Position numbers and translations under genes: made by a program. Under the pieces are notes generated by a model. That model did not search any database and had not been told where the DNA came from. It worked only from the letters and a program-made list of their open reading frames with translations. From NCBI GenBank assembly GCA_902784675.1, contig CACZVR010000002.1, positions 60,923 to 124,922 on the forward strand: a stretch of 64,000 bases of DNA, in the 5' to 3' direction. The DNA comes from an uncultured Bacteroidales bacterium. Its GTDB lineage: Bacteria > Bacteroidota > Bacteroidia > Bacteroidales > Muribaculaceae. Shown piece by piece: positions 1-64,000 of the stretch. How positions within the stretch are numbered: the stretch's first letter is position 1; each line of letters begins with the position of its first letter.

Positions 1-1
1 C

Positions 2-1705
2 GGGACCTCTTTAAGGCCCATCACTTTGCAGGGCTGGCTGTTTGAAGGCTACAGCAATGTGACCGTGACGATTCGTGCCTATACAAGAAGCAATAGTACT
101 TATGGTAACCTGAGTGTCAACGGTTCCAGTCAAACCATCTATAGCACATCAACAAGCGGCTCAAACTACACTTGGAACGTCAGCAGCTCGTCGCACACTG
201 GTCCGACCAAGTTCCAGGCCGACACCTACAAGCCCAACAAGGAGGGTTACACCGCACTGATTGTCAAGCTCAAGAACAATCTCTATATCAAGGCTGACGA
301 TCCGGATTACTTCCAGCAGTGCTTTTACAACTCCAAAGACTCCATCATTTCCTACCTGAGGCGCAACGTTGAGTCAATCCAGCTGTTGACCGACGGTCTG
401 CGCATCGGTGAGGCCGATAAGGTGGGTACCGTGTTCAACGCACCCATCGATGAGTACAACAAGTTCTTCTTCCTGAGCAAGGGCCAGGCCCGCCAGAAGA
501 GTGACATAGCTGTTCAAGAGCAGGTTTATCAACAGCATCTGCTTGGTGAGAACGTTCCGTTCGCCCAGATGTTTGAGCAGTTCAGCCCCACCGGTGGTCG
601 TGCCGGTGATGACATCTTCGACTTCTACAGCGAGATGATGGAAGGCAAGGTTTACCGCATCATCCATGACTGCTTGTCAGTTATCCAGAACCAGCACGAA
701 TTCTCGATGGCAGGACACGCCGACACCACCCGCTACAAGATGACGGGTATGAACTTCTTTATCCCCGACCACCGCTTGCAGTATTGGGAGCTCACCGACA
801 CGCTGAAGGAGGAAGTAACCAACAACAGCAACAGTACCTGGGAAGAGGTTAAGGCCATCTACACCGTTGACGGTCGTGACATGAACCCCTATCAGCCTGC
901 TAGCAGCACCAAGACCAACGACCATTCCACCTTCTATAGGACGCCTTCGGCTCTGGCTGTATGGTACGCACAATATGACACGGCACAGCACGCTCCTCTG
1001 GTAGGCATCTACATGATCGACCTGGAGGCCGAAGCAACACAGTGTGAAGGCTACAACGAGAACAACCGCTACTACAACGTGGACCTCGACTGGACATCGT
1101 CACTGAACGAGATGTCGGGTAATGGTGTAAGCCAAACCTACATCATCTATCAAGTAGTGACCGACTCTGTCACTGGCGAGCTCGTTAATGTGCCCATCGA
1201 CACGGTGGAGAACTGCACCGACTTCAGGCCTCACCTGCGCCTTGACACCCTCTATGAGCAGCAAGCCCACAGCTACACGCTCACCTATGTGATCCAAGGT
1301 TCTCCCACCGATAGTGACCATCCCGGTTTCGTGGCTTGGAGCTATCCCGCCACGGTGATCATCCCCGGTTATGACGACTTCATGGTTCTGAAACTGCACC
1401 ACTACGAGAGCGACTTCGTGATTGACGAGGATAAGAACTACTATCGCAACTACATGCAGCCCGAGAACGACTTCGTCAACGGTATAACCCGCGAGGCCAT
1501 CCTGGGCGGATACGACTCATTCATCCTTTATCGCAACAGCACCGACGGCAAGGTTCCTGTAGCTAAACTCAAATTTGCTGTTGACAGCCAGAACAGGGTG
1601 CGCTACAAGATTACCTACTTTGATGAGAACGAGGAGTACAACACTCCCAACTTCAACAACGATGTACTCCCGAGTATTATTAATCAACTCTTAAACAACG
1701 AATAA
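2..1705 (+). CDS. Large secreted/surface hypothetical protein, 5' end outside the window
   Basis: The frame is open from base 2, so the start lies upstream of the window; the first in-frame TTG at 26 is not convincing as a start. About 567 residues are visible. The first part is Ser/Thr/Asn-rich and beta-strand-like, followed by a region with many aromatic and acidic residues. I see no catalytic motif. It ends three bases before the next gene, a secreted protein with beta-sandwich domains, so the two probably form one transcription unit of surface or secreted proteins. Function not recognised. Confidence 0.7.
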   Translation, partial: GTSLRPITLQGWLFEGYSNVTVTIRAYTRSNSTYGNLSVNGSSQTIYSTSTSGSNYTWNVSSSSHTGPTKFQADTYKPNKEGYTALIVKLKNNLYIKADDPDYFQQCFYNSKDSIISYLRRNVESIQLLTDGLRIGEADKVGTVFNAPIDEYNKFFFLSKGQARQKSDIAVQEQVYQQHLLGENVPFAQMFEQFSPTGGRAGDDIFDFYSEMMEGKVYRIIHDCLSVIQNQHEFSMAGHADTTRYKMTGMNFFIPDHRLQYWELTDTLKEEVTNNSNSTWEEVKAIYTVDGRDMNPYQPASSTKTNDHSTFYRTPSALAVWYAQYDTAQHAPLVGIYMIDLEAEATQCEGYNENNRYYNVDLDWTSSLNEMSGNGVSQTYIIYQVVTDSVTGELVNVPIDTVENCTDFRPHLRLDTLYEQQAHSYTLTYVIQGSPTDSDHPGFVAWSYPATVIIPGYDDFMVLKLHHYESDFVIDEDKNYYRNYMQPENDFVNGITREAILGGYDSFILYRNSTDGKVPVAKLKFAVDSQNRVRYKITYFDENEEYNTPNFNNDVLPSIINQLLNNE

Positions 1706-1708
1706 GCG

Positions 1709-4700
1709 ATGAAAAAGATATATATTTTTGCTGCAGTCCTCGCACTGCTCACCTTGTCGCTTAATGCGCAACTGCAAGCCCGCAAGAACGTTGCTCATAA
1801 GGCTGCATCAACCGGAAAGGTGATGGCCCCCAACCGAGATGCAACTGTTCTTGATTTCACGGCTCAAGGCTATACAAACGCCCAGACTGTCACTTCACTC
1901 ACCGTTGGTGACGTAACCGTAACATTCGATGAAGGTAGTGGTTCTAATTCTCCTAAGTATTATACTGATGGTAATGCTGTACGCGTTTATGGTGGCAACC
2001 GTATTACCGTTAGCTCCGCAACCAACAACATCATTGGTATTACATTTACTTATGGTTCTAGTGACGGAACTAAACAGATATCAGCTAATGTTGGTACTTG
2101 GAGTGATCCCAACTGGACTGGTGATGCCCAGACCGTGCAGTTCTCTCTGAGTTCTGGTAGCGGCCAACGCCGCATCGCCAAAATCGAGGTAACGCTGAAA
2201 GAAGGTGGCCAAGGTGGCGATGATCCCACGCCTAGTGGCAATCAACTCACCGTGCCAGCCAATGCTACAGCTACCACTTTTGAGAATTTACCTGTTTGGG
2301 GATACTGGTATGACGCCACTAATGGTCAGCATAACCAGATGATCTATCCTGCCAGTATGCTTGAGGGGATGGAAGGTACGGACATTACGTCACTCACCTT
2401 CTACACCTATGGAAATTTGAGATTCTATGGTGGTAGTGTAACCCTTTCACTTGGAACAACTGCATCTACCACATTCAGTAGCGCTTCACCTCTGAACGAT
2501 AATGTAACTGCAGTCGCGACAGTTGTGCCTGAGGCTTCAACAGGCAATACTGAATGGAAGATCACTCTAACTGAGCCATACCATTACGAGGGTGGAAACT
2601 TGTTAGTCGATGTTGTTACTGTAAAAGGCAACTGGGGTAGTGGTAGAACCTACTTCTATGCACAGGACATGAACTCCAATGTTGGTTTTTACTCCTACAA
2701 CAACTCTAATAACGCTAATACTACGTATCTGCCCAAGGTGACCTTCAACTATGTCGAAAGTACTCCTGTTTCGGACTTGGCAATTAGCCTGAGTGCTCCC
2801 GCATCGGTTGTTGCTGGCAATCCCGCTACCGTTACCGCTACAGTAACCAACAGTGGTAATCAGCCAATGACAGGCTACACGGTAACCATCAGCGATGGTA
2901 GCACTGTTCTCTTGAACCAGACTGTGAATGAGACACTGGCAGCTGGTGCAACCAAATCGTTTACCGTTGAGTATCCCACAACCGAAGGTCAAGTTGGTGC
3001 AACCGTGAACTTCTCTGCTAACGTAACTAGCACTGATGACAGTGACGCTACCAACAACAATGCCTCGGCATCGATGCAGATCATCACCCTGCCTGCCCCC
3101 GAGAATGTTGCCGCAACAAGTGGCACTCAAAGTGGTACCATGACATGGAATGCTCCCAGCAACCTGCCGACGACTGCTCAACCGATTACCGAGAGCTTTG
3201 AGAATGGCACCAATGGTTGGACATTCATTGACGCCGATGGTGACGGCTACAACTGGACTTGGCATCAGAATACGGGTACGAATAACCTTACAACCAACAC
3301 TGGCGATTGTAATGTTAACTCCGAGAGCTATGATAATGATACACAAACAGCTCTCACTCCCAACAACTGGCTGATTTCGCCTGAAGCTATCCTGGATGGT
3401 ACATTCTCATTATATGCTAGTGGACAGGACAATCAAGGCTATGACAAAGAGGTATTTGGTGTGTATGTTTGCGTTGGTTCCTACACTGGAATCGACGACT
3501 TTGAACAAGTTGATAATGACGTCACTACCTCCTACGGCATGGCGCAATACAACTTTGACTTGAGCCAATATCAAGGCCGGGTAGGCCATATTGCTATCGT
3601 GCACCACAATGTGACCGACCAGTTCATTCTGGATATCGATGACATCTCTTTCATTGCCAATGTTACCATGGAGCCGGTATCCTATAACGTTTATCTGGAT
3701 GGCCAGTTCGTGGCTAACGTGGATGCCAACACCTTCACCTACACATTCAATGATGTAAGTGATGGTGAGCACGATTGCTCTGTCAGCGCAGTTTATGAGG
3801 GTGGCATTGAATCGGCTCAGGTTCACACTACGTTCAACATCATGCCCAAGACTCCGACGCCCACAATCACCTATCAGGTTGTAGGCAACAACATGGTGAT
3901 TACCGCCACTGGTCAAGGTACGGTGAACTTAAGTGTCACAGGTGGCTATTCCGATTCTGGTGAAGGCACAGCAAGCGTCACCATCCCCCTCGGTCTCGAA
4001 GAGCAGACCGTGACCGCAACAGCTACCGCACAGCTGCCCAACTACCAGGAGAGCGATCCCGCTACCCAGCCAATCACTCTGCCCGAGGCTGGACGCAGCC
4101 CGCAACCCACCATCACCTTTACCGATAATGGCGACGGCAGCTACACCATCACTGTGACCGGTACTGGCGAGGTAGCTGTTTACATCGAGGATGCTGAGCA
4201 CGCCGGAGCACCCATTGCAACGGCCGACGGCACCTTCAGCTTCAACGTTGAACAGCACTCACAGGCGATGTCTATCACCGTCACCGCAACCAACCAGGAG
4301 GAGGGTCTGGCAGTGAGCCGTCCCGTGACCGAGACCTATCCCATCCCGGCCATGACCATCGATGGCACGTTCCAGACTTTGGATCCTCAGCCCGCCAACG
4401 CCAGCACGCCCATCGACATGAGCAAGCTGATGTTCTGTGACCGCTTCACCGTGGATATTCCCAACGAGAACAACCACCCGCGCCTGTATGACTACTATCT
4501 GCAGGAGACCCAGGTACGCCAGCGCACCTCTAACTCAGTCGAGGTGCCCGTGAAGCACACCGGTTCCGACGGTCTGGGCTTCTACAGCCTCAATCAGATT
4601 GACAACGACACCGTGCGCACCCTCAAGATGGACGTGCGCAACGCAGCCATGGATCTCCCCTTGGAGGCTGACCCGAACGTTTACTACTACACCGAGTCGC

Positions 4701-5779
4701 GTGGCACCGTTCCTTATCCCGATCAGGCAGGCCGCAAGTACCTGGCCGTGCTGCAGCGCACCTCCGACGGTTACTACAACGAGAACCTGACCTCAGCCTA
4801 TGACTACGGTGCAGATCCTTATCCCGGTGGCAAGCACCACATCCATCTGGATACCGACACCATCCTGGGCGACTACAACCAGTACCTGACCTATGTGCCC
4901 ATCGTTTGGACCATGGGATTTGACCGTGTGCTCTACGAGACCGACCATGTGCACAACAGCTATGGTGCTCCCAAGTGGAAGACCGGTGTGGGCGACGTGA
5001 CGCTCAACACCGTGGATGTCGAGCTGCAGGACAGCCCCTCGGCCACCTGGAACGACGGCAAGGATATCAACATGTACATCATGACCCTTGACGCTACCGG
5101 TTACATGCCCACGGTGAACACCATGCCCTACGAGCCCTACATGTTCCGCGTGTTCGTCGAGAGTAAGAACGGCAAGCTGCGCAACTGGAAGTGGGTTCCC
5201 GAGGATACCGTGAATCTACCCCACACTGGCTCGCACTTCGAGGCCGCTCCGGGTACCACTACCGGCCCGATCTGCGTCTGGAGCGAGTATGTGAAGGATT
5301 CGGTGAATGTCACCTTCAACGGTAACGAGATTTACTTCGTGAAGGAGAAGGTCGACAGGGATTCTCTGAATATGCCTTGGACCATTCCCGGTGAAATGAA
5401 CATCCTGTTCGCCGCAGAGGCCAACATGGAAACTACCGGTGAGGGCGAGAACGAGCGCATCATCGATGACGACCTCAAGATCTATGTTCGCTTCTACTAC
5501 ATCGTGAAGGGTTCGGCCGACGGCCACACTCCCGTTGTTCACGGACAGCGTCCGCGTGACGGCGAAGGTGATGCTCCCGCTGGCTACGGCAGCGAGTCTC
5601 CCGGTACTCCTCCCTCACCCAGCACTGGCGTGAAGGAAGTACAGTACTATGGCGACGTGGTAAGTACCACTTACTACAATGTCCAGGGTATGACGAGCGA
5701 CAAGCCCTTCGACGGCATCAACATCGTTGTGGTACGCTACAGCAACGGCACCACGCGCACCTTCAAGGTGGTTCGTTGA
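1709..5779 (+). CDS. Secreted multidomain protein with CARDB/Ig-like and choice-of-anchor-J-like domains
   Basis: 1356 residues with an N-terminal signal peptide (KK followed by a Leu/Ala core, about residues 1-20). In order: a beta-sandwich module (about 48-170) that is also found at the start of the protein at 6107; a CARDB-like domain (about 352-452); an FN3-like strand pattern; a choice-of-anchor-J/cleaved-adhesin-like domain (about 492-650, with WTFIDADGDGYNW and NNWLISP signatures); several Ig-like segments to about 880; and a long acidic C-terminal part. The last ~50 residues (STTYYNVQG...GTTRTFKVVR) resemble a type IX sorting-domain end. It is probably exported and surface-attached or released. 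Substrate unknown. Confidence 0.8.
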   Translation: MKKIYIFAAVLALLTLSLNAQLQARKNVAHKAASTGKVMAPNRDATVLDFTAQGYTNAQTVTSLTVGDVTVTFDEGSGSNSPKYYTDGNAVRVYGGNRITVSSATNNIIGITFTYGSSDGTKQISANVGTWSDPNWTGDAQTVQFSLSSGSGQRRIAKIEVTLKEGGQGGDDPTPSGNQLTVPANATATTFENLPVWGYWYDATNGQHNQMIYPASMLEGMEGTDITSLTFYTYGNLRFYGGSVTLSLGTTASTTFSSASPLNDNVTAVATVVPEASTGNTEWKITLTEPYHYEGGNLLVDVVTVKGNWGSGRTYFYAQDMNSNVGFYSYNNSNNANTTYLPKVTFNYVESTPVSDLAISLSAPASVVAGNPATVTATVTNSGNQPMTGYTVTISDGSTVLLNQTVNETLAAGATKSFTVEYPTTEGQVGATVNFSANVTSTDDSDATNNNASASMQIITLPAPENVAATSGTQSGTMTWNAPSNLPTTAQPITESFENGTNGWTFIDADGDGYNWTWHQNTGTNNLTTNTGDCNVNSESYDNDTQTALTPNNWLISPEAILDGTFSLYASGQDNQGYDKEVFGVYVCVGSYTGIDDFEQVDNDVTTSYGMAQYNFDLSQYQGRVGHIAIVHHNVTDQFILDIDDISFIANVTMEPVSYNVYLDGQFVANVDANTFTYTFNDVSDGEHDCSVSAVYEGGIESAQVHTTFNIMPKTPTPTITYQVVGNNMVITATGQGTVNLSVTGGYSDSGEGTASVTIPLGLEEQTVTATATAQLPNYQESDPATQPITLPEAGRSPQPTITFTDNGDGSYTITVTGTGEVAVYIEDAEHAGAPIATADGTFSFNVEQHSQAMSITVTATNQEEGLAVSRPVTETYPIPAMTIDGTFQTLDPQPANASTPIDMSKLMFCDRFTVDIPNENNHPRLYDYYLQETQVRQRTSNSVEVPVKHTGSDGLGFYSLNQIDNDTVRTLKMDVRNAAMDLPLEADPNVYYYTESRGTVPYPDQAGRKYLAVLQRTSDGYYNENLTSAYDYGADPYPGGKHHIHLDTDTILGDYNQYLTYVPIVWTMGFDRVLYETDHVHNSYGAPKWKTGVGDVTLNTVDVELQDSPSATWNDGKDINMYIMTLDATGYMPTVNTMPYEPYMFRVFVESKNGKLRNWKWVPEDTVNLPHTGSHFEAAPGTTTGPICVWSEYVKDSVNVTFNGNEIYFVKEKVDRDSLNMPWTIPGEMNILFAAEANMETTGEGENERIIDDDLKIYVRFYYIVKGSADGHTPVVHGQRPRDGEGDAPAGYGSESPGTPPSPSTGVKEVQYYGDVVSTTYYNVQGMTSDKPFDGINIVVVRYSNGTTRTFKVVR

Positions 5780-5857
5780 TGCTCATGTGAAATGAAGTTA
5801 TCCTAATGCATATATAACTTTTTTCATAACCACAGAAAAATTATTTTTGCATCGTTG

Positions 5858-5895
5858 CCTGGGATCCGCTGTTGACAGCGCATCCCAGGTTTTTT
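5858..5895 (+). terminator. Rho-independent terminator after the secreted-protein operon
   Basis: Stem cctgggat / atcccagg with a second inner stem cgctgt / acagcg, followed directly by six T residues. It lies about 80 bases past the stop codon at 5779. Confidence 0.85.
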
Positions 5896-5979
5896 ATATC
5901 CCTGCCCGCCGTGACTCCCGTCACGGCCACGGTGCGGCAGCACCTCGCGGAATGGGTTTGAAGATTTCCAGCAAAACAG

Positions 5980-6010
5980 TTGCACATTAGCATTATTGTG
6001 CGTACCTTTG
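5980..6010 (+). promoter_or_regulatory. Bacteroidetes-type promoter for the dockerin protein gene
   Basis: A -7 box TAccTTTG at 6003-6010 and a -33-like TTGC at 5980-5983, 19 bases apart, match the Bacteroidetes consensus. The predicted leader to the ATG at 6107 is about 90 bases. The rest of the 5896-6106 gap shows no gene. Confidence 0.7.
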
Positions 6011-6106
6011 CGGCATGAAACGAACCTCGCAATTCTAATGCACTCAAAATGAACATTTTTTGTTTATTAACATAGTTTCATTAACTTCTAAATTCATTCA
6101 CTTTTT

Positions 6107-9100
6107 ATGAAGAAATTATTTTCTCTCCTCACGCTAGCCCTGCTGACCATGTCGGCTTGGGCCGCTACTGATGTGACCATCACGTTCGGAGACCTCTACA
6201 CAGCCGACACTGAGTTGGAAGGTGCTTCTCCCATTACGGTTGATGGTGTCTCATTGACGTTCGCAAAGGGCAATGGCACTACTGCCCCCAAGTACTACCA
6301 GAATGGTAACAATGCCCGTCTCTACACTGCCAACACCATGAAGGTTGAGGCCAACAGCACCATCACAAACATTGCTTTCACCTACAGCAACGGTACTTAC
6401 TATTTTGAAAGTAGCAACTGCGTTGACGGTGGCTCATACAGTGACGGTGCTTGGACTGGTAGTGCCAGCAGTGTTACCTTTACCAATAACACTACCCATC
6501 AGGTGCGCATCACCAAGATGGTTGTGACCTTGGATAATGGCACTACTCCTCCCGCGACTGTAGCTGCTCCCAGCCTGCCCGCTGCTTGCACGTTTACCGA
6601 CACCTACACGGTGAACATCACCAACAACGAGGAAGGTGCAGACCTGTACTACAGCACCGACGGTCTGGCTTGGACCCCCGGCAACAGCGTGACCATCAAC
6701 GAGACCACCACGGTCTATGCCAAGGCCACGAAGGACGGCATTGACAGCCAGGTTGTCAGCGCCACCTACACCAAGGTTGAGCCCGTTACCGGTAACGTTA
6801 TCGTCTTCAACTATGCTGACGACGAAGCCTTCACCACGGCACGCGCTTACACCGTTACCCGTCCCGGTGCTTCCTTCTCCGTTTCCAATGGTATGATCAA
6901 CGGTCACTACCGCATCTACAAGAACCAGACCATTACCTTCAACTCAACCGCTGGTAATATCATCAGGATTGAGTTTGACGGTATTAGCGGCAACCCCGTC
7001 AGCAACTTTGGCGAGGTAACCGGCATGACCTACGACGGCGTCAATGGTACTTGGGTCGGCAGTGCACAGACCGTAACCTTCACTGCAAGCCTCAACCAAG
7101 TGCGTTGCACCGAGATTCGCGTGTATGTTGACGGCGAAATTCCTTCAATCGTTGTTGCTGCTCCCACCCTGCCCGCAGCTCAGGAGTTCTCAGAGAGCCT
7201 GACGGTAGCCATCACCAACAATGATGCTGATGCTACGCTGTACTACAGCTATGACAACACCAACTGGACTCTTTACACCGAGCCCCTCGTGCTCACCGCT
7301 ACCACCACCGTTTATGCCAAGGCCACGAAGGACGGCATCGACAGCCAGGTTGTCAGCCAGACTTACACCAAGGTTGCAGGTCATGCTACCGTAGAGAATA
7401 TCCTTCAGGGTAATGCTCTGGAAGACGGCACCACGTTCACCTTCACCGGTAGCGCAGTTGTCTGCTTCAAGCACAACAAGAACATGTGGATCCGCGACGC
7501 CAGCGGTAGTGTTCAGGTTTACGGCAGCGCCAACTGGGGCGACGAATTCGCGAAAGGCGTGGTTATCACCCCCAACTGGGACGGCAAGAAGGCTACCTAC
7601 AACGGCATGCACGAGTACACCGACTTGGTTAACTTCACCGCCAGCAACCAGACTGAGACCGTTGAGCCGTTCGTTCGCGAGACCCTGACTGCCGATAACG
7701 CCAACGAGTATGTTGTGCTGCAGAACGTGACCATCGACTCGACCTACACTTCAAATGGCAAGACTAACTACGTCACCAACACTGGTATCGTTTGCCGCAA
7801 CAACTTCACCATCAGCTTCACTCCCGAAGAAGGTGTTGCTTACAACATCGTTGGTGTTGTTACCTTGTTCAACGGCGAACCCCAGCTCTACATCACCGAG
7901 GTTTTGGGTTATGTAGCTCCCGTTGCTCAGCCCAACGACCTGGTTCAAGCTAACGCACTTACCGACGGCACTCAGTTCACCTATGCAAACGATGTTGCCG
8001 CTACCTATCAGAACGGCAAGTACCTGTTCATCCGCGACGAGGCTGGCAACAGCGGTCTGATCTTCGGCGCTATCGACGCTACCTTCGAGACCGGCGACGT
8101 GCTGGGTGCTGACTGGAGCGCTACCAAGACCACTTACAACGGCGTTCCCGAGTTCATCAACCCCGAGGGCGTGAACAATAGTGGCGACCAGTGGGAGGTT
8201 ACTCCCTACGAGCGCCAGTCGCTTTCCGCAGCCAACGTGAACGAGTACGTGATCATGAAGGGCCTGAGTGTCATCGCCGAGACCGACACTACTGTTAGCC
8301 ACTATACCCAGAAGTACTACACCGTGGCCGACAGCATGATGCTGTATGACCAGTTTGGTGTACATCCCACCTTCGAGGAGGACAAGACCTATGACGTTAT
8401 TGGTATCGCTACCATCTTCAACAACAATCCTCAGCTCTACATCATCAGCGTGACCGAGGGCACCACTCCTCAACCCGTTGAGCCCGAGGCTGGTGACTAT
8501 GTGAAGGTAACCAACACCGCTGACCTGACCAGTGGCGAATACCTGATCGTCTATGAGGACGGCAGCCTGGCATTCAACGGTGGTCTGGAGACTCTGGACG
8601 CTGTAGGCAACACCATCGCTGTTGAAATCATCGACAACAACCTGATCAAGGCTAATGCCGAGGCCGATGCAGCTGTATTCACCTATGATGCCGAGGCCGG
8701 TACGCTGATGAGCGCAAGTGGTCTCTACATTGGCCGCACCACTGATACCAACGGTATGGAAACCAACGCCGAGACTGCTCTCACCAACACCTTGAGCATC
8801 GACGAGAATGGTGACGCCGACATCGTTGCCGAGGGTGCAGCTCACCTGCGCTACAATGCTGCTTCCAACCAGACTCGCTTCCGCTACTTCAAGAGCAGCA
8901 CCTACGCTGGCCAGAAGGCTATCCAGCTCTACAAGAAGGTAGAGGGTGAGACTCCTGCTGTAGTTCGTGGTGATGTGGATGGTATCGGTGGTGTCAACAT
9001 GGACGACCTGACCGCTCTGATCAACTATCTGTTGGACAGTTCATACTCCATCAACATAGCAAATGCCGCTATCTGCGACAACCTTGACAGCACCGAGGTG

Positions 9101-9160
9101 AACATGGACGACTTGACCGCCCTGATCAACTTCCTGCTGACTAACGCCTGGGCTAACTAA
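6107..9160 (+). CDS. Secreted protein with chitobiase-like repeats and C-terminal dockerin-like domain
   Basis: 1017 residues with a clear signal peptide (about 1-19, ending SAWA). The N-terminal module (about 21-150) is related to the one in the 1709 gene, and a second copy spans about 228-345. Two chitobiase/hexosaminidase C-terminal-like domains (about 153-225 and 351-423) both end in the same TTTVYAKATKDGIDSQVVS phrase, so they are recent duplicates. Two OB-fold-like repeats follow (about 427-600 and 610-790, sharing a 'KTTYNG.PE' pattern). The end (about 952-1017) has two GDVDG/VNMDDLTALINYLL-type repeats typical of dockerin calcium-binding segments. No catalytic domain is visible, so a binding or scaffold role is likely. 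Confidence 0.85.
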   Translation: MKKLFSLLTLALLTMSAWAATDVTITFGDLYTADTELEGASPITVDGVSLTFAKGNGTTAPKYYQNGNNARLYTANTMKVEANSTITNIAFTYSNGTYYFESSNCVDGGSYSDGAWTGSASSVTFTNNTTHQVRITKMVVTLDNGTTPPATVAAPSLPAACTFTDTYTVNITNNEEGADLYYSTDGLAWTPGNSVTINETTTVYAKATKDGIDSQVVSATYTKVEPVTGNVIVFNYADDEAFTTARAYTVTRPGASFSVSNGMINGHYRIYKNQTITFNSTAGNIIRIEFDGISGNPVSNFGEVTGMTYDGVNGTWVGSAQTVTFTASLNQVRCTEIRVYVDGEIPSIVVAAPTLPAAQEFSESLTVAITNNDADATLYYSYDNTNWTLYTEPLVLTATTTVYAKATKDGIDSQVVSQTYTKVAGHATVENILQGNALEDGTTFTFTGSAVVCFKHNKNMWIRDASGSVQVYGSANWGDEFAKGVVITPNWDGKKATYNGMHEYTDLVNFTASNQTETVEPFVRETLTADNANEYVVLQNVTIDSTYTSNGKTNYVTNTGIVCRNNFTISFTPEEGVAYNIVGVVTLFNGEPQLYITEVLGYVAPVAQPNDLVQANALTDGTQFTYANDVAATYQNGKYLFIRDEAGNSGLIFGAIDATFETGDVLGADWSATKTTYNGVPEFINPEGVNNSGDQWEVTPYERQSLSAANVNEYVIMKGLSVIAETDTTVSHYTQKYYTVADSMMLYDQFGVHPTFEEDKTYDVIGIATIFNNNPQLYIISVTEGTTPQPVEPEAGDYVKVTNTADLTSGEYLIVYEDGSLAFNGGLETLDAVGNTIAVEIIDNNLIKANAEADAAVFTYDAEAGTLMSASGLYIGRTTDTNGMETNAETALTNTLSIDENGDADIVAEGAAHLRYNAASNQTRFRYFKSSTYAGQKAIQLYKKVEGETPAVVRGDVDGIGGVNMDDLTALINYLLDSSYSINIANAAICDNLDSTEVNMDDLTALINFLLTNAWAN

Positions 9161-9200
9161 TCCCAACATTGACAGCGATTGATTCGCTACAATAACCCGA

Positions 9201-9237
9201 AAAGAGGGACCCGCGTCGTGCGGATCCCTCTTTCGTT
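9201..9237 (+). terminator. Rho-independent terminator
   Basis: Stem aaagaggga-c-ccgc / gcgg-a-tccctcttt followed by a short T-rich stretch, 40 bases after the stop codon of the dockerin protein. Confidence 0.8.
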
Positions 9238-9272
9238 CATTCTAGCCTTAATGATATCGGACAAAACAGATA

Positions 9273-9394
9273 GCGGGCGCCAGCCCGCACATACACGCGC
9301 CGACAGGCGCAAATACACCCGTACACGACGGCGCTAGCCGACAAATACTCTGCGGGCCAACAGCCCGTATATACACCGACGGGCGAATGCCCGC
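9273..9394. repeat. Array of small GC-rich hairpins
   Basis: At least four short inverted repeats, such as gcgggc-gcca-gcccgc and cgggc-gaat-gcccg, are separated by atacac-like spacers. They fill the gap between two converging genes. They look like degenerate repeats of one unit; no ORF is supported here. A further palindrome (ggtcggc/gccgacc) lies at about 9427-9443 beside the rnhB stop. Confidence 0.6.
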
Positions 9395-9443
9395 CTTCGC
9401 TCCACTCTCCTCCCTCCACCCTCCTCAGGTCGGCAAAGCCGAC

Positions 9444-10040
9444 CTAATCAAACAACGTGGGTTGAGGCAGCAGTTGGAAAGTGCGACGGTGGTGGGGCGA
9501 CGCACCATGGGCAGCAATGGCTGCGCGATGGTCGGGCGTGGGATAACCTTTGTTCTTGGCCCAACCATACTGGGGAAACTCCTCATCCAACTGTCGCATC
9601 AGCTCGTCACGGTGGGTCTTGGCCAGCACCGACGCTGCAGCGATGCTCATCAATTTGCCATCGCCCTTGACAATGGTGGTGTGGGGAATGTCATGATAGG
9701 GGTAAAAGCGGTTGCCATCGACCAGGATGGCCTCGGGGCGCACCAACAACTGGTCCAGCGCACGGTGCATCGCCGTGATGCTGGCACGCAGGATGTTCAT
9801 GTGGTCAATCTCCTGGGGGGACACCATCGCCACTGCCCAAGCCACAGCCTCGCGTTCGATAATGGGTCGCAGACGGTCGCGTTGGCGCTCGGTGAGCTGC
9901 TTGCTGTCGTTGAGCAGTTCGTTGCTGAAATCGGGAGGCAAAATCACGGCGGCAGCGGTCACAGGGCCGGCAAGACAGCCACGACCCGCTTCGTCACAGC
10001 CGGCCTCAACACGTCCCGCTATCAAAAATGATTGCAACAT
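9444..10040 (-). CDS. rnhB: Ribonuclease HII
   Basis: 198 residues, the usual length. RNase HII removes RNA from RNA/DNA hybrids, including single ribonucleotides left in DNA. The signature [14 protein letters not shown] near residue 15 holds the first two acidic metal ligands. DSKQL, the HMNIL region and the [16 protein letters not shown] stretch follow in the normal order. It is convergent with the dockerin gene and upstream in transcription of nothing obvious; the polyprenyl synthase gene lies behind it on the same strand, 80 bases away. Confidence 0.95.
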
Positions 10041-10060
10041 TGGTTGATGAATGATTGCCC

Positions 10061-10118
10061 CCTAAATCCTAACGCCTAATACCTAACACCTAATGCCTAA
10101 CGCCTAATACCTAACGCC
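10061..10118. repeat. Short imperfect tandem repeat
   Basis: About six imperfect copies of an 8-9 base unit, cctaacgc / cctaatac, fill the gap between rnhB and the polyprenyl synthase gene. Confidence 0.75.
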
Positions 10119-10122
10119 TCAA

Positions 10123-11100
10123 CTAAAGCCTCCGCTCAATGACATAGTCAAAGATTTCACGGAACTGGTCCACGGTCTCGTGGGGGCTGTAGGGCGACAG
10201 CACGTCGTTGGCCTCGTCGCGCAGGCGTTGCATCGTTTCATAGGCATAGTCGATGCCGCCAGCCTCTTTGGCAAAGTTGATGAGGCGATCGATATCCTCG
10301 GTACTGAGGGTCTCTTTGTTAACCAGCGCCAGCATCTCGTCATGCTCAGGCAGGTCGGTGCGGTTCAAGGCATAGATGAGCGGCAGCGTCACCTTGCCCT
10401 CGCGCAGGTCATTGCCGGTGGGCTTGCCGATGATGGGATCGTGATAGTAGTCAAAGGTGTCGTCCTTGATCTGGAAACAGATGCCCAACAGGCGCGCAAA
10501 ACGCCGCAACTCGTCGATGGCGGTCTGGGGCGCATCGTTGGCATAGCCGCCCACCTGGGCGCAGCACTCAAACAGCGACGCTGTCTTGGCTCGGATGATT
10601 TCCATGTAGGTCGCCTCGTCGATGTTGTGCTTGCGCGCAAAATCCACCTGGTCAATCTCGCCCAAGGACAGGTCACGGCCCATGTCGGCCAGCGCGCTCA
10701 AGATGCGCCCGTCACCCGTGGCTACACCGCAGCGCAGCGCGCCAGTGACGAAGAAATCGCCCACGAGCACCGCCACATGGTTGCTCCACACGCTGTTGAT
10801 GGTGGGCAAGCCACGGCGCTCGGTAGCCTCGTCGATGACGTCATCGTGAATGAGCGACGCGTTGTGCAGCATCTCGAGGGCAGCAGCACCCTGCAACGCC
10901 TTGTCGTTGATGCCGCCAAAGAACTTGGCGCTCAACAACGTCACAATGGGGCGCAACATCTTGCCCTTGCTCTTGAGATAAGAGGTCACGATGTTGTCGG
11001 TGAGTTCACTGCCGCTGGAAAGCGTCTGAGCGATGATCTCATTCATCGCGTCAAGCTCGGGACGCAGTTGATCCTGAATATGTTTGAGCGAAATTGCCAT
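10123..11100 (-). CDS. ispB: Polyprenyl (octaprenyl-type) diphosphate synthase
   Basis: 325 residues from the ATG at 11100 (MAISLKHIQ), chosen over an upstream ATG because the -7 box lies between them. It belongs to the trans-isoprenyl diphosphate synthase family, which adds isoprene units to an allylic diphosphate to make the quinone side chain. Both Asp-rich motifs are present: HDDVIDEATERRG (about residue 83) and KDDTFDY (about residue 212). The exact chain length cannot be read from sequence alone. The gene is divergent from polA. Confidence 0.9.
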   Translation of the reverse strand: MAISLKHIQDQLRPELDAMNEIIAQTLSSGSELTDNIVTSYLKSKGKMLRPIVTLLSAKFFGGINDKALQGAAALEMLHNASLIHDDVIDEATERRGLPTINSVWSNHVAVLVGDFFVTGALRCGVATGDGRILSALADMGRDLSLGEIDQVDFARKHNIDEATYMEIIRAKTASLFECCAQVGGYANDAPQTAIDELRRFARLLGICFQIKDDTFDYYHDPIIGKPTGNDLREGKVTLPLIYALNRTDLPEHDEMLALVNKETLSTEDIDRLINFAKEAGGIDYAYETMQRLRDEANDVLSPYSPHETVDQFREIFDYVIERRL

Positions 11101-11118
11101 TATTCGTAAAAATGTATG

Positions 11119-11126
11119 CAAAGTTA
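11119..11126 (-). promoter_or_regulatory. -7 promoter box for the polyprenyl synthase gene
   Basis: TAacTTTG on the minus strand, 18 bases upstream of the ATG at 11100. It matches the Bacteroidetes -7 consensus. Confidence 0.6.
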
Positions 11127-11204
11127 GCAATAATTCTCGGGAATCAACTCCCATAACTGAAAAAAAAAGAGTAACTTTATGCCCCACATAAAAAGGTAGA
11201 GTTT

Positions 11205-14039
11205 ATGGAACCCACCAAGAAATTGCTGCTATTGGACGCTTACGCACTCATTTTCAGGGCATTTTATGCCATGATTCGCAGTCCGCGCGTCACCTCGACC
11301 GGCATCGACACGTCGGCCGTATTCGGCTTTGTCAACACCCTGCAGGACCTGCTCAAACGCGAGCAGCCGTCGCACATCGCCGTGTGCTTTGACCCGCCAG
11401 GAGGCAAGACCTTCAGGCATGAGAGCTACGAGCCCTACAAGGCCAACCGCGAGAAGACGCCCGAGGGCATCTTGGTCGCTGTTCCCTATATCAAGCGCAT
11501 CCTGCAGGCCTATCGCATCCCCATCTTCGAAATCAAGGGTTTTGAGGCCGACGACGTCATCGGCACGCTGTCGCATCAGGCCGAAGGTCAGGGTTTCTTC
11601 ACCTATATGGTTACTGCTGACAAGGACTTCGGCCAGCTGGTGACCCCCAACATCAAGATTTTCAACCCGTCCAAGAACGAGATTATGGGCGTCGAGGAGG
11701 TCATCGCCAAGTACGGCATCAACTCCCCCAAGCAGCTCATCGACATTCTGGGACTGATGGGCGACAGCGCCGACAACATCCCCGGCTGCCCGGGTGTGGG
11801 TCCCAAAAATGCCGAGAAACTCATTCAGCAATTCGGTTCGGTGGAAAACATGCTGGAACACACCGACCAGCTCAAGGGAGCGCTCAAGGAACGTGTGGAA
11901 CAGAACGCCGAGCAGATACGCATGTCCAAGTGGCTGGCGACCATCATCACCGATGTGCCCGTTACCCTCGAGGCCGACGCCCTGCAGCGCGAACCGGTCG
12001 ACCTGGACGCCCTGCGCGAGGTGTTCAACGAGTTGGAGTTCCGCACCCTCACCCAGCGCCTGATTGACGGTGGCGAGGCCAACACAGGTCTCTCCCCCAC
12101 CCCCCAATCCGCACAATCCAGCCCGTCCAGTCCAGCCAGTTCGGCCAGCCCGTCCAGTCCCTCCCGTCAAAAAGCCGGTCAGCAACTGTCACTGTTCGAC
12201 TTTGACAATCCCGAGGCCGAGCAACCAGCCGCCACACCCAGCTACCACTCCATCAACGACATCCCCGTGCATTATCGCCTCATCACCTCCCCACTGGAGA
12301 CCGCTATGCTCGTGAGCGACCTGGCCGAGCAGCCGCGTGTCGCCATAAGTCTGTTGGGGACAGGCGAGAGCGCAATGCAGTTCAAGGTGATGGGTATCGC
12401 CCTGTGTGCCAAAAATCACGAGGCCGCCTTCGTCAAGTGTAACGACAAGGCCGACATGCTCAAGGCGCTGGCACCGCTTTTCGACGGCAAGGCATGCATC
12501 ATCAGTAATGATGTCAAGCGCGCTATGGTGGCCCTGCACCGCCATGGCATCAAGGTCACAGCTCCCTACTACGACACTGCCGTGGCTCACTACCTGCTGC
12601 AGCCCGAACGCGGACACAGCATCGCCGAGATGGCCTATGAATTGCTGCACTACACCGCCATCACTCCCGAGAGCCTGCTTGGACCCAAGGGACGCAACCA
12701 GCTCAAACCCGCGCAGTTGTCACCCGAGGCATTGACCCGCTGGGTCTGTGAGGCGGCCGACCTGACACTGCAGCTGCCCGATGTGCTCGACAAGGAACTC
12801 AAGGAGCAAGGTCTGTACCAACTGCTCACCGACATCGAGCTGCCGCTGGTGCCCGTGCTGGCAAGCATGGAAATTGCGGGTGCACGCATCGACGTGAAAG
12901 CGCTAAAAGAGTATTCCACCACCCTCACCGACCAGATGAACCGCTTGGACGAGGAATGCCACCGCTTGGCAGGAATCCCGTTCAACACGGCATCGCCGGC
13001 ACAGGTCGGAGAAGTGCTTTTCGAGCATCTGAAAATCGACCCCAAGGCCAAAAAGACCAAAACAGGACAATACAGCACCACCGAGGATATCCTGCTCAAA
13101 CTGCGCGACCGCCATCCGCTGGTGGGCAAGATATTGGAACTGAGGGGCATCCGCAAGCTGCTGTCCACCTATGTGAATGCCTTGCCCGCCCTCATCAATC
13201 CCCAGACTGGCCGCATCCACACGACCTATAACCAGACAGTCACCGCCACGGGGCGCCTGTCCTCGACCAACCCCAACCTGCAGAACATCCCCGTGCGCTC
13301 GGACGACGGCAAGGAAATTCGCCGTGCTTTCATTCCCGCCGACGGCAACGTGTTCTTCAGCGCCGACTATTCGCAGATTGAGTTGCGCCTGGTCGCCGAC
13401 TTGAGCCATGACAAGACGATGCTCGATGCCTTTGCCCACGGTCACGACATCCATGCCATCACCGCGGCGCGCATCTATCACAAGCCGCTCGAGCAAGTCA
13501 CCGGCGATGAGCGCCGCAAGGCCAAAACAGCCAACTTCGGCATCCTGTACGGCATCAGCGCCTTTGGACTGGCGCAACGGCTGAACATCCCGCGCGATGA
13601 GGCCAAAATGCTCATCGACGGCTACTACACCACCTTCCCGCAAGTGCGCGACTACATCGACCGCATCATCACCCAAGCGCGCGAGAAAGGCTATGTGACA
13701 ACACTCTACGGCCGCAGGCGCATGTTGCCTGACATCAACTCGCGAAATGCTGTGGTGAGAGCCTTCAGCGAGCGCAACGCCATCAACGCGCCCATCCAGG
13801 GCACCGCAGCCGACGTCATCAAACTCGCCATGGTGCGCATCCATCAACGTTTCGAGCAAGAGGGCATACAGTCCAAGATGATACTGCAAGTGCACGACGA
13901 ACTCAACTTCGACGTCCTTCCAAGCGAACTTGACCGCGTGCAACGCATCGTCATCGAAGAGATGGAGGGTGTCTACCACGGCAACGTCAAGCTCACCGCA
14001 AGCCATGGCGCCGCCAGCAACTGGCTCGACGCGCATTAA
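11205..14039 (+). CDS. polA: DNA polymerase I
   Basis: 944 residues in the normal three-part layout. The 5'-3' exonuclease domain covers about 1-290 (FEADDVIGT, GDSADNIPGCPGVGPKNA). A Pro/Ser-rich linker follows at about 297-330. A 3'-5' exonuclease-like domain covers about 345-520, and the polymerase domain about 560-944 has motif A DYSQIELR, the O-helix region RRKAKTANFGILYG and motif C VHDELNFD. The exonuclease domain lacks a recognisable DxE motif I at its first strand, so proofreading may be lost. It fills gaps in repair and removes Okazaki primers. Confidence 0.95.
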   Translation: MEPTKKLLLLDAYALIFRAFYAMIRSPRVTSTGIDTSAVFGFVNTLQDLLKREQPSHIAVCFDPPGGKTFRHESYEPYKANREKTPEGILVAVPYIKRILQAYRIPIFEIKGFEADDVIGTLSHQAEGQGFFTYMVTADKDFGQLVTPNIKIFNPSKNEIMGVEEVIAKYGINSPKQLIDILGLMGDSADNIPGCPGVGPKNAEKLIQQFGSVENMLEHTDQLKGALKERVEQNAEQIRMSKWLATIITDVPVTLEADALQREPVDLDALREVFNELEFRTLTQRLIDGGEANTGLSPTPQSAQSSPSSPASSASPSSPSRQKAGQQLSLFDFDNPEAEQPAATPSYHSINDIPVHYRLITSPLETAMLVSDLAEQPRVAISLLGTGESAMQFKVMGIALCAKNHEAAFVKCNDKADMLKALAPLFDGKACIISNDVKRAMVALHRHGIKVTAPYYDTAVAHYLLQPERGHSIAEMAYELLHYTAITPESLLGPKGRNQLKPAQLSPEALTRWVCEAADLTLQLPDVLDKELKEQGLYQLLTDIELPLVPVLASMEIAGARIDVKALKEYSTTLTDQMNRLDEECHRLAGIPFNTASPAQVGEVLFEHLKIDPKAKKTKTGQYSTTEDILLKLRDRHPLVGKILELRGIRKLLSTYVNALPALINPQTGRIHTTYNQTVTATGRLSSTNPNLQNIPVRSDDGKEIRRAFIPADGNVFFSADYSQIELRLVADLSHDKTMLDAFAHGHDIHAITAARIYHKPLEQVTGDERRKAKTANFGILYGISAFGLAQRLNIPRDEAKMLIDGYYTTFPQVRDYIDRIITQAREKGYVTTLYGRRRMLPDINSRNAVVRAFSERNAINAPIQGTAADVIKLAMVRIHQRFEQEGIQSKMILQVHDELNFDVLPSELDRVQRIVIEEMEGVYHGNVKLTASHGAASNWLDAH

Positions 14040-14115
14040 ACGGGCTTTCGCCCGCGTGGATGGGCCGATGAGAGGTTGTTGTTTTCAAGGAAAATGCAAT
14101 ATTTTGAGAGAAATC

Positions 14116-14147
14116 TTGCTCTAATTGAAAATTTAGCAGTACCTTTG
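14116..14147 (+). promoter_or_regulatory. Promoter of the tRNA-Pro gene
   Basis: TTGC at 14116-14119 and TAccTTTG at 14140-14147, 20 bases apart. The tRNA starts 19 bases after the -7 box. Confidence 0.7.
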
Positions 14148-14166
14148 CACCGCTAAAAACGAGATT

Positions 14167-14240
14167 CGGGGTGTAGCACAGTTGGTTAGCGCGCCACGTT
14201 CGGGACGTGGAGGCCGGAAGTTCGAGTCTTCTCACCCCGA
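14167..14240 (+). tRNA. tRNA-Pro (anticodon CGG)
   Basis: 74 bases fold as a full cloverleaf. The acceptor is CGGGGTG / CACCCCG with discriminator A. The anticodon stem is CCACG / CGTGG with loop TTCGGGA, and the T-arm carries TTCGAGT. No CCA is encoded. The 3' part of the gene is the prophage attachment core; integration keeps the tRNA intact. Confidence 0.95.
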
Positions 14241-14243
14241 CTC
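14227..14243. other. attL core (17 bp) inside the tRNA-Pro 3' end
   Basis: tcttctcaccccgactc, identical to 63556-63572. It covers the T-stem and acceptor 3' strand of the tRNA plus three bases. The integrase gene begins about 140 bases further in. This pair defines the prophage ends. Confidence 0.9.
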
Positions 14244-14298
14244 GATGTGGTCTAACTTGTTAGCAGTTAGCAAGTTAGACCACTTTTTCAAAAATAGC

Positions 14299-14345
14299 CG
14301 GGACAAAAACGGGACAAATAAAATTGGACGTTATTGGCCCTTTGT
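14299..14345. other. Left integrase arm-type site candidates
   Basis: Two copies of cgggacaa at 14299-14306 and 14310-14317, starting 11 bases apart, followed by gccctttgt at 14337. The same two words with the same 11-base spacing, followed by the same 9-mer, occur at the right end (63453-63506). They are therefore good candidates for integrase arm-binding sites. Confidence 0.6.
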
Positions 14346-14385
14346 TCAACACAGGTGGTGTTTCGCAAGAAATGTCATCAAAAAA

Positions 14386-15576
14386 ATGTTGACTCCTCGC
14401 AATCCAAAAAAATCCTTTGTGCTGCCGTACAAGCACGGCAACACCGATTATGTAAAGCAATTTACCTTACCTGTACTAAGGGAAAGCACAGAATGGTATA
14501 TCGAATTCTATGCCTTTGACCCTGCACAGGGTAAGCTCAGGCGCAAAAAAATAAAGATCAACAGAATCAAATCCATCGGCCGGCGCAGGGCCTATGCCCG
14601 TGAGGTCATAGGCAGGATCACTACCCAGCTGCAGCGCGGGTGGAACCCATGGATAGCACAGGACATCGGTGAGCTCCACCTATTCGATGATGTATGCGAT
14701 TCCTATGAGCGATACATCGATAAGATGTACAGTTCCGGGAACTACCGCAAGGAGACCTATGTCGGTTACAAGTCCTACATGAAGAACCTGAGGGGCTATG
14801 TGAAAGAGCACCCCATATATTATATGTACCAGATGGACCGGGCTTACTTAGTCACTTTTCTTGATCACATCTTTATTGACAGAGATAACGGAGGCCAGAC
14901 CAGGAACAATTACCTGTCATGGCTGGGGAACTTCTGCGGCTGGGCAGTTGATAAGAGTTACTTAACAACTCGGCCGACCGACGGCATTCCGTTCATCGAC
15001 CGCAAGCACCTGAAAAAGAAACGCCAGGTCATCCCCACGAACGTCGTCAAGCAGATATCAGTTTACCTGCAACAGAATGACCCATATTTCCTGTTGGCTT
15101 GCCAGCTGCTGTATAACTGTTTCATCAGGCCTGTCGAGATGACCAGGTTACGAGTGGGATGGTTCAACATCAAGGCAGGGACCATCACGATCCCTGCCGA
15201 TGCAGCTAAGAATAGAGAGACTATGGTAGTGACTGTTCCTAGGAGGGTATTGGCGCACGCAATAGAACTTGGCACCTTCCATGCGGCCAGTCAGGATTTC
15301 CTGTTTTCCATTGACCTGCGGCCGGGTGACCACCAGGTGGATCCTGTCATCTTCAGGCACCATTGGGCGGTGGTGAGACGTGCATTGAGCCTGCGCCCCG
15401 AATGGCAGTTCTACAGTCTGAAGGACACCGGCATCACCGAGATGCTGGACAGGAACATCGCCAGCATTGCCGTCAGGGACCAGGCCCGTCACAGTTCCTT
15501 GGCCATTACCGAGGTTTACACGCGTCACCTGCAGAGAGCGAACGATCAGGTGTTGTTCTGGGAAGGGTCACTCTAG
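14386..15576 (+). CDS. int: Tyrosine recombinase (prophage integrase)
   Basis: 396 residues from the ATG at 14386; the longer reading frame runs back through the tRNA and is not credible. The N-terminal half resembles the SAM-like core-binding domain of Bacteroidetes phage integrases. The catalytic half shows the first Arg in CFIRPVEMTRLR and a Lys in the beta-hairpin region PADAAKN. A box reading SLKDTG stands where HxxR is usual, followed by ARHSS and the nucleophile in TEVYTRH. The variant box is common in this Bacteroidetes subgroup as far as I know. Its last 9 bases overlap the last bases of the convergent tail gene. Confidence 0.92.
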   Translation: MLTPRNPKKSFVLPYKHGNTDYVKQFTLPVLRESTEWYIEFYAFDPAQGKLRRKKIKINRIKSIGRRRAYAREVIGRITTQLQRGWNPWIAQDIGELHLFDDVCDSYERYIDKMYSSGNYRKETYVGYKSYMKNLRGYVKEHPIYYMYQMDRAYLVTFLDHIFIDRDNGGQTRNNYLSWLGNFCGWAVDKSYLTTRPTDGIPFIDRKHLKKKRQVIPTNVVKQISVYLQQNDPYFLLACQLLYNCFIRPVEMTRLRVGWFNIKAGTITIPADAAKNRETMVVTVPRRVLAHAIELGTFHAASQDFLFSIDLRPGDHQVDPVIFRHHWAVVRRALSLRPEWQFYSLKDTGITEMLDRNIASIAVRDQARHSSLAITEVYTRHLQRANDQVLFWEGSL

Positions 15577-17583
15577 GATCCTGTAGAATGTTCCCTTTTT
15601 CTTGTTGCTCATCCCGCTCTCTGTGATTTCCGCTTTGATGGAGCTGCAGAGGTACTTCTTACCCCGGATGATGAATATTGCCCGGACATCGGGCAGCTGG
15701 TCACTCAGAAACGAGAACTCGTATTTTTTGCGGTTGTCGATGGTGATGGTCTCTGTCAGCTGCTTGCCCTGGCCATATTTGTTACTGTTGAGTCTCAGGC
15801 TGCCATGGTAGCGAGAGTACACCGTGGCGAACGACTGTACATACATAATTGTTGATACAGACGCATAGGTTTGCACTTCGTATTCGTCCAGGAATGGGTG
15901 TGGCGGATTGTTCAGGTCAAAGTACATCATGTTGTAGAGGGGGTCTCTCATGCCATACCAGAAACCCACCTGAAGGGTGGAATAGTTGGTTTTCCCATCG
16001 TTGTCACCTTCTTTGACAATCCGGAACTTCGTTGACTGAAGAATCTGGTCAGGTTCGACTTCGCCTTTGTTGTTAGGAGTTACCCTGCCATCAAAGCTGC
16101 TCTGGTATTCTTCACCGGATGTTGATACGTTGTCAAGTTCGCCAGCCTCAAAGAAAACGAGCCATCGGCCATATCCAACGTGATCGATCCATGCGGGGAC
16201 GATGCCGATTTCCTCTTTTTCGTCCCATTTATCTTCATCGAAGAAGCGCGTGCCGTAGGCGTTAAGCGGCAGTATCTTGTACGTATTGAGGTATTTCCGC
16301 ACATCACTGTGCTGTGATTCATCAAACAGGTAGCGTCCTGTCACATAAGGAATGAAGTAATTGTCAACATCCTTGGCATGGAAGATGATGTCAATGGCTT
16401 CGCCATAGAAATACGATGCTGGCTTGCCGCTCAGATAGGTTGTCAGCTCAAGCAATGTTTCGAACTCCGTCACCCATACCTTGCTTTTTCGGAAGTACCA
16501 GTCACACGAATAGATGTTGGACATGTTGTGCCCACCATCCGCATAGCCGATGTTTCTCAGTCCCCGGTACTGGCTGTCATCATCCTTTGTAACCGACGCC
16601 GTGAACTCATCCACCACCTGGTCGATGGCCACAGTTCCGGCGTTGGCAACATTGTCATTGCTCCAGGAGAAATTGATGGTCTTCTCCTTATGGTTGATGT
16701 CGAACTCGCACAGCATCAGTTTCTCAAGGTTCTCAAAAAACTCGTTGATAGACCAATGCGGCAGCGTATCCTCCCACCTGCATGAACCCCAAGCGTAGGG
16801 AACCGTATTGAATGAGTACAGATGGTAGTAGTCGCTGTCCTGCCACGGCTGGCCATTGAACGTATAGCCAAGAGCTGTGCATATTAGCTGTGTCAAATAA
16901 TACAGTCGAGCCTGGCAGGACAGACCTTTCACGACTTCCGTGTCATCATCGTCATCCTGCTGGACGTGCCACACCCACTTGTAGGTGTTGTCATAATAGC
17001 CATAATCCACTCTGTTCTGGATGTTACCGCTGGTGGCATTAACCCATGGCAATGCAATAATGTCACCCGTTCCCCAGGCCTCCTCAGGCGACACGTCGGT
17101 ACTCTCAACCTGTTCTTGATCTCCTCGAGTTCCCGTACCGTGCGGACGTGATGATGGCCGGTCATTGCGGTTATTGCTACCGCCCCCTTGCCCTTGGGCT
17201 CTATTGTTGGGTAACCATTTGGGTATCGCGCCGAGTTCCAACTCATCGATATAGGTATTATCGAAAGCCGGGTAGAAATTCTGGAACGAACGGCCGGCGA
17301 TAAACTGCACTTTTGCCAATGACTCAGTGATCGATACGAGAACCACTGCACCCGACTTGTGGAAATTGTCGGCGATGATCTCAGCATCGAAGTAGATATT
17401 ATTGATGTCGGCATCCTTGCGGTGGATATTCCCGAAGATTTCGGCATTCTCCTTGCAGTCCAGCGGAAGCTCGATACTCATAGTATAATCATCACGATCA
17501 GCGAACAGCCTATTATCGGATGTATAGTCGAAGCTCGAGCCTTCCTTGATGGCAGCAGGCTTATGGTCAATCAGCAGTATCAT
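15568..17583 (-). CDS. Phage distal tail / baseplate protein
   Basis: 671 residues, directly after the tape-measure gene with an ATGA overlap, which is the usual place of the distal-tail or tail-tip protein. It begins MILLIDHKPAAIKEGSSFDY and is rich in aromatic residues and beta structure. A Gly/Asn/Arg-rich low-complexity stretch near residues 125-150 probably links two domains. No enzymatic motif is visible. It is the last gene of the late transcript and ends against int. The assignment rests mainly on position. Confidence 0.7.
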   Translation of the reverse strand: MILLIDHKPAAIKEGSSFDYTSDNRLFADRDDYTMSIELPLDCKENAEIFGNIHRKDADINNIYFDAEIIADNFHKSGAVVLVSITESLAKVQFIAGRSFQNFYPAFDNTYIDELELGAIPKWLPNNRAQGQGGGSNNRNDRPSSRPHGTGTRGDQEQVESTDVSPEEAWGTGDIIALPWVNATSGNIQNRVDYGYYDNTYKWVWHVQQDDDDDTEVVKGLSCQARLYYLTQLICTALGYTFNGQPWQDSDYYHLYSFNTVPYAWGSCRWEDTLPHWSINEFFENLEKLMLCEFDINHKEKTINFSWSNDNVANAGTVAIDQVVDEFTASVTKDDDSQYRGLRNIGYADGGHNMSNIYSCDWYFRKSKVWVTEFETLLELTTYLSGKPASYFYGEAIDIIFHAKDVDNYFIPYVTGRYLFDESQHSDVRKYLNTYKILPLNAYGTRFFDEDKWDEKEEIGIVPAWIDHVGYGRWLVFFEAGELDNVSTSGEEYQSSFDGRVTPNNKGEVEPDQILQSTKFRIVKEGDNDGKTNYSTLQVGFWYGMRDPLYNMMYFDLNNPPHPFLDEYEVQTYASVSTIMYVQSFATVYSRYHGSLRLNSNKYGQGKQLTETITIDNRKKYEFSFLSDQLPDVRAIFIIRGKKYLCSSIKAEITESGMSNKKKGTFYRILE

Positions 17584-20500
17584 TTTCTCTTGTTCTTAGG
17601 TAGGGTGTTGTTCATCATCTTCTGGTAATCGTCCTGAGCGCGTTTGGTACCCATGTCACCCTCCACGGTGTTCACAGTGACAAAAGGCTCATTCAGGCGG
17701 TCGCCCAGCTGCTCCATGGTCTCGCCATAGCGAGCCATCACAGCCACCATCGCCTCCATGGTGCGCTGCATCGATCCATCTCCAGCCGCACCGGCAATAA
17801 TTGTTGGTGCGGTGACAGATCTGGACACGTCTGCAGGGGAGAGGCGTCCCACCGTATTTGTGCGCTGAGCATAGTCCAGCGCCTCAATGGCAGCACGGGT
17901 CTGAGGATTCTTGAGCAGTTTTTGTGATGCCACCCATTCGCCTGCGTGGACGATACCGACAGGCTGGTCAGGTCGCCCATCAGGCGTGAAGCCACCACTC
18001 GAATAGCCCTGAGCCAAGGAGGCAGCCTGTTGTTTTTTGATGGCCGCAATCTGGATGCCACCAGCTGCTACTGCCATGGCAGCAGCGATAGGTCCAAGGA
18101 TCCAGCTGACCTTTGAAGCAGAGGCATAGGCATTGATGGCAGCAAGCGCCGTTTCGGCCACAGCAGATATCACCTGTTGGGCGAACTGTTTCTTGGAGGC
18201 CTCAGCCTTCAGCTTGGCTTCCTCCTTCTGTTTCTTGCGCTCGATCTGTTTCACCTTATAGGCATTTCCTTCAGCCATGGAGATCTCACGCTCATAGTAT
18301 TTTTCCAGCCTGGCCATACGGAGTTCGCTTTCGGCTTCGGCCATCTTGCTCAGGCTGTCGAACACTGAGGCGATGGAGGAATACATCGACTTGAGCATTT
18401 CCCCATATTTCTCCCAGGTACCCTCTCCAAATAGTTTATCCATCAGCTTGCCAATCCATTCCTCTAGGGACTGAGCCTCTTTCTCCAGATCTCCATAGAT
18501 TTCCTTATGGAGTTTTTTAAGAGCTTCAGCATGGCGCTTTTCGATGTCAGTCCTCTTTTCCGCATTATCGCCGGCTTTTGCCAGCTCCTGCTTATAGACT
18601 TCATCGATGAGCAGTTTCGCCTCAGCATAGCGGCGGTCTTTCTGCTCTTTGTCGGACAGATAGTAGGTGTCGTAGATCTTGGTCAGCTCCTCCTGGTGCT
18701 TCTTGACGGCCGCCTCATATTCCTTTTGGCGCTTCTGCTGGTCAGACACCAATCTAGCCCGATACTCGTCTTCAGCCTTCTTGCGTTCGTCGGTACCTTC
18801 ACGAGTGATATAGGTAAGCGCGCGCATGTGAGCCATCTCGATATTCTCCAGCTCCATGTTGTAGGTCTCAGTGGTGATGCGCTTCTGCAGGTAGTCATCC
18901 TGGATTTCGCGCTTCAAGTCCTCATAAGCCTGGTTTTCCTCCTCGATGGTCCATTTGTCATACTGTTCCTGCTGCTTCTTCATGGCCTCAAGATATTCCG
19001 CTTCGATAGTCACGCGCTCGTTACCCACCAAGTCAGTATGGGCAAGGCGCTTTTCGTGATACTGAGTTTCTATCTCGAGCATGATTTCCGTATAGGACTC
19101 AAAGTCACGCTCGCCTCTAAGCCAGGCAATCTTATTGAGTGCCAGTTCACGCTCACGCCAGGACTTTTCAGCAGCGAACTTGTCTGGCTTAGCTGAACTG
19201 CCTCCAGAACCAGAACCGGAGCCACCACCAGTTGGAGTATATCCACCGGGGCCACCTTCGCCTGCAGCTTCTTCACCCAAAAGGTCGATATCCTTGGTGT
19301 AATCAAGCAGTTTTTTTACGCGCTGTCGGATTAAGTTCCTTTGTTCAATCATAACGCGCACCTGGCCGCTAACTGGAGCGTTCTGGATGTTTCCATTGAG
19401 ATCAATGCTTGCACCATAGGCATGGGCGACAGCTTCTCTCTGCTGACGTGTGCTTGCACCAGACATTGACCTGGTTACAACTTCACGGCCGGCTTCTTCA
19501 CCGTAGGCAATTTCCCGGCTCAATCTTTCATCCTCCTGGATCAGTCTCTCATACTCAGCGCGATTAGCCTCCAGCCTGATCTTTTTCTCCAGTGCAATAA
19601 GATATGCGTTAAGAGCTTCCGCATTCTCGTAATATTTGCCTGTCTCCTCATCAAGTCGAGCACAATAATTCGGTATAATGGAGTTCAACTGGGCAATAGC
19701 AGACTTTCGTGATTGGAGCGATTGTGTCTCATCACGGGCACACTCAGCCAAAAATTTAATTTTGCTGGCTTCCTGGTCTAACTGTTCCATGCGGCGCTTG
19801 TTATCCTCCGCTATCTCGTTACTCAGTTTGTTGAACTCCTTTTGAGCCTGAGTCACTTCCTTGGTTCTTTTAGCGAAAGCGATCAAGGCAACGACAGCTG
19901 CTGCTATTGCTGCAGCGACAAGTCCCCATGGATTCATCTTCATGGTCGTGTTCAGCAGCTTTTGAGCTGCATTCGCCCTGACGATATTTCCAGTGAGCTT
20001 ATTGTAGGCGACAGAACACATCAGTACTGTAACCTTGTGAGTCTTCATTATCGCGTCCTTTGCCAGGAGCAAAACATAATGGATGTTATCAATGATGTTG
20101 GCCGCATTTACGGCTACCTTATAGGCAACTATAGCTGCAGTAACGGTAAAGATAACACCCTTATATTTAATAAAGAAGTCAATCGTGATGGACAATGCAC
20201 GGATCATCGCGCTGGAGCCCGTAATCGCATAGCGCATCACCGGCATCAGTTTCTCTCCAAGAGAAACGGCCAGCTCGTTGAATTTCTTCTTGGCCTTATC
20301 CAGTTGAGCTTGTACAGTATTATTCTGCACGTTGAACTCCTTATCAATGGACACAGCCTCATCAAAAGCCACATTGGCCGCCTGCTGTTGGGCCTTCACT
20401 TCATCGATATGTTTGGCTAGGGTGGAGAGCGCCTGGATGGCACGAGCACCATTCTCGCCCATATCGGCAAACATCGGAGAAAGCACATCCATATCTCCAG

Positions 20501-21650
20501 CCTTGTTCAGCGTCTCGAGGAACATAATCAGAGCGGCGTTGGCATCCTGCTTCAGAAGGTCGGTAAACTCCTTCACTTCCAGGCCAGCCACTTTCGCATA
20601 TTTGGCAGGCTCACGATACAGCCGGACAATCACCTGCGACAGTGCCGTAGATGATGATTCCACTTTCTGGTTATAGGAGTCCAGGACAGCACCATAGCCC
20701 ATGATCTGCTGGGTGGTCATGTGTGCCTGAGCGCCAACACCACCAAGGCGGCTGGTGAACTCGGCCAGGTATGATGCTGAGGCCGTCGAGTTCTGGGACA
20801 ATTCATTAATCACAGAGCCGACAGCCAACAGTGATTTCTCTACACCCAAGCGTTCACGGTCGCCGAAGATGTTGGTCAGCTTGGACAGGGTAAGTGTAGC
20901 CCCCTCACCCAACTCATCCAGGGCGACATTGATCTTGTCAGCCGCACGTACAAAGCCCATTACATCTTCCTCCGATTGCATACCCAATCGGCCAGCCTCT
21001 TGAGCCAATTTGTTCAGCTGCTGGCGGGATGAGCGTGTGTCCATCTTCTTGAACTCCTCATTGAGCGCTTCCACCTGTTCGGCAGCCATGCCGGTATATT
21101 TGCGGACGTTGGCCATTTCCTGGTCCATTTCCGCAAACGCATTCACCGCACGCCGTCCTGAGATCACCAGTCCTGAAAGTGCTCCGGCGGCCACCATGAG
21201 AGCATTACCCCACTGGAACATCGTCTTGGAGAAGCGAGTCCACATCGTCTGATGGCCCTTCATTTCACTATTCACGCGGTCGAGCTCGGTCTGCACACGT
21301 TTGATTTTCTTGACGTGTTCATCCCAGGCTTTGGAGCCACGTTCGATATCGTTCAGTTCCTTCTTCAGCTGGCGAAGGGCGGCACTCAGTTGCTTGGGTG
21401 TCGCCTTGTCAAGATTACGCATCACGTAGTCGGCCGCATGTGCAGCGCTCTCGAAGTCCTTGAGCTGCTTGCGAGCCTCCTTCAGCTCCTTTTTCAGATT
21501 CTTCAGCAGCGGTTTATTGCCGGCCTTAGCGGCATTGTTCACTGCCACCTCGAGGTCAACAATCAGCTTTTTGATTTTCGGGATCTCGGACTTGGCCTGG
21601 TCACCATTGACCGACAGCACCGCAGTCGCTTTCGTTGTATAGTCGCTCAT
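17580..21650 (-). CDS. Tail tape-measure protein
   Basis: 1356 residues, the longest structural protein apart from the DGR target. It has long charged helical and coiled-coil stretches at about 1-130 and 830-1130. A phage-minor-tail-like region (EFKKMDTRSSRQQLNKLAQEAGRLG) lies near 200, and hydrophobic segments near 490-520 and 570-600 (WGLVAAAIAAAVVALIAFA). A Gly/Ser linker sits near 800 and an Ala-rich hydrophobic helix near 1185. This layout fits a tape-measure protein that sets tail length and enters the membrane during DNA injection. A tail at least about 200 nm long is expected if 1.5 Angstrom per residue applies, so a siphovirus is likely. Confidence 0.88.
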   Translation of the reverse strand: MSDYTTKATAVLSVNGDQAKSEIPKIKKLIVDLEVAVNNAAKAGNKPLLKNLKKELKEARKQLKDFESAAHAADYVMRNLDKATPKQLSAALRQLKKELNDIERGSKAWDEHVKKIKRVQTELDRVNSEMKGHQTMWTRFSKTMFQWGNALMVAAGALSGLVISGRRAVNAFAEMDQEMANVRKYTGMAAEQVEALNEEFKKMDTRSSRQQLNKLAQEAGRLGMQSEEDVMGFVRAADKINVALDELGEGATLTLSKLTNIFGDRERLGVEKSLLAVGSVINELSQNSTASASYLAEFTSRLGGVGAQAHMTTQQIMGYGAVLDSYNQKVESSSTALSQVIVRLYREPAKYAKVAGLEVKEFTDLLKQDANAALIMFLETLNKAGDMDVLSPMFADMGENGARAIQALSTLAKHIDEVKAQQQAANVAFDEAVSIDKEFNVQNNTVQAQLDKAKKKFNELAVSLGEKLMPVMRYAITGSSAMIRALSITIDFFIKYKGVIFTVTAAIVAYKVAVNAANIIDNIHYVLLLAKDAIMKTHKVTVLMCSVAYNKLTGNIVRANAAQKLLNTTMKMNPWGLVAAAIAAAVVALIAFAKRTKEVTQAQKEFNKLSNEIAEDNKRRMEQLDQEASKIKFLAECARDETQSLQSRKSAIAQLNSIIPNYCARLDEETGKYYENAEALNAYLIALEKKIRLEANRAEYERLIQEDERLSREIAYGEEAGREVVTRSMSGASTRQQREAVAHAYGASIDLNGNIQNAPVSGQVRVMIEQRNLIRQRVKKLLDYTKDIDLLGEEAAGEGGPGGYTPTGGGSGSGSGGSSAKPDKFAAEKSWRERELALNKIAWLRGERDFESYTEIMLEIETQYHEKRLAHTDLVGNERVTIEAEYLEAMKKQQEQYDKWTIEEENQAYEDLKREIQDDYLQKRITTETYNMELENIEMAHMRALTYITREGTDERKKAEDEYRARLVSDQQKRQKEYEAAVKKHQEELTKIYDTYYLSDKEQKDRRYAEAKLLIDEVYKQELAKAGDNAEKRTDIEKRHAEALKKLHKEIYGDLEKEAQSLEEWIGKLMDKLFGEGTWEKYGEMLKSMYSSIASVFDSLSKMAEAESELRMARLEKYYEREISMAEGNAYKVKQIERKKQKEEAKLKAEASKKQFAQQVISAVAETALAAINAYASASKVSWILGPIAAAMAVAAGGIQIAAIKKQQAASLAQGYSSGGFTPDGRPDQPVGIVHAGEWVASQKLLKNPQTRAAIEALDYAQRTNTVGRLSPADVSRSVTAPTIIAGAAGDGSMQRTMEAMVAVMARYGETMEQLGDRLNEPFVTVNTVEGDMGTKRAQDDYQKMMNNTLPKNKRK

Positions 21651-21653
21651 ATC

Positions 21654-22106
21654 TTAGATGGGATGAGTTTTGTAAAAGTTTGAGTTTTTGCGCAGTTTGT
21701 CATAGTCCAGTGCTTCACTGAAGATGCCCAGGAACTCCCTACCCAGGTTATCAGCCATGAACTCCTTAATGTTCATCAGCGAGGAGTAGAACTTCTTGGA
21801 CATCCATGGGCGGGCCTCACGCACTTTCGCCCTGCCGATATCTCCAGGATTACCCCTGTAAACCTCTCGGCCAGTGCCATAGTTCTGCCACAAGCCATAT
21901 TCGTTGAACAGCCATTCATAGTTGGCCGACTTGAAATCTCCAGGAGCGTCGAAATGGCTTTCCCTGATGGAGGACAGCAGCATGCCTGTGTCTATCACGC
22001 CAAGCAACGTCACCTGCTCACGCCAGATATTCAGCATGGTCAGGTAGAACGCCCGAACATATTTCGCACGTTCCTTAAACGACTTTTCCTCGCTTACTCC
22101 AGCCAT
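21654..22106 (-). CDS. Probable head-tail connector / tail completion protein
   Basis: 150 residues, between portal-region genes and the tape measure. It is small, basic at the C-terminus and contains NYGTGREVYRGNPGD and RPWMSKKFY, a pattern resembling HK97-gp10-like neck or tail-completion proteins, where a 'GT..' loop and 'r.fl' segment recur. It overlaps the upstream gene by 13 bases. Function inferred from position. Confidence 0.55.
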   Translation of the reverse strand: MAGVSEEKSFKERAKYVRAFYLTMLNIWREQVTLLGVIDTGMLLSSIRESHFDAPGDFKSANYEWLFNEYGLWQNYGTGREVYRGNPGDIGRAKVREARPWMSKKFYSSLMNIKEFMADNLGREFLGIFSEALDYDKLRKNSNFYKTHPI

Positions 22107-22597
22107 TCTTCAGGACGATAGACCAGGTTAGTGTATACGTCGTAGGAGATATTGAAGAAAGCGCATGCGCAGCCCATGGCGAAGTACTGCTCTATCTCCG
22201 TGAACTGGACACGAGGATCCAGATAGAGGATGCCCTGCTCGATGCGCGTCTTCTCCTTGAACAGTACCGACATGAATTGCCGGAACAGTTCCCGCATTTC
22301 ATTCATGCAGCGTTCACGGGCCTTCATGTCATTCAGCGCATGGCGCTTCATCATGAAGACCGTCTTGACACGTCTGGTGTGTGGTGTATTGTTCATTTCC
22401 GTGAAGCCGGTGGAAACATCGCTCACGCAGACGGCCGCAGTCGCCGCCTGTGCCTGCTCGATATATTCCTCCAACCCTGCAAGACCGCTGACCACGGCAA
22501 ACCTGTATTCCTTTTCTTGTGCCAGTTTGTTCCTGGCGTGCAGGTCACGGAAGAAAGGGATAGCGTCCCAGCTGTAGTTTTTACTTAGATCTGCCAT
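22094..22597 (-). CDS. Phage structural protein of unknown role
   Basis: 167 residues, starting 17 bases inside the previous gene. Mostly helical with a Cys/Ala-rich C-terminal segment (FAMGCACAFF). The tight overlaps on both sides place it in the neck/tail assembly block. No motif recognised. Confidence 0.6.
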   Translation of the reverse strand: MADLSKNYSWDAIPFFRDLHARNKLAQEKEYRFAVVSGLAGLEEYIEQAQAATAAVCVSDVSTGFTEMNNTPHTRRVKTVFMMKRHALNDMKARERCMNEMRELFRQFMSVLFKEKTRIEQGILYLDPRVQFTEIEQYFAMGCACAFFNISYDVYTNLVYRPEEWLE

Positions 22598-23339
22598 ATT
22601 TACGCTTGTATTCTTCGGCCTCCCTGGCCAGTTCGTCCAGTTCTGTCAAAGCCCTTTGTGTGGGCATAGCCATCACTTCCTTCTCCTTGGTTATATCGCC
22701 CTTGGTGAGTGCCCTGATCTGGGCATTCATCGCATCGCGCAGCTGCTTGCCGATGGGCTTAGGATTACCCAGCAGATTGCCATCAACAGGCGCTGATGCC
22801 GGAACAAAGAAGTTAGGGAACAACCTGCTGAAGTATTCCTTGAGAGAAGCCCACCAGTAGAACACATTCATTTTCTCAGCCTGGTTGAAGTGAACACCTT
22901 CGCAGTCGTAGAGGATTTCGCCCATCTCCTGCAGCAGCTGGTGGTTCTGGGTGTGGATGTAACCCTGATAGAGGTTTTCCACATACAGGTATTTCTCGAA
23001 GGGCACGTCATCCAGTGTGGCATCAGCGGCATAATGCTTGCGGATTTTGCTGATACGGACAGGTACTGCAGGAAAATCCTCCAGAAAATTCAAGGACTTC
23101 ATCGCGCTGGCCACGATCTCCCCGGTGACAAAACACTCCAGGCGATTTTTGCGGAGGATGTATCCATCGCCGTAGCGACACACCACTCCAAGGCCGCTCC
23201 AGCGGAAGAAGCAGTAAGCGCGGATCTGTGTCCCGCTCAGCGAGTCGCCGATCAAGTCAAAGACATAATAGAGCTGTTCATTCGTCAGCTCTGCCCATGA
23301 CTTCGGCAACGTGATATTGATGGTTACTTGAGGGTCCAT
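22581..23339 (-). CDS. Phage protein of unknown function in the neck/tail block
   Basis: 252 residues. The N-terminal half has the pattern LPKSWAELTNEQLYYV...RAYCFFRW, and the C-terminal third is charged and helical (EVMAMPTQRALTELDELAREAEEYKRK is only partly quoted here as TELDELAREAEEYKR). It could be a tail-assembly chaperone given its place two genes before the tape measure, but there is no visible frameshift pair. Confidence 0.6.
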   Translation of the reverse strand: MDPQVTINITLPKSWAELTNEQLYYVFDLIGDSLSGTQIRAYCFFRWSGLGVVCRYGDGYILRKNRLECFVTGEIVASAMKSLNFLEDFPAVPVRISKIRKHYAADATLDDVPFEKYLYVENLYQGYIHTQNHQLLQEMGEILYDCEGVHFNQAEKMNVFYWWASLKEYFSRLFPNFFVPASAPVDGNLLGNPKPIGKQLRDAMNAQIRALTKGDITKEKEVMAMPTQRALTELDELAREAEEYKRKYGRSK

Positions 23340-23344
23340 GATTG

Positions 23345-24187
23345 TCAGAAGAAATAGCCGGATGAATTTTTCTTATTCTTGAACACAGGAGGATTGTTGT
23401 AGAGTCTGGCCGTGTCGCTGGTCGCCCAGGTCGGGAAAATATCAGCGTTATTGCGGATATAGTTCACGATACGGTCCAGGTCCCAGTGGTTGCGCTGCAG
23501 TCCGCGCAGCTCGTTGAACACGCAGGAGCGTACCTTCAGGGCCACTTGGTGCACCGTGGCGTTATTCACCGTCATCAGTTCCACGCGGAGCTGCTGCATC
23601 ACGCCGTAGCTGATCCATTTCTCGGCGATGGCGTCCTCAATCGTGATGGCACGTTGTCTCAGCTGCAGGAACTGGTCCCACTGCTGTCCTTCCCTGATGC
23701 GGTCGTTTACCGCCGTCACACAGGCCTTCGGCCATGATATCAGAGATTCCGTGAACCATGCGAACTGGTGGCTGTCGCGCCAGGACGAGCGGCATTTGAG
23801 GTCAGACAGTAGCATATTGATGAAGTGGTCGCGTTGGCTGGCCATCTGTTGGATCAGCCGCTCGACACGTTCCTTGCTTGCCGGCGCAACATTGCTGTTG
23901 GACACGATGCCGAAGCCGTTGGGTGTCAGCACCACGTCCATAGACGGTATTGCCCGGCGCAGTGCATCGGAAACGACCAGCGAGGCCAGATATCGCCATG
24001 TATCTGAAGACCGCTCATCAGCTATCGCGTCCAAGACTTCAGCTCCAGTGAACGTGTCACGCGCCCAAGCCTCAGACAGCTCCAGCTGGTGAGAGATTTT
24101 TTCAAAGAGCGGTTTTTCGCCCTCCACGGTGGTCACCACATTTGGGACCATCGCCATCAGGATCTCGTTACTCGTTATTACCTTCAT
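23345..24187 (-). CDS. DUF6712-like phage neck protein
   Basis: 280 residues, beginning MKVITSNEILMAMVPNVV. The start, the WARDTFTG segment and the overall length recall the DUF6712 family of Bacteroidales phage and prophage proteins that follow the portal gene. That assignment is from memory, not a search. It overlaps the portal gene by 20 bases. Confidence 0.6.
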   Translation of the reverse strand: MKVITSNEILMAMVPNVVTTVEGEKPLFEKISHQLELSEAWARDTFTGAEVLDAIADERSSDTWRYLASLVVSDALRRAIPSMDVVLTPNGFGIVSNSNVAPASKERVERLIQQMASQRDHFINMLLSDLKCRSSWRDSHQFAWFTESLISWPKACVTAVNDRIREGQQWDQFLQLRQRAITIEDAIAEKWISYGVMQQLRVELMTVNNATVHQVALKVRSCVFNELRGLQRNHWDLDRIVNYIRNNADIFPTWATSDTARLYNNPPVFKNKKNSSGYFF

Positions 24188-25514
24188 CGTTATTGGTCTT
24201 GTTAGAGGGTTTCACTTCTTTGGCGTCGGTGCCCTCATCGAGGGTCGTCAGCTGGATGAACGGCACTTCCGGCGTGACGCCTTCCCAGCCGTTGAACTTG
24301 ATGATGATGCGGTGAACCAGGAACAGCAGGTCATGGTATGGCTTCTGCAGGGCCTGGGCAATCGTGTAGAGCTCGCGTTTGTCGCTGCCCGAGTTATTCA
24401 TTTGAGACTTGCCGGGAACGGAGCCTACCAGGTTGGAGTGCACCTGGAACGTGAAACATATCATGTTCACGCTCTCCTGGATATCGCTCTCCCAGTCTCC
24501 ACCTTCTTTCTTGTCATCGACTCGCGTGATCATCACCTCGTGGCATTCTTGGCCGTCCGGGTATGTCCAGAAGTTGGCGAACCAAGTCTTGCCAGAGTTC
24601 TCGGTACCAGAGAGGAAATCCAGGATTTCCTGCTTGGCTTTCACCACTCGCGCTTTCCTTTCTTCGGGGTCAGTGATGCCCTCCTGGTTGAACAGGCGCT
24701 CGAAGTACTTGTCTGAGATTTCGACCAGGTAGCGGATGGGCGCCGCATTCTGGATCTTGGATTTCTTGGCCAGGGCGATAAGACGCTTGATGTCGTACCA
24801 GTTCGAGCGGAATAGAGCGGCCCAGTAAGGGATAGGATAGTAGGTGTGATCAGCAGTCGGGATGCGTGTCACGATCGCGAATTTATTCTCCTTGTTCTTC
24901 TTGTTTTTCTGGTTGGCGATGCGCTCCTTCAAGTCGCCCCAAGGGTTATGCTCATCAAGCAGAGGAATCACCTCCAGATCCTTCAGCTCCACCGTATCGC
25001 GCCAAGGGCCGTAATACACTTTTTCGATGGCTCCTGTTTTCTCGTTTGCCTTGGAAAAGCGGCAATAGCAAGCCTCTTTACGTATCAGCCGGGCGATGCT
25101 CTTGCCATCCTGGCTCAGGATGATCACGCTGATGGCGAAAGCCCAATGCTTCAAGTCCTGTGCGACTCCCAAAAAGTACGATGTAAGCGAGTTCTCAAGT
25201 TCCCATTCCTCCACTTCCTTTGCCACTTCCTCGCTGGCTTTATCCGTGTTGTACTTGAGCCCGCTGCCATAGCACATTTGAGCGTTCCACATCAGGCAGG
25301 TTGATACAGTCTCATCGCTCTCGATGAGATCCAGGATATTATATGGCAGGTCATTGGTTTTTCCCCATGGCATGTAGAAATCATGCTCGCCCAGTTTAAC
25401 AGCGTCCGTTTTCTGCTCGCGGAACGTCGAGCCGCTGTCGATCATGAATACCGCTTTAGCTTCCACACCGGGGATGTTCTCAATGCTCGGTGTCATCAAT
25501 TTCTCTGTCTTCAT
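24168..25514 (-). CDS. Phage portal protein
   Basis: 448 residues. The central part carries IPYWAALFRSNWYDIKRLI and the C-terminal part HSNLVGSVPGKSQMNNSGSD followed by a long helix (the typical portal wing/stem order). Portal proteins form the dodecameric DNA entry ring at one capsid vertex. An acidic, Asn-rich tail closes the protein. It starts with an ATGA overlap after the small gene at 25511. Unusually, it is separated from terL by a leader-controlled pair of genes and a terminator. Confidence 0.8.
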   Translation of the reverse strand: MKTEKLMTPSIENIPGVEAKAVFMIDSGSTFREQKTDAVKLGEHDFYMPWGKTNDLPYNILDLIESDETVSTCLMWNAQMCYGSGLKYNTDKASEEVAKEVEEWELENSLTSYFLGVAQDLKHWAFAISVIILSQDGKSIARLIRKEACYCRFSKANEKTGAIEKVYYGPWRDTVELKDLEVIPLLDEHNPWGDLKERIANQKNKKNKENKFAIVTRIPTADHTYYPIPYWAALFRSNWYDIKRLIALAKKSKIQNAAPIRYLVEISDKYFERLFNQEGITDPEERKARVVKAKQEILDFLSGTENSGKTWFANFWTYPDGQECHEVMITRVDDKKEGGDWESDIQESVNMICFTFQVHSNLVGSVPGKSQMNNSGSDKRELYTIAQALQKPYHDLLFLVHRIIIKFNGWEGVTPEVPFIQLTTLDEGTDAKEVKPSNKTNNDEGNNE

Positions 25515-25744
25515 AGAAATATTGTCATATCATTAATTTTGTACAAACACACATCGCGGATGGTGCGAATCTCTCGGCTGGAGAGCACTTTGACATTGTG
25601 TGTTCCAGCCCTGAAGTTGTAGCGCAGCGCCACGCAGTCTTTCAGTTCAATCAGGTGTCCGTCCTTCGTCCAGAAAGCCAGGTCAACAGGATCCGGCGAC
25701 TGGAGTATCTTACGGGCGGTTGAGATATGGATGGATTGTGCCAT
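25511..25744 (-). CDS. Small phage protein of unknown function
   Basis: 77 residues from the ATG at 25744, chosen because the upstream in-frame TTG lies in the previous stop region. One hydrophobic strand-rich domain (LAFWTKDGHLIELKDCVALR). It sits between a 357-residue protein and the portal and is probably co-translated with both. Confidence 0.6.
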   Translation of the reverse strand: MAQSIHISTARKILQSPDPVDLAFWTKDGHLIELKDCVALRYNFRAGTHNVKVLSSREIRTIRDVCLYKINDMTIFL

Positions 25745-25746
25745 AA

Positions 25747-26820
25747 TCAATCGAATTGGTAGCCGAACGGCGGTTGGGTGAATATGTTGATGTCCACACC
25801 GTCAATGTTCATCAGATCGCGCGAGTCGTCACGCTGCCAGGTGAATTTCACGGTGTTCATAGTAGCGGCGTCATCGCTGATGGAAGCATCGCCATCCGTG
25901 ATAACGATGGCCGTGCCGTCACCAAGCCATGCCAGTTGCGAAGTGACCAGCTGCGACAGCCAGTCGGCCATCTCCAGCGGGAGCGGGCATGTTTCCGTCT
26001 CATAGGTCACCTGCAGATCCAGGTCATAGACCTTCGCCCGGTGGGCCACATGGGCGACCTTGCGGCTGTCCTTTGTCTTCTTGGTCGTGACGCAGCTCAG
26101 CCAGGCGATCTCCGTCAGCCCGAAACAGTTCAGGAACGCGATGGCCAGGTTAGGCTTGAGGCCCGGTTTATAATAGTTCATCATGCGGCTGCCAGCCTTG
26201 ATTGCCACCGCCAGCACCTCCACCGCATTTTCTTCAATATCTTGGGCTGCAGCCAGCATCGCCGGCAGGTTCCAGGACAGAACGCCCTTGGAAGATTCGC
26301 CGGCAGACACATCCGCGAAGTAGCTGACTTCTCTCGTACTGACTGATTCGTCAGACAGTCTGCAGGTAACCCATGTCTGAGGCGAGATGACCACGGATTG
26401 AGAGGCATAGAAGTAGAGCCGTTCCGTTGCATTGACATCCGGCAGGGGTTTGCTTTTCAGCGTAGTCAGGAAATGGGCATCTAGCCATGCGCTGCAGTTC
26501 CCCACTACATCCTGTGTGCAGTAATACACATTACACCCACCAGATATATTGTAGTATCTAGCGCCAGGCTCTTTCCATTGCACAAGCAGGTAGATCTGGT
26601 CTTTGTTCAAGTAACGCATCTTGCGCTCCACCGCATCGCGAACTTCCAGCATATCGACATAACCACCCACAGCGGTCAAGGTCAGTTCCAGTATATAGAC
26701 GCCATCAGTTGGGCAGTAGAGACACACAGTGAGTGCTTCCTCGTCCGTTTGCCACCGGAAATCGGGCAGCTGTGACGAGAAGTAGAACTCCAGCAGATTA
26801 TTTTGTAGAGTCGTTGCCAT
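25747..26820 (-). CDS. Phage protein of unknown function at the head of the portal/tail transcript
   Basis: 357 residues, beta-rich, with a stretch of Cys residues in the first third (CPTDG, GGCNVYYC). It is the first gene after a terminator and has its own -7 box only 5 bases before the ATG. Neighbouring genes suggest a virion or tail-tube role, but no domain is recognised. Confidence 0.65.
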   Translation of the reverse strand: MATTLQNNLLEFYFSSQLPDFRWQTDEEALTVCLYCPTDGVYILELTLTAVGGYVDMLEVRDAVERKMRYLNKDQIYLLVQWKEPGARYYNISGGCNVYYCTQDVVGNCSAWLDAHFLTTLKSKPLPDVNATERLYFYASQSVVISPQTWVTCRLSDESVSTREVSYFADVSAGESSKGVLSWNLPAMLAAAQDIEENAVEVLAVAIKAGSRMMNYYKPGLKPNLAIAFLNCFGLTEIAWLSCVTTKKTKDSRKVAHVAHRAKVYDLDLQVTYETETCPLPLEMADWLSQLVTSQLAWLGDGTAIVITDGDASISDDAATMNTVKFTWQRDDSRDLMNIDGVDINIFTQPPFGYQFD

Positions 26821-26824
26821 ACTA

Positions 26825-26832
26825 CAAAGATA
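26825..26832 (-). promoter_or_regulatory. -7 box giving a near-leaderless transcript
   Basis: TAtcTTTG on the minus strand ends 4 bases before the ATG at 26820. Since transcription starts a few bases after this box, the mRNA would have almost no leader. Confidence 0.6.
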
Positions 26833-26861
26833 TCTCCCACCTCTTTTCTACGAAAAGACAG

Positions 26862-26896
26862 AAAAATCGGGTCTCCCTGCAGGGAGCCCGATTTTT
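26862..26896. terminator. Strong bidirectional-looking terminator
   Basis: Perfect stem aaaaatcggg / cccgattttt with an inner stem ctccct / agggag and T-runs on both strands. It closes the transcript of the gene at 26964 and separates it from the portal/tail transcript. Confidence 0.85.
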
Positions 26897-26963
26897 TCGC
26901 GCAGGTTTCCCCCAGACCTCAAAGGCGGCACCCGCGAGGGCGCCGCCATGGGTCTGTCGCTCA

Positions 26964-27950
26964 TCAAATCACATTGTTAGAGCGGAGGAAGTTGACAAAA
27001 GCCATATTTTGCGGCAGTATCATGGTCTGCTCGGCGGTCTGCGGCTTGTAGAGGTCGGTGGCTGCGTTGTACATGTCCCAAGCGGAGAGGCGGCCGTTAT
27101 GGTGTTGGCGAATCAGCAGCGCCTCCGTAAACTTGGAGATCTGCGCCTGGTTGAGGGGATAGACGTTGTTAACCTTGATATCCTTGTGGTTCGTGTCAGC
27201 CTGCACACGTGCGGCCGTGAGCATGCCGATAACGAGCAGCACCTGAGCGGGGGTGAGGATGGCGCGCCTCATGCGCTCTATCATTTCATCATCTTCGGCG
27301 ATGATGTCACGGAGGTCGCGCATCCACTGGCGGACGGTGGCCAGCATGTCGGCGGGCGTCTTGTGTGTGCCTTTGTGGTCGGCCATCGAGAAGTCGGCCA
27401 CATACCTATCGCCGCCGAGCATGCACTGATTATGGCAGACCATCACATTACGGCCGATGCCGATTTGCAGGCCTCGCTGGGTGTAGCTGACAGCGATGTT
27501 AGTTGTCAGTTCCTCGGTGTCGAAGTCCCGCAGTCGGATGTTAACGAACAGGCGGCGGATGGTGTGCGCCTCTACGGCCTTGGGGCCATATTGCGCCTCG
27601 AGTTCGGGGTACACGCTCACGCCAGGCGTCATTTTATCGCGGTTGTTGGTGGCGAACATGTCATAAATCTCGGGCGCATAGTTGTAGGAGCGGCAGATGT
27701 CCATGACTCCATCGATGAGGTCAACGTGGGTGATTCCGTGGATGGCATCGCCTTTCTCGGCATCGTGTTCGCGCAGGGTGCGCTTCAGCTGCTCGAGCGA
27801 GAGCGGCTGCACCTTGTTTTTCTCGAAGTCGAGAAAGCGGTCATCCTCATGGAGTTCTACGGCGGGGACGAGAGCGGCGGCCTGCTCCATCACGGGGACA
27901 ATGTTAAGGGTCTGGCTGGTCATAGTGCCTAAATCAAAATCGTTAAACAT
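26964..27950 (-). CDS. DUF932-like phage/plasmid protein
   Basis: 328 residues. The middle part SYTQRGLQIGIGRNVMVCHN followed by an Asp/His-containing strand block resembles the DUF932 'phage/plasmid-like' family in layout; this is a weak recognition. It follows an 80-residue gene behind the structured leader and is closed by a terminator, so leader, small gene and this gene form an insulated cassette between terL and the portal block. Such proteins are usually early or accessory, so its place inside the morphogenesis region is odd. Confidence 0.55.
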   Translation of the reverse strand: MFNDFDLGTMTSQTLNIVPVMEQAAALVPAVELHEDDRFLDFEKNKVQPLSLEQLKRTLREHDAEKGDAIHGITHVDLIDGVMDICRSYNYAPEIYDMFATNNRDKMTPGVSVYPELEAQYGPKAVEAHTIRRLFVNIRLRDFDTEELTTNIAVSYTQRGLQIGIGRNVMVCHNQCMLGGDRYVADFSMADHKGTHKTPADMLATVRQWMRDLRDIIAEDDEMIERMRRAILTPAQVLLVIGMLTAARVQADTNHKDIKVNNVYPLNQAQISKFTEALLIRQHHNGRLSAWDMYNAATDLYKPQTAEQTMILPQNMAFVNFLRSNNVI

Positions 27951-28002
27951 AGTGGTAGCACTGAGTCCGTGTCGTGCGCAACTTCTAATGAATAAATGTG
28001 GA

Positions 28003-28245
28003 TTAAAAATTATCTTTATAGATGTTCATGTAACTTACCTGCATGCCGTATGCGAGTGCTTCGGCCTTCTCGGCGGCCTCTGAGTGGCTTGAGGCCTCCA
28101 CGTTAAACTCCTCGGTGGCACCATCGAAGTCCACCACCTCGACCTTGTAATTATTGAGCTCGCAAGAGCGGTAACCTTTTTTACCTGTCTGGCGGGTGGT
28201 GCCAGCCATTGAATTGAGGGACGATGTGTTAAATACTGCTGTCAT
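28003..28245 (-). CDS. Small leader-associated protein A
   Basis: 80 residues. The first ~27 residues (MT...N.S..NS.A.......KKG.RS) align position by position with those of the 154-residue protein at 43447, which is preceded by the same leader; the rest differs. The C-terminal part is a compact alpha/beta stretch (YKVEVVDFDGATEEFNV). It lies 52 bases before the DUF932-like gene. Function unknown. Confidence 0.7.
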   Translation of the reverse strand: MTAVFNTSSLNSMAGTTRQTGKKGYRSCELNNYKVEVVDFDGATEEFNVEASSHSEAAEKAEALAYGMQVSYMNIYKDNF

Positions 28246-28446
28246 AATTATTTGTTTTAATTGTTAATAATCATTGATCACGCTGTCGCGTATAACCTTT
28301 TTACGATGCCCAATAAGTAGGCGGTGTTAGCGGCTAAGGCAAGGGCGTAGGGCCAAAATACTACCCCGCAGGGGATGGAGATTTTCGCCCGGAGTGCATT
28401 TACCCTTGCAGGCCGCGTGCCGCACTATCTTTGCATCAGAAAAAGG
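28246..28446 (-). ncRNA. Structured leader, copy A
   Basis: The region from the start codon to 28446 is closely similar to 43912-44114. The outer stem is ccttttt-ac-gatgc (28296-28309) with gcatc-aga-aaaaagg (28433-28446). Inside, gcaaggg/cccttgc, a gcggc/gccgc pairing and a cccc-tgc-gggg hairpin are shared with copy B. On the plus strand the stem contains TATCTTTG (28426-28433), so an outward promoter is possible. Either a cis-acting RNA leader of the downstream genes or a DNA element. The bases 28447-28599 up to terL hold only two 10-12-codon plus-strand ORFs, which I do not call. Confidence 0.6.
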
Positions 28447-28599
28447 TAGCGACAGCTGTCAATCATTAAAACAATCCATGACAGCACCCATCGTCACTCC
28501 AATGGCCAACCAGTAGCCAGTACAAAAAAAACAGTGACGACTCTCCCGAGCCATCACCGACCAAGATTATTAACATTTAAATTTTTCTATTATGACCTA

Positions 28600-30231
28600 C
28601 TATCCTATTCCAATGATAGAGTAGTGACTTGTCATCATCATCTGCGGTTTTTTCTCGCAGCCTATATACAGTGTGTCAAAAGCATCCGTGCCGTCCGTAC
28701 GGTGCTCCAGCAGATTTTCTTCATTCTCCTCCAGCTTCTCACCAGATTTGTTTTTGCGGAAACCATTGCGGCCTCGTTCAACCCCTGCCGTCTGAACCGC
28801 CAGGATAAGGTCATCATTGTTTTGGCGGTTGAAGTATGGCGTGAGGCGGTTTTTGCCCGCGAATCCCTGGTTGATGAGCAGGTATTTCTCGTCATGGCGC
28901 ATGGGATTACCAAGATACACGCAGATGACCTCCCATCCACGACGTTCAAACTCCGTTCTGATGACCCACTGGAAATCCTGCTCATTCACCGCATAGTTAG
29001 AACCAAGCGCCGTAGCGTCGTAGTAGAACACCACCGTCTTTTTCCGGTGGTGCATATAGTAGATGCAGAAGTCAGCTATCAGCTCAGGCAGCTTACGTTG
29101 GTATTTCACATAAAACGACTTGATGACAAGCAGCTTGTCGCCTCTCGGTTGACCGGCAACAATCCAGTTGATGTTGGCATTGTAGTCCATGCCTATGCAG
29201 ATGGGCGCGTCAGGATCCACGTCACGGTCAGCCCGGCTGTCGAGCGCTGACGGGTCAGGGTGCCATCCCAGGCTATCCAGGTATTCGAAATCGCTCGCGT
29301 TGTATTTGTGGCGCTCCTTCATCGAAGAATAGAAGCCGTCCTTGGCGATGCCGATGCGCTGGCAAAGTATCGAAGTCTGGAACGTCAACGGCGTGAGGTC
29401 GCGCTTCTGCTGCCTGATGTAATTCTCTCCCAGCAGCTGGAGATTCTCGATACTGGAGTATTCCTTATAGTAAACGGCGACAGAACGCAGCCGGTTCAGA
29501 TCACGGTCGAGCAGCCGGAGTTTACCCTGAAGGTAACCAGGAACTGGTTTACCTTCGGCCTTCATATTGCGGATGCGCTGTTTCGTGTGCCAGATCTGCC
29601 AGATGATGCCCTTGATTGTCTCGATGAGCTCCACATCCATCTTCTCCCTGTAGTGGAGGAACCAGGAGCCTTTCTGCGTCTGCGGCATATCGCTCAGGAT
29701 CATCACAGCGTGGTTGAAGCTGTGCTTTCCGAAGTGGGACTTGATGCCGCCGTTAGCAGGGAACACCTCATCTTTCAGTTTATCGTAATCGATGAATTTG
29801 GCCTCATCAACCAAAATCCATGATAACGTCAGAGAGTTAGCGGCACCCGCACGATCCTGGGAGAGGATGATGGCCACCGATCCATTGTAGAAGCTGATGA
29901 CATGCTCAAAATATTTCGGGTCGATGATGGGAGTCCCGAACGACTTGGGCGGCTTCTTGCCAATCACATAGTGTACGCCCTCGATGAGTCCCCATCGCTT
30001 CCAAGCCGTCAGCAGCCCAGGAATGGTGTTTGTAAGTCCATGGCGAAAGGTCGGTACCACGATACCGCCGGTGCTGCCTTTCATGCGCTGCATGTTGCGC
30101 AACACGAAAGGAGCGGCGATCGAGTCGGTTTTACCCGTTCGTCGCCCGGCCACGATGACCGTGGTGTTAGCCCCGATCAGCTGCGTCAGCCTCTGCGGCT
30201 TGTTAAAGTATATGGGATTCGTCTTTTCCAT
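28600..30231 (-). CDS. terL: Terminase large subunit
   Basis: 543 residues from the ATG at 30231 (MEKTNPIYF), which overlaps the small-subunit gene by 29 bases. The ATPase has Walker A GRRTGKT (29-35) and Walker B WILVDEAKF (about 136). The RNase-H-like nuclease has acidic residues in GMDYNAN (about 354), YYDATALG (about 416) and the C-terminal DGTDAFD. It pumps DNA into the prohead and cuts the concatemer. Confidence 0.93.
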   Translation of the reverse strand: MEKTNPIYFNKPQRLTQLIGANTTVIVAGRRTGKTDSIAAPFVLRNMQRMKGSTGGIVVPTFRHGLTNTIPGLLTAWKRWGLIEGVHYVIGKKPPKSFGTPIIDPKYFEHVISFYNGSVAIILSQDRAGAANSLTLSWILVDEAKFIDYDKLKDEVFPANGGIKSHFGKHSFNHAVMILSDMPQTQKGSWFLHYREKMDVELIETIKGIIWQIWHTKQRIRNMKAEGKPVPGYLQGKLRLLDRDLNRLRSVAVYYKEYSSIENLQLLGENYIRQQKRDLTPLTFQTSILCQRIGIAKDGFYSSMKERHKYNASDFEYLDSLGWHPDPSALDSRADRDVDPDAPICIGMDYNANINWIVAGQPRGDKLLVIKSFYVKYQRKLPELIADFCIYYMHHRKKTVVFYYDATALGSNYAVNEQDFQWVIRTEFERRGWEVICVYLGNPMRHDEKYLLINQGFAGKNRLTPYFNRQNNDDLILAVQTAGVERGRNGFRKNKSGEKLEENEENLLEHRTDGTDAFDTLYIGCEKKPQMMMTSHYSIIGIG

Positions 30232-30832
30232 TGTCAGGGCCAAAGAGCTCGTTTTCTTCCAGGTCAGCCTCCTCGTATTCCACATCATCGATATCGATCG
30301 ACTCACGGCGGTATTTCTCCGTCAGCTCCTTGATGCGCTTGTCGATGTCCGGGATGGGCTTGATGCCCAACACGCTCGGGTCATTCGTCGCCGTGAACGG
30401 TTGTATCACGATTTGGTCATAGGGCATGACCTGTTCATCCTCCAAGTCCACACGGTTGTATTTCGCATAGCTGGAGGCGGCCCGTTCCATGGTTTTCGTG
30501 TCCTTTCGTTTCTTGGCCATGGCATAGGTCTCGAGCAGCATCTGGTTCGCCTTCCACCTGTGGAAGTCACGGCTCGAGCTTGACAATGCCGGGAGCAGCT
30601 GCTTGATGATGCCCAGGTCGGCATAGATGGCGCCGTCACTCAGTCCATAACGGCCGGTGAACTCATCGACAAACAGGCGGTCTGCCAGGTCAGGATTTGC
30701 CAGCACCCACTGGTATTCGTCACGGATGCGCAGCAGCCGGGCTACAGTTATCGCATCGTAACGATCCTGAAGCTCGGTCTCCTTGGTGAACAGATCCACC
30801 TTACAGACATCTATGATCTTGGGCAGCGGCAT
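30203..30832 (-). CDS. terS: Probable terminase small subunit
   Basis: 209 residues, immediately before and overlapping terL. The N-terminal half is helical with a possible HTH (LADRLFVDEFTGRYGLSDGA), a central helical part could oligomerise, and the C-terminal 50 residues are very acidic, all typical of DNA-recognising small subunits. A cluster of short repeats lies right before the start codon. Confidence 0.75.
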   Translation of the reverse strand: MPLPKIIDVCKVDLFTKETELQDRYDAITVARLLRIRDEYQWVLANPDLADRLFVDEFTGRYGLSDGAIYADLGIIKQLLPALSSSSRDFHRWKANQMLLETYAMAKKRKDTKTMERAASSYAKYNRVDLEDEQVMPYDQIVIQPFTATNDPSVLGIKPIPDIDKRIKELTEKYRRESIDIDDVEYEEADLEENELFGPDNGKDESHIL

Positions 30833-30893
30833 GTAAGGTTAGCATGTAAGGTTGTAACTTGTTACCTTGTAAGGTTAGCTTGTTACCTTGTTA
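30829..30893. repeat. Repeat cluster at the terS start: possible packaging site
   Basis: Three copies of tgtaaggtt (with flanks catgtaaggttag, catgtaaggttgt, cttgtaaggttag) and two of ttgttaccttg alternate within 65 bases. They begin over the terS start codon. Position next to terS suggests a pac/cos recognition region. Confidence 0.5.
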
Positions 30894-30939
30894 ATTCACT
30901 GTGGAGGAAATTAATTTCCTTCACTCTCACTTAATTGAC

Positions 30940-31215
30940 TTATTCGTCATCTTCCATATCGATGAGGGCAAGCCGTGCATTCTCCAGGGCGAGCGGAGAT
31001 CCGACCTGTGCCAGCTGGATTTCCTGTTTGCGCAGCTGCACCTTCCGCATCGTCTTGCCCTTCTGGTAGGCGATGGCCACCGGGTCATCCTTGATACGGA
31101 TCTGCTTCCGAAGTTCTTCAGGACGCACACCCATCACGGTAGCGATATCGGTCACTGACAGGTAGAGGGAAGCCAGCTGTTCAATCTGCTCCAATTCTTG
31201 CTCTGTAAAGGTCAT
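30940..31215 (-). CDS. Small helical phage protein
   Basis: 91 residues, all helical, with a putative HTH (YLSVTDIATVMGVRPEELRKQ). It could be an extra DNA-recognition factor for packaging or a second terminase-small-like protein. It overlaps the upstream gene by 35 bases. Confidence 0.6.
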   Translation of the reverse strand: MTFTEQELEQIEQLASLYLSVTDIATVMGVRPEELRKQIRIKDDPVAIAYQKGKTMRKVQLRKQEIQLAQVGSPLALENARLALIDMEDDE

Positions 31216-31702
31216 TGAGTGGAACGCTATGGTTTGTTATTAAATCATCAATTTGTGCTTTGACGCTTCTGAAGATATCCAGATCCGTAGAGATGAACGC
31301 GCTCTCGGCCCTGTTGCCTCGAGTGAGGTTCTGGCTGGTCACCACTGTCACCACTTCCCCTTTTTTGCTTTCCACCAGCAATATCTTGCTGTGGTTGTCG
31401 GCCAGATACGTCTTGTTGACCACCTGGCAGATGAAAGGCCACAGCGATATCGTCTTGTTCGTCGCCTTCAGGTCGAGTACCAGGTTATACTCCTCCACAT
31501 GGCCGGACTTCTCGATGAAGAACAGTCGGCGCACGAACTCCTCACTGATGGAGAATGAGGTCTGCCATACAGTGGAAGACCCCAGCTGCTCCAGGATCCA
31601 TTCGAGCACGTCAGCCACCTGCAGGGCATTCGTCAGGTATGCCTGGTTAGGTTGCTCTGCAAGTGGCTTCAACCATTGCTCGATATCGGAACCGCGTTTC
31701 AT
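31181..31702 (-). CDS. PLD-like (phosphodiesterase-fold) phage protein
   Basis: 173 residues. The segment DNHSKILLVESKKGEVVTVV followed by TSQNLTRGNRAES matches a single phospholipase-D-type HxK...N..R.x.E motif, with His and Lys of the HKD box and the following Asn/Glu. One motif implies a dimer if it is active. PLD-fold proteins include nucleases and phospholipases; here it sits between head and terminase genes. Assignment is motif-based. Confidence 0.55.
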   Translation of the reverse strand: MKRGSDIEQWLKPLAEQPNQAYLTNALQVADVLEWILEQLGSSTVWQTSFSISEEFVRRLFFIEKSGHVEEYNLVLDLKATNKTISLWPFICQVVNKTYLADNHSKILLVESKKGEVVTVVTSQNLTRGNRAESAFISTDLDIFRSVKAQIDDLITNHSVPLNDLYRARIGAD

Positions 31703-31717
31703 GTCTCGCTTTAGACC

Positions 31718-32605
31718 TTAGTCTTCTGCAGGAGCCTCTTCTTGCTCGGGGGCCTTATCTTCAGCAGGAGCCTCTTCCTGTTCGGGGGCCTTATCTTCAG
31801 CAGGAGCCTCTTCCTGTTCGGGGGCCTTATCTTCAGCCTGTACGTTCAACGGCTCGGGGCCGTTGATGACACCCAGTTCAATCAGCTCGTTGGTCATCTT
31901 CTCAGTCGGGTTGATCACCAGCGCATAGTTGTTAGCCAGCTTTTGCTTCAGCTCGTCGGTCGGGTTCTTGCGGTAGTTACCCTTCTGCAGGTTGATGAAG
32001 TTCGATGCCTTGCGGCTGGCGGCACGGGCGTCAAGGCTGGTTTCCACCACGCCTGTTTCCGGGTTGTAGCCGTCATACTTGGCCCAGTTCTCGTGATACT
32101 GTTTGTCCAGCTCGATGAGCTCCTTCAGGAACGGGTAACGGTCGGAGTCCTTGCAGATGGTCTGGTCCTTCTCTGCCTTCTCCTCCAGGAGGACGAGTTT
32201 GCCATGGAGCATGCGCATGCGCTGCATGATGCCCAGGTTATCGGCATAGGCCGCCTGGATCTCCTCCGGCAACTGGTCGTGGTCCTCACGCTTGCCGGCC
32301 TTGAAACCCTCAGCGGGGTTGTTATCCTTAAGCGAGAAGTGATCAGCTTCAATCTTACTTACCTGATAGCGCATTTCCTCCACCTGTTCGTGGGTGATCT
32401 GCTGCACACGGAAGTTAAGGCGGCGCTTCAGTTCACGCTCCACCAGTTTCTCGTACTTCTTCGGGAAACTGATGGCGTTCCTGTAAAGCACCTGGTTACG
32501 GTTCAGCTTCAAGAGCAGCGTAGCGCCCTCATCGATGTCACGTTCATCAGCCGGAGTCTCAAGCCATGCTTGGATGCGGCGGTTCAATTTTTCGTCAATT
32601 TTCAT
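31718..32605 (-). CDS. Helical head-region protein with C-terminal EDKAPEQEEAPA repeats
   Basis: 295 residues from the ATG at 32605 (ATGA overlap with the phosphoribosyltransferase-like gene). Long, charged and helical, with coiled-coil potential around 60-170. The C-terminus is three 12-residue acidic Pro/Glu repeats encoded by 36-bp tandem units. Its place between capsid and terminase genes would suit a scaffold or virion-associated protein; no known family recognised. Confidence 0.65.
   Translation of the reverse strand: MKIDEKLNRRIQAWLETPADERDIDEGATLLLKLNRNQVLYRNAISFPKKYEKLVERELKRRLNFRVQQITHEQVEEMRYQVSKIEADHFSLKDNNPAEGFKAGKREDHDQLPEEIQAAYADNLGIMQRMRMLHGKLVLLEEKAEKDQTICKDSDRYPFLKELIELDKQYHENWAKYDGYNPETGVVETSLDARAASRKASNFINLQKGNYRKNPTDELKQKLANNYALVINPTEKMTNELIELGVINGPEPLNVQAEDKAPEQEEAPAEDKAPEQEEAPAEDKAPEQEEAPAED
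31722..31829. repeat. 36-bp tandem repeat, three units
   Basis: Units at 31722-31757, 31758-31793 and 31794-31829. The last two are identical and the first differs at three bases. They encode the acidic C-terminus of the 295-residue protein. Confidence 0.9.
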
Positions 32606-33231
32606 AATTTGTTGTTTATACACGTGTAAAACATTAGATTCTTGTCATACCGGGTCAGCAGCCTTTTCATTGCCGCCAGAGTCTGGCCTGTCGTCACAAA
32701 GTCGTCAAACACAATGATGTTAGGTTCATCAGGCAGCATGTTCAGTTCAAACTCCGCATTAACCCTTTGCCGGGTGTGGCAGAAAGCCACATCCTCGTAA
32801 AAAGGAATAGCCAGGCACTCAGCGATACGCTCACTGATGAGCGATGCGAAGTTCCTGGCCTTATGTCTGCGCTTGGGTGATGTCACGATGCACCAACCGC
32901 CCTTATCAAGATGGACGCCTAAGGTATCACGGATGACCGGGACGATGCTTTTGGCGCAGAACTCCACCATGGCAGGGTCGCCCTTGATATCCGTCAAGGT
33001 GCGCCCATAGACCGTCTTCTGCCAGATGGAGATGAAGGTGACATCACTGCGGCGCGTGATCCTCAGCCTGTAGGAGAAGTCGCAGCGGGCTTCGTTGGAC
33101 TTATCCCAGGCCTGACGCTTCACAGGAGCGAACAGGTCTTTAGGCTTCGGCGGTTCGAGGTCACTTATAAGGTCGGAGAGTCCCGCAGAATCCGGCACAT
33201 CCGTCAAGAGCCCATCGGCGAAACTCTCCAT
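32602..33231 (-). CDS. Phosphoribosyltransferase-fold phage protein
   Basis: 209 residues. The C-terminal part has the PRPP-binding signature IIVFDDFVTTGQTL at about 174-187, as in ComFC/Apt-type phosphoribosyltransferases, and the preceding KRRHKARNFASLI segment fits the flexible basic loop. The N-terminal third is different and unrecognised. PRTases act on purines, pyrimidines or nucleotides using PRPP; the substrate here is unknown. The gene is embedded in the head module with ATGA coupling downstream. Confidence 0.75.
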   Translation of the reverse strand: MESFADGLLTDVPDSAGLSDLISDLEPPKPKDLFAPVKRQAWDKSNEARCDFSYRLRITRRSDVTFISIWQKTVYGRTLTDIKGDPAMVEFCAKSIVPVIRDTLGVHLDKGGWCIVTSPKRRHKARNFASLISERIAECLAIPFYEDVAFCHTRQRVNAEFELNMLPDEPNIIVFDDFVTTGQTLAAMKRLLTRYDKNLMFYTCINNKL

Positions 33232-33243
33232 CCCTGTTTAAGA

Positions 33244-33843
33244 TTAGTGGCTCGGATTCACCTGGGGAGTCTGAGAAGCGGCGACCTTGGAGGAATAGAC
33301 GTCACCGTCCTCGGTCTCCACCACGCCCTCATAGAAAGGAGCAGCGAGCTCATCGGTCACCTCCACATTGATGGTGGTGCCGGCAGGGCTGGTGCCCTGG
33401 CCGTTATCCTGGCTCGTGGTGGTCTTGGTGGGCCACTTCTCGTTGCCGACAACCCTGAAGTTACCTGCCATATCCTCAACGATATACACGGTATCGCTGT
33501 TGTTCAGGTAACCCGCTGCCAAGGTGGCCTCATCGTCAACGCCGTTGTGAAGCAGTTCGAGTTTGTTGAGCTGGGTCTGGCTGGGAGCCTCACCCTGGGG
33601 CTCACTCGTGAGCTTCGACTTGTCGGGGTTGATATCGACATACTGCCACTTGGCGTCGGCCACCAGTTCAAAGTCACCTACATACTTGGCCGACGTAGGA
33701 CGCCCGTAGTTGTCACGCGGCAAGGTGGGCCATTTCGCGATCAGATTCTTGTTGCAGCTGTAAATGCGTCGACGGATGCCGGGGTACTGAGGTACGCCAT
33801 CGCACCAGTCGAGCGACTTCTGCAGTGCAGGACATTCTCTCAT
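33244..33843 (-). CDS. Phage head-region protein of unknown role
   Basis: 199 residues, directly after the major capsid gene. It opens with CPALQKSLDWCDGVPQYPGI, a start pattern I associate with proteins that follow the capsid gene in Bacteroidales prophages. The rest is soluble and beta-rich. A head decoration or head-completion role is possible. Confidence 0.6.
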   Translation of the reverse strand: MRECPALQKSLDWCDGVPQYPGIRRRIYSCNKNLIAKWPTLPRDNYGRPTSAKYVGDFELVADAKWQYVDINPDKSKLTSEPQGEAPSQTQLNKLELLHNGVDDEATLAAGYLNNSDTVYIVEDMAGNFRVVGNEKWPTKTTTSQDNGQGTSPAGTTINVEVTDELAAPFYEGVVETEDGDVYSSKVAASQTPQVNPSH

Positions 33844-33875
33844 ACTATTGATGCTATTAAAGGTTCAACATACGA

Positions 33876-34907
33876 TTAACCGCCGTTACCTGGAGTTTCA
33901 GGAACATTGAAGTCGCTCATCAGCTCGATAGCCGATGACATCTTCACCACCTTCAGGAAGCGGTAGTCCAGCGTGCGGAACTGCACACCGAAGAACATCT
34001 TGGCAGCCAGCGTGAAGGTGTCCACATCCATGCGCAGCACCTCAAGTTTCTCCAAGTCGCTCATGTTGTCGAAGCCTACGACCATGTTCATCTTGGGTGC
34101 GATGATCATGTACTCGCTGCCGGCCAGGGCGGGCAGAGGAGCAAAGGTCATGCGTTGGTTGGTTCCCTCGATGTAGGGCTGGTTGTACTGCTTGTTGTAG
34201 GGCAGCGCAGGATGGGTCATCTGATAGCCCTCGTTGTAGAGGTCAACCAGAGCCGGGTCGCAGTAGAGGAAGCGCTGCTGCTTACGCAGGCGCTTATCCA
34301 GGTTGAACTCCAGATACTTCAGCGCGTCAACCACGTTGGTCTCGTCGATGGTCTGGTTGATCTCGACGAGATTATTATTGGCGACGCTGATGCCGGGAGT
34401 TGCGGCAGCCATCTCAGCCTCGATGATGGTGATGAAGCCATCGTACATATCCATGGAGGTGTTTCCGTCAGGATCATACTCTGCATTGGCAAGAGAGAGT
34501 TCCAGGTTTTCTCCGGCGATTTCCATTACCTGCCCGAGGACGAGCTTGGCCATCTCGCTGCGGGCCTGGCCCTGTCCGAGAACGGCAGCGTTCGTGCCGA
34601 GCAATGTCTGGACCATCGAGTTAGGCTCGAAGTCCTGGTTCATCGTGTTGAAGTGGATGGGCAGCTCACGGAATTTGATTTCTGTCGAGCCTTCTCCACG
34701 CTTGTTCGGTGCATAAGGATAGAACTGAGCCTCCGTGCTAACGCCGCCCAGATACTGGTTTGTGCGGCAACCGGGCATAGGGGTCAGGAACTTCATGCTG
34801 TCGCTCATGGAGAGCACCGGCATCTTCAGCAGCGTTTTGTGCCACTTCTTGGCCGCCTGCTTCCAATCTTCCTCACTGGGGAGGATATTGATAAGATGAT
34901 TTGCCAT
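33876..34907 (-). CDS. Major capsid protein
   Basis: 343 residues, between the protease/scaffold gene and the next head gene. The layout is that of an HK97-fold subunit: an N-terminal helical arm (first ~40 residues), long E-loop-like segment around 60-90, spine helix with MAKLVLGQVMEIAGENLELS (118-137) and a compact beta-rich P domain. The gene order protease, capsid supports the call. Confidence 0.8.
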   Translation of the reverse strand: MANHLINILPSEEDWKQAAKKWHKTLLKMPVLSMSDSMKFLTPMPGCRTNQYLGGVSTEAQFYPYAPNKRGEGSTEIKFRELPIHFNTMNQDFEPNSMVQTLLGTNAAVLGQGQARSEMAKLVLGQVMEIAGENLELSLANAEYDPDGNTSMDMYDGFITIIEAEMAAATPGISVANNNLVEINQTIDETNVVDALKYLEFNLDKRLRKQQRFLYCDPALVDLYNEGYQMTHPALPYNKQYNQPYIEGTNQRMTFAPLPALAGSEYMIIAPKMNMVVGFDNMSDLEKLEVLRMDVDTFTLAAKMFFGVQFRTLDYRFLKVVKMSSAIELMSDFNVPETPGNGG

Positions 34908-34910
34908 AGC

Positions 34911-36002
34911 TTACTTCTTGAGATTGTCGAGCATCTTCTGAGCCTCTGCCATCTCTTCGCAGTAGCTCTTCAGCTCGGGGTTAGTGTCATCGGTGGGCCC
35001 GTCGCCACCCTCATTGTTCACCTGCTTCGTATCGGCGGCGGGTTTCTTGCCCAGCTCGGCGATCTTGGCATCCTTGGACGCGATATCGTCCTTGAGCTTC
35101 TTGATCTCCTGATCACGGCTGGCCACGGTGTTGTTTGCCTCATCAAGCTTACCCTTCAGGTCATTGATGTGGTCTTCCAACGTATCCAGCTGGTCACAGG
35201 TCAGCTCAGCGCTGCCGCCCTCCTCACATTCAAAGGTAGCGAGGGCAAGGATGGCGGCCAGAATGGTAAATGCTTTCTTCTTCATTTTGCCTAATACTTG
35301 GTTTGTTGTTTCACTGTGGTTAGGGTAAAGTCCCCTCAAGAACTCCTTCAGTCTGGAGACAAGGCCACGCTCGTCGGCATCTTCTTCCATGGGAACGTCG
35401 GGCACGGGTATGCCTTCAGCCGCCAGGAACTCCTTCACTTCAGCCGTCATTACCGGCTTCTCATCCTCGGGCAGGTCGGTCACCTCGTTGACGAAGCCCC
35501 AGTCTAGGGCTTCCTCTGCAGTGAGCCATCCGCCCTCCTTCATCAAAGCGAGCAGGTCAGCCTGGTCCTTCTTGCATCGCGCGGCATAGCCCTTGGCGAT
35601 GGTGAGGTCTATCTTGTTGAGATCTTTCTTGGTCTTTTCGCACTCCTGGATAAACTCGTCGAGTTTGTCCGCGTTCATCTGATCCCAGACGAACATGAAC
35701 TGGCTGCACTTGTGCACCAGGTACATCGCATTGCGGTCGATGGAGATGCTCTTGGCACCCATCGAGGCGATAGTGGCCGCACTGGCGTTCATGCCCTCGT
35801 AGTGCACATGGACATTGCCATGGCGGCTGAAGGCGGCGCTCACGCTCAAGGCGGTGGCCACCGAGCCACCCAGTGAGTTGATGAGGACGTGCACCTCCTC
35901 ATCCTTGTATTTATTAAGGATATAGTCAACGTAGTCGCTGTCGAAGTTCCAGCCTCCGACATATCCCTTAAGATACAGATGGTATGATTTTCTCTTTGCC
36001 AT
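34911..36002 (-). CDS. ClpP-fold prohead protease with C-terminal scaffold-like part
   Basis: 363 residues from the ATG at 36002 (MAKRKSYHLY); a TAatTTTG -7 box lies about 18 bases upstream. Residues 1-180 are a ClpP/S49-like protease with oxyanion segment INSLGGSV, nucleophile Ser74 in GMNASAAT and His97 in LVHK. Residues about 240-340 are a heptad-rich coiled coil (DQLDTLEDHINDLKGKL), typical of a fused scaffold. It would cleave scaffold and capsid delta domains during maturation. Confidence 0.85.
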   Translation of the reverse strand: MAKRKSYHLYLKGYVGGWNFDSDYVDYILNKYKDEEVHVLINSLGGSVATALSVSAAFSRHGNVHVHYEGMNASAATIASMGAKSISIDRNAMYLVHKCSQFMFVWDQMNADKLDEFIQECEKTKKDLNKIDLTIAKGYAARCKKDQADLLALMKEGGWLTAEEALDWGFVNEVTDLPEDEKPVMTAEVKEFLAAEGIPVPDVPMEEDADERGLVSRLKEFLRGLYPNHSETTNQVLGKMKKKAFTILAAILALATFECEEGGSAELTCDQLDTLEDHINDLKGKLDEANNTVASRDQEIKKLKDDIASKDAKIAELGKKPAADTKQVNNEGGDGPTDDTNPELKSYCEEMAEAQKMLDNLKK

Positions 36003-36063
36003 AATATCACGGTTTTGCACAAAATTACCATAGATAATGTGCTGTAGAAAAGACTCCAAGAGC

Positions 36064-36486
36064 CTATCTTTCCAGCGGAATGAGCGCTTTGAAGCACTGG
36101 AACTCCACTGTCACCGTCTTGATGGCACGGTCACCACCAGGCTCACCGGTCGAGTTCTGCACCTTCACGGTCGGGTATGGCGGTTCCCGCCGTCCGATCA
36201 GGAACCAGTCGCCGCTGGCTTGCTGCACCATCCACAGCATTCCTGCAGGCGGAACGTCCTCACACGTCATGAACGTGAGGGTGGCTTTCTCGACACGGCC
36301 GTTATTGCTGTGTTCCTCAACGGCCTGGCACGAGCCCACACCGTGCAATGGCATCTGCGTGCCATCGACGAACACCGACACGGGGATGCCAGCCACGTAA
36401 GAGCTCATGATCTGAGCCGGCACATCTCCAGGGTTGAGGTACCGCACATCGACGATACCAGGCATGTTGTAGTTGTCTTGTTGCAT
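36064..36486 (-). CDS. Phage protein of unknown function, head module
   Basis: 140 residues, beta-rich, first or second gene of the head transcript. Pattern of short strands with VTVEFQCFKA at the end suggests a small virion or spike protein. No motif recognised. A repeat cluster precedes it. Confidence 0.55.
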   Translation of the reverse strand: MQQDNYNMPGIVDVRYLNPGDVPAQIMSSYVAGIPVSVFVDGTQMPLHGVGSCQAVEEHSNNGRVEKATLTFMTCEDVPPAGMLWMVQQASGDWFLIGRREPPYPTVKVQNSTGEPGGDRAIKTVTVEFQCFKALIPLER

Positions 36487-36503
36487 AATCCTGTCTTAGT
36501 TAT

Positions 36504-36552
36504 GGTTTGTTACGGTTTGTACGCTTAGTTGAGGTTTGTTACACTTTGTTAG
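36504..36552. repeat. ggtttgtta repeat cluster before the head genes
   Basis: ggtttgtta at 36504 and 36533, ggtttgta at 36514 and ctttgttag at 36544. They lie in the 97-base gap before the 140-residue gene and may be protein-binding or regulatory repeats. Confidence 0.4.
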
Positions 36553-36583
36553 TTTCGCGTTTTGAAATCCGCGTTAAATTCTG

Positions 36584-37054
36584 TTAAATCTGACGTTTTG
36601 ACGGCTTATGGCCTTTCCGGTAGGCTTTGCGCTGGCGAAAGAACATCTGCCTTATCGCCTCCCAGGATTTCTCCTCATGCTCGATGCCATGGCGTGTCAT
36701 CCAGTCGTAGATGGAGTTAGTGATGGGGAGCGACAGTTTCTCCACCCGGTACAGATCATCCCAGAGCTGGACACGGAAGCGCACCATGATCACGTGCTTC
36801 AGGATATCCTGTGCGTCCTGGCTGAGCACACACCAGTAGGGCGCAGGCTTGCTCTTGAAATCGGGCACAGCGATGGCCACCTGGCCCTCCTGAGGCATCG
36901 CCGGTTTCTCATCCTCGCCCAGCTTGTCAAGCATCATCTCCAGCACATCGTTCTCAGCGCTGCCCCTTGGAAAGCGCACCACGCCCTGAGCGTCGGCCCA
37001 GTCATGCAGGACCCACTCGGTAAGGTATTTCGGAAGCGTGAGGTAGATGTTCAT
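36584..37054 (-). CDS. Phage protein of unknown function
   Basis: 156 residues from the ATG at 37054 (MNIYLTLPKYLTEW), preferred over an upstream TTG-type start because a -7 box lies 28 bases before this ATG. Helical and basic at the C-terminus (FFRQRKAYRKGHKPSKRQ), suggesting nucleic-acid contact. It opens the head/packaging transcript. Confidence 0.65.
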   Translation of the reverse strand: MNIYLTLPKYLTEWVLHDWADAQGVVRFPRGSAENDVLEMMLDKLGEDEKPAMPQEGQVAIAVPDFKSKPAPYWCVLSQDAQDILKHVIMVRFRVQLWDDLYRVEKLSLPITNSIYDWMTRHGIEHEEKSWEAIRQMFFRQRKAYRKGHKPSKRQI

Positions 37055-37081
37055 TGACCTAATGGTTTGAGTTACATAGCA

Positions 37082-37089
37082 CAAAGGTA
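37082..37089 (-). promoter_or_regulatory. -7 box of the head/packaging transcript
   Basis: TAccTTTG on the minus strand, 28 bases before the ATG at 37054. No clear TTTG is present 18-20 bases upstream, as may be expected for a promoter that needs an activator. Confidence 0.55.
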
Positions 37090-37654
37090 CTAATTTCTTA
37101 CCATTTTAGGGCAATCACTCAAACAAAAAATATAAGTTACTTTTCATTTTAGTTTACGTGTACGGGCGGTCTGAAACTTTAGAAAAAAGTTGTACAAAAG
37201 TACGGAATGCCCGATTTTAACCGCTTATTTCGTTGTGCATCAGTGCGTTAACCTCCGCACTATTTCCGCACTCTTGTCGGTCGCCGTACTCCTGTACTGT
37301 ACGTACAACACCGCACTCTTGAAAAGTCCAAAAAAGTACGGCCTTAAGTTGCTGATTTTCGGCAACTTTGCCCACCTCCGTACTTTTGTACTTTTTTTTT
37401 CTACTTGTATTTGTATAAAAATAAAAAAAAGAACTTGAAGAAGATATTGCCGAGTTTGGGCAATTTTGCCCGGGTTTGGGTTGATATGGTAATCCGCCAA
37501 CAATCTCCTACTCGTCATACGGCGGTGCGTGCGGGCGGCGGTCTCCCCCGCTCCCCCTCTGCCGGTGCCCGATTCGGTACGCATGTACAGGTGCACGCTA
37601 TTATACTCTTGAAGGTGGGGGTCCGGGGGTTCGGGAGGGTCCCCCAAACAGGGA
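37090..37654. other. Non-coding region with repeated aagtacgg/ccgtactt words
   Basis: AT-rich left part with aaaagtacgg at about 37195, aaaagtacgg at 37333 and the inverse ccgtactttt at about 37378, plus ccgtactcctgtactgtacgtac near 37283 and a gggcaa-tt-ttgccc palindrome near 37459. The right part is GC-rich. Short plus-strand ORFs here have no support. It could hold an operator, a replication or a control region. Confidence 0.4.
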
Positions 37655-37685
37655 AGGGGCCCGCGGCTCACGCCGCAAGGCCCCT
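37655..37685. terminator. GC-rich hairpin after the small-gene operon
   Basis: aggggcc / ggcccct with inner gcggc / gccgc. It sits 28 bases past the minus-strand stop at 37714. It lacks a T-run, so termination would be weak or factor-dependent. Confidence 0.45.
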
Positions 37686-37713
37686 GTCGCCAAAAAATGT
37701 TGTGTCTTAGATA

Positions 37714-37962
37714 CTATCGCCTGTAACGCATCGCCCATCCGTGGCGGCCGCCTGGCGCGTATATGATCTTGAAGCCGGCATCGAGCATGAGCTGTGCCAC
37801 TTCGCCCTCCTGGGGTTGTGCCATGTCCTGGATCTCGCTCTCGATCTGCTCTGTCGTCTTGAGTATGACACCTTCGCCTGCTTCCTCTACCGGCTCAAAC
37901 TGTGTGAGGTAAGCGCCCATCACGGCCACGACGGGAGTGATTTTGCCATCATTTGCTTCCAT
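37714..37962 (-). CDS. Small phage protein
   Basis: 82 residues from the ATG at 37962. An AAAGGAGGTGA Shine-Dalgarno stands six bases before it; the in-frame GTG further up lies inside that motif. Last gene of the small-gene operon that begins at 39995. Function unknown. Confidence 0.65.
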   Translation of the reverse strand: MEANDGKITPVVAVMGAYLTQFEPVEEAGEGVILKTTEQIESEIQDMAQPQEGEVAQLMLDAGFKIIYAPGGRHGWAMRYRR

Positions 37963-38230
37963 GGTCACCTCCTTTCCGCTTTTGTTCTGCAGTCATCATA
38001 TCGAGGTAAGCGCCGATGGCATCATACAGCACCTCGAGGTCGCTGATGTCGTCCAGCCAGATCTCGTCGTCTGGTATTCTCATGCCATTATCCTCCGGCG
38101 GATATACCTGCACGCTGCAAGCCACTGGCACGCTCATGTCATTGGGGTCGATGCACCGGGAAACCGATACATTGATATGGCCACGTCCCTCGAAGCGGGT
38201 GGTCATTACCTTCAGTCCTTCGGTATTCAT
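37949..38230 (-). CDS. Small phage protein
   Basis: 93 residues from the ATG at 38230, which overlaps the previous stop (ATGA). The upstream extension of the frame lies inside the previous gene and is not used. Contains a Val/Ser-rich strand block (HINVSVSRCIDPND). Function unknown. Confidence 0.6.
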   Translation of the reverse strand: MNTEGLKVMTTRFEGRGHINVSVSRCIDPNDMSVPVACSVQVYPPEDNGMRIPDDEIWLDDISDLEVLYDAIGAYLDMMTAEQKRKGGDHGSK

Positions 38231-38514
38231 ACTGCGGCCACCCCCTTTCTCGCGGTCAGCCTGGTCATGCCACGATAGTCCTTGTTGATGGTCCAACGGT
38301 CGCCGTCCCAGTTCTGGAACTGGCGGTTACCCATGAAGGTTCCCAGGTAGTCCCATTTCTTGATGGCATCATTATAGGCCTGCACCTGCAGGCGGTGGTT
38401 CTGGCTGGTGGCCATGGTGTCGCCCATGCGCCGGATATCCTCGAATGTGCATTCCTGGTCAATGACCACTTTACGGCCGTTGAGCAGCTGGAAATGATGC
38501 TTCTTGTCTTTCAT
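38227..38514 (-). CDS. Small phage protein
   Basis: 95 residues, Arg/Lys and Gln-rich, with a strong GGAAGGAGGTGAGG element 4 bases before the ATG and ATGA coupling to the gene before it. Function unknown. Confidence 0.6.
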   Translation of the reverse strand: MKDKKHHFQLLNGRKVVIDQECTFEDIRRMGDTMATSQNHRLQVQAYNDAIKKWDYLGTFMGNRQFQNWDGDRWTINKDYRGMTRLTARKGVAAV

Positions 38515-38795
38515 ACTGCCTCACCTCCTTCCTCCGGGACAAACAGCACGAGGTCGTAGCGGTGTTTCTCGACTTTTCTGCTTCTTGGCATTATATACTT
38601 ACCATTGATTGTCCATCGCATGGGCCTATCACCGATTTCATCATCAACCAAGCCTACAAGTGGATAATCACCCTTGGCGTCATTACACAGGATCCTCACG
38701 TTTTCCCCGCTCCTGGTTCGGATAAAGCCCTTGATGGTTCCGTCTGTGATACGGCGGGCTGTCTTGTCATTATACGGCTTAACGATGTATTCCAT
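38511..38795 (-). CDS. Small phage protein
   Basis: 94 residues, starting in a TAATG overlap with the preceding gene and behind GGAAGGAGGTGA. It ends in FVPEEGGEAV, and the next gene upstream ends in FEPEEGGEV: the similar ends arise because the Shine-Dalgarno of the following gene is read as codons (GAAGGAGGTGAGG). Function unknown. Confidence 0.6.
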   Translation of the reverse strand: MEYIVKPYNDKTARRITDGTIKGFIRTRSGENVRILCNDAKGDYPLVGLVDDEIGDRPMRWTINGKYIMPRSRKVEKHRYDLVLFVPEEGGEAV

Positions 38796-39181
38796 TACAC
38801 CTCACCTCCTTCCTCCGGCTCAAACGCGATGGTTCCGGGCTGGGACTTGTCCATGTCAACTTCACCAGCGAGAACGGCCAAGTGTATTACGGCAGCTTTG
38901 GGCTGGCCGGTCATCTTGGTCTTATCACCGCTGTAGATGTAGATCACGCTCTGCTCGTTGTTGATTGTCGTGCGGTGGAACTCGACTTCGAGTTTGCGGG
39001 TATTGGGGTATTTGTGGTCCAGGAACCGGCAATGGTCTTCGATTGCCCTGAGCAGGTCAAAGACGGGGCGCTTGCCCTTGATGAGGCGATGCTTCAGCTG
39101 CAGGGCGAAGGTGGCTGCTTCGTTGCCCTTCTTGTTCGAGGCATTGTAGGTCACTACCTCAGTGCAGATATAGGTCTTCAT
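38795..39181 (-). CDS. Small phage protein
   Basis: 128 residues. Starts in an ATGA overlap behind AAGGAGGTGACC. Contains a hydrophobic/strand C-terminal part (SVIYIYSGDKTKMTG). No motif recognised; could be a DNA-metabolism accessory factor as in many phage small-gene clusters. Confidence 0.6.
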   Translation of the reverse strand: MKTYICTEVVTYNASNKKGNEAATFALQLKHRLIKGKRPVFDLLRAIEDHCRFLDHKYPNTRKLEVEFHRTTINNEQSVIYIYSGDKTKMTGQPKAAVIHLAVLAGEVDMDKSQPGTIAFEPEEGGEV

Positions 39182-39744
39182 TGGTCACCTCCTTCCTGGG
39201 CGGCACGCTCGGCCTCCGCTTTTTCACGGTTAGTCTTGTAGGTGGCCATCAGCTGCTCCCGCAGCTCACGCTCCTTTTTCTCGTAGTTGAGGTTAAGTTG
39301 CCTGATATGGTTTGTCCAGGTCTCGCGCTGGCGTTCATAGATATACTTGAGGGCGGCTGTTCTCTGCTGTCTCTCCTCGTCCAGCTCGAGCAGCTTGTGT
39401 CGTTGCGTATCGATGTCCCCGGTCAGGCGCATGAGTTCCCCGGCATTGAAGTCGTTGTTGGCTTCAGCGTCGTCGTGCATGCGCTGGCGCAGGATCGTCC
39501 GCTGATCCTTGAGCGTGTCGATGTTGTGGAGCACGAGCAGGCGTCTTTTCTCGATGTCCAGTTTCAGGCTGGCAATATCGGCATCACACCTGCGCTTGTC
39601 TGCCTTGATCGAGAGTTGGGTATTATGGACTTTCTCTTGCCGCTCACGGCGCAGTTCCTTCAGCTTTTCGCTGTACTCCATCTCCACTGCCATATTCTCG
39701 GCGGCATGCGCACTCGTCCAGTTCTGTCCGTTGCTTCCCATCAT
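39178..39744 (-). CDS. Long coiled-coil phage protein
   Basis: 188 residues from the ATG at 39744 (MMGSNGQNW), preferred because AAAGGAGGTG precedes it and the upstream extension lies in the previous gene. Almost the whole protein is a charged, uninterrupted helix (heptads from about 25 to 175). It may be an oligomeric rod or scaffold; no family recognised. Confidence 0.65.
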   Translation of the reverse strand: MMGSNGQNWTSAHAAENMAVEMEYSEKLKELRRERQEKVHNTQLSIKADKRRCDADIASLKLDIEKRRLLVLHNIDTLKDQRTILRQRMHDDAEANNDFNAGELMRLTGDIDTQRHKLLELDEERQQRTAALKYIYERQRETWTNHIRQLNLNYEKKERELREQLMATYKTNREKAEAERAAQEGGDQ

Positions 39745-39995
39745 TTGACACCTCCTTTCCTGATGTCTATTGACGACATGGCGGCGAAGTGGAGCACCCA
39801 GGCGCAGCACCAGGTGGCCGCCTCGCGGGCATAGAAGCCGTCGCTGAGGAGCCAGCACATGAGGCTGATGAAGGCGCACAACGCCAGCAGCGTGTTGATC
39901 GATTGTGAGGTTAAGAACTTCAGCAGCGCCTTGACCGCTGCCGTGGCCAGCGTCCCCATGGACGCCCTCTCTTGTTGGATTTGAATTGTGTTCAT
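39741..39995 (-). CDS. Small membrane protein, first gene of the small-gene operon
   Basis: 84 residues with two hydrophobic segments (about 28-50 and 56-76), so probably a two-pass inner-membrane protein. Its start codon directly abuts the 3' segment of the three-part leader. A holin-like or superinfection-related function is conceivable from size and topology alone. Confidence 0.6.
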   Translation of the reverse strand: MNTIQIQQERASMGTLATAAVKALLKFLTSQSINTLLALCAFISLMCWLLSDGFYAREAATWCCAWVLHFAAMSSIDIRKGGVK

Positions 39996-40204
39996 AACAC
40001 TTCTTGATTGTAGCTATGGGTGATATAAAAAGCGGCCACCCGTTCCGTTGCTACAATCAAGAAGTGTCATCCCGAGGGAGTGCCATTTATGATTCGGACG
40101 TGTGGCCTGTCGGCTATATGTTCGGGCAAAAAATAAGCCCGAAGCGGATTCGAGCGGCTAACCGGCACTCGTTCGGGGATGGCTAACATCCTTGATTGTA
40201 GCAC
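39996..40204 (-). promoter_or_regulatory. Three-segment switch-like leader of the small-gene operon
   Basis: In transcript order: segment A (40191-40202), segment B (40050-40067) and segment C (39997-40014, ending 1 base before the ATG). B is a perfect 18-base complement of C, and 12 of these bases also complement A. Thus A:B and B:C are mutually exclusive. A 7-bp hairpin ttcgggc/gcccgaa lies between A and B. When B:C forms, the bases in front of the start codon are buried. Confidence 0.6.
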
Positions 40205-40206
40205 TG

Positions 40207-40234
40207 CAAAGATACAGCGAAAACGTAAATGTAC
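40207..40234 (-). promoter_or_regulatory. Promoter with operator-like word before the leader
   Basis: -7 box TAtcTTTG at 40207-40214 on the minus strand. The word cgtaaatgtac at 40224-40234 lies 10-20 bases upstream and recurs at two other phage promoters. The bases from 40235 to 40426 are non-coding and contain repeated ttttccg(a/t)g words. Confidence 0.6.
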
Positions 40235-40426
40235 AACACATTTCGCCAAAAAAATGACGAAATATGCTGTAAAACATATTTTCCGAGCGTTTTCCGAGCG
40301 GTTTTCCGAGCGATTAGGGGAAATTTACCCTTAATTTCCCGAAATTTCCTCAATTTTCCGTGAGTTTTCCGCGAGATTCCGCGTTATTTTCCGTGAAAAC
40401 TAAAGATTAAGCAGGTTTGAATCTGC

Positions 40427-40978
40427 TTAATCCATACATTTTGCGAGAAATATAACCATCAGCACAATGAAAATAATGGTAATTATAACAGCGCCTGCTT
40501 GATTCTCATTATTACTGTTTGCCTTGGCCATCTCAGACCGCTTAGCTCTGATTTCTTTTTCTTCTTGAGCTGCAGCTGGATTATCCTTGGCAAATGCAAT
40601 AGCATCCTGAATGAGGTTGAAAACCGCATTGGTTTTGTCCTTGGTTTGGAGCACTACCTGGCGCTCCCGGCCATTCTCGTTGAACAGGAGCACGACTTCG
40701 CTCTTGTCTTTAGCCTTGGCACCGATAGCCGCACCGGCAAGCAGGCCAATGCCACCAGTGAGAACACCGCCTATAAGGGCTCCAGTTGCAGCCCGGGCAC
40801 CGCTGCGCTTACTCTTTGCGTCAAATGAGATATCCAGGATATCCTGTCCATTGATAAGAATCTCTTTCTTGAAGACAGGCTCATAGATGCGCACTACTCC
40901 TTTGTTTGCACTCACATTTACTCCTACTTTGTTGTCCCATCCAGGATAACCGATAATGTACTTTACTCCGTATTCCAT
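40427..40978 (-). CDS. Glycine-zipper protein with C-terminal membrane anchor
   Basis: 183 residues. The middle (about 63-88) is a glycine-zipper-like stretch, GALIGGVLTGGIGLLAGAAIG, trimmed here to its repeated GxxxG-type spacing. The C-terminus (about 163-181) is a single transmembrane helix followed by AKCMD. The N-terminal part resembles a small beta domain. Such proteins often insert into membranes; an accessory lysis or moron role is possible. It has its own promoter. Confidence 0.65.
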   Translation of the reverse strand: MEYGVKYIIGYPGWDNKVGVNVSANKGVVRIYEPVFKKEILINGQDILDISFDAKSKRSGARAATGALIGGVLTGGIGLLAGAAIGAKAKDKSEVVLLFNENGRERQVVLQTKDKTNAVFNLIQDAIAFAKDNPAAAQEEKEIRAKRSEMAKANSNNENQAGAVIITIIFIVLMVIFLAKCMD

Positions 40979-41005
40979 AATGTAGATGAATTAGTTTACT
41001 CCCTG

Positions 41006-41054
41006 CAAAGGTAGTAAATTCCGTGGTAAATGTACGTCATAAGACGTATATTTA
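41006..41054 (-). promoter_or_regulatory. Promoter and palindromic operator of the glycine-zipper gene
   Basis: -7 box TAccTTTG at 41006-41013. A near-perfect palindrome taaatgtacgtc-ataa-gacgtatattta (41027-41054, one mismatch) covers the -33 region and contains the shared word gtaaatgtac. Confidence 0.65.
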
Positions 41055-41111
41055 CGATTAGCCGCAGACTGGCCACTAACGAATGTTAATTTTTAGCCTG
41101 TTTGCGGGTCC

Positions 41112-42037
41112 TGTTCCCGAAATGGATTTCGGGAACAAAAAGCCAGTGTTTTCAGCACTGGGACCGTGATGAAACGGCGGCACGTTTCGTTAATTTTCGT
41201 TGTCTTTCAGCTGACGAAAATTCAAAGGGCTGTAAAACAGGCCGAATAGGGGATTATCAAGGGGAATTTTCCCCTTGATTCCGTCGGAAGACCCCCCGCC
41301 CGCCCTGCGCTGCGTGTCTGCGACTTCCTCTTTGCTGCTAGCGGAATATGTGAACGGGTGTTAAAATTGTGCCAGCGAGTCGAGGCCAGCCAGCCGATGC
41401 GCGGTGATGCGCCGGGCACGCGTGTGTCGGGCGCATCAGGGTGTGCGTAGGTCCTTCACCTCATGCGTCCATGACGAGGGCCTGTCCTGGTCATGGACAT
41501 CGAGGCGTCGAGCTTCAGCTGGGCGCCGCAGTGCTGTCACCTGTCCTGCAGCTGCATTATGCGTCAGGCGATGATGATGGAGTGTGGCCGGGTAACGGAG
41601 CGTCCTCGCCATGGAGCAGTGGGTGAGAGAGAGCGTCACCGCTACCCAGAAGCAAGTGTCGGGCGCAAGTCACAGCGTACAAGCGGAGGCACGTAGCCTG
41701 TACCCTGGGACTTGTGCCGGGCACGTCTGGGTTGCGGTGGGAACAGCGAGCCGAGCCCTCTGTGCAATAGCGAGCGCGCGTAGTGGACGGGACATCACGT
41801 AATGATCATGGCCTGGCGGATCCCTACCCTGCGAGCAGAGTCAGGGAAGAGACCGCCATCAAGCGGTCTCGACCTGGCCTGCGAGACTCCCATGACGAGA
41901 CTGCCCGATGCTGTGATCATACACAGCGCCGGGCAGGCTGAACATTAACTATAAAACTATGGGCTGATACTTAGATGCTATGATTAAGCGCACAGATGCA
42001 AGGAGCCCGAGAGCGCAGCGAGCGGTCTCTTTGCATC
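41112..42037 (+). ncRNA. Candidate large structured non-coding RNA
   Basis: No credible ORF. At least ten stems: 41112-41137 (12 bp), 41143-41161, 41171-41188, 41192-41222 (9 bp), 41256-41279 (10 bp), 41406-41437 (8 bp), 41467-41498 (9 bp), a nested three-stem domain 41662-41718, 41827-41846, 41849-41870 (8 bp), a two-stem hairpin 41902-41935 and 41995-42037 (11 bp). Two long stems contain a G.U pair only if the plus strand is the RNA; on the minus strand these are C/A mismatches. Size and place beside lysis genes recall GOLLD/ROOL-type phage RNAs, but no family match is claimed. Bases 41055-41111 contain nothing clear. Confidence 0.5.
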
Positions 42038-42038
42038 C

Positions 42039-42614
42039 TCAGCGCTTACCGATCTGTGATGCTACGCATAACGCTGCCACGATCACCAGGATGATGATTG
42101 CCCAGGGAGGGACAGGTTCAGCGACTGCGGTGTTCTGCACCGTCTTTTCCATCGTATTTTGAGCGGCCTCGTGCCGGAATGTCGAGTCTTCGAGATGAGC
42201 TGTTCTGACGTCTTCATGCTCCACGGATGCTGCTGATGATATTGTCGCTTTCTTGGCCCGAAGGCGCGCAGGCACCCGAAGGTTGCCAAGCGACGAGGGT
42301 TCTTCCTGCAGCACCTGCCCTGCCACGCTGTCCGTCATTTCGCCACCGGCGAAACGACCGTCAGCGCCTGGGAGGGGAAACAGTATCTCCAGGTCATCGA
42401 GCTGGAGTGTTAATGAGCGGTCGAGCCTCTGCCTATCGATAGAGGCGAGATCCTGGGAGGCAACCGTAGCGGCCGTGGCCGATGCGGTTGCCGACTGATT
42501 CGTTTGCTTCTGCGTGCGGCAGGACGAAAGCGACATTGACATGATGAGCAGCACGATCACCATCAGGAGGATGAAGACGATACTGACGAACAGGTTTTTG
42601 TAGCGGTCGTTCAT
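42039..42614 (-). CDS. Probable one-piece spanin (u-spanin)
   Basis: 191 residues. A hydrophobic N-terminus (about 9-27) ends in the lipobox-like SLSSC with Cys32, and the C-terminus has one transmembrane helix (about 168-187, PPWAIIILVIVAALCVASQI) followed by GKR. An outer-membrane lipid anchor at one end and an inner-membrane helix at the other is the topology of unimolecular spanins, which fuse the two membranes at the last lysis step. It directly follows the endolysin gene. No sequence match claimed. Confidence 0.65.
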   Translation of the reverse strand: MNDRYKNLFVSIVFILLMVIVLLIMSMSLSSCRTQKQTNQSATASATAATVASQDLASIDRQRLDRSLTLQLDDLEILFPLPGADGRFAGGEMTDSVAGQVLQEEPSSLGNLRVPARLRAKKATISSAASVEHEDVRTAHLEDSTFRHEAAQNTMEKTVQNTAVAEPVPPWAIIILVIVAALCVASQIGKR

Positions 42615-42622
42615 AGCTGTAG

Positions 42623-43027
42623 TTATTTGAGGTGAAGTATTCTGTGGCGATTGCGCGGGCCGTAGGACACGTGGATCCAGTTGTAGCCATACTCATCAAT
42701 GAGCTGGTCATAGGGCAGGTTAAGCCTCTGGATCAGCTGGAACAGCCGACGGTTGTCCTCAGGCTTATCGCTCACCGTGTGGATATCTGCCGCTTCGCCC
42801 AGCAGGTGCTGGCTGCTGGGAGCTCCGCCGACCAGTTTATTGAGTTTGGGGCATCGATATCCGCTGGAGACGATGATGGGCTGGCCCCATGCTTCGCGGA
42901 GCGGGTCCAGGATCTTCTCGACCAGGGCAGTGATGCTCTGGGCGACTTGTGGCGACGGGTTGTTGTTGATGCCCTTGCGCTTGGCCGTGGCCGAGCGCGT
43001 CATCTCATTCATCGTGAAGTGTTTCAT
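42623..43027 (-). CDS. Peptidase M15-family endolysin
   Basis: 134 residues. Zinc-ligand signature SSQHLLGEAADI (SxHxxGxAxD) near 72-83 and the C-terminal WIHVSY give the His, Asp and His ligands of the M15A D-Ala-D-Ala carboxypeptidase/endolysin fold; SSGYRCPKLN precedes them as usual. It cuts peptidoglycan cross-links at lysis. No signal peptide, so it needs a holin; the gene before it is a good candidate. Confidence 0.88.
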   Translation of the reverse strand: MKHFTMNEMTRSATAKRKGINNNPSPQVAQSITALVEKILDPLREAWGQPIIVSSGYRCPKLNKLVGGAPSSQHLLGEAADIHTVSDKPEDNRRLFQLIQRLNLPYDQLIDEYGYNWIHVSYGPRNRHRILHLK

Positions 43028-43280
43028 CGTTATCAGGATTACAGGGAGGTTGATGATGTCTGCGGTCCTCGTATGTCTTGAACCGGTAGTGGTAATCTAC
43101 CCCGACGAGTGATCCGGCGAACGTGCAACATTCGCCGAATGCCACCAGCACCGAGTTGTGGATTTCGCCTTGCGGGTCGATGAAGAAGCCGCAGAACAGC
43201 AGGATGAGGCCTGCGGCGACCAGCACGATCGCTATACCGAGCTGGATATTGAGTTTTATTTCCGGAGTCAGCTTATTCAT
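43005..43280 (-). CDS. Putative holin (two transmembrane helices)
   Basis: 91 residues with two hydrophobic helices (about 11-31 and 41-60), N-terminus short and a charged, His/Asp-rich tail. It overlaps the endolysin gene by 23 bases. Size, topology and neighbours fit a class II holin that forms lesions in the inner membrane. Confidence 0.65.
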   Translation of the reverse strand: MNKLTPEIKLNIQLGIAIVLVAAGLILLFCGFFIDPQGEIHNSVLVAFGECCTFAGSLVGVDYHYRFKTYEDRRHHQPPCNPDNDETLHDE

Positions 43281-43333
43281 ATAGCGAAATTACCATGCTT
43301 TGGGGCTTGCGGAAAAGACAGCGCTAACGCTCT

Positions 43334-43424
43334 GCCGCCGTGCCTCGCTGTGTGAGGCGCGGCGGCCGCCGGTCTCCCCGGGACATGCCTCCTCAGGCGC
43401 CCGACTGTCTGTCTGGCGCCTGAG
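43334..43424. repeat. Two strong GC-rich inverted repeats before the holin gene
   Basis: First: gccgccg-t-gcctc / gaggc-g-cggcggc (43334-43366). Second: perfect 10-bp ctcaggcgcc / ggcgcctgag (43392-43424). They lie between the small gene at 43447 and the holin gene. No T-run follows, so they are not typical Rho-independent terminators. Confidence 0.6.
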
Positions 43425-43446
43425 CTCTGGCGTGTGGATGTGCCTT

Positions 43447-43911
43447 TTATGCGGCCTCTTTCTTGGTGCGCTTGGTGTTGCGCTTCTTGGGCTTGGGCTT
43501 AGCCTCCTCGACGGGGGCGGCCTCTTGCACTGGTGCGGGTTCGGGTTCGGCCTGTTGTGCGGTGGTGGCTTTCTTGGCTGCCTGCTTGCGCTCTTCCTCG
43601 GGCATGGCCTCGATGGCTGCTTTCAGCTTGTCATAGATGGCGGCGGGTATAAATCCGCCTTGTTTCTTCTTGAGTATATAGGCATAGCGGAGGGCCTTCA
43701 GCGCGTTGGCGCAATAAAACGGCTTGGACTCGGTGCCGTCGGCGGCTCTGCGGTACACTCGCCACATGATGGCCCCGCTTTTCACCTGCTTCTCGCTCGC
43801 CAAAATCAAATTGAGATTATTGGGATTGGAGGAGCGGGAACCCTTTTTACTCTCATTACTCTCGGCAGCTGCCGACGAATTGTTCACTGAATTGTTGATA
43901 GATGTAGTCAT
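43447..43911 (-). CDS. Small leader-associated protein B
   Basis: 154 residues. The N-terminal ~27 residues match those of the 80-residue protein at 28003, and both genes follow the same structured leader. The middle (about 35-100) is a compact domain with WRVYRRAADGTESKPFYCAN and a following helical part. The C-terminal 50 residues are low-complexity Pro/Ala/Glu then Lys/Arg-rich (KPKKRNTKRTKKEAA), likely to bind nucleic acid. Confidence 0.65.
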   Translation of the reverse strand: MTTSINNSVNNSSAAAESNESKKGSRSSNPNNLNLILASEKQVKSGAIMWRVYRRAADGTESKPFYCANALKALRYAYILKKKQGGFIPAAIYDKLKAAIEAMPEEERKQAAKKATTAQQAEPEPAPVQEAAPVEEAKPKPKKRNTKRTKKEAA

Positions 43912-44114
43912 AATTGTTTGTTTTTTAAAAATTAATAATCATTGGTCTTGTTCTCGCGTAAAACCTTTTTACACTGCAAGCGAAGTATGCGGTGTTAGCG
44001 GCTAAGGCAAGGGCGCAGGGGAAAAATACTACCCCGTAGGGGCTGGAGATTTTTGCCCGGAGTGCATTTTACCCTTGCAGGCCGCGTGCCGCACTACCTT
44101 CGCGGTGTAAAAAG
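43912..44114 (-). ncRNA. Structured leader, copy B
   Basis: Second copy of the element at 28246-28446. Outer stem cctttttacac (43964-43974) with gtgtaaaaag (44105-44114), then gcgaag (43980-43985) with cttcgc (44098-44103). These bases differ from copy A but pair equally well. The inner pairings are the same as in copy A. The following bases 44115-44445 contain several minor hairpins and very short ORFs; I see no gene there. Confidence 0.6.
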
Positions 44115-44445
44115 TTTGGAGCGGGGTTAAGACCAAGCCACTACTAATGACCTAAAAAACAAAAATTATGGCCTCCCATCCCCTGCAATTCACGCGAACG
44201 GTTCGTCGAAATGGCAGCAGCCGGGAGTGATGAGCAAACAATGAAAAACTTCCTTATTCCGTGAGCCCCCTGGGGCGAACTTAATTCGTTGGGGCGTGTG
44301 ATGGGGGCTTCCCGCGCGCGAGCGGCGTTTCCCAAAAACAACGATGGCTACCCTCACGAGCAGCCACCGTCTAAGCAATTTTTAATCCAAAAGTCATTAC
44401 ATGTTACATATCAGTTCTTTCCAATCCGTCAACTATTGGCAAGAA

Positions 44446-45267
44446 TCATGCCACTTCCACGTAGATGTGGACAAGATCCGCCAGGTTGTTGTACACCGGC
44501 ACGCCCGTCGAGCGGATGCACAGGTATGTCACCCCGTTCTGGGAGTAATACAGTCCTTCCACCAGCTCCATGTTGTTGTTGTACGGTATCGGATTGTCGT
44601 GCGTGCCCTGCTCAGGCGATGCGGCCACCTCGGTAAACAGCGAGGCTGCCACATCGGGTGCCCATGAAGCCTGTGCCGTATGGTCCTGCAGCACCTTGTA
44701 CAGGCGGCGGCGGTAGGTGTATCGCTCGCCCGCCTTCAGCTGCTTGCCCATCTGGTCAATCCAGAGCGGGAACAGTTCCGGCACTTCCATGGCCTTCTCG
44801 TCCTCGAGGTCTGCAGCGTCATCCTTTGCCAGGATCACGGCCGCCGACAGCGTATCGATGCCGTCAGCCCCCTCGATGGTCTCGTCAGGTTCTGCAGGTG
44901 TCGGGTCGGGCAGCGTCTCAGCCTGAGCCATGCCGTTGTCCTGAGCCCACTGCATCAGTTCCGTTGCCCACTGTTTCGCTTTCATGCGCCACTGCTGCAT
45001 TGCCCTGTGCTCATCGCGGGCTTTCTTGCTGGAGATATCGCCCAGCACATTGTTCATGATGGCTTCCATGTCATCCGCGCTGTATTTGGCCCGGACGATT
45101 GCCGAGATGATCAGGTCACGGCGCCACACACCAGGCGGGAGTTCCGCCGTTTCGTACTCATAGCCTTCAGCCGTGTGCTCGATGTCAAACGCCACGGTGA
45201 AGATGTTTTGCCCGAGGTCCCTTCTTACGCTTACCAAGGGGGGCAAGGTTTCTGATTGAACTTTCAT
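44446..45267 (-). CDS. Phage fibre-region protein with carbohydrate-binding-like C-terminus
   Basis: 273 residues. Around 190-220, GERYTYRRRLYKVLQDHTAQ followed by ASWAPDVAASLFTEV is the pattern of the chitin/carbohydrate-binding modules found at the ends of phage tail proteins, and a similar strand set (YSQNGVTYLCI) closes the protein. The N-terminal part is helical and acidic in the middle. It starts 83 bases inside the reverse transcriptase gene, so it is read with the DGR operon. Confidence 0.65.
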   Translation of the reverse strand: MKVQSETLPPLVSVRRDLGQNIFTVAFDIEHTAEGYEYETAELPPGVWRRDLIISAIVRAKYSADDMEAIMNNVLGDISSKKARDEHRAMQQWRMKAKQWATELMQWAQDNGMAQAETLPDPTPAEPDETIEGADGIDTLSAAVILAKDDAADLEDEKAMEVPELFPLWIDQMGKQLKAGERYTYRRRLYKVLQDHTAQASWAPDVAASLFTEVAASPEQGTHDNPIPYNNNMELVEGLYYSQNGVTYLCIRSTGVPVYNNLADLVHIYVEVA

Positions 45268-46678
45268 GCTCTAGTCGGTCTGTTTTTAATAAGAATGATT
45301 CATAGTTGAACTTGCGCTTTACCTTGACCACCGAGAAACGGCGCTGTATGTTGCAGCACTTCCAGAAATATGTGGCGTTGCGGAACATCTTCCGTCGCTG
45401 GTTGAAGGTGTACTGATGGACACAAAAGCCCATGTACGAGTTTAGGCTGCAGACGTGGCGTTTCAGCAGTTTGAGGTTTTCCAGTGTCGGGCCGTCCTCG
45501 ATGATGTGGCGGCACAGCTCGTTGGTCTGCATCACGCGCCTGGTCATGTTGCCCAAGGTGCGGTTGGAGGTGTAGATCCTCCCAGGCTTGATCACGCAGC
45601 CGACGAACTTCACGCCATGCGTTGCCGGCTGCAGATAGAATTTGTCCTTGTGGAGCTGCAGGTGGAGGTGTTTCTTCAGCCATTGCATCGCCTTCAGGCG
45701 CAGGTCGATGATGAACTGCTTATCGTTCGCGATGATCAGCGCGTCATCCACAAAGCGGACGAAGGCCGCTCCATGGTATGCGCACTGTTCCACCATGAAC
45801 TCATCGAAGAACGACAGGTAGTAGTTGGCCAGCAGCTGCGATGTGATGTTTCCGATGGCCATGCCCTTATGCGGGGGCATCGTGAACAGCGACTTGTTGT
45901 CGGGCAGGTCATCCCACATCCACAGTGGCGAGCGCCGTTCGCACAGCAGCTGGGGCTGGTGGCGGATGGTCACCTCAGTCAGCCAGAGCAGCGTATCGAT
46001 ATCGCTGCCCTGGTATTCCTCCCGGATGAACGGTAGGAGCTTTGCCAGCAGGATATCCTTATCGATGGACATGAAGAAGCCGGATATATCGATTTTTCCG
46101 ATCCATGCCTCACGTTTGTAGCGCTGGCTGACCCGTTCTATCTGCTCCTTGGCGGTGAACACCGCCCTGAGGGAGCCATATCCCTTGCGGCAGTTGAACG
46201 AGATATCGCCCTGGGAGCGGAAGCGGCGTTCCAGGAGCGGTTCCAGGCGCAGCGTTATCCAGTGCTGGGCGATACGGTCACGGAAGGCGGCGGCAAAGAT
46301 CTCGCGGATGCGAGGTCTGGTGACGATGAAGCAGAACGCCTCGCTGGGCGTGTAAGTGCGGTCATGGACTTCGGCGACCAGCTGCCACAGGTCTTGCTCA
46401 TAGTCCATGCGGTACTCGTTGCACTGCTTCGCCCGGAGCTTATGCCTGAGGCAATCAAAATAGGCATCTACCCACCCTTCCTTTTCCTCGTTGTCAAGCG
46501 CGACCACCGCCCTACACGCGCGGGAATTGTTCTTGTTGTTGTTGTTGTTGACCTGGCCATTCCCGCCATGGAGATTCCACGCGTTAGAGGCGTCAAGCGA
46601 TGATGCGTGGGTTGCCCGTTTCCTAACTACAGCTTGAACTGCAGTACCACGCCCGTTTGATATGAGGGGATGAGCCAT
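45185..46678 (-). CDS. DGR reverse transcriptase
   Basis: 497 codons from the first ATG. RT motifs are clear: IDISGFFMSID (motif A region), the DGR-type motif IGNITSQ (about 274-280, where group II introns have QGxxxSP) and FVDD (about 309-312). It copies the TR RNA with errors at adenines and its cDNA replaces VR. The TR lies in frame inside codons 29-60, so either the protein really carries an Asn-rich N-terminus or translation starts later, for example at a GTG near 46510. No extra domain is visible. Confidence 0.92.
   Translation of the reverse strand: MAHPLISNGRGTAVQAVVRKRATHASSLDASNAWNLHGGNGQVNNNNNKNNSRACRAVVALDNEEKEGWVDAYFDCLRHKLRAKQCNEYRMDYEQDLWQLVAEVHDRTYTPSEAFCFIVTRPRIREIFAAAFRDRIAQHWITLRLEPLLERRFRSQGDISFNCRKGYGSLRAVFTAKEQIERVSQRYKREAWIGKIDISGFFMSIDKDILLAKLLPFIREEYQGSDIDTLLWLTEVTIRHQPQLLCERRSPLWMWDDLPDNKSLFTMPPHKGMAIGNITSQLLANYYLSFFDEFMVEQCAYHGAAFVRFVDDALIIANDKQFIIDLRLKAMQWLKKHLHLQLHKDKFYLQPATHGVKFVGCVIKPGRIYTSNRTLGNMTRRVMQTNELCRHIIEDGPTLENLKLLKRHVCSLNSYMGFCVHQYTFNQRRKMFRNATYFWKCCNIQRRFSVVKVKRKFNYESFLLKTDRLEHESSIRNLAPLGKRKKGPRAKHLHRGV
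46499..46593 (-). repeat. DGR template repeat (TR)
   Basis: 95 bases, matched by VR (47263-47360). Read on the minus strand it holds a run of five AAC codons, AAG, AAC and AAT in place of the varied VR codons. Differences to VR occur only at TR adenines, plus one missing AAC unit. The last 27 bases (tcc cgc gcg ... gtc gcg) are identical in both and act as the homing-initiation end. Confidence 0.93.
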
Positions 46679-46705
46679 AGTAACCGTAATCGCTATGACT
46701 GTCGT

Positions 46706-47164
46706 TCACCGCCTCAGGTCTTCATCACTGAACAGCTTCAGCTGCCGTGGACCGTCGTCCATGGGCGCGCTGGGCGGTGTGGCCGCCTTGCGCTGTTCAG
46801 CGAGCAAAGCCCTGTTTTTTCTGAGCCATTTTCCAGCCTGGTCGGCTATGACGTTCAGCATGTCAAGCGCTTGGGCGTACTGGCCGTGTGAGAGGGCGTC
46901 ACGCCGCACGCGGTTCATGAGCCGGTACGACGTTTTCACTGAGGTCATGCGCATGACCACTGCATTGATGCACTCCACACGTTCCAGCGTGCCGTCGGCC
47001 TGGAAGGCGAGCACCACGAAGTCCAGCGCCTCCTTGAGGTCGCGGATGAGCAGGCCGCCGAGCTCCTTATACGGCAATGACCGAGGCAATCGCTCGACCA
47101 CTGGAATTGACCACTCCAGCAGCCGTTCGATTTCGCGGTAGATAGATGCCTGATTCGGTTTCAT
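46706..47164 (-). CDS. avd: DGR accessory variability determinant (Avd-like)
   Basis: 152 residues from the ATG at 47164 (MKPNQASIY); the longer frame crosses the terminator and promoter. Helical throughout with LPRSLPYKELGGLLIRDLKE and a basic surface, as in the four-helix Avd proteins that form a barrel and bind RT and TR RNA. Position between VR gene and RT is standard. The last 20 residues are a charged tail. Confidence 0.85.
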   Translation of the reverse strand: MKPNQASIYREIERLLEWSIPVVERLPRSLPYKELGGLLIRDLKEALDFVVLAFQADGTLERVECINAVVMRMTSVKTSYRLMNRVRRDALSHGQYAQALDMLNVIADQAGKWLRKNRALLAEQRKAATPPSAPMDDGPRQLKLFSDEDLRR

Positions 47165-47168
47165 GCCG

Positions 47169-47198
47169 CAAAGGTAACACTTCGTAGCGAATTTCAAA
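47169..47198 (-). promoter_or_regulatory. Promoter of the avd-TR-RT operon
   Basis: -33 TTTG at 47195-47198, 18-base spacer, -7 TAccTTTG at 47169-47176. The ATG follows only 4 bases after the -7 box, so the avd transcript would be near-leaderless. Confidence 0.75.
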
Positions 47199-47221
47199 AA
47201 AAATCGAACCGCTTCGCGGTT
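47196..47221 (-). terminator. Terminator of the DGR target gene
   Basis: aaccgc-gaa-gcggtt stem followed by CGA and eight T residues on the minus strand. The T-run overlaps the -33 box of the avd promoter. Confidence 0.75.
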
Positions 47222-47224
47222 ATC

Positions 47225-47248
47225 GCTGGGGGCGTCAAAGCCCCCAGC
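47225..47248 (-). other. DGR target-site hairpin downstream of VR
   Basis: Perfect 9-bp stem gctgggggc / gcccccagc with a 6-base loop, 15 bases after the end of VR. In Bordetella phage BPP-1 a GC-rich hairpin of this size just past VR is needed for efficient retrohoming; this one matches in place and form. Confidence 0.8.
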
Positions 47249-47256
47249 TGTCAATT

Positions 47257-50200
47257 TCAAAACGCGACCACCGCCCTACACGCGCGGGAAATGTTCTTGG
47301 GGTAGAGGTTGGGGTTGACCTGGCCATTCCCGCCATGGAGATGCCACGCGATAGAGGCGTTGTATTCCGTTGACGTCCAGTGCCAATCGGCCGTCAGATT
47401 GGAGTAACGGCTGTTGGCTTGCGCGGCCGCGAAAATGCCGCCTTTCACCTGTTGCCAATACACCATACCCAGCTCGCCGAGCGTCGGCAGCCACCAGTTG
47501 TGCGCCTTGAACTTGTCGGCCAGGACTTCGCCCGGCTGGAGCGCATAGGTGGGCTGGTAGGCACATGCGAGCCCACGTCGCTCGTCACTCCGTTTAGGAT
47601 GCGGTTGCGGTGGCGGATGATCTGCAGCGTCTTGTACTGTCCCACATGGATGAAGTCGCCGATACGGAACGGACCGATATCTTCAGTGAGTTCCACGAAG
47701 CCCACGTCACCGACGGCCGTGTCACGGTTGTAGTTCGGGAACGATGCCATGGATGCCAGGTTGTCGATGTCGCCGTTACCATTAGCCGTGATGTTGATGA
47801 CCGGTGTATCATAGATGCTCGTGTACCCGTCCACTGTGACGTTTGCAACACCATCATTGGCATTATTGTACAGGCCCCATTGGTCGGTGATGACGTTGCC
47901 GCGCGATACAGCCAGGCGGTCAGCCGGATTGTTCGGGTTGATGTAGAAGCACAAGGCGATGACCGTCTTATACGACAGCAGCTCATCGCTGAAGGAGCCG
48001 TCGGCATAGACGTAATCGCCCTCACGGCAGACGTGCTCGCAGAAGTAGAAGCGCTTGGTGTCCTCCAGGACAACGCCATCGAGGCGCGTCACCCTCACCG
48101 TCACGTCCGCATAAGGCCCTACAGCCTCAGTGTCCATGGCCGTCACCGTGACGATGCCTGTATTGGGATCGATGGTGGCGAAGTTGTTCCTGGTTATCGA
48201 CCACTGCACGGCCGTGAAGTTGTTGCCTGCCGAGTTCAGACGCATCTGGTGGTCACCCAGGGACTCGAGGTACTTGCCCGTGATGATACGCACGTTCTCG
48301 ATCGTGGTCTGCGAATAGACGATGGTCAGCCCGTTCGTGCCATGGTCAACATCGCCCCAGGCCTGCAACCATGCCGCCTTGTCCTCGAAGCTGGGCGTGA
48401 CGGCCGTCAGCGTGATGGTGCCGGACAGCTTACAGTTGGAGCCGAGGGCGGCCAGCGCATTGAGCAGCGCCAGTCCCGAGGCGCCGGAGATGCGCCAGTC
48501 CATATTATCGATGTCCACTTTGTTGAGGTGGCCAATCGCCTGCTGGACGATGTACAGGGAGTCGGCCAGCGGCGTGTCCTTGATGGTGATCTCAGTCATC
48601 GCGCCATAGCCACCGATGGCCAGTGTCTCGAGGTTGCGGCAGCCCACCAGCGTCAACGCTTCCAGCGTAGCCGGTAGAGTGAGGTCTGTCAGCGAGCCCG
48701 TCGAGGGCAGCTTGACAGCCGTGAAACTCGTGCCCTCCACATTGATCTCCTCCAGGCGGACGCAGGCCGACAGGTCGAGCGTTCCGCTGGCCAGCGGTGT
48801 GTTGCGGTGGATGTAGCGTTTGATGTTCGTGGAGTTCACACGGACAGCCGGGGCGCTCCAGCGCACAGGGTTGTTCGTGCCCAGCGGGTTCACGGTAATC
48901 TGCTGGAGGCGTTTACCCGTGAAGCCGAACTCCGTCACAGTCTGGTACTGGTCCATGTCTCCCAGGTCGAACAGGTAGTCATTGCCACGGATCGCCAGTG
49001 CGGTATCGCCCTGAGAGGACACAGCGTTGAACGCGTGGGCCTCACCAGGCGCACGAAGCGCCGTGCCGCCCACGTTCGACGAGCCGACGGCGATGCGCGG
49101 GTACATCCATTTCGCGGGCTTGACGGTGATGTAGTGCGTACCTGTCGCACCACGCCAGGACAGACCGCCGGCAGAGGTCGCGCTGGCGAACTCGCCGTAC
49201 TGGCACCACGAGCTGATGAACATGATGCGGTCAACGAGCCACTGGTACTCCGACCAGCGCTGGGAGCCGCAGGACTGCGACAGCGCGTTGGTGTCGTTGC
49301 TGTACTCACCCGTCAGCTGCAGACGGTAGCTGTACTCATAGACGGCGCGCGCCTGCTCGTTGTAGGCGACAGCGGGGAAGTAGTCGGGCACGGACAGCAG
49401 GTAGTTCTCGAAGAAGCCCATCACGCTGCCGCCTCCCAGGGTGGACATGGCGGCCAGCATGTTGCGCATGGTCTGCTGGATGTTGGGCTGTCCCGTTTCG
49501 GGCGTGTCACGGTCCCAAGCCTCCTCGAGCAGGCAGTAGAACGTGCTTTCCTCAGCCTGCCAGTAGTTCTCGCCGCTTCCGTCCTTGGTGTGTTCCTCCA
49601 CCCAGTACGGCTTGCGGTTCTGGCCGACGTTGTTGGTCTTCAGCACCGTGTCCACATCGTCCTGCATCCAACGGATCTTCAGTGTCACAGGGTCGGTGTA
49701 ATAGTAGGTGTTCTTGCAGCGGTTGTCGGTACCGGCGATGAGCTTGATGAAGCAGTAGTGGTACAGCGCGTCATCCACGTGGAAGTACTCGGCCGCATGA
49801 GCCTTGAAGTGTGCCAGGCGTGCGGCCTTGAAGGCCTCGTTTTTGGCCTGGCTGGACTGTGACGTGTTGAAGGCGTCGCCCGTGAAGTCCTCATACTGCT
49901 CGAGCAGGTTCAGCTGGGTGTTGTCGGGGCCAGCGGGCACCCAACGGCCAGTCTTCTCGTCATAGCGGTACAGGTCGTAGGATCCCGTGAGCCATTTCTG
50001 AGGGGACAGGCGCGAGCCGGAGGTGCGCTGCAGGGCGTCCAGCGAGCCGTTGAAGAATTCGATCTTGGTGCTGTGCAGGTACACGAAATTGAAGAAGGCA
50101 CGGACAGCGGCGAGTGCGGAAGCGTCACTCGGGATGTCGTCCGTGGTCTTTCCGAAGCCAAAGTTGATGTTCTTTGCCCCGTTGTACATCCACGCCTCCT

Positions 50201-52943
50201 TGTCAACGTCGTAGGTGATGTTGGTGTCGTCCCAGGGCATATTGAAACGTGCCAGCGGCACGTCGTTGTCGGCACCCTCCACCATCAGCATGTGGCCGGT
50301 GGTGTTCTTGTTGAAGCCGAAGGTCGGTTTGTCGCCCTTGCCGGCGCCGAAGGTCATCAGGTTGCGGAACTCATAGCGGCTGTTGGCCTCATCCCAGACA
50401 AAGAACAGGAAGGGCTTTTCGAGCACGGCCAGGCGTGCATTGGGGAACGTGGCGAACTGTCCAGGAGTGCTCATGTTGCCGTCACGCATCATCTGTTTGA
50501 AGACTTCGGTGAAGGCCTTGGTGAGGCCTAGCTTGTGGGACTGCATCGAGGAGGCGAAGTTGACCTTGCCCACGAGTTTCGTAGCAGCATATTCCTCTGC
50601 CTGGATGATATAGCCCGCACCGGTCTCCCCTTTCGGATTGCCCTCATCATCGAGCAGCTGGGTGTTGTCGGTGGTCTTGTATTGCTGGTTCCACCAGTAA
50701 TACGTCATGGCCGTGGTACCCTGTCCCTTGTTATCAAGGTTTGTCAGGGTGCCGCTGTGTTCCTCATCATCCGGCATGTGGATCTCGATACTGATTCCGT
50801 GCTGGGTATTGTTTTCCATACCCTTGTGCAGCAGCGGTCCCCTGTGGCCGATGATATTGTACTTGCCCAGACACTTGTCCCAGTCGATGCGGCCACGGTC
50901 ATCCAGGATATCGTTGGCAGTCTCAAAGGCGATCTTCTCGGCCGTGGTGGACATCGAGGCCTTGTAGTCCTGCATGACAGCCGACGAGCTGAGCGCCGAG
51001 CGATAGCAGCGCATACCGTAGATATCGATATCGCTGGAGGTGTTGCCGATGACCATTACCGCATTCTCGGGAGTGAAGCGGTCATCCGTGTCATAGGCAA
51101 ACTCCCTCTCGAGACGCCCGTTGAGGTACATGCGCAGGATGTTCGGTGACGCCTCACCTCCATACTGGGCGGTGATGGCCAGGTGGAAACGCTTGCCCTC
51201 TGCCCAGGCCAGATCCTGGTCGGGCTCGGTGTATTTGTTCGAGGTCAGCAGCATGGCACGAGAGGGCATCAGACGGAAGCCCCACCATACGCCTGAGTTG
51301 CGGAGACTGCCCAGCTCGATCAGCGGTTCCTCATCGTCCACGATGTTATCCACCACGAAGTCCATCTCCCAGACGAAACTGCGGCCCGTATTGTCGGCGC
51401 CGGTGAAGTCTGCCATGGGATTGTGATGGATGGTCAGCTGGCGACCTGCAGGGATGCGCAGCACCCTCACCGTCGAGCCTTCGTAGGTTGTTTCCTTCCA
51501 GCCGTCGGTGGAGAAGTCGAAGTTAACGAAGTCCTCAGCCTGTGCCAGGATGTCACCGTTCACCGTGTTGATGATGGTGGCGGGATTCTCCTCAGCGTTG
51601 GAGCGCACAGCGGGCGAGAGGACGAAGGACGCTCCCGCATTGGGCGCGAAGCTCGCCTCATTCTCCAGGCCGAAGGCCACGGGATCGTGGAGCTCGTTGC
51701 CCTCGCTGTCCTCAATCAGCATGACGGCATCGATCCAGGTGTCACTCACCCCGTCGATGGCCAGCTGCGTCGTGAAGGGGTATTTGTTCCTGGGGGCGCC
51801 GTTGAACGACCAGCGTGCATATTCGGTGGTGTTGTCGTTGGCATCCACCAGCCGCATGATGACGTTCATGGGATTTCCGTCAGGCGTGAGGACGGACCAG
51901 TCGAAGAAGTGGACGTCGGTCCAGTTCGAGAGTCCGTCTGAGATATTGTTGACGGACACCACAGGGGCATCGACACCGAGTACCAGGTACTCGCTCATGA
52001 CCCAATCCGTGGCCAGGTCATCATTGTACTTCAGCTGGGCCTCCACAGTGTGGAGACCAGGTGTAAGAACATCCGTCAAGCCCTGCACCTCGCAGGAGTA
52101 GGGCGTGTCGGCATCGCTGTGCGTGATGCCGTCGATGACCAGCTCTTTGCCTGTACCGCCGCCGTCGAACTTCAGCAACAGCGTCTTTGAGATGTTGCCG
52201 GTGATATAATACTGCAGGGTAAGCAGCGCGTCCTGATCGAAGGGAACCTGGAATGCCGTTGCGGGCGTCAAGGTCATGTTCACGATGTTGACCTGGAAGG
52301 TGAACGGGATGGCCGTTGAAGCCTTCTCAGCGGCGGCCGTGATGCGGACATGGACATTGCCGGAAGGCAGGATGCCCTTCATGGAGATGTAGTTGTAGCG
52401 GTTGGACTCCACAGTGAAGCGTCCGCAGGTCACCCAGCGCTGGTTGTTGTCCATTCGCTGGACGGTGAGCGTCACCCAGTCGGGGACTTCCTGAGCCACA
52501 CCGCCGCTGTTGTACAGATATACCGCCTTGAGACGGACGGTGAAGTCGTTGGTCATCTGCACGGCAACAGGGGTGTTGCCCTCGAGGGCCAGCGTGTAGG
52601 CTGTCTCGGCACCGCTGCCCTTGGGGATGATGATGTCCGTGATGGGAGTGATCGCCTCGTGGTCGTCAAACCAGGTATTGTAGTCCTCGAGGGTTGCGAA
52701 GCCCACCAGGTGAAGTTCCTCGTCTTCATCTTCATAGGTGCGGAGGCATCCGATCTTGCCGCCGAACATCTGTTTAATGAAGCGCTCTATTTCAGCAAAG
52801 TTGACTCCCCATTTGTAACCGTCGGGGATTTCGGTGCCATACTTGGTGATAGCGGCTCCCGTGTTATTTTCCCCACCCCAGTCGTCCGTCATGGAAGTCA
52901 GAAGGTTAAGACCGGGGATGATGATTAATTTCTCTCTTGCCAT
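47257..52943 (-). CDS. DGR-diversified tail/receptor-binding protein (frame break near 47573)
   Basis: About 1895 codons if one base is added at GGG 47572-47574; as given, the main frame stops at 47445 after 1832 codons. It contains an N-terminal tail-attachment-like part, Ig-like segments, a LamG/concanavalin-like domain (about 500-690), a mixed region, a leucine-rich-like stretch near 1560-1640 and a BIG2-like domain near 1690-1740. The C-terminal C-type-lectin-like domain has WWLPTLGELG, WTSTEY and SRACRAVVAF, but in the shifted frame. VR encodes its last ~32 residues. The N-terminal MAREKLIIIPGL start has no competing start. It probably binds the host surface. Confidence 0.85.
47263..47360 (-). 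repeat. DGR variable repeat (VR)
   Basis: 98 bases at the 3' end of the target gene. Relative to TR the varied codons now read Ile, His, Pro, Leu, Tyr, Pro and Ile where TR has Asn codons. VR has nine codons between GTC and TCC; TR has eight. Confidence 0.93.
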
Positions 52944-52967
52944 ATTGATTATGATGTGATTATGTGA

Positions 52968-53144
52968 TTAGCTATGAAACCAGCCACGGTCATGCGACCA
53001 GCCGTAGTGATGGAACCAGGCAGAATACACTCCTGCGAGCTTGCGCCAAACGAGGTGTACGCCGTTCTTGACGACATATACTGCCTGCAGCCCGCGTTGA
53101 CCTATCGAGAGGTCACCGATTTCTCTCAGTTTCTCGACAATCAT
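52968..53144 (-). CDS. Small Trp/His-rich phage protein
   Basis: 58 residues, with its ATG in an ATGA overlap with the gene before it. It begins MIVEKLREIGDLSIGQRGLQ, has a strand AVYVVKNGVHLVWRK and a Trp/Gly/His-rich end (SAWFHHYGWSHDRGWFHS), a composition seen in small fibre-associated proteins of Bacteroidales phages. It lies between two tail-fibre genes. Function unknown. Confidence 0.65.
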   Translation of the reverse strand: MIVEKLREIGDLSIGQRGLQAVYVVKNGVHLVWRKLAGVYSAWFHHYGWSHDRGWFHS

Positions 53145-53806
53145 TCTTCCTCGTAAACTAAATAGATGGTGTTCTCGCTCAGTGTTCCTGCCTCTCGGGC
53201 GGCCTCAAAATCCTCCGGCTCTATCGGCTCATGGCGCAGCACGGCATTGCCGTCAACACCGTTGCGCACGCGCATCTCGTCTGTCGAGCCGTCGCTGTAG
53301 TGGAAGGTGATGATATTGTAGCCGCCGCTTTCTGTGCTCTCCTCGATGGTGGTGCTCACGATGCCACGGCCGTCGCGACCTGACACTGCCAGGAACACGC
53401 CACCGTCCAGCCAGTGCATCTCCGCATTGAACTCCACGCCTGAAGGAATACCGGCATCAGCGGTCACGTCTTTCACATCGACCACCGTGCGCTGCTTGAA
53501 GCGTTTCTTCTTGCCCTGGTCATCGCGGCAGAGCACCTCCACCGAGTAAAGGCCTTCCAGAATGGTTCCCGGGTCTTCAGCGATGGCCACATTGCCTTGC
53601 ATGTAGGCCTCTATCTTTGTCTGTGCCGTACCCTTCGAGAGCACCACATAAACCGGGTAGTCCTCATTCGGGTAGAAATCATAGGGAGTGATCTCTGTCT
53701 GGCCGTTATTAAGGGTAACGACCTGCAGTGTCAACTTGATCGCCAGCTTCAGATCGTTGCCCTGGACATGGAAGATTCTCGTGGGATTCTGTTCTGTATT
53801 TTTCAT
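53141..53806 (-). CDS. Phage fibre/baseplate protein
   Basis: 221 residues. N-terminal beta domain (FHVQGNDLKLAIKLTLQVV) with BppU/Ig-like character, then a GRDGRGIVSTTIEESTESGG linker motif typical of tail-fibre hinge regions (SGRDGRGI), and a C-terminal helix-strand end. It probably joins baseplate and fibre. Confidence 0.7.
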   Translation of the reverse strand: MKNTEQNPTRIFHVQGNDLKLAIKLTLQVVTLNNGQTEITPYDFYPNEDYPVYVVLSKGTAQTKIEAYMQGNVAIAEDPGTILEGLYSVEVLCRDDQGKKKRFKQRTVVDVKDVTADAGIPSGVEFNAEMHWLDGGVFLAVSGRDGRGIVSTTIEESTESGGYNIITFHYSDGSTDEMRVRNGVDGNAVLRHEPIEPEDFEAAREAGTLSENTIYLVYEEE

Positions 53807-53818
53807 ATTGTTGTAGTA

Positions 53819-55009
53819 TTATCCCAATTCAACCATTGCAGAGCCGCTCCAGCGGTACAACTTGTTGGATTGGGCGTTTGCGTATATCAAAAGTTTGCTC
53901 GGTGCGCCAAGGTCTATTTCCACCGAAGATGATTTCTTGTAGAAAATCTTCCCTTCGGACGGGTCGAAATAGGTGTCACCGACATTCAAGGTGACGTACA
54001 CCTGTGTGTTGCCGGTATTACCTGCGTTGTCAAGGGTGGAGCCCATGGACTTCATAACTTGAGGGGTGGCCTGTGAAGATGACATGCGGCCATTGCCGTC
54101 GAGGTTGATACCGAAACGGATAAACACGCCACCGCTGGAGTCCCATTTATAGAGCAAGCCTGTGCTCTTGTGGCAGTAGATGATATCTGTTTGAGGATCG
54201 CCTACAGGAGAGCTAATCCTGCTCCCGTGGTTGTTGGTGTATTCGTACATAAACAGGCTTCCATCCGAGAAGAAGATGTCACCGGGTGTCAAGCCTGACA
54301 AATCAGCATCGGCGTCGATGTTGAAAAGCATATTCCTCTGCAACAGCTCTGATTTGATAAGCCCATTGGCATCAAGGCCTGCAAATGAAATCTCCATCAT
54401 GCTGTAGGCATTGGCCTGCCACTGCTGCAGGGCGGTGATGTTAGAAACGGCGGCCTCGAGCTTCACCTTGTCGGCTGCAGTCATCAGTCCAGCTTCTAAT
54501 GTGGTGGCACCGACAAAGGTCACCTGTGTGACCGTGTCATCATGCCGCTTGTAGTTGAGCGTAACCCTGTCAGCGTAGCTCGAGGTGGTCAGCTGCTTCA
54601 GGTATTTGTTGTAAGCAACGTCAAGATGGTATTTGTCTGTGGCCGTTAGGATACCGGCAAAGGTGGTGGTGGCCCCAGGCAGGTTGAGTAACACGGCATC
54701 ATGGCCATGCTGCTTCAATGACAGCTGAAGGACGGTGCCGGTCTGGTCGAACGAAAACGAGTCGATGACATTTGCTTCTGAGGCAGTGAGCGCATTCTGC
54801 GCTGCCTGCCGGGCTGTCTCTGCATTGGCTTCCGCAGCCGATACACGTGTGATGAGGTCTGTCGCCTCACTGGTATCGATCTGATTGAGGGCACCGATCA
54901 AGTCGGCTATTTGCTGAAGGAGCGATCCGAGGACTTCGGGCGTGATGCTGTCAGGAGCCGTCATAGCGCGAAGTGCCGAGATCTTCCGTGTAAGGTTGTT
55001 GATATCCAT
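53819..55009 (-). CDS. Phage tail-fibre protein
   Basis: 396 residues from the ATG at 55009 (MDINNLTRKIS). N-terminal helical trimerisation part with ITRVSAAEANAETARQAAQN heptads, then two fibre repeats with TTTFAGILTATDKYHLD and TTLEAGLMTAADKVKLE, a pattern common in Bacteroidales fibres, and a beta-rich end ending KLYRWSGSAMVELG. First gene of the receptor-binding block. Confidence 0.8.
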   Translation of the reverse strand: MDINNLTRKISALRAMTAPDSITPEVLGSLLQQIADLIGALNQIDTSEATDLITRVSAAEANAETARQAAQNALTASEANVIDSFSFDQTGTVLQLSLKQHGHDAVLLNLPGATTTFAGILTATDKYHLDVAYNKYLKQLTTSSYADRVTLNYKRHDDTVTQVTFVGATTLEAGLMTAADKVKLEAAVSNITALQQWQANAYSMMEISFAGLDANGLIKSELLQRNMLFNIDADADLSGLTPGDIFFSDGSLFMYEYTNNHGSRISSPVGDPQTDIIYCHKSTGLLYKWDSSGGVFIRFGINLDGNGRMSSSQATPQVMKSMGSTLDNAGNTGNTQVYVTLNVGDTYFDPSEGKIFYKKSSSVEIDLGAPSKLLIYANAQSNKLYRWSGSAMVELG

Positions 55010-55447
55010 AATTGTGAATGATAAGTTTTCCACGAATTTACGCACTGGCCTCGGGCTGCGAAAAGACAGGGCAGGCGATGGTAACTTCATGGCGCCAGGC
55101 GATGGTGTGTGGTGTGGGTTTCTCCGCTCGCCGGAGGCGAGGGTGTTCAAGATGACCAAGCGGAAAAGGAACACAAATGAGCGTTAGGGTGCTTCGCGGG
55201 AACCCATTTGAAGACTAGGTTGCGGCACGAAAAAGAGCCAGGTGCATCCCTGCAGCCGGCCCTGAGTAACTAATTGATTTCTACATTTAACGATACTTAA
55301 TTATTAACCCTTAAATCTTAATTCTATGAAAGAAATCTGTACTTAATGTTTGTCTTACGCCCTACCCGGGCCGGGTGATGTCAGGAAGGCGTGCATCCCT
55401 GCAGGCCTATCCACTTCATGAAAAAATTATTACATTCTTTTGATGCT

Positions 55448-55529
55448 TTGCAGGCAGGGGGAGAATCGAACTCCCCTGGTTTTTAGACACCCCTTTGGGG
55501 GTATGTTTGCTTTTTGAGAAATCAAACAT
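55448..55529 (-). other. tRNA-like T-arm and hairpins in a gene-free region
   Basis: On the minus strand 55459-55475 is a perfect T-arm (gggag-ttcgatt-ctccc) followed by CCTGCCTGCA like an acceptor 3' end. Upstream come a 5-bp accc hairpin (55489-55502) and a 7-bp atgtttg/caaacat stem (55503-55529). The nearest matching 5' acceptor strand is 127 bases away, too far for a normal tRNA. The wider gap 55187-55592 otherwise holds a 14-mer repeat (gtgcatccctgcag at 55242 and 55391) and no gene. Confidence 0.4.
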
Positions 55530-55592
55530 TTAACACACTTTTGTTTATTAACGGTTACTATATATACCTGTCTGCCTTGCCACATTATTGAC

Positions 55593-55868
55593 CTATGAAT
55601 TAACACCTCCTTTCTCTTTAGAGCCGGGCTGTTCCTGTTCCGATTTGAGTTCGTTAAGATGCCCGGCGATTAATGTCAATAGATCCTGCAGCTGTTTACC
55701 GTTGAAGCCTGACTTGATCAGTGCGATGGTCAGCCATTCGACGGCCTGTTTTGATCCGAATTGCCAGCCTTTCCTGAATGAAGACTTGGCCAGCTTTCGT
55801 GCAGATATCACATAAAATATGGTTATGATGATAAATGCAATGTAGTAGATTTTCTCCATATCTGTCAT
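55593..55868 (-). CDS. Small single-pass membrane protein
   Basis: 91 residues. One N-terminal transmembrane helix (about 6-22) followed by a basic helical region (RKLAKSSFRKGWQFGSKQAVEW) given here in part, and a soluble tail. Last gene of the early small-gene cluster. Function unknown. Confidence 0.65.
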   Translation of the reverse strand: MTDMEKIYYIAFIIITIFYVISARKLAKSSFRKGWQFGSKQAVEWLTIALIKSGFNGKQLQDLLTLIAGHLNELKSEQEQPGSKEKGGVNS

Positions 55869-55869
55869 A

Positions 55870-56172
55870 TTAGCTAAGAATGAATAGGTCGGGTTTTGTC
55901 TTGATGAATGTCACGATAGTTTCTGCCATGGCCTTGCTGTAGCTGGCACCCGTATCACGGAATGTTGATGCCGCCCGTTTTGAGGATGTGAGCTCAATCT
56001 TGCAAGGCTTTTCATTTAAGATCTGTACATCCCAGTCGCCAATCAGTCTGAGGTATTGCCTACGCCTGAACCACCTCCATATCATGATGTAGTACACATA
56101 GGACCTGCTGACCTTCTCGCCACGGATGTTCAGCACCTCAGTGTTCTTGCGACGGATGACCTTCACTATCAT
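55870..56172 (-). CDS. Small basic phage protein
   Basis: 100 residues from the ATG at 56172 (MIVKVIRRKN), which overlaps the previous stop by ATGA; the longer frame lies in the previous gene. Rich in Arg/Trp/Tyr (IMIWRWFRRRQYLRL). No family recognised. Confidence 0.6.
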   Translation of the reverse strand: MIVKVIRRKNTEVLNIRGEKVSRSYVYYIMIWRWFRRRQYLRLIGDWDVQILNEKPCKIELTSSKRAASTFRDTGASYSKAMAETIVTFIKTKPDLFILS

Positions 56173-56402
56173 GACCGGCCTCCTTTCTCGGCCCACTTGA
56201 GGATGCCGTCTATAGTCCTCTCCTTGCACTTGTTGCTGTCGAACAGCAGCTGCTCGTCACCGTTATCCAGGACACGGTATAGTTTGACGTCAAAAACATT
56301 CGACAACACTACCGCATCATAGATGGCAGCTCTAGTGGTCGGCCGCTCTTCATATAGGTCAGAGTCCGGCGAGACGAAATGGAATTTTTTCTGTTTACTC
56401 AT
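56169..56402 (-). CDS. Small phage protein
   Basis: 77 residues, overlapping the HTH gene by 8 bases. Acidic/basic mix, one probable helix-strand domain (SNVFDVKLYRVLDNGDEQ). Function unknown. Confidence 0.6.
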   Translation of the reverse strand: MSKQKKFHFVSPDSDLYEERPTTRAAIYDAVVLSNVFDVKLYRVLDNGDEQLLFDSNKCKERTIDGILKWAEKGGRS

Positions 56403-56688
56403 GTTTTGCTTTAGTTCTATTGTTCGGCGTCTGCGGCTGCAGATACCATGGTTTCTTTAATGTACATTCTCGCTTAGCCTTGGGCTGATCGCTTGCATCG
56501 CTGCCTGCAATCACTTCCGGCTTTTCATATTCTCGCTTCTGGCTACGCTTCACGCCCATGGAGCTGACCAGCTTGTAGATGGACTCCGACTTCCTGCCGA
56601 AGCGACGGGCGATTTCATTGACTTGGAGCCCGTCTTGATAGAGCTGGGCGATCTCGTTCTTTTCTTCTTCAGTGTAGGCTTTTCTCAT
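56395..56688 (-). CDS. Small helix-turn-helix protein
   Basis: 97 residues. Residues about 8-45 (YQDGLQVNEIARRFGRKSES) form a homeodomain/resolvase-type HTH. The rest is a basic, Pro-rich, probably disordered tail. It may be a regulator or DNA-binding accessory. A C11 tract before it could fuse it to the preceding gene. Confidence 0.7.
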   Translation of the reverse strand: MRKAYTEEEKNEIAQLYQDGLQVNEIARRFGRKSESIYKLVSSMGVKRSQKREYEKPEVIAGSDASDQPKAKRECTLKKPWYLQPQTPNNRTKAKHE

Positions 56689-56702
56689 CTTGTTCGTTGT
56701 TA

Positions 56703-56987
56703 CTACTGTTTTCGGCGACTGGGGGGGGGGGAAGACAGACCGTGGTCTATAAATGTATATTTTGGGACATCATTATCCGTTACCGGCTTTGACCCTTGAC
56801 GGCCCAATACCGGTCTATATACATAGGGCTTATCATCTCCATTGATCCTGTCCTGAAATGCGACAAGAGCAGACAGCAGACCCATATATAGTGGGACTGG
56901 TATTCCGTCGCCATCGACACTACCACATGTTATCTTAAACTTAGTGGACTCTGCAAATTCCACATGGAATGTAATATCAGCTTTCAT
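56703..56987 (-). CDS. Small phage protein ending in a homopolymer-coded tail
   Basis: 94 residues from the ATG at 56987 (MKADITFHVEF), preferred because the longer frame overlaps the whole previous gene. It ends SSPPPSRRKQ, with PPP coded by an eleven-C run. Beta-strand N-terminus, helical middle (LLSALVAFQDRIN). Function unknown. Confidence 0.55.
   Translation of the reverse strand: MKADITFHVEFAESTKFKITCGSVDGDGIPVPLYMGLLSALVAFQDRINGDDKPYVYRPVLGRQGSKPVTDNDVPKYTFIDHGLSSPPPSRRKQ
56721..56731. repeat. C11/G11 homopolymer tract
   Basis: Eleven G on the plus strand inside the end of the 94-residue gene. With 12 the reading frame would pass its stop and join the HTH gene at 56688; with 10 it would add about 18 residues. 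Confidence 0.9.
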
Positions 56988-57225
56988 CTTCTTTGATTTC
57001 TTCCAGGTCATTAATCTCATATTCCCATTCGCAGGCATCCTTCTCTCTGATATTTTCAGCCAGAAAGTCATATCCTTCCCAACATTTAGAGTCCCTGATG
57101 TCGTGATTATATCCAAATGGGTATCTTCTTCCCATATACTCGAGTGAATCATATTGCTCATCTGTGACCGTCATTGTCACCCCGACGGTATATTTTACCG
57201 TGACGTTTAGTTTGATATCTTTCAT
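56977..57225 (-). CDS. Small acidic phage protein
   Basis: 82 residues, beta-rich start (IKLNVTVKYTVGVTMTV) and acidic end. It overlaps both neighbours. The start recalls the first strands of the next gene downstream and of the gene upstream, so three small paralogous beta proteins may lie side by side. Function unknown. Confidence 0.6.
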   Translation of the reverse strand: MKDIKLNVTVKYTVGVTMTVTDEQYDSLEYMGRRYPFGYNHDIRDSKCWEGYDFLAENIREKDACEWEYEINDLEEIKEDES

Positions 57226-57479
57226 AATTCTTCAAATTCTAGTTTGTATTTTTCTAATTCTCTCTTAGTCACTGTTTGCAGGGCTGCGAACGCAATGGGT
57301 ATGCGGTCCGCAATAATCGTTTTCCTTATTACCGTTGCTGAGAATGGTGCATTGTACTGTACTGTCACCTGGCATCGATAAATATCCTCGCTTGTTGTTG
57401 GGAAAGCCTCAAGAAAACCTTCGATTTCTTTGATGGCCTCGACGAGCTCGTTACCTCGTTGAAGTTTCTCGTTATCCAT
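57222..57479 (-). CDS. Small phage protein
   Basis: 85 residues. N-terminal helix, then strands (CQVTVQYNAPFSATVIRKTI) and a C-terminal helix. ATGA overlap with the following gene. Function unknown. Confidence 0.6.
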   Translation of the reverse strand: MDNEKLQRGNELVEAIKEIEGFLEAFPTTSEDIYRCQVTVQYNAPFSATVIRKTIIADRIPIAFAALQTVTKRELEKYKLEFEEL

Positions 57480-57495
57480 TGTTTCAATATTGAGG

Positions 57496-58023
57496 TTAAT
57501 CTGAAATAAGAAGAGTATCTGGGAAAGGTGTTCCCTCTTGTCTGTCTGCAGGGTTATAGCTATTCTTTGGCCTCAAGTCAACTTCAGCCATCGAATCGAC
57601 AATATCCTGATAAGTACAGCTACCTTCGAGATATTTTTGACCTATAGCGACAATATCTGAATTATTCAGCGTGAAGAGAAGCAAGTCCACGATTGCGCCA
57701 ACAAGGTCAAAAGAACCGTACGATCTAACAAATGCACCTTCATCATCAACATACCCAGCAATATAGCATTTGGACCGAAGATGATATTGGATGGCAAACC
57801 AACCACAAGCAGTGAATTTAGGCACGCTTTCTATCAGCAATGTCAATGACCAAGCCCGGCAAATGAACATGGTGGAGGTCTTTTCGACGGTTTCGCAATA
57901 GTCCGAAAGATAGGGATCGGGCTTGTCAGTTCGCAGGGTGTGGTTCCACATCAAATCAGGCTTTACCTTGAAGCCAGCCTCGATCAGATTCTTATATTCC
58001 ACTATGTCTGTAGCACGTCTCAT
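57496..58023 (-). CDS. Phage protein of unknown function
   Basis: 175 residues behind AAAGGAGGTAAGAA. Mixed alpha/beta, with Cys in YCETVEKTSTMFICRAW and a hydrophobic segment (LVGAIVDLLLFTL). No family recognised; an early-gene role is inferred from the operon. Confidence 0.6.
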   Translation of the reverse strand: MRRATDIVEYKNLIEAGFKVKPDLMWNHTLRTDKPDPYLSDYCETVEKTSTMFICRAWSLTLLIESVPKFTACGWFAIQYHLRSKCYIAGYVDDEGAFVRSYGSFDLVGAIVDLLLFTLNNSDIVAIGQKYLEGSCTYQDIVDSMAEVDLRPKNSYNPADRQEGTPFPDTLLISD

Positions 58024-58193
58024 TTCTTACCTCCTTTCACGTCACGAAGTTTTTTACCGTCTTTTCGGCAGAACTCTCCAACAGGAGCGGCACCATCATG
58101 TAGCCCATAGTCGCAACTCTGGACTTCTTCTCCACACCCATAACCATAAAGCGGAGTGTAGCCATGTTCACAGTTCAAACATCTAATTTTCAT
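58020..58193 (-). CDS. Small Cys-rich (zinc-ribbon-like) protein
   Basis: 57 residues, too short for most ORF cut-offs. ATG in an ATGA overlap, behind AGGAGGTAAGAA. The protein has CLNCEHG near the start, two more Cys (YGCGEE, SCDYG) and FC near the end, a spacing that could bind zinc. Confidence 0.65.
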   Translation of the reverse strand: MKIRCLNCEHGYTPLYGYGCGEEVQSCDYGLHDGAAPVGEFCRKDGKKLRDVKGGKK

Positions 58194-58537
58194 TTCTTAC
58201 CTCCTATCTGTTCTTTGACTTTTTGCAGAATATATTTGGATGCGAAATCACTTCCTTTCTGGAACATTTGCATCATCTGTTCAGCGTTATAATACTCATT
58301 AAGCTCGGCTTCAAATCCATCACGCAATGTATGTGTCTGCACGATGGGTTTAATGCCTTTAAGTGCTTCACGAGCTACTTGCTTAATAGCTAAATCAAGA
58401 ATTGTGTCGTCCTCAACCGAAATACAGGCTGGATTTTTGTCTGCCCACTCGGCACCCATCTCAAAATAGATTTTGCACTCTGGAAGGTGCTGACAGCTTT
58501 CAGTGGCCGCTTGTTCTATTTGTTCTTTTCTAGTCAT
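58190..58537 (-). CDS. Phage protein sharing a WADKNP module
   Basis: 115 residues behind AAAGGAGGTAAAC. It contains EWADKNPACISVEDD, close to the WADKNPHWISVEDELPE of the broken gene at 58530, a DUF551-like phrase found in small Bacteroidales phage proteins. The remainder is helical. Function unknown. Confidence 0.65.
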   Translation of the reverse strand: MTRKEQIEQAATESCQHLPECKIYFEMGAEWADKNPACISVEDDTILDLAIKQVAREALKGIKPIVQTHTLRDGFEAELNEYYNAEQMMQMFQKGSDFASKYILQKVKEQIGGKK

Positions 58538-58801
58538 TGTTTACCTCCTTTCTTGGTGGTTGTGGCATGGGCATCCAGTATTCTACATCGCCATCAAAGT
58601 CACGCCATTCACCACTGATATCATCGTAATAATCCTCGGTTCTGAAACCATCGTACAGGCAAACCAATACTGTCGGATAGGATATCAACCCATTATCTTC
58701 TTCGTTGTGTTCTGGCAACTCATCCTCAACCGAAATCCAGTGTGGATTTTTGTCTGCCCATAGTTAATTGCTTGTGCACAAATTTCATCTTCACGGTTCA
58801 T
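58530..58801 (-). pseudogene. DUF551-like small gene split by a one-base frame break
   Basis: A Shine-Dalgarno (AAAGGAGGTGAGG) and ATG at 58801 start MNREDEICAQAINY, but the frame closes after 38 codons. The expected continuation (ADKNPHWISVEDELPEHNEED...) lies in the neighbouring frame down to 58530. One extra G at 58757-58759 would restore an ~90-residue protein. Either a true inactivation or a base-count error. Confidence 0.6.
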
Positions 58802-58914
58802 ACCTCACCTCCTTTCTCGTCTTTGGTTTTAGACCATCTACACCAAAAATTGTCTTCGCAAAGCGAGCATTCTGCTTGGGTAACATTGTAGTTATATCTG
58901 CATCTGCTGCTCAT
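58798..58914 (-). CDS. Very small Cys-rich protein
   Basis: 38 residues, MSSRCRYNYNVTQAECSLCE at the start, with four Cys. It stands behind AGGAGGTGAATC and overlaps the next start (ATGA). Likely a zinc-binding micro-protein. Confidence 0.55.
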   Translation of the reverse strand: MSSRCRYNYNVTQAECSLCEDNFWCRWSKTKDEKGGEV

Positions 58915-58917
58915 GAT

Positions 58918-59112
58918 TCACCTCCTTCCTGCCGGTTTGAAAACAAAGTTACCTATACGCACGTCAACGCCTTGCTGTTCGCAAATCTGCTGACACCTTT
59001 TGCTGACCCTAGGGCATGAGAGCGGATTGCACCCAGTTCCCCAGTTTTCGCAGTAAAAGCACATCTCATACTGGAAATTTCCATACGTTCGATAATCAAT
59101 AGATTTTGACAT
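58918..59112 (-). CDS. Small Cys-rich protein
   Basis: 64 residues with C-x2-C-x5-C-x4-C spacing (MCFYCENWGTGCNPLSC) and two more Cys (RCQQIC). Probably metal-binding. It follows the primase gene by 23 bases. Confidence 0.65.
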   Translation of the reverse strand: MSKSIDYRTYGNFQYEMCFYCENWGTGCNPLSCPRVSKRCQQICEQQGVDVRIGNFVFKPAGRR

Positions 59113-59135
59113 AACTTTGGATTATTAAATTGTTG

Positions 59136-62100
59136 TTAGAATGGTTCTTTTAGAGCATGATCTGTATCGTAGATGGAGAAGTATTCAATGCCGCCGCTCT
59201 TGTCGGCCGTACCGATGAAACTCTCTCCAGGATGGTCAGCGATCCAGTTCTTGAAGCTCTTGCCCTCCTTGTTCAATTTGCTCGGGTTGAAATGAAGGCC
59301 CTTGAATTGGCAGTAGAAGCAGAGCTTTGTTTTGAAGTTTGCGGTCGAAATACCCGACCTCTGATCCGGGAAGTGGTTCTTGAAGTCCCCGAACATTTCG
59401 GAGCGTTGCTTACGGGCATTGATATTGAATCCCGTCTGGTCGAAATAGACCTCTGCCCACTGGTAGATGCTCTCGCTCATCTGTTGGCGCAGCGTGCGCA
59501 GCATGATGTCGTGCATGGGCGGCATGATGGCACCCTGTCCTGGGCGAGACCAGCCGTTCTGCATCGATGTCAGGTAGAGGAACACGCATTCCACCATGAA
59601 ATTGTAGAATAGGTTCCACTGTTCCAGATCCCAGTCCGCGAAGAACTGGTGGCCGAACACATCGATGGGGTGCCTCGAGTCGTTGAAATAGTTCGAGAAC
59701 GACAGGTAGATGATGCGCTCCTGGGATGAGCGCGTCTGGCTGCCATTGATGGCGTGGTTCGTCGTGATGTAGAACTTCGGTGATTTCTCGTTAGGGATCG
59801 AGAAGCGGCCACCACCCTTCACATTGATATTGAGGTCGCCGGTGATGGCCATGTAGAAGCGTTCAAAATTGAAGTTCACTGCGACGTCATCCAGGAATAC
59901 ATTGCGGGTGCGTAGCGTAATCTTGGTGAACAGGAAATCGTCATCATTCTTCGTGTTGCGTCCATCGATGGTTGACTGTTCCATCATATAGGAGAGTGCC
60001 TTGCCGATAAGAGACTTACCAGTACGGCCGTTGGACTGGCCCACGTCGCTCAGCTCGCCGTCCATGGCAATCACCGCCTTCAGCTCGGTCTGATACTTAT
60101 AGTCGCACAAGAGATAGCCGATGGCCGTCATCTTGTTCAATACATGCTGCCAGAACTCAGCCTTTTCCTGGGGCGTCTGTGGCCCGCCCTTCTCATGCCA
60201 GAAATTGGACGTGTACAGCATGAAGTTGTACATGTCACAGTTCTTGCCGGCTGCAGTCGGAATGAGGTAGATGTGGCCCGTATCAGGATCCCGTTCCACC
60301 GACTGGATGATCTGCACACGCTCAAAGTTGTGTTTGATGACCTTGTGCTCCCAGACGGTGCAGGCAATCACCTTATTGACGTCGATATCTTGAGGCGTAA
60401 TAGTCACCATACCGTTAGAGAAAAACATCTTCTGTTGGTAGGGCTGGTATTCGTCAAAGTTGTCATCGATACGGTCAAGGCGCTCCAGCTTGTCGGTCGA
60501 GAGGTCGTTGGTCAGACGAGCCGAGAAGTGGTTGCGCACACGATGATCCTTGGTGGCCATCTGGATGTAGGCCCACATAAATTCGCGTATCTGCACCGCG
60601 CTTGACGGGTAGGCAATACCATCCTCGATATGGACAAAGTTATACATGCCCGGCTCAAGGTCTGCAGTGTGGATGCGGTAGAAGCCCGCCTGCTGGATGA
60701 ACTGCAGGGCCTCATAGGTATCAAGCGTCACTGTGATTTTGCCAGTGGTTGGATTAGGGTCTGACACGCTCCAGAACTCCTTATCGGCAATCACCTTTGA
60801 TGCCAGCTCGATGTTCCCTTCAGGGCTGACTTTGTATCTGAACCTGTTAAATTTGAACGTCTTCAGCGGCAGCAGCTGGTCGTGGTACTTCTCGAAGAAC
60901 TTGTCATAGTCATTGAGTAGCCAGTAGTCCCTGATCTGCTGGTCGCTCTTGGTGGACACATTGAAGATCGAGCAGTATTTCCCGATGCCGTCATGGGCGT
61001 GGACTGCAAAGTCAATATCCTTGGCCAGCTCATCCTCTTTGCCTTTGAGCGTACCCACCAGCAGGTCATCCACACCTTTGTCCCCTCGCTCATTATCATT
61101 GATGTGGCCAAAGTAGATGTCAACATTGACACCTATATTGTGGAGGCTGCCCACATATTTTTTAAATTTCACGGCCGCCAACGAGAAAAGGTGCGGGCGA
61201 TAGTCAATCGCTTCATCAGGATTCAGCTTGCCCAGGTGGTCCCAGTCGCTGTCAAACAGCAGCACCACATTCTTGACGTTACAACGCTGAATGATATACT
61301 GCAGATCCTGGGGAAGTCCAGTGTCCTTATTCCCAATATTGAAGATACCCTGGATGGCCAGAGACGGGATGCCGTGTTTACAGGCCTTTTCCGCCTTCTT
61401 TTCTCCTTCCTGGATCACCAGCGTCTCGATGGGAAGTGATTTCTTATACAGGTCACGTATCTTTTGGGGAATGTAGAACCTGGTTGGAGCACCTTTCGGA
61501 GTCTGATATTTGTTTTCTCTAGTGCTACCCTCAGGAGTATGTAGTGACGGGTTGGACCATCGGATGCGGATGTACGGTCTGAGGCCGCCCCGGGCGCCAC
61601 GTGTGGAATACATCCCCATGGTGCCGTCCAGGTTATAATAATAGATGAGCATTTCATCGTCGCCCTCATGGACAGTGCCTGAGGCGTCGATGCTGCCCCG
61701 GCGCATCGCTGGCTCATAGATCGTCAGTTTGCCGTCCTTGCTCTTCGTCTCTACCATTACGTCCTCGGTGGTCAAGCCTGAGGCCTCCAGCTGCTGCTCA
61801 CAGAAACTCTTGGCTGCAGCCTTCACATGATGGACGGTGGCCAGCCTCTTGATTTCTTGCTCGCTCTGGATGAAGATGCCAGCAGCATCAGCGGTCATCT
61901 TGATGGCCTCCGGGTAACGGCTTCTGTCCTCGTTGCACCGGTAATACATCGTCGCATCGAGGGCATTGTTCAAGGTGAAACCGCAGCTGAAGCAGTGGGC
62001 GATGTTCTTTCGCGACGTATGGGTGACACAAAGCCCTTTTTGCTTGCCGCCATGCTTGCCCTCGGCACCGCACTTTGGGCACGGCACGTAAGAGGTCGCC

Positions 62101-62189
62101 TTCGAGCGGTCGGCACCAGGGATGCAAGTCCTGATGTCCGCCTGCGCTTTTAACAGACTGACAGTATTATCATCATAATAGTCGCTCAT
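59136..62189 (-). CDS. Primase-helicase (CHC2 zinc finger, Toprim-like, SF3 helicase)
   Basis: 1017 residues. The zinc finger CPKC...CFSC lies at about 37-80. A Toprim/DUF3854-like part has VIQEGEKKAEKACKHGIP and LLFDSDWDHL (about 255-315). The C-terminal D5-like SF3 helicase has Walker A GQSNGRTGKS (about 716) and the following RNVFLDDVAVNF acidic box. It makes primers and unwinds the phage origin; it is the only replication enzyme seen, so the host polymerase is used. Confidence 0.9.
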   Translation of the reverse strand: MSDYYDDNTVSLLKAQADIRTCIPGADRSKATSYVPCPKCGAEGKHGGKQKGLCVTHTSRKNIAHCFSCGFTLNNALDATMYYRCNEDRSRYPEAIKMTADAAGIFIQSEQEIKRLATVHHVKAAAKSFCEQQLEASGLTTEDVMVETKSKDGKLTIYEPAMRRGSIDASGTVHEGDDEMLIYYYNLDGTMGMYSTRGARGGLRPYIRIRWSNPSLHTPEGSTRENKYQTPKGAPTRFYIPQKIRDLYKKSLPIETLVIQEGEKKAEKACKHGIPSLAIQGIFNIGNKDTGLPQDLQYIIQRCNVKNVVLLFDSDWDHLGKLNPDEAIDYRPHLFSLAAVKFKKYVGSLHNIGVNVDIYFGHINDNERGDKGVDDLLVGTLKGKEDELAKDIDFAVHAHDGIGKYCSIFNVSTKSDQQIRDYWLLNDYDKFFEKYHDQLLPLKTFKFNRFRYKVSPEGNIELASKVIADKEFWSVSDPNPTTGKITVTLDTYEALQFIQQAGFYRIHTADLEPGMYNFVHIEDGIAYPSSAVQIREFMWAYIQMATKDHRVRNHFSARLTNDLSTDKLERLDRIDDNFDEYQPYQQKMFFSNGMVTITPQDIDVNKVIACTVWEHKVIKHNFERVQIIQSVERDPDTGHIYLIPTAAGKNCDMYNFMLYTSNFWHEKGGPQTPQEKAEFWQHVLNKMTAIGYLLCDYKYQTELKAVIAMDGELSDVGQSNGRTGKSLIGKALSYMMEQSTIDGRNTKNDDDFLFTKITLRTRNVFLDDVAVNFNFERFYMAITGDLNINVKGGGRFSIPNEKSPKFYITTNHAINGSQTRSSQERIIYLSFSNYFNDSRHPIDVFGHQFFADWDLEQWNLFYNFMVECVFLYLTSMQNGWSRPGQGAIMPPMHDIMLRTLRQQMSESIYQWAEVYFDQTGFNINARKQRSEMFGDFKNHFPDQRSGISTANFKTKLCFYCQFKGLHFNPSKLNKEGKSFKNWIADHPGESFIGTADKSGGIEYFSIYDTDHALKEPF

Positions 62190-62758
62190 TGGAATAGACG
62201 GTTATTCTCTGCATATTTCACGAACTCGGCCTTGCTGTGGATACCAAGCCGGATATAAGCATTGCGGATATGGTTGTTAACGGTATGTGCCGACAGGTAG
62301 AGCTGTTCGGCGATTTCCTCTTTGTTGAGTCCTTGATGCCACAGGCGCATGACACGCATTTCGGCATCACTGAGGTTGTGGGCGAACTCTGGACGGCACA
62401 CCACATTCTCCAGGCGGCACTCTCCCCTGAGGGGGCAAGGAACGCACTCGAGGTGAATGCGGCCAAACGAATCGATGTCGGCCGTTTTGTCAATGTTGCC
62501 GAAGTTGCACTTGATGAAGCGCACCACGATCCGGTAACGATAAAAGGACATGTTAGGGATGCAACGCTCGTACTCTTTCTTAAGAGCAGCGAGAGCGCCT
62601 GGATAGAACTGTTCGATCATCTCGTAGATCGCAGAAATGATATCGCTATGAGCTTCGGTCAATTTCTCGGCCGTGCCATCGGCGAAATGCAGCCACGCCT
62701 CATCATTGAACGTGTAAAACTCTATGTTTGATGGCATTTCCATATCAATTTTCTGCAT
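62186..62758 (-). CDS. LuxR/GerE-type HTH regulator
   Basis: 190 residues. Residues about 128-185 are a GerE HTH: LSDAEMRVMRLWHQGLNKEE followed by IAEQLYLSAHTVNNHIRNAY. The middle has four Cys (CVPCPLRGEC, VVC), perhaps a metal site, and the N-terminal 100 residues are a sensor-like or partner-binding part. It is cotranscribed between the Cro-size protein and the primase, so it may switch on early or late genes. Confidence 0.85.
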   Translation of the reverse strand: MQKIDMEMPSNIEFYTFNDEAWLHFADGTAEKLTEAHSDIISAIYEMIEQFYPGALAALKKEYERCIPNMSFYRYRIVVRFIKCNFGNIDKTADIDSFGRIHLECVPCPLRGECRLENVVCRPEFAHNLSDAEMRVMRLWHQGLNKEEIAEQLYLSAHTVNNHIRNAYIRLGIHSKAEFVKYAENNRLFQ

Positions 62759-62987
62759 TTACGAGTGAATCAAAGATGTGTTCTCCCAGAATTTCCTCAA
62801 TTTTGCACTTGTGAAGTTGAGGAATCCTGGCCAAGCCACGAATCCAGTTATGTACAGTGTAGCGAGGCACCATACATCCCTCGCACAAGCGATCCACCAG
62901 AGTAGCCATCTCGTGCTTCTGGAACTTATGCAAGTAGTCGCTGAGCGCTACTGAATCTTTTCGGATTTCTGTTGTTTTCTCTGCCAT
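62745..62987 (-). CDS. Cro-size DNA-binding protein
   Basis: 80 residues, first gene of the early operon, divergent from the repressor. Residues about 38-60 (VPRYTVHNWIRGLARIPQLH) look like an HTH. By position it is the Cro counterpart; no sequence family match claimed. Confidence 0.65.
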   Translation of the reverse strand: MAEKTTEIRKDSVALSDYLHKFQKHEMATLVDRLCEGCMVPRYTVHNWIRGLARIPQLHKCKIEEILGEHIFDSLVNAEN

Positions 62988-63014
62988 TTTGTTGTATATT
63001 TACTATTTAAGTCG

Positions 63015-63058
63015 TACATTTACGGCGACAAATGTAAATATAATATTTGAAACTCAAA
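63015..63058 (-). promoter_or_regulatory. Early promoter with palindromic operator
   Basis: -33 TTTG (63055-63058), 18-base spacer, -7 TAcaTTTG (63029-63036). A palindrome tacattt-8-aaatgta (63015-63036) covers the -7 box. Direct repeats aactcaaac at about 63051 and 63073 flank it. Confidence 0.75.
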
Positions 63059-63111
63059 CTAAAATGATAAGCAACTCAAACAATTTTAGCAATTTTTAAC
63101 CATTCTGCATC

Positions 63112-63480
63112 ATGTTACACATCGGAAATGAAATTAAAAAGGCAATCGAGTCAAACCATCTTGTAAAGCAGGATGTGGCGGAACAATTAGGTGTATCACC
63201 AACCTACTTGGCAAGAATGTTCAACCAGAATGACATGAAGTGTTCTATGCTTGATCGAGTGAGTAAAGTAATAGGACTTTCTGTGTCACATATCTTCGAA
63301 CAAGAAGGGCAAGTATCAGTACAGAATGTTTCAGCCAACTCGGTTATTGGCAACGCAAAAGCGGAAGTAAATGTTACTCCTGGAGAGGTCGCAACACTGC
63401 GAGAACTCCTTGCAGAGAAGGAACGCACGATCCAGATTCTGATGGCTCAAATCGGGACAATATCGGGACAACATGAGTAA
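63112..63480 (+). CDS. Xre-family prophage repressor (CI-like)
   Basis: 122 residues. HTH_3 domain at 5-62 (KQDVAEQLGVSPTYLARMFN). The C-terminal part (about 80-115) is a heptad-rich helix for dimerisation. There is no peptidase (LexA-like) domain, so self-cleavage after DNA damage is not expected. It is divergent from the early operon, sharing the operator region. Confidence 0.85.
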   Translation: MLHIGNEIKKAIESNHLVKQDVAEQLGVSPTYLARMFNQNDMKCSMLDRVSKVIGLSVSHIFEQEGQVSVQNVSANSVIGNAKAEVNVTPGEVATLRELLAEKERTIQILMAQIGTISGQHE

Positions 63481-63506
63481 AAATTGGCCTTTTATTTGCC
63501 CTTTGT
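63453..63506. other. Right integrase arm-type site candidates
   Basis: cgggacaa at 63453-63460 and 63464-63471 (11-base step), then gccctttgt at 63498-63506; mirror of the left-end set in the same orientation. Confidence 0.6.
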
Positions 63507-63555
63507 CATCGCTGATTATCAATAAGTTAGCGACTACTGTCTGTGTTGAAACAAT

Positions 63556-63572
63556 TCTTCTCACCCCGACTC
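63556..63572. other. attR core (17 bp)
   Basis: Exact repeat of 14227-14243. To its right the sequence returns to host DNA. Confidence 0.9.
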
Positions 63573-63578
63573 AAGCAG

Positions 63579-63614
63579 GGGCAATATGCTTTTTGGGGCA
63601 TACTGCCCTTTTTT
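63579..63614 (+). terminator. Displaced tRNA-Pro terminator
   Basis: gggca-a-tatgc / gcata-c-tgccc stem followed by six T. In the unintegrated chromosome it would lie just after the tRNA gene. Confidence 0.75.
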
Positions 63615-63707
63615 ATGATAACCTGGACAAAAAGTTTCAACAGTCGCCATGTCTTTTGTACTTTTGTGATTGCAATAACCTTGTCCGATGACATATAACT
63701 GACATCT

Positions 63708-64000
63708 ATGAAGCAGAAATTCTTCAAAGCAGCATTGATACTGGCTTTTGCACTACCTGCCACCACCATGGCCCAAGACCTGGAGGTGGGTGACATCTAC
63801 TATCATATCAACAGCGACCATGCCGTCGTTATCGCCGGCAGCTATCCCTACAGTGGTGATGTGACCATTCCAGCCACGATTTCATATAATGATACGGGTG
63901 TCAAAACTATCATTTGCCACCCAACGATATACAATCTGTTCCATTTCAACTGCTGTCTTATCTCAACGGAAGAATGCTTCTGCCACCCAATGATATACGT
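63708..64000 (+). CDS. Secreted protein, start only (3' end outside the window)
   Basis: 97 codons visible. Signal peptide MKQKFFKAALILAFALPATT with cleavage near MAQ, then DIYYHINSDHAVVIAGSYPY, the start of the BspA-type leucine-rich-repeat proteins of Bacteroidales. After the phrase ISYNDTGVKT the sequence loses this similarity and contains two near copies of tgccaccca(a)ygatatac, so a break or misassembly near the window end is possible. Confidence 0.7.
   Translation, partial: MKQKFFKAALILAFALPATTMAQDLEVGDIYYHINSDHAVVIAGSYPYSGDVTIPATISYNDTGVKTIICHPTIYNLFHFNCCLISTEECFCHPMIY

Follow-up and report, generated by a model that had tools for sequence, protein, structure and literature searches.

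A Bacteroidales prophage diversity-generating retroelement with its template repeat inside the reverse transcriptase frame and a conserved hairpin before the template

To our knowledge, the recognition of template boundaries by diversity-generating retroelements (DGRs) has been worked out mainly for Bordetella phage BPP-1. In this phage (AY029185) the target is a tail gene with the variable repeat (VR) at its 3' end, followed by Avd, the template repeat (TR) and the reverse transcriptase (RT), with the TR lying between bbp7 and brt and brt starting 144 nt past the TR. PMC12875486 states that BPP-1 template RNA controls both initiation and termination of cDNA synthesis, and cites Wu et al. 2018 for slippage as the explanation of 3n indels within AAC repeats. 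Overlap of the TR with the RT ORF has been a named class since 2012, and the portion of the DiGReF paper available to us (PMC3521204) presents its structural group 3 without a translation test and without an RNA element. In Bacteroides uniformis the Bacuni phages F1/F2 carry Avd, TR and RT in the same order and have DUF1566-type targets in both record and paper, but their TR is placed in a separate small ORF just 5' of the RT (PMC8143477). Hankyphage likewise represents a DGR in a Bacteroides phage and is likened here by description only (PMC6199706). In Bacteroides phage BS-TP1 (PQ571274, from sewage, a record of 111.7 kb that gives a host strain) the annotated RT CDS spans the TR.

Here we analyse a stretch of 64,000 nucleotides from an uncultured Bacteroidales bacterium, referred to as the window, whose ~49.3-kb tRNA-Pro prophage carries a genuine DGR. 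It resembles BPP-1 in the order of target, Avd, TR and RT and in its RT fold, and differs from it in that the TR lies in the RT frame, a placement shared with DiGReF group 3 and with BS-TP1, whose RT is 37% identical to that of the window. This is probably the DGR of a temperate phage in which the template RNA forms part of the RT message, running from a hairpin through the TR and a short spacer into the RT domain.

The prophage and its retroelement

An integrase ORF adjoins the tRNA-Pro gene of the window, and a 17-bp core, TCTTCTCACCCCGACTC, made up of the tRNA-Pro 3' end plus two bases, is found in two copies in the whole window.

14167-14241, plus strand: tRNA-Pro (cgg), the integration site (ARAGORN)
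14182-15576, plus strand: integrase ORF (PHROG integrase, E 7.6e-29), true start probably later
14227-14243, plus strand: left copy of the 17-bp att core, identical to the copy at 63556
63556-63572, plus strand: right copy of the att core, identical to the left copy

The DGR itself lies on the minus strand, where the tail gene comes first, then the VR, the GC hairpin and Avd, and last the RT with the TR inside it.

47445-52943, minus strand: tail gene, long ORF of 1,832 aa (PHROG 24896, function unknown, E 2e-88), frame ending before the VR
47562-47563, minus strand: junction without 130 bases that are present in two relatives (L002 and L030), placement uncertain by a few bases
47260-47360, minus strand: VR of 101 nt, not in frame with the long tail ORF
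47225-47248, minus strand: GC-rich inverted repeat 3' of the VR, arms 47248-47240 and 47233-47225
46706-47164, minus strand: Avd, 152 aa (PHROG 3206, "Avd protein of DGR", E 1.6e-9)
45185-46678, minus strand: RT ORF, 497 aa, with IGNITSQ and FVDD (RVT_1 E 2.3e-13; PHROG reverse transcriptase E 4.4e-67)
46605-46652, minus strand: conserved RNA hairpin 5' of the TR and inside the RT frame, from covariation (model match 46600-46669, E 1.4e-14)
46496-46593, minus strand: TR of 98 nt, within the RT frame

The initial annotation, made from the letters alone, had proposed a full DGR in a tRNA-Pro prophage, and this holds, with RT, Avd, TR, VR and GC hairpin all present and the 17-bp repeat flanking the element. 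Its order of parts needs one correction as the TR does not lie between genes but inside the RT ORF. The RT had been recognised from its IGNITSQ and FVDD motifs, which the RVT_1 and PHROG matches bear out, as does the DGR RT 8ub7, which we take to be the BPP-1 enzyme and which is the top match by sequence profile and the second by fold (Foldseek), behind the G2L4 RT. The Avd-like protein was likewise correctly named from the sequence; the Pfam and NCBIfam Avd models match it under their cut-offs, it is 66-85% identical across 8 relatives, and a PDB search with it gave no credible match. Across the genome assembly (2.70 Mb, 131 contigs, 86% complete) there is a single RVT_1 match and, at E<=0.001, no TR-like copy besides the TR and VR. 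The locus thus combines an SQ-motif RT of DGR fold, a TR and VR that differ at TR adenines and an Avd-type protein, and on these sequence features we class the cassette as a DGR with an apparently broken target in the present assembly, the VR of the window copy not being in frame at the 3' end of its target gene.

Repeat differences and the break in the tail gene

The VR is 3 nt longer than the TR. When a gap of one codon is placed in the AAC tract, six of the seven placements tried leave 8-10 adenine substitutions and one C/T difference at the outermost edge, and the seventh adds one G>C; the gapless placements give 34 and 46 mismatches. The chance of 8 of 8 changes falling on the 26 A among 95 bases is 1.3e-5. 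The adenine specificity of the TR/VR differences in the window is therefore supported given a one-codon gap in the AAC tract, and the claim of the initial annotation that every difference sits at a TR adenine is correct only with that gap and apart from the single C/T at the edge. The length difference itself was absent from that annotation, as were two further features, the position of the TR within the reading frame of the RT and the RNA element that precedes the TR.

Among the relatives, TR/VR pairs were kept only if they had at least 4 mismatches with at least 70% of these at A, so that the 1,408 mismatches at A versus 82 elsewhere over the 91 pairs (3 duplicates included) do not constitute an independent test. 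An inner gap is absent from 69 of the 88 distinct pairs, which led us to drop the idea that the VR is always one codon longer; 16 have a gap of 3n and 3 a gap of 2 nt. Where the gap is 3n the VR is longer in 12 pairs and shorter in 4, and 14 of these 16 gaps fall in AAC/AAT tracts. Outside the 88-pair set, L003 compared with its remote VR again shows a VR one codon longer, L031 and L034 show no length difference and L033 is a 97-base match of equal length. In BS-TP1 the VR is one codon longer and 16/16 mismatches are at TR adenines, while no VR/TR length difference was found in the Bacuni phages, MT836212 or BPP-1.

The extra codon could have arisen by contraction of the AAC tract in the TR through slippage in DNA replication, with no part played by reverse transcription, and the number of AAC units in the TR does vary among near relatives. 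Against this, of seven pairs of loci with the same TR and different VRs, two (L007/L008 and L150/L151, whose aligned contig stretches are 99.6% and 99.8% identical) have VRs one tract codon apart, and we regard slippage in DNA as rather unlikely. In another such pair, L053/L054, the VRs differ by one base at the alignment edge. Since slippage at AAC has already been proposed (PMC12875486), our data are supportive rather than new, what is added being the counts over the 88 distinct pairs and the comparisons at constant TR.

The VR had been thought to lie at the 3' end of a tail gene of ~1895 codons. No such single ORF exists in the window; 52943 to 47257 is 5,687 nt, which is not divisible by 3, and the long tail ORF, whose CotH match is below cut-off, stops at 47445. 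In the relatives L002 (1,950 aa) and L030 (1,912 aa) the VR does lie at the end of a long tail ORF, so that copies with an intact target occur, and compared with both of them 130 bases are missing from the window near 47562, the remainder aligning at 89-95% DNA identity. We discarded a programmed frameshift as the route into the VR, given that L002 and L030, which hold the 130 extra bases, do without one. Counted from the preceding stop, the frame through the VR is open for 1,929-2,308 codons in 19 of the 24 rows of the RT clade of the window and extends past the locus end in two (L146 and L148). The window (141 codons) is not unique in its short VR frame as L141 (902) and L138 (237) are also short.

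The break may be a true lesion or a fault of the assembly. It is quite possible, at somewhat less than even chances, that the assembly is at fault here or holds a minority variant and that the natural phage has its VR in frame, given an assembly in 131 contigs at 86% completeness and a TR/VR pair free of decay apart from the changes at adenines, the gap of one codon and a single base at the edge; the junction, however, is a clean absence of 130 nt relative to two relatives in otherwise closely matching DNA. As assembled, the window copy would not display VR variants because its tail gene goes out of frame before the VR, and the earlier suggestion that the phage alters its receptor-binding tip therefore does not follow for this copy. 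As a reading of the family it fits, since the VR ends the long tail ORF in L002 and L030 and the VR-bearing C-terminal domains of the targets match Pfam Lcl_C (10/10 at E<=0.1, the first member under the family cut-off). The 101 nt around the GC hairpin 3' of the VR have a fold z of -3.48.

The template repeat within the RT frame

In order to place the TR relative to the RT frame we examined 115 loci, comprising the window and its RT relatives minus five that were too partial (L083, L084, L105, L115, L160), with L002, L003 and L006 counted once as L129, L130 and L156. A TR/VR pair is present in 91 of these; 53 have the whole TR within the open RT frame and 38 do not. The window thus departs from the BPP-1 arrangement, in which TR and spacer are outside the RT coding sequence, and its TR overlaps an end of the RT ORF as in DiGReF group 3. 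In the clade of the window the RT frame opens before the TR and stays open through it, with an ATG a few codons ahead of a conserved NGR stretch in many members. If the RT core is taken to begin at 46462 (YFDC), the start of the RT query used, then in the window 33 nt separate the core from the end of the TR/VR match. Both front motifs occur in 40 of the 115 loci (near-copies included), the first being in the RT frame in 40/40 and the spacing between the two a multiple of 3 in 39/40. The register of the TR in the RT equals that of the VR in the target in 48 of the 53 embedded loci, which amounts to few independent observations because the loci are related. An argument from the distance between motif and RT core modulo 3 was left out since the target frame already forces TR lengths to change by multiples of three.

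An RT tree of 84 of the 91 loci, short rows and copies having been dropped, places the window in a branch of 24 rows with support 99/99 in which the TR is embedded throughout. Five rows of this branch are genome bins, namely the window together with L050, L053, L054 and L055, which are titled Prevotellaceae or Bacteroidales; the other 19 are viral contigs. The embedded or non-embedded state needs 5 changes over the tree as a whole; L086 is a very long row and its place means nothing.

The open frame upstream could be accidental in an otherwise ordinary DGR, with the RT starting at or after the TR end and the template RNA in effect non-coding as in BPP-1. The window does have an in-frame GTG at the TR end, some ATG, GTG or TTG lies between the TR and the RT core in 27 of the 53 embedded loci, and an AlphaFold model of the RT (14 sequences) predicts residues 1-60 to be unstructured with a pLDDT of about 26 where most of the remainder reaches 65-97. 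Set against these points, length changes come in whole codons, an ATG is absent between the TR and the RT core in 46 of the 53 embedded loci versus 6 of the 38 others, and 46 of the 53 have an ATG ahead of the TR, the 7 without one being perhaps open by chance. The RT CDS of BS-TP1 is also annotated from before the TR, though annotation is no proof. We therefore think an accidental frame very unlikely and favour an RT that would be translated through the TR. The GTG near the TR end of the window could in itself start a shorter RT.

Synonymous change is suppressed from the start codon to the RT core in two sets of sequences. In the first (7 sequences, 15-codon windows) those windows that begin at codons 0-70 show 0.18-0.81 of the expected change, and in the second (10 sequences) those that begin at codons 0-65 show 0.33-0.86, after which the ratio rises near the core to 1.21 and 1.06-1.19 respectively. 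Further on, scattered windows of the first set dip to 0.74 and its 3' end falls to 0.11, where the next gene overlaps the RT 3' end in the window; the second set stays at 0.88-1.20. Because residues 1-60 are predicted without structure and synonymous change is suppressed there, the N-terminus of the RT may be carried along passively, with its letters dictated by the RNA.

The hairpin before the template and its possible role

When 22 sequences were aligned with MAFFT without fitting and folded with RNAalifold, a hairpin with an inner and an outer helix emerged just before the TR, its one-sided loop carrying a conserved GUUA. These sequences, the window being one of them, stand behind the hairpin model and were drawn from 32 listed (omitting L049, L134, L159, L053, L056, L059, L086, L009, L060 and L078). 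The hairpin has 15 pairs, of which 11 show compensatory change, and 97.8% of cells are paired. Covariation is 0.609 versus 0.208 +/- 0.021 in shuffled alignments and at most 0.141 in slid registers, and among 500 shuffles none was as high on four of five measures and 6 were on the fifth. Taken alone the window sequence folds only modestly above chance (z -1.52, 16/200 shuffles as good). An unfitted alignment of 14 other sequences, 13 with the TR outside the RT frame plus L080, for which no TR/VR pair was found, gives a weak signal in the inner helix only, with 4 pairs of which 2 show compensatory change. A 40-sequence alignment fitted to the model reaches 0.801, a value to be read in the light of fitting leaning to structure.

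At E<=1 the model (70 positions) has 28 hits in 90 sources and 32 in 32 sources, building sequences included, and all hits are on the RT strand. Of the 53 embedded loci it matches 35, the window among them, and misses 18 at this threshold; of the 38 others it matches 9, with two more (L007 and L057) matched under laxer filters. Of the 60 hits, 44 were entered in the count of distances to the TR and 43 of these have a known TR; the 16 left out are the window itself, loci absent from the dataset and loci on which there is no TR/VR pair. In 41 of the 43 the hit ends between -9 and +14 nt from the TR start, the exceptions being L134 and its copy L136 with the hairpin 48 nt off the TR. Hairpin spans were compared in a hand-chosen list of 43 of the 60 hits plus L007 and L057. 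Where the RT frame contains the hairpin (36 loci), six different lengths occur, from 67 to 85 and all 1 mod 3, and the 9 other loci, among them L080 without a known TR, have spans of 63, 64, 65 and 76; left out of these lists were the weak hits L056, L058, L059, L067 and L086 (72-78 nt, all 0 mod 3) and L106 (61 nt), as well as 11 near-copies.

Within the family of the window 3 of 198 genomes carry the hairpin at E<=0.01 under stricter filters, its own genome included. Rfam 15 has no match at E<=1 in the window between 44000 and 53500 and none at gathering score in 6 relatives. Of the comparators, MT836212 is matched strongly (E 2.3e-9), BS-TP1 weakly and directly 5' of the TR (0.016) and the Bacuni phages very weakly (1.1), and BPP-1 has no match at E<=10 with filters off. 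By eye, DGRs of Alphaproteobacteria bins show similar folds ahead of the TR. In the one open-access library searched we found neither the hairpin described nor the coding constraint through the TR nor the synonymous suppression; overlap of TR and RT and slippage at AAC are already published, and the hairpin at the TR front may have an earlier description.

As the hairpin sits at the 5' border of the TR, where cDNA synthesis should end, the simplest role that it may have is that of a stop or docking element. The conserved pairing could instead serve expression, as an attenuator, in RNA stability or as an RT leader, or it could act as DNA, in either case unrelated to cDNA synthesis. It does sit just after the RT start in embedded loci, and an inverted repeat 3' of the VR is known to aid cDNA integration (PMC12875486). 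The position of the hairpin, on the other hand, tracks the TR and not the RT start, also in the 9 of 38 non-embedded loci, and a function in expression or as DNA seems to us unlikely.

With a stop or docking role preferred, the RT frame would open before the TR and run through the hairpin, the TR and a short spacer before reaching the RT domain. The RT with Avd would reverse-transcribe the TR from the RT message, with errors at adenines and an occasional slip of one AAC unit, and the hairpin at the front edge of the TR would either mark or stop the cDNA end or dock the RT-Avd complex. The cDNA would then replace the VR at the 3' end of the tail gene, ahead of the GC hairpin. Ribosomes and RT would encounter each other on a single RNA, since the message of the RT contains both the hairpin and the TR. 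Put more broadly, and as a tentative proposal that we hold to be somewhat less probable than its opposite, a branch of DGRs may use a dedicated hairpin at the TR 5' border which sets the cDNA end or docks RT-Avd, and a clade of Bacteroidales phages may have taken up the template RNA into the coding sequence of the RT, making a single RNA both message and template, with translation and reverse transcription competing in a way that could limit mutagenesis.

A hairpin that adjoins the TR in many DGRs and lies inside coding sequence in one clade provides a concrete element that can be tested, and BS-TP1 is a phage with the same layout as the window. If the RT message is indeed the template molecule then mutagenesis and enzyme level would be tied together, unlike in a system with separate transcripts.

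Related cassettes in two phage types

Cassettes comprising the reverse transcriptase (RT), the accessory protein Avd and the template repeat (TR) were found in two phage types and are related to one another, with RTs 69-85% identical. In the phage type of the window, the relative L002 and G102, the terminase of the window is present (90-95%) and the variable repeat (VR) adjoins the TR. In the phage type of L003/G005, G022 and G094 the VR lies 28-30 kb from the TR, and the window's terminase was not found at E<=1e-10; the L003 phage, judged by eye only, looks Mu-like. The tail gene of L030, a relative with its VR in frame at the end of the long tail ORF, is 95% identical to that of the window over 5.2 kb. 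The window's genome carries a further terminase relative (55%) at G000:C21:26102-27745, which perhaps belongs to another prophage.

RT reading frame, hairpin and contig titles

At its 3' end the RT shares 83 nt (window 45185-45267) with the ORF that follows, which matches CBM_5_12, and synonymous change is low at this end of the RT too. Single folds inspected by eye show a similar hairpin preceding the TR in the DGRs of L061, L072-L074, L081 and L093, where the TR lies outside the RT frame and the contigs are titled Alphaproteobacteria or proteobacterium. The near-identical DGR RTs of L062, L068 and L069 were placed beside Prevotella relatives in the RT tree; their contigs, which bear the titles Saccharibacteria, uncultured bacterium and Elusimicrobiaceae, are probably mis-binned.

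Changes within a template repeat

The L003 and L004 contigs are 98-99% identical (L130 and L156 are the same records as L003 and L006). Comparison of their TRs shows AAC>GGC and AAT>TAT to be present in L003 (8863-8968) and absent from L004 (3511-3616), and at both changes the L003 letters match its own VR, 28 kb distant. Three candidate readings are mutagenic homing into the TR itself, VR-to-TR conversion and an assembly chimera.
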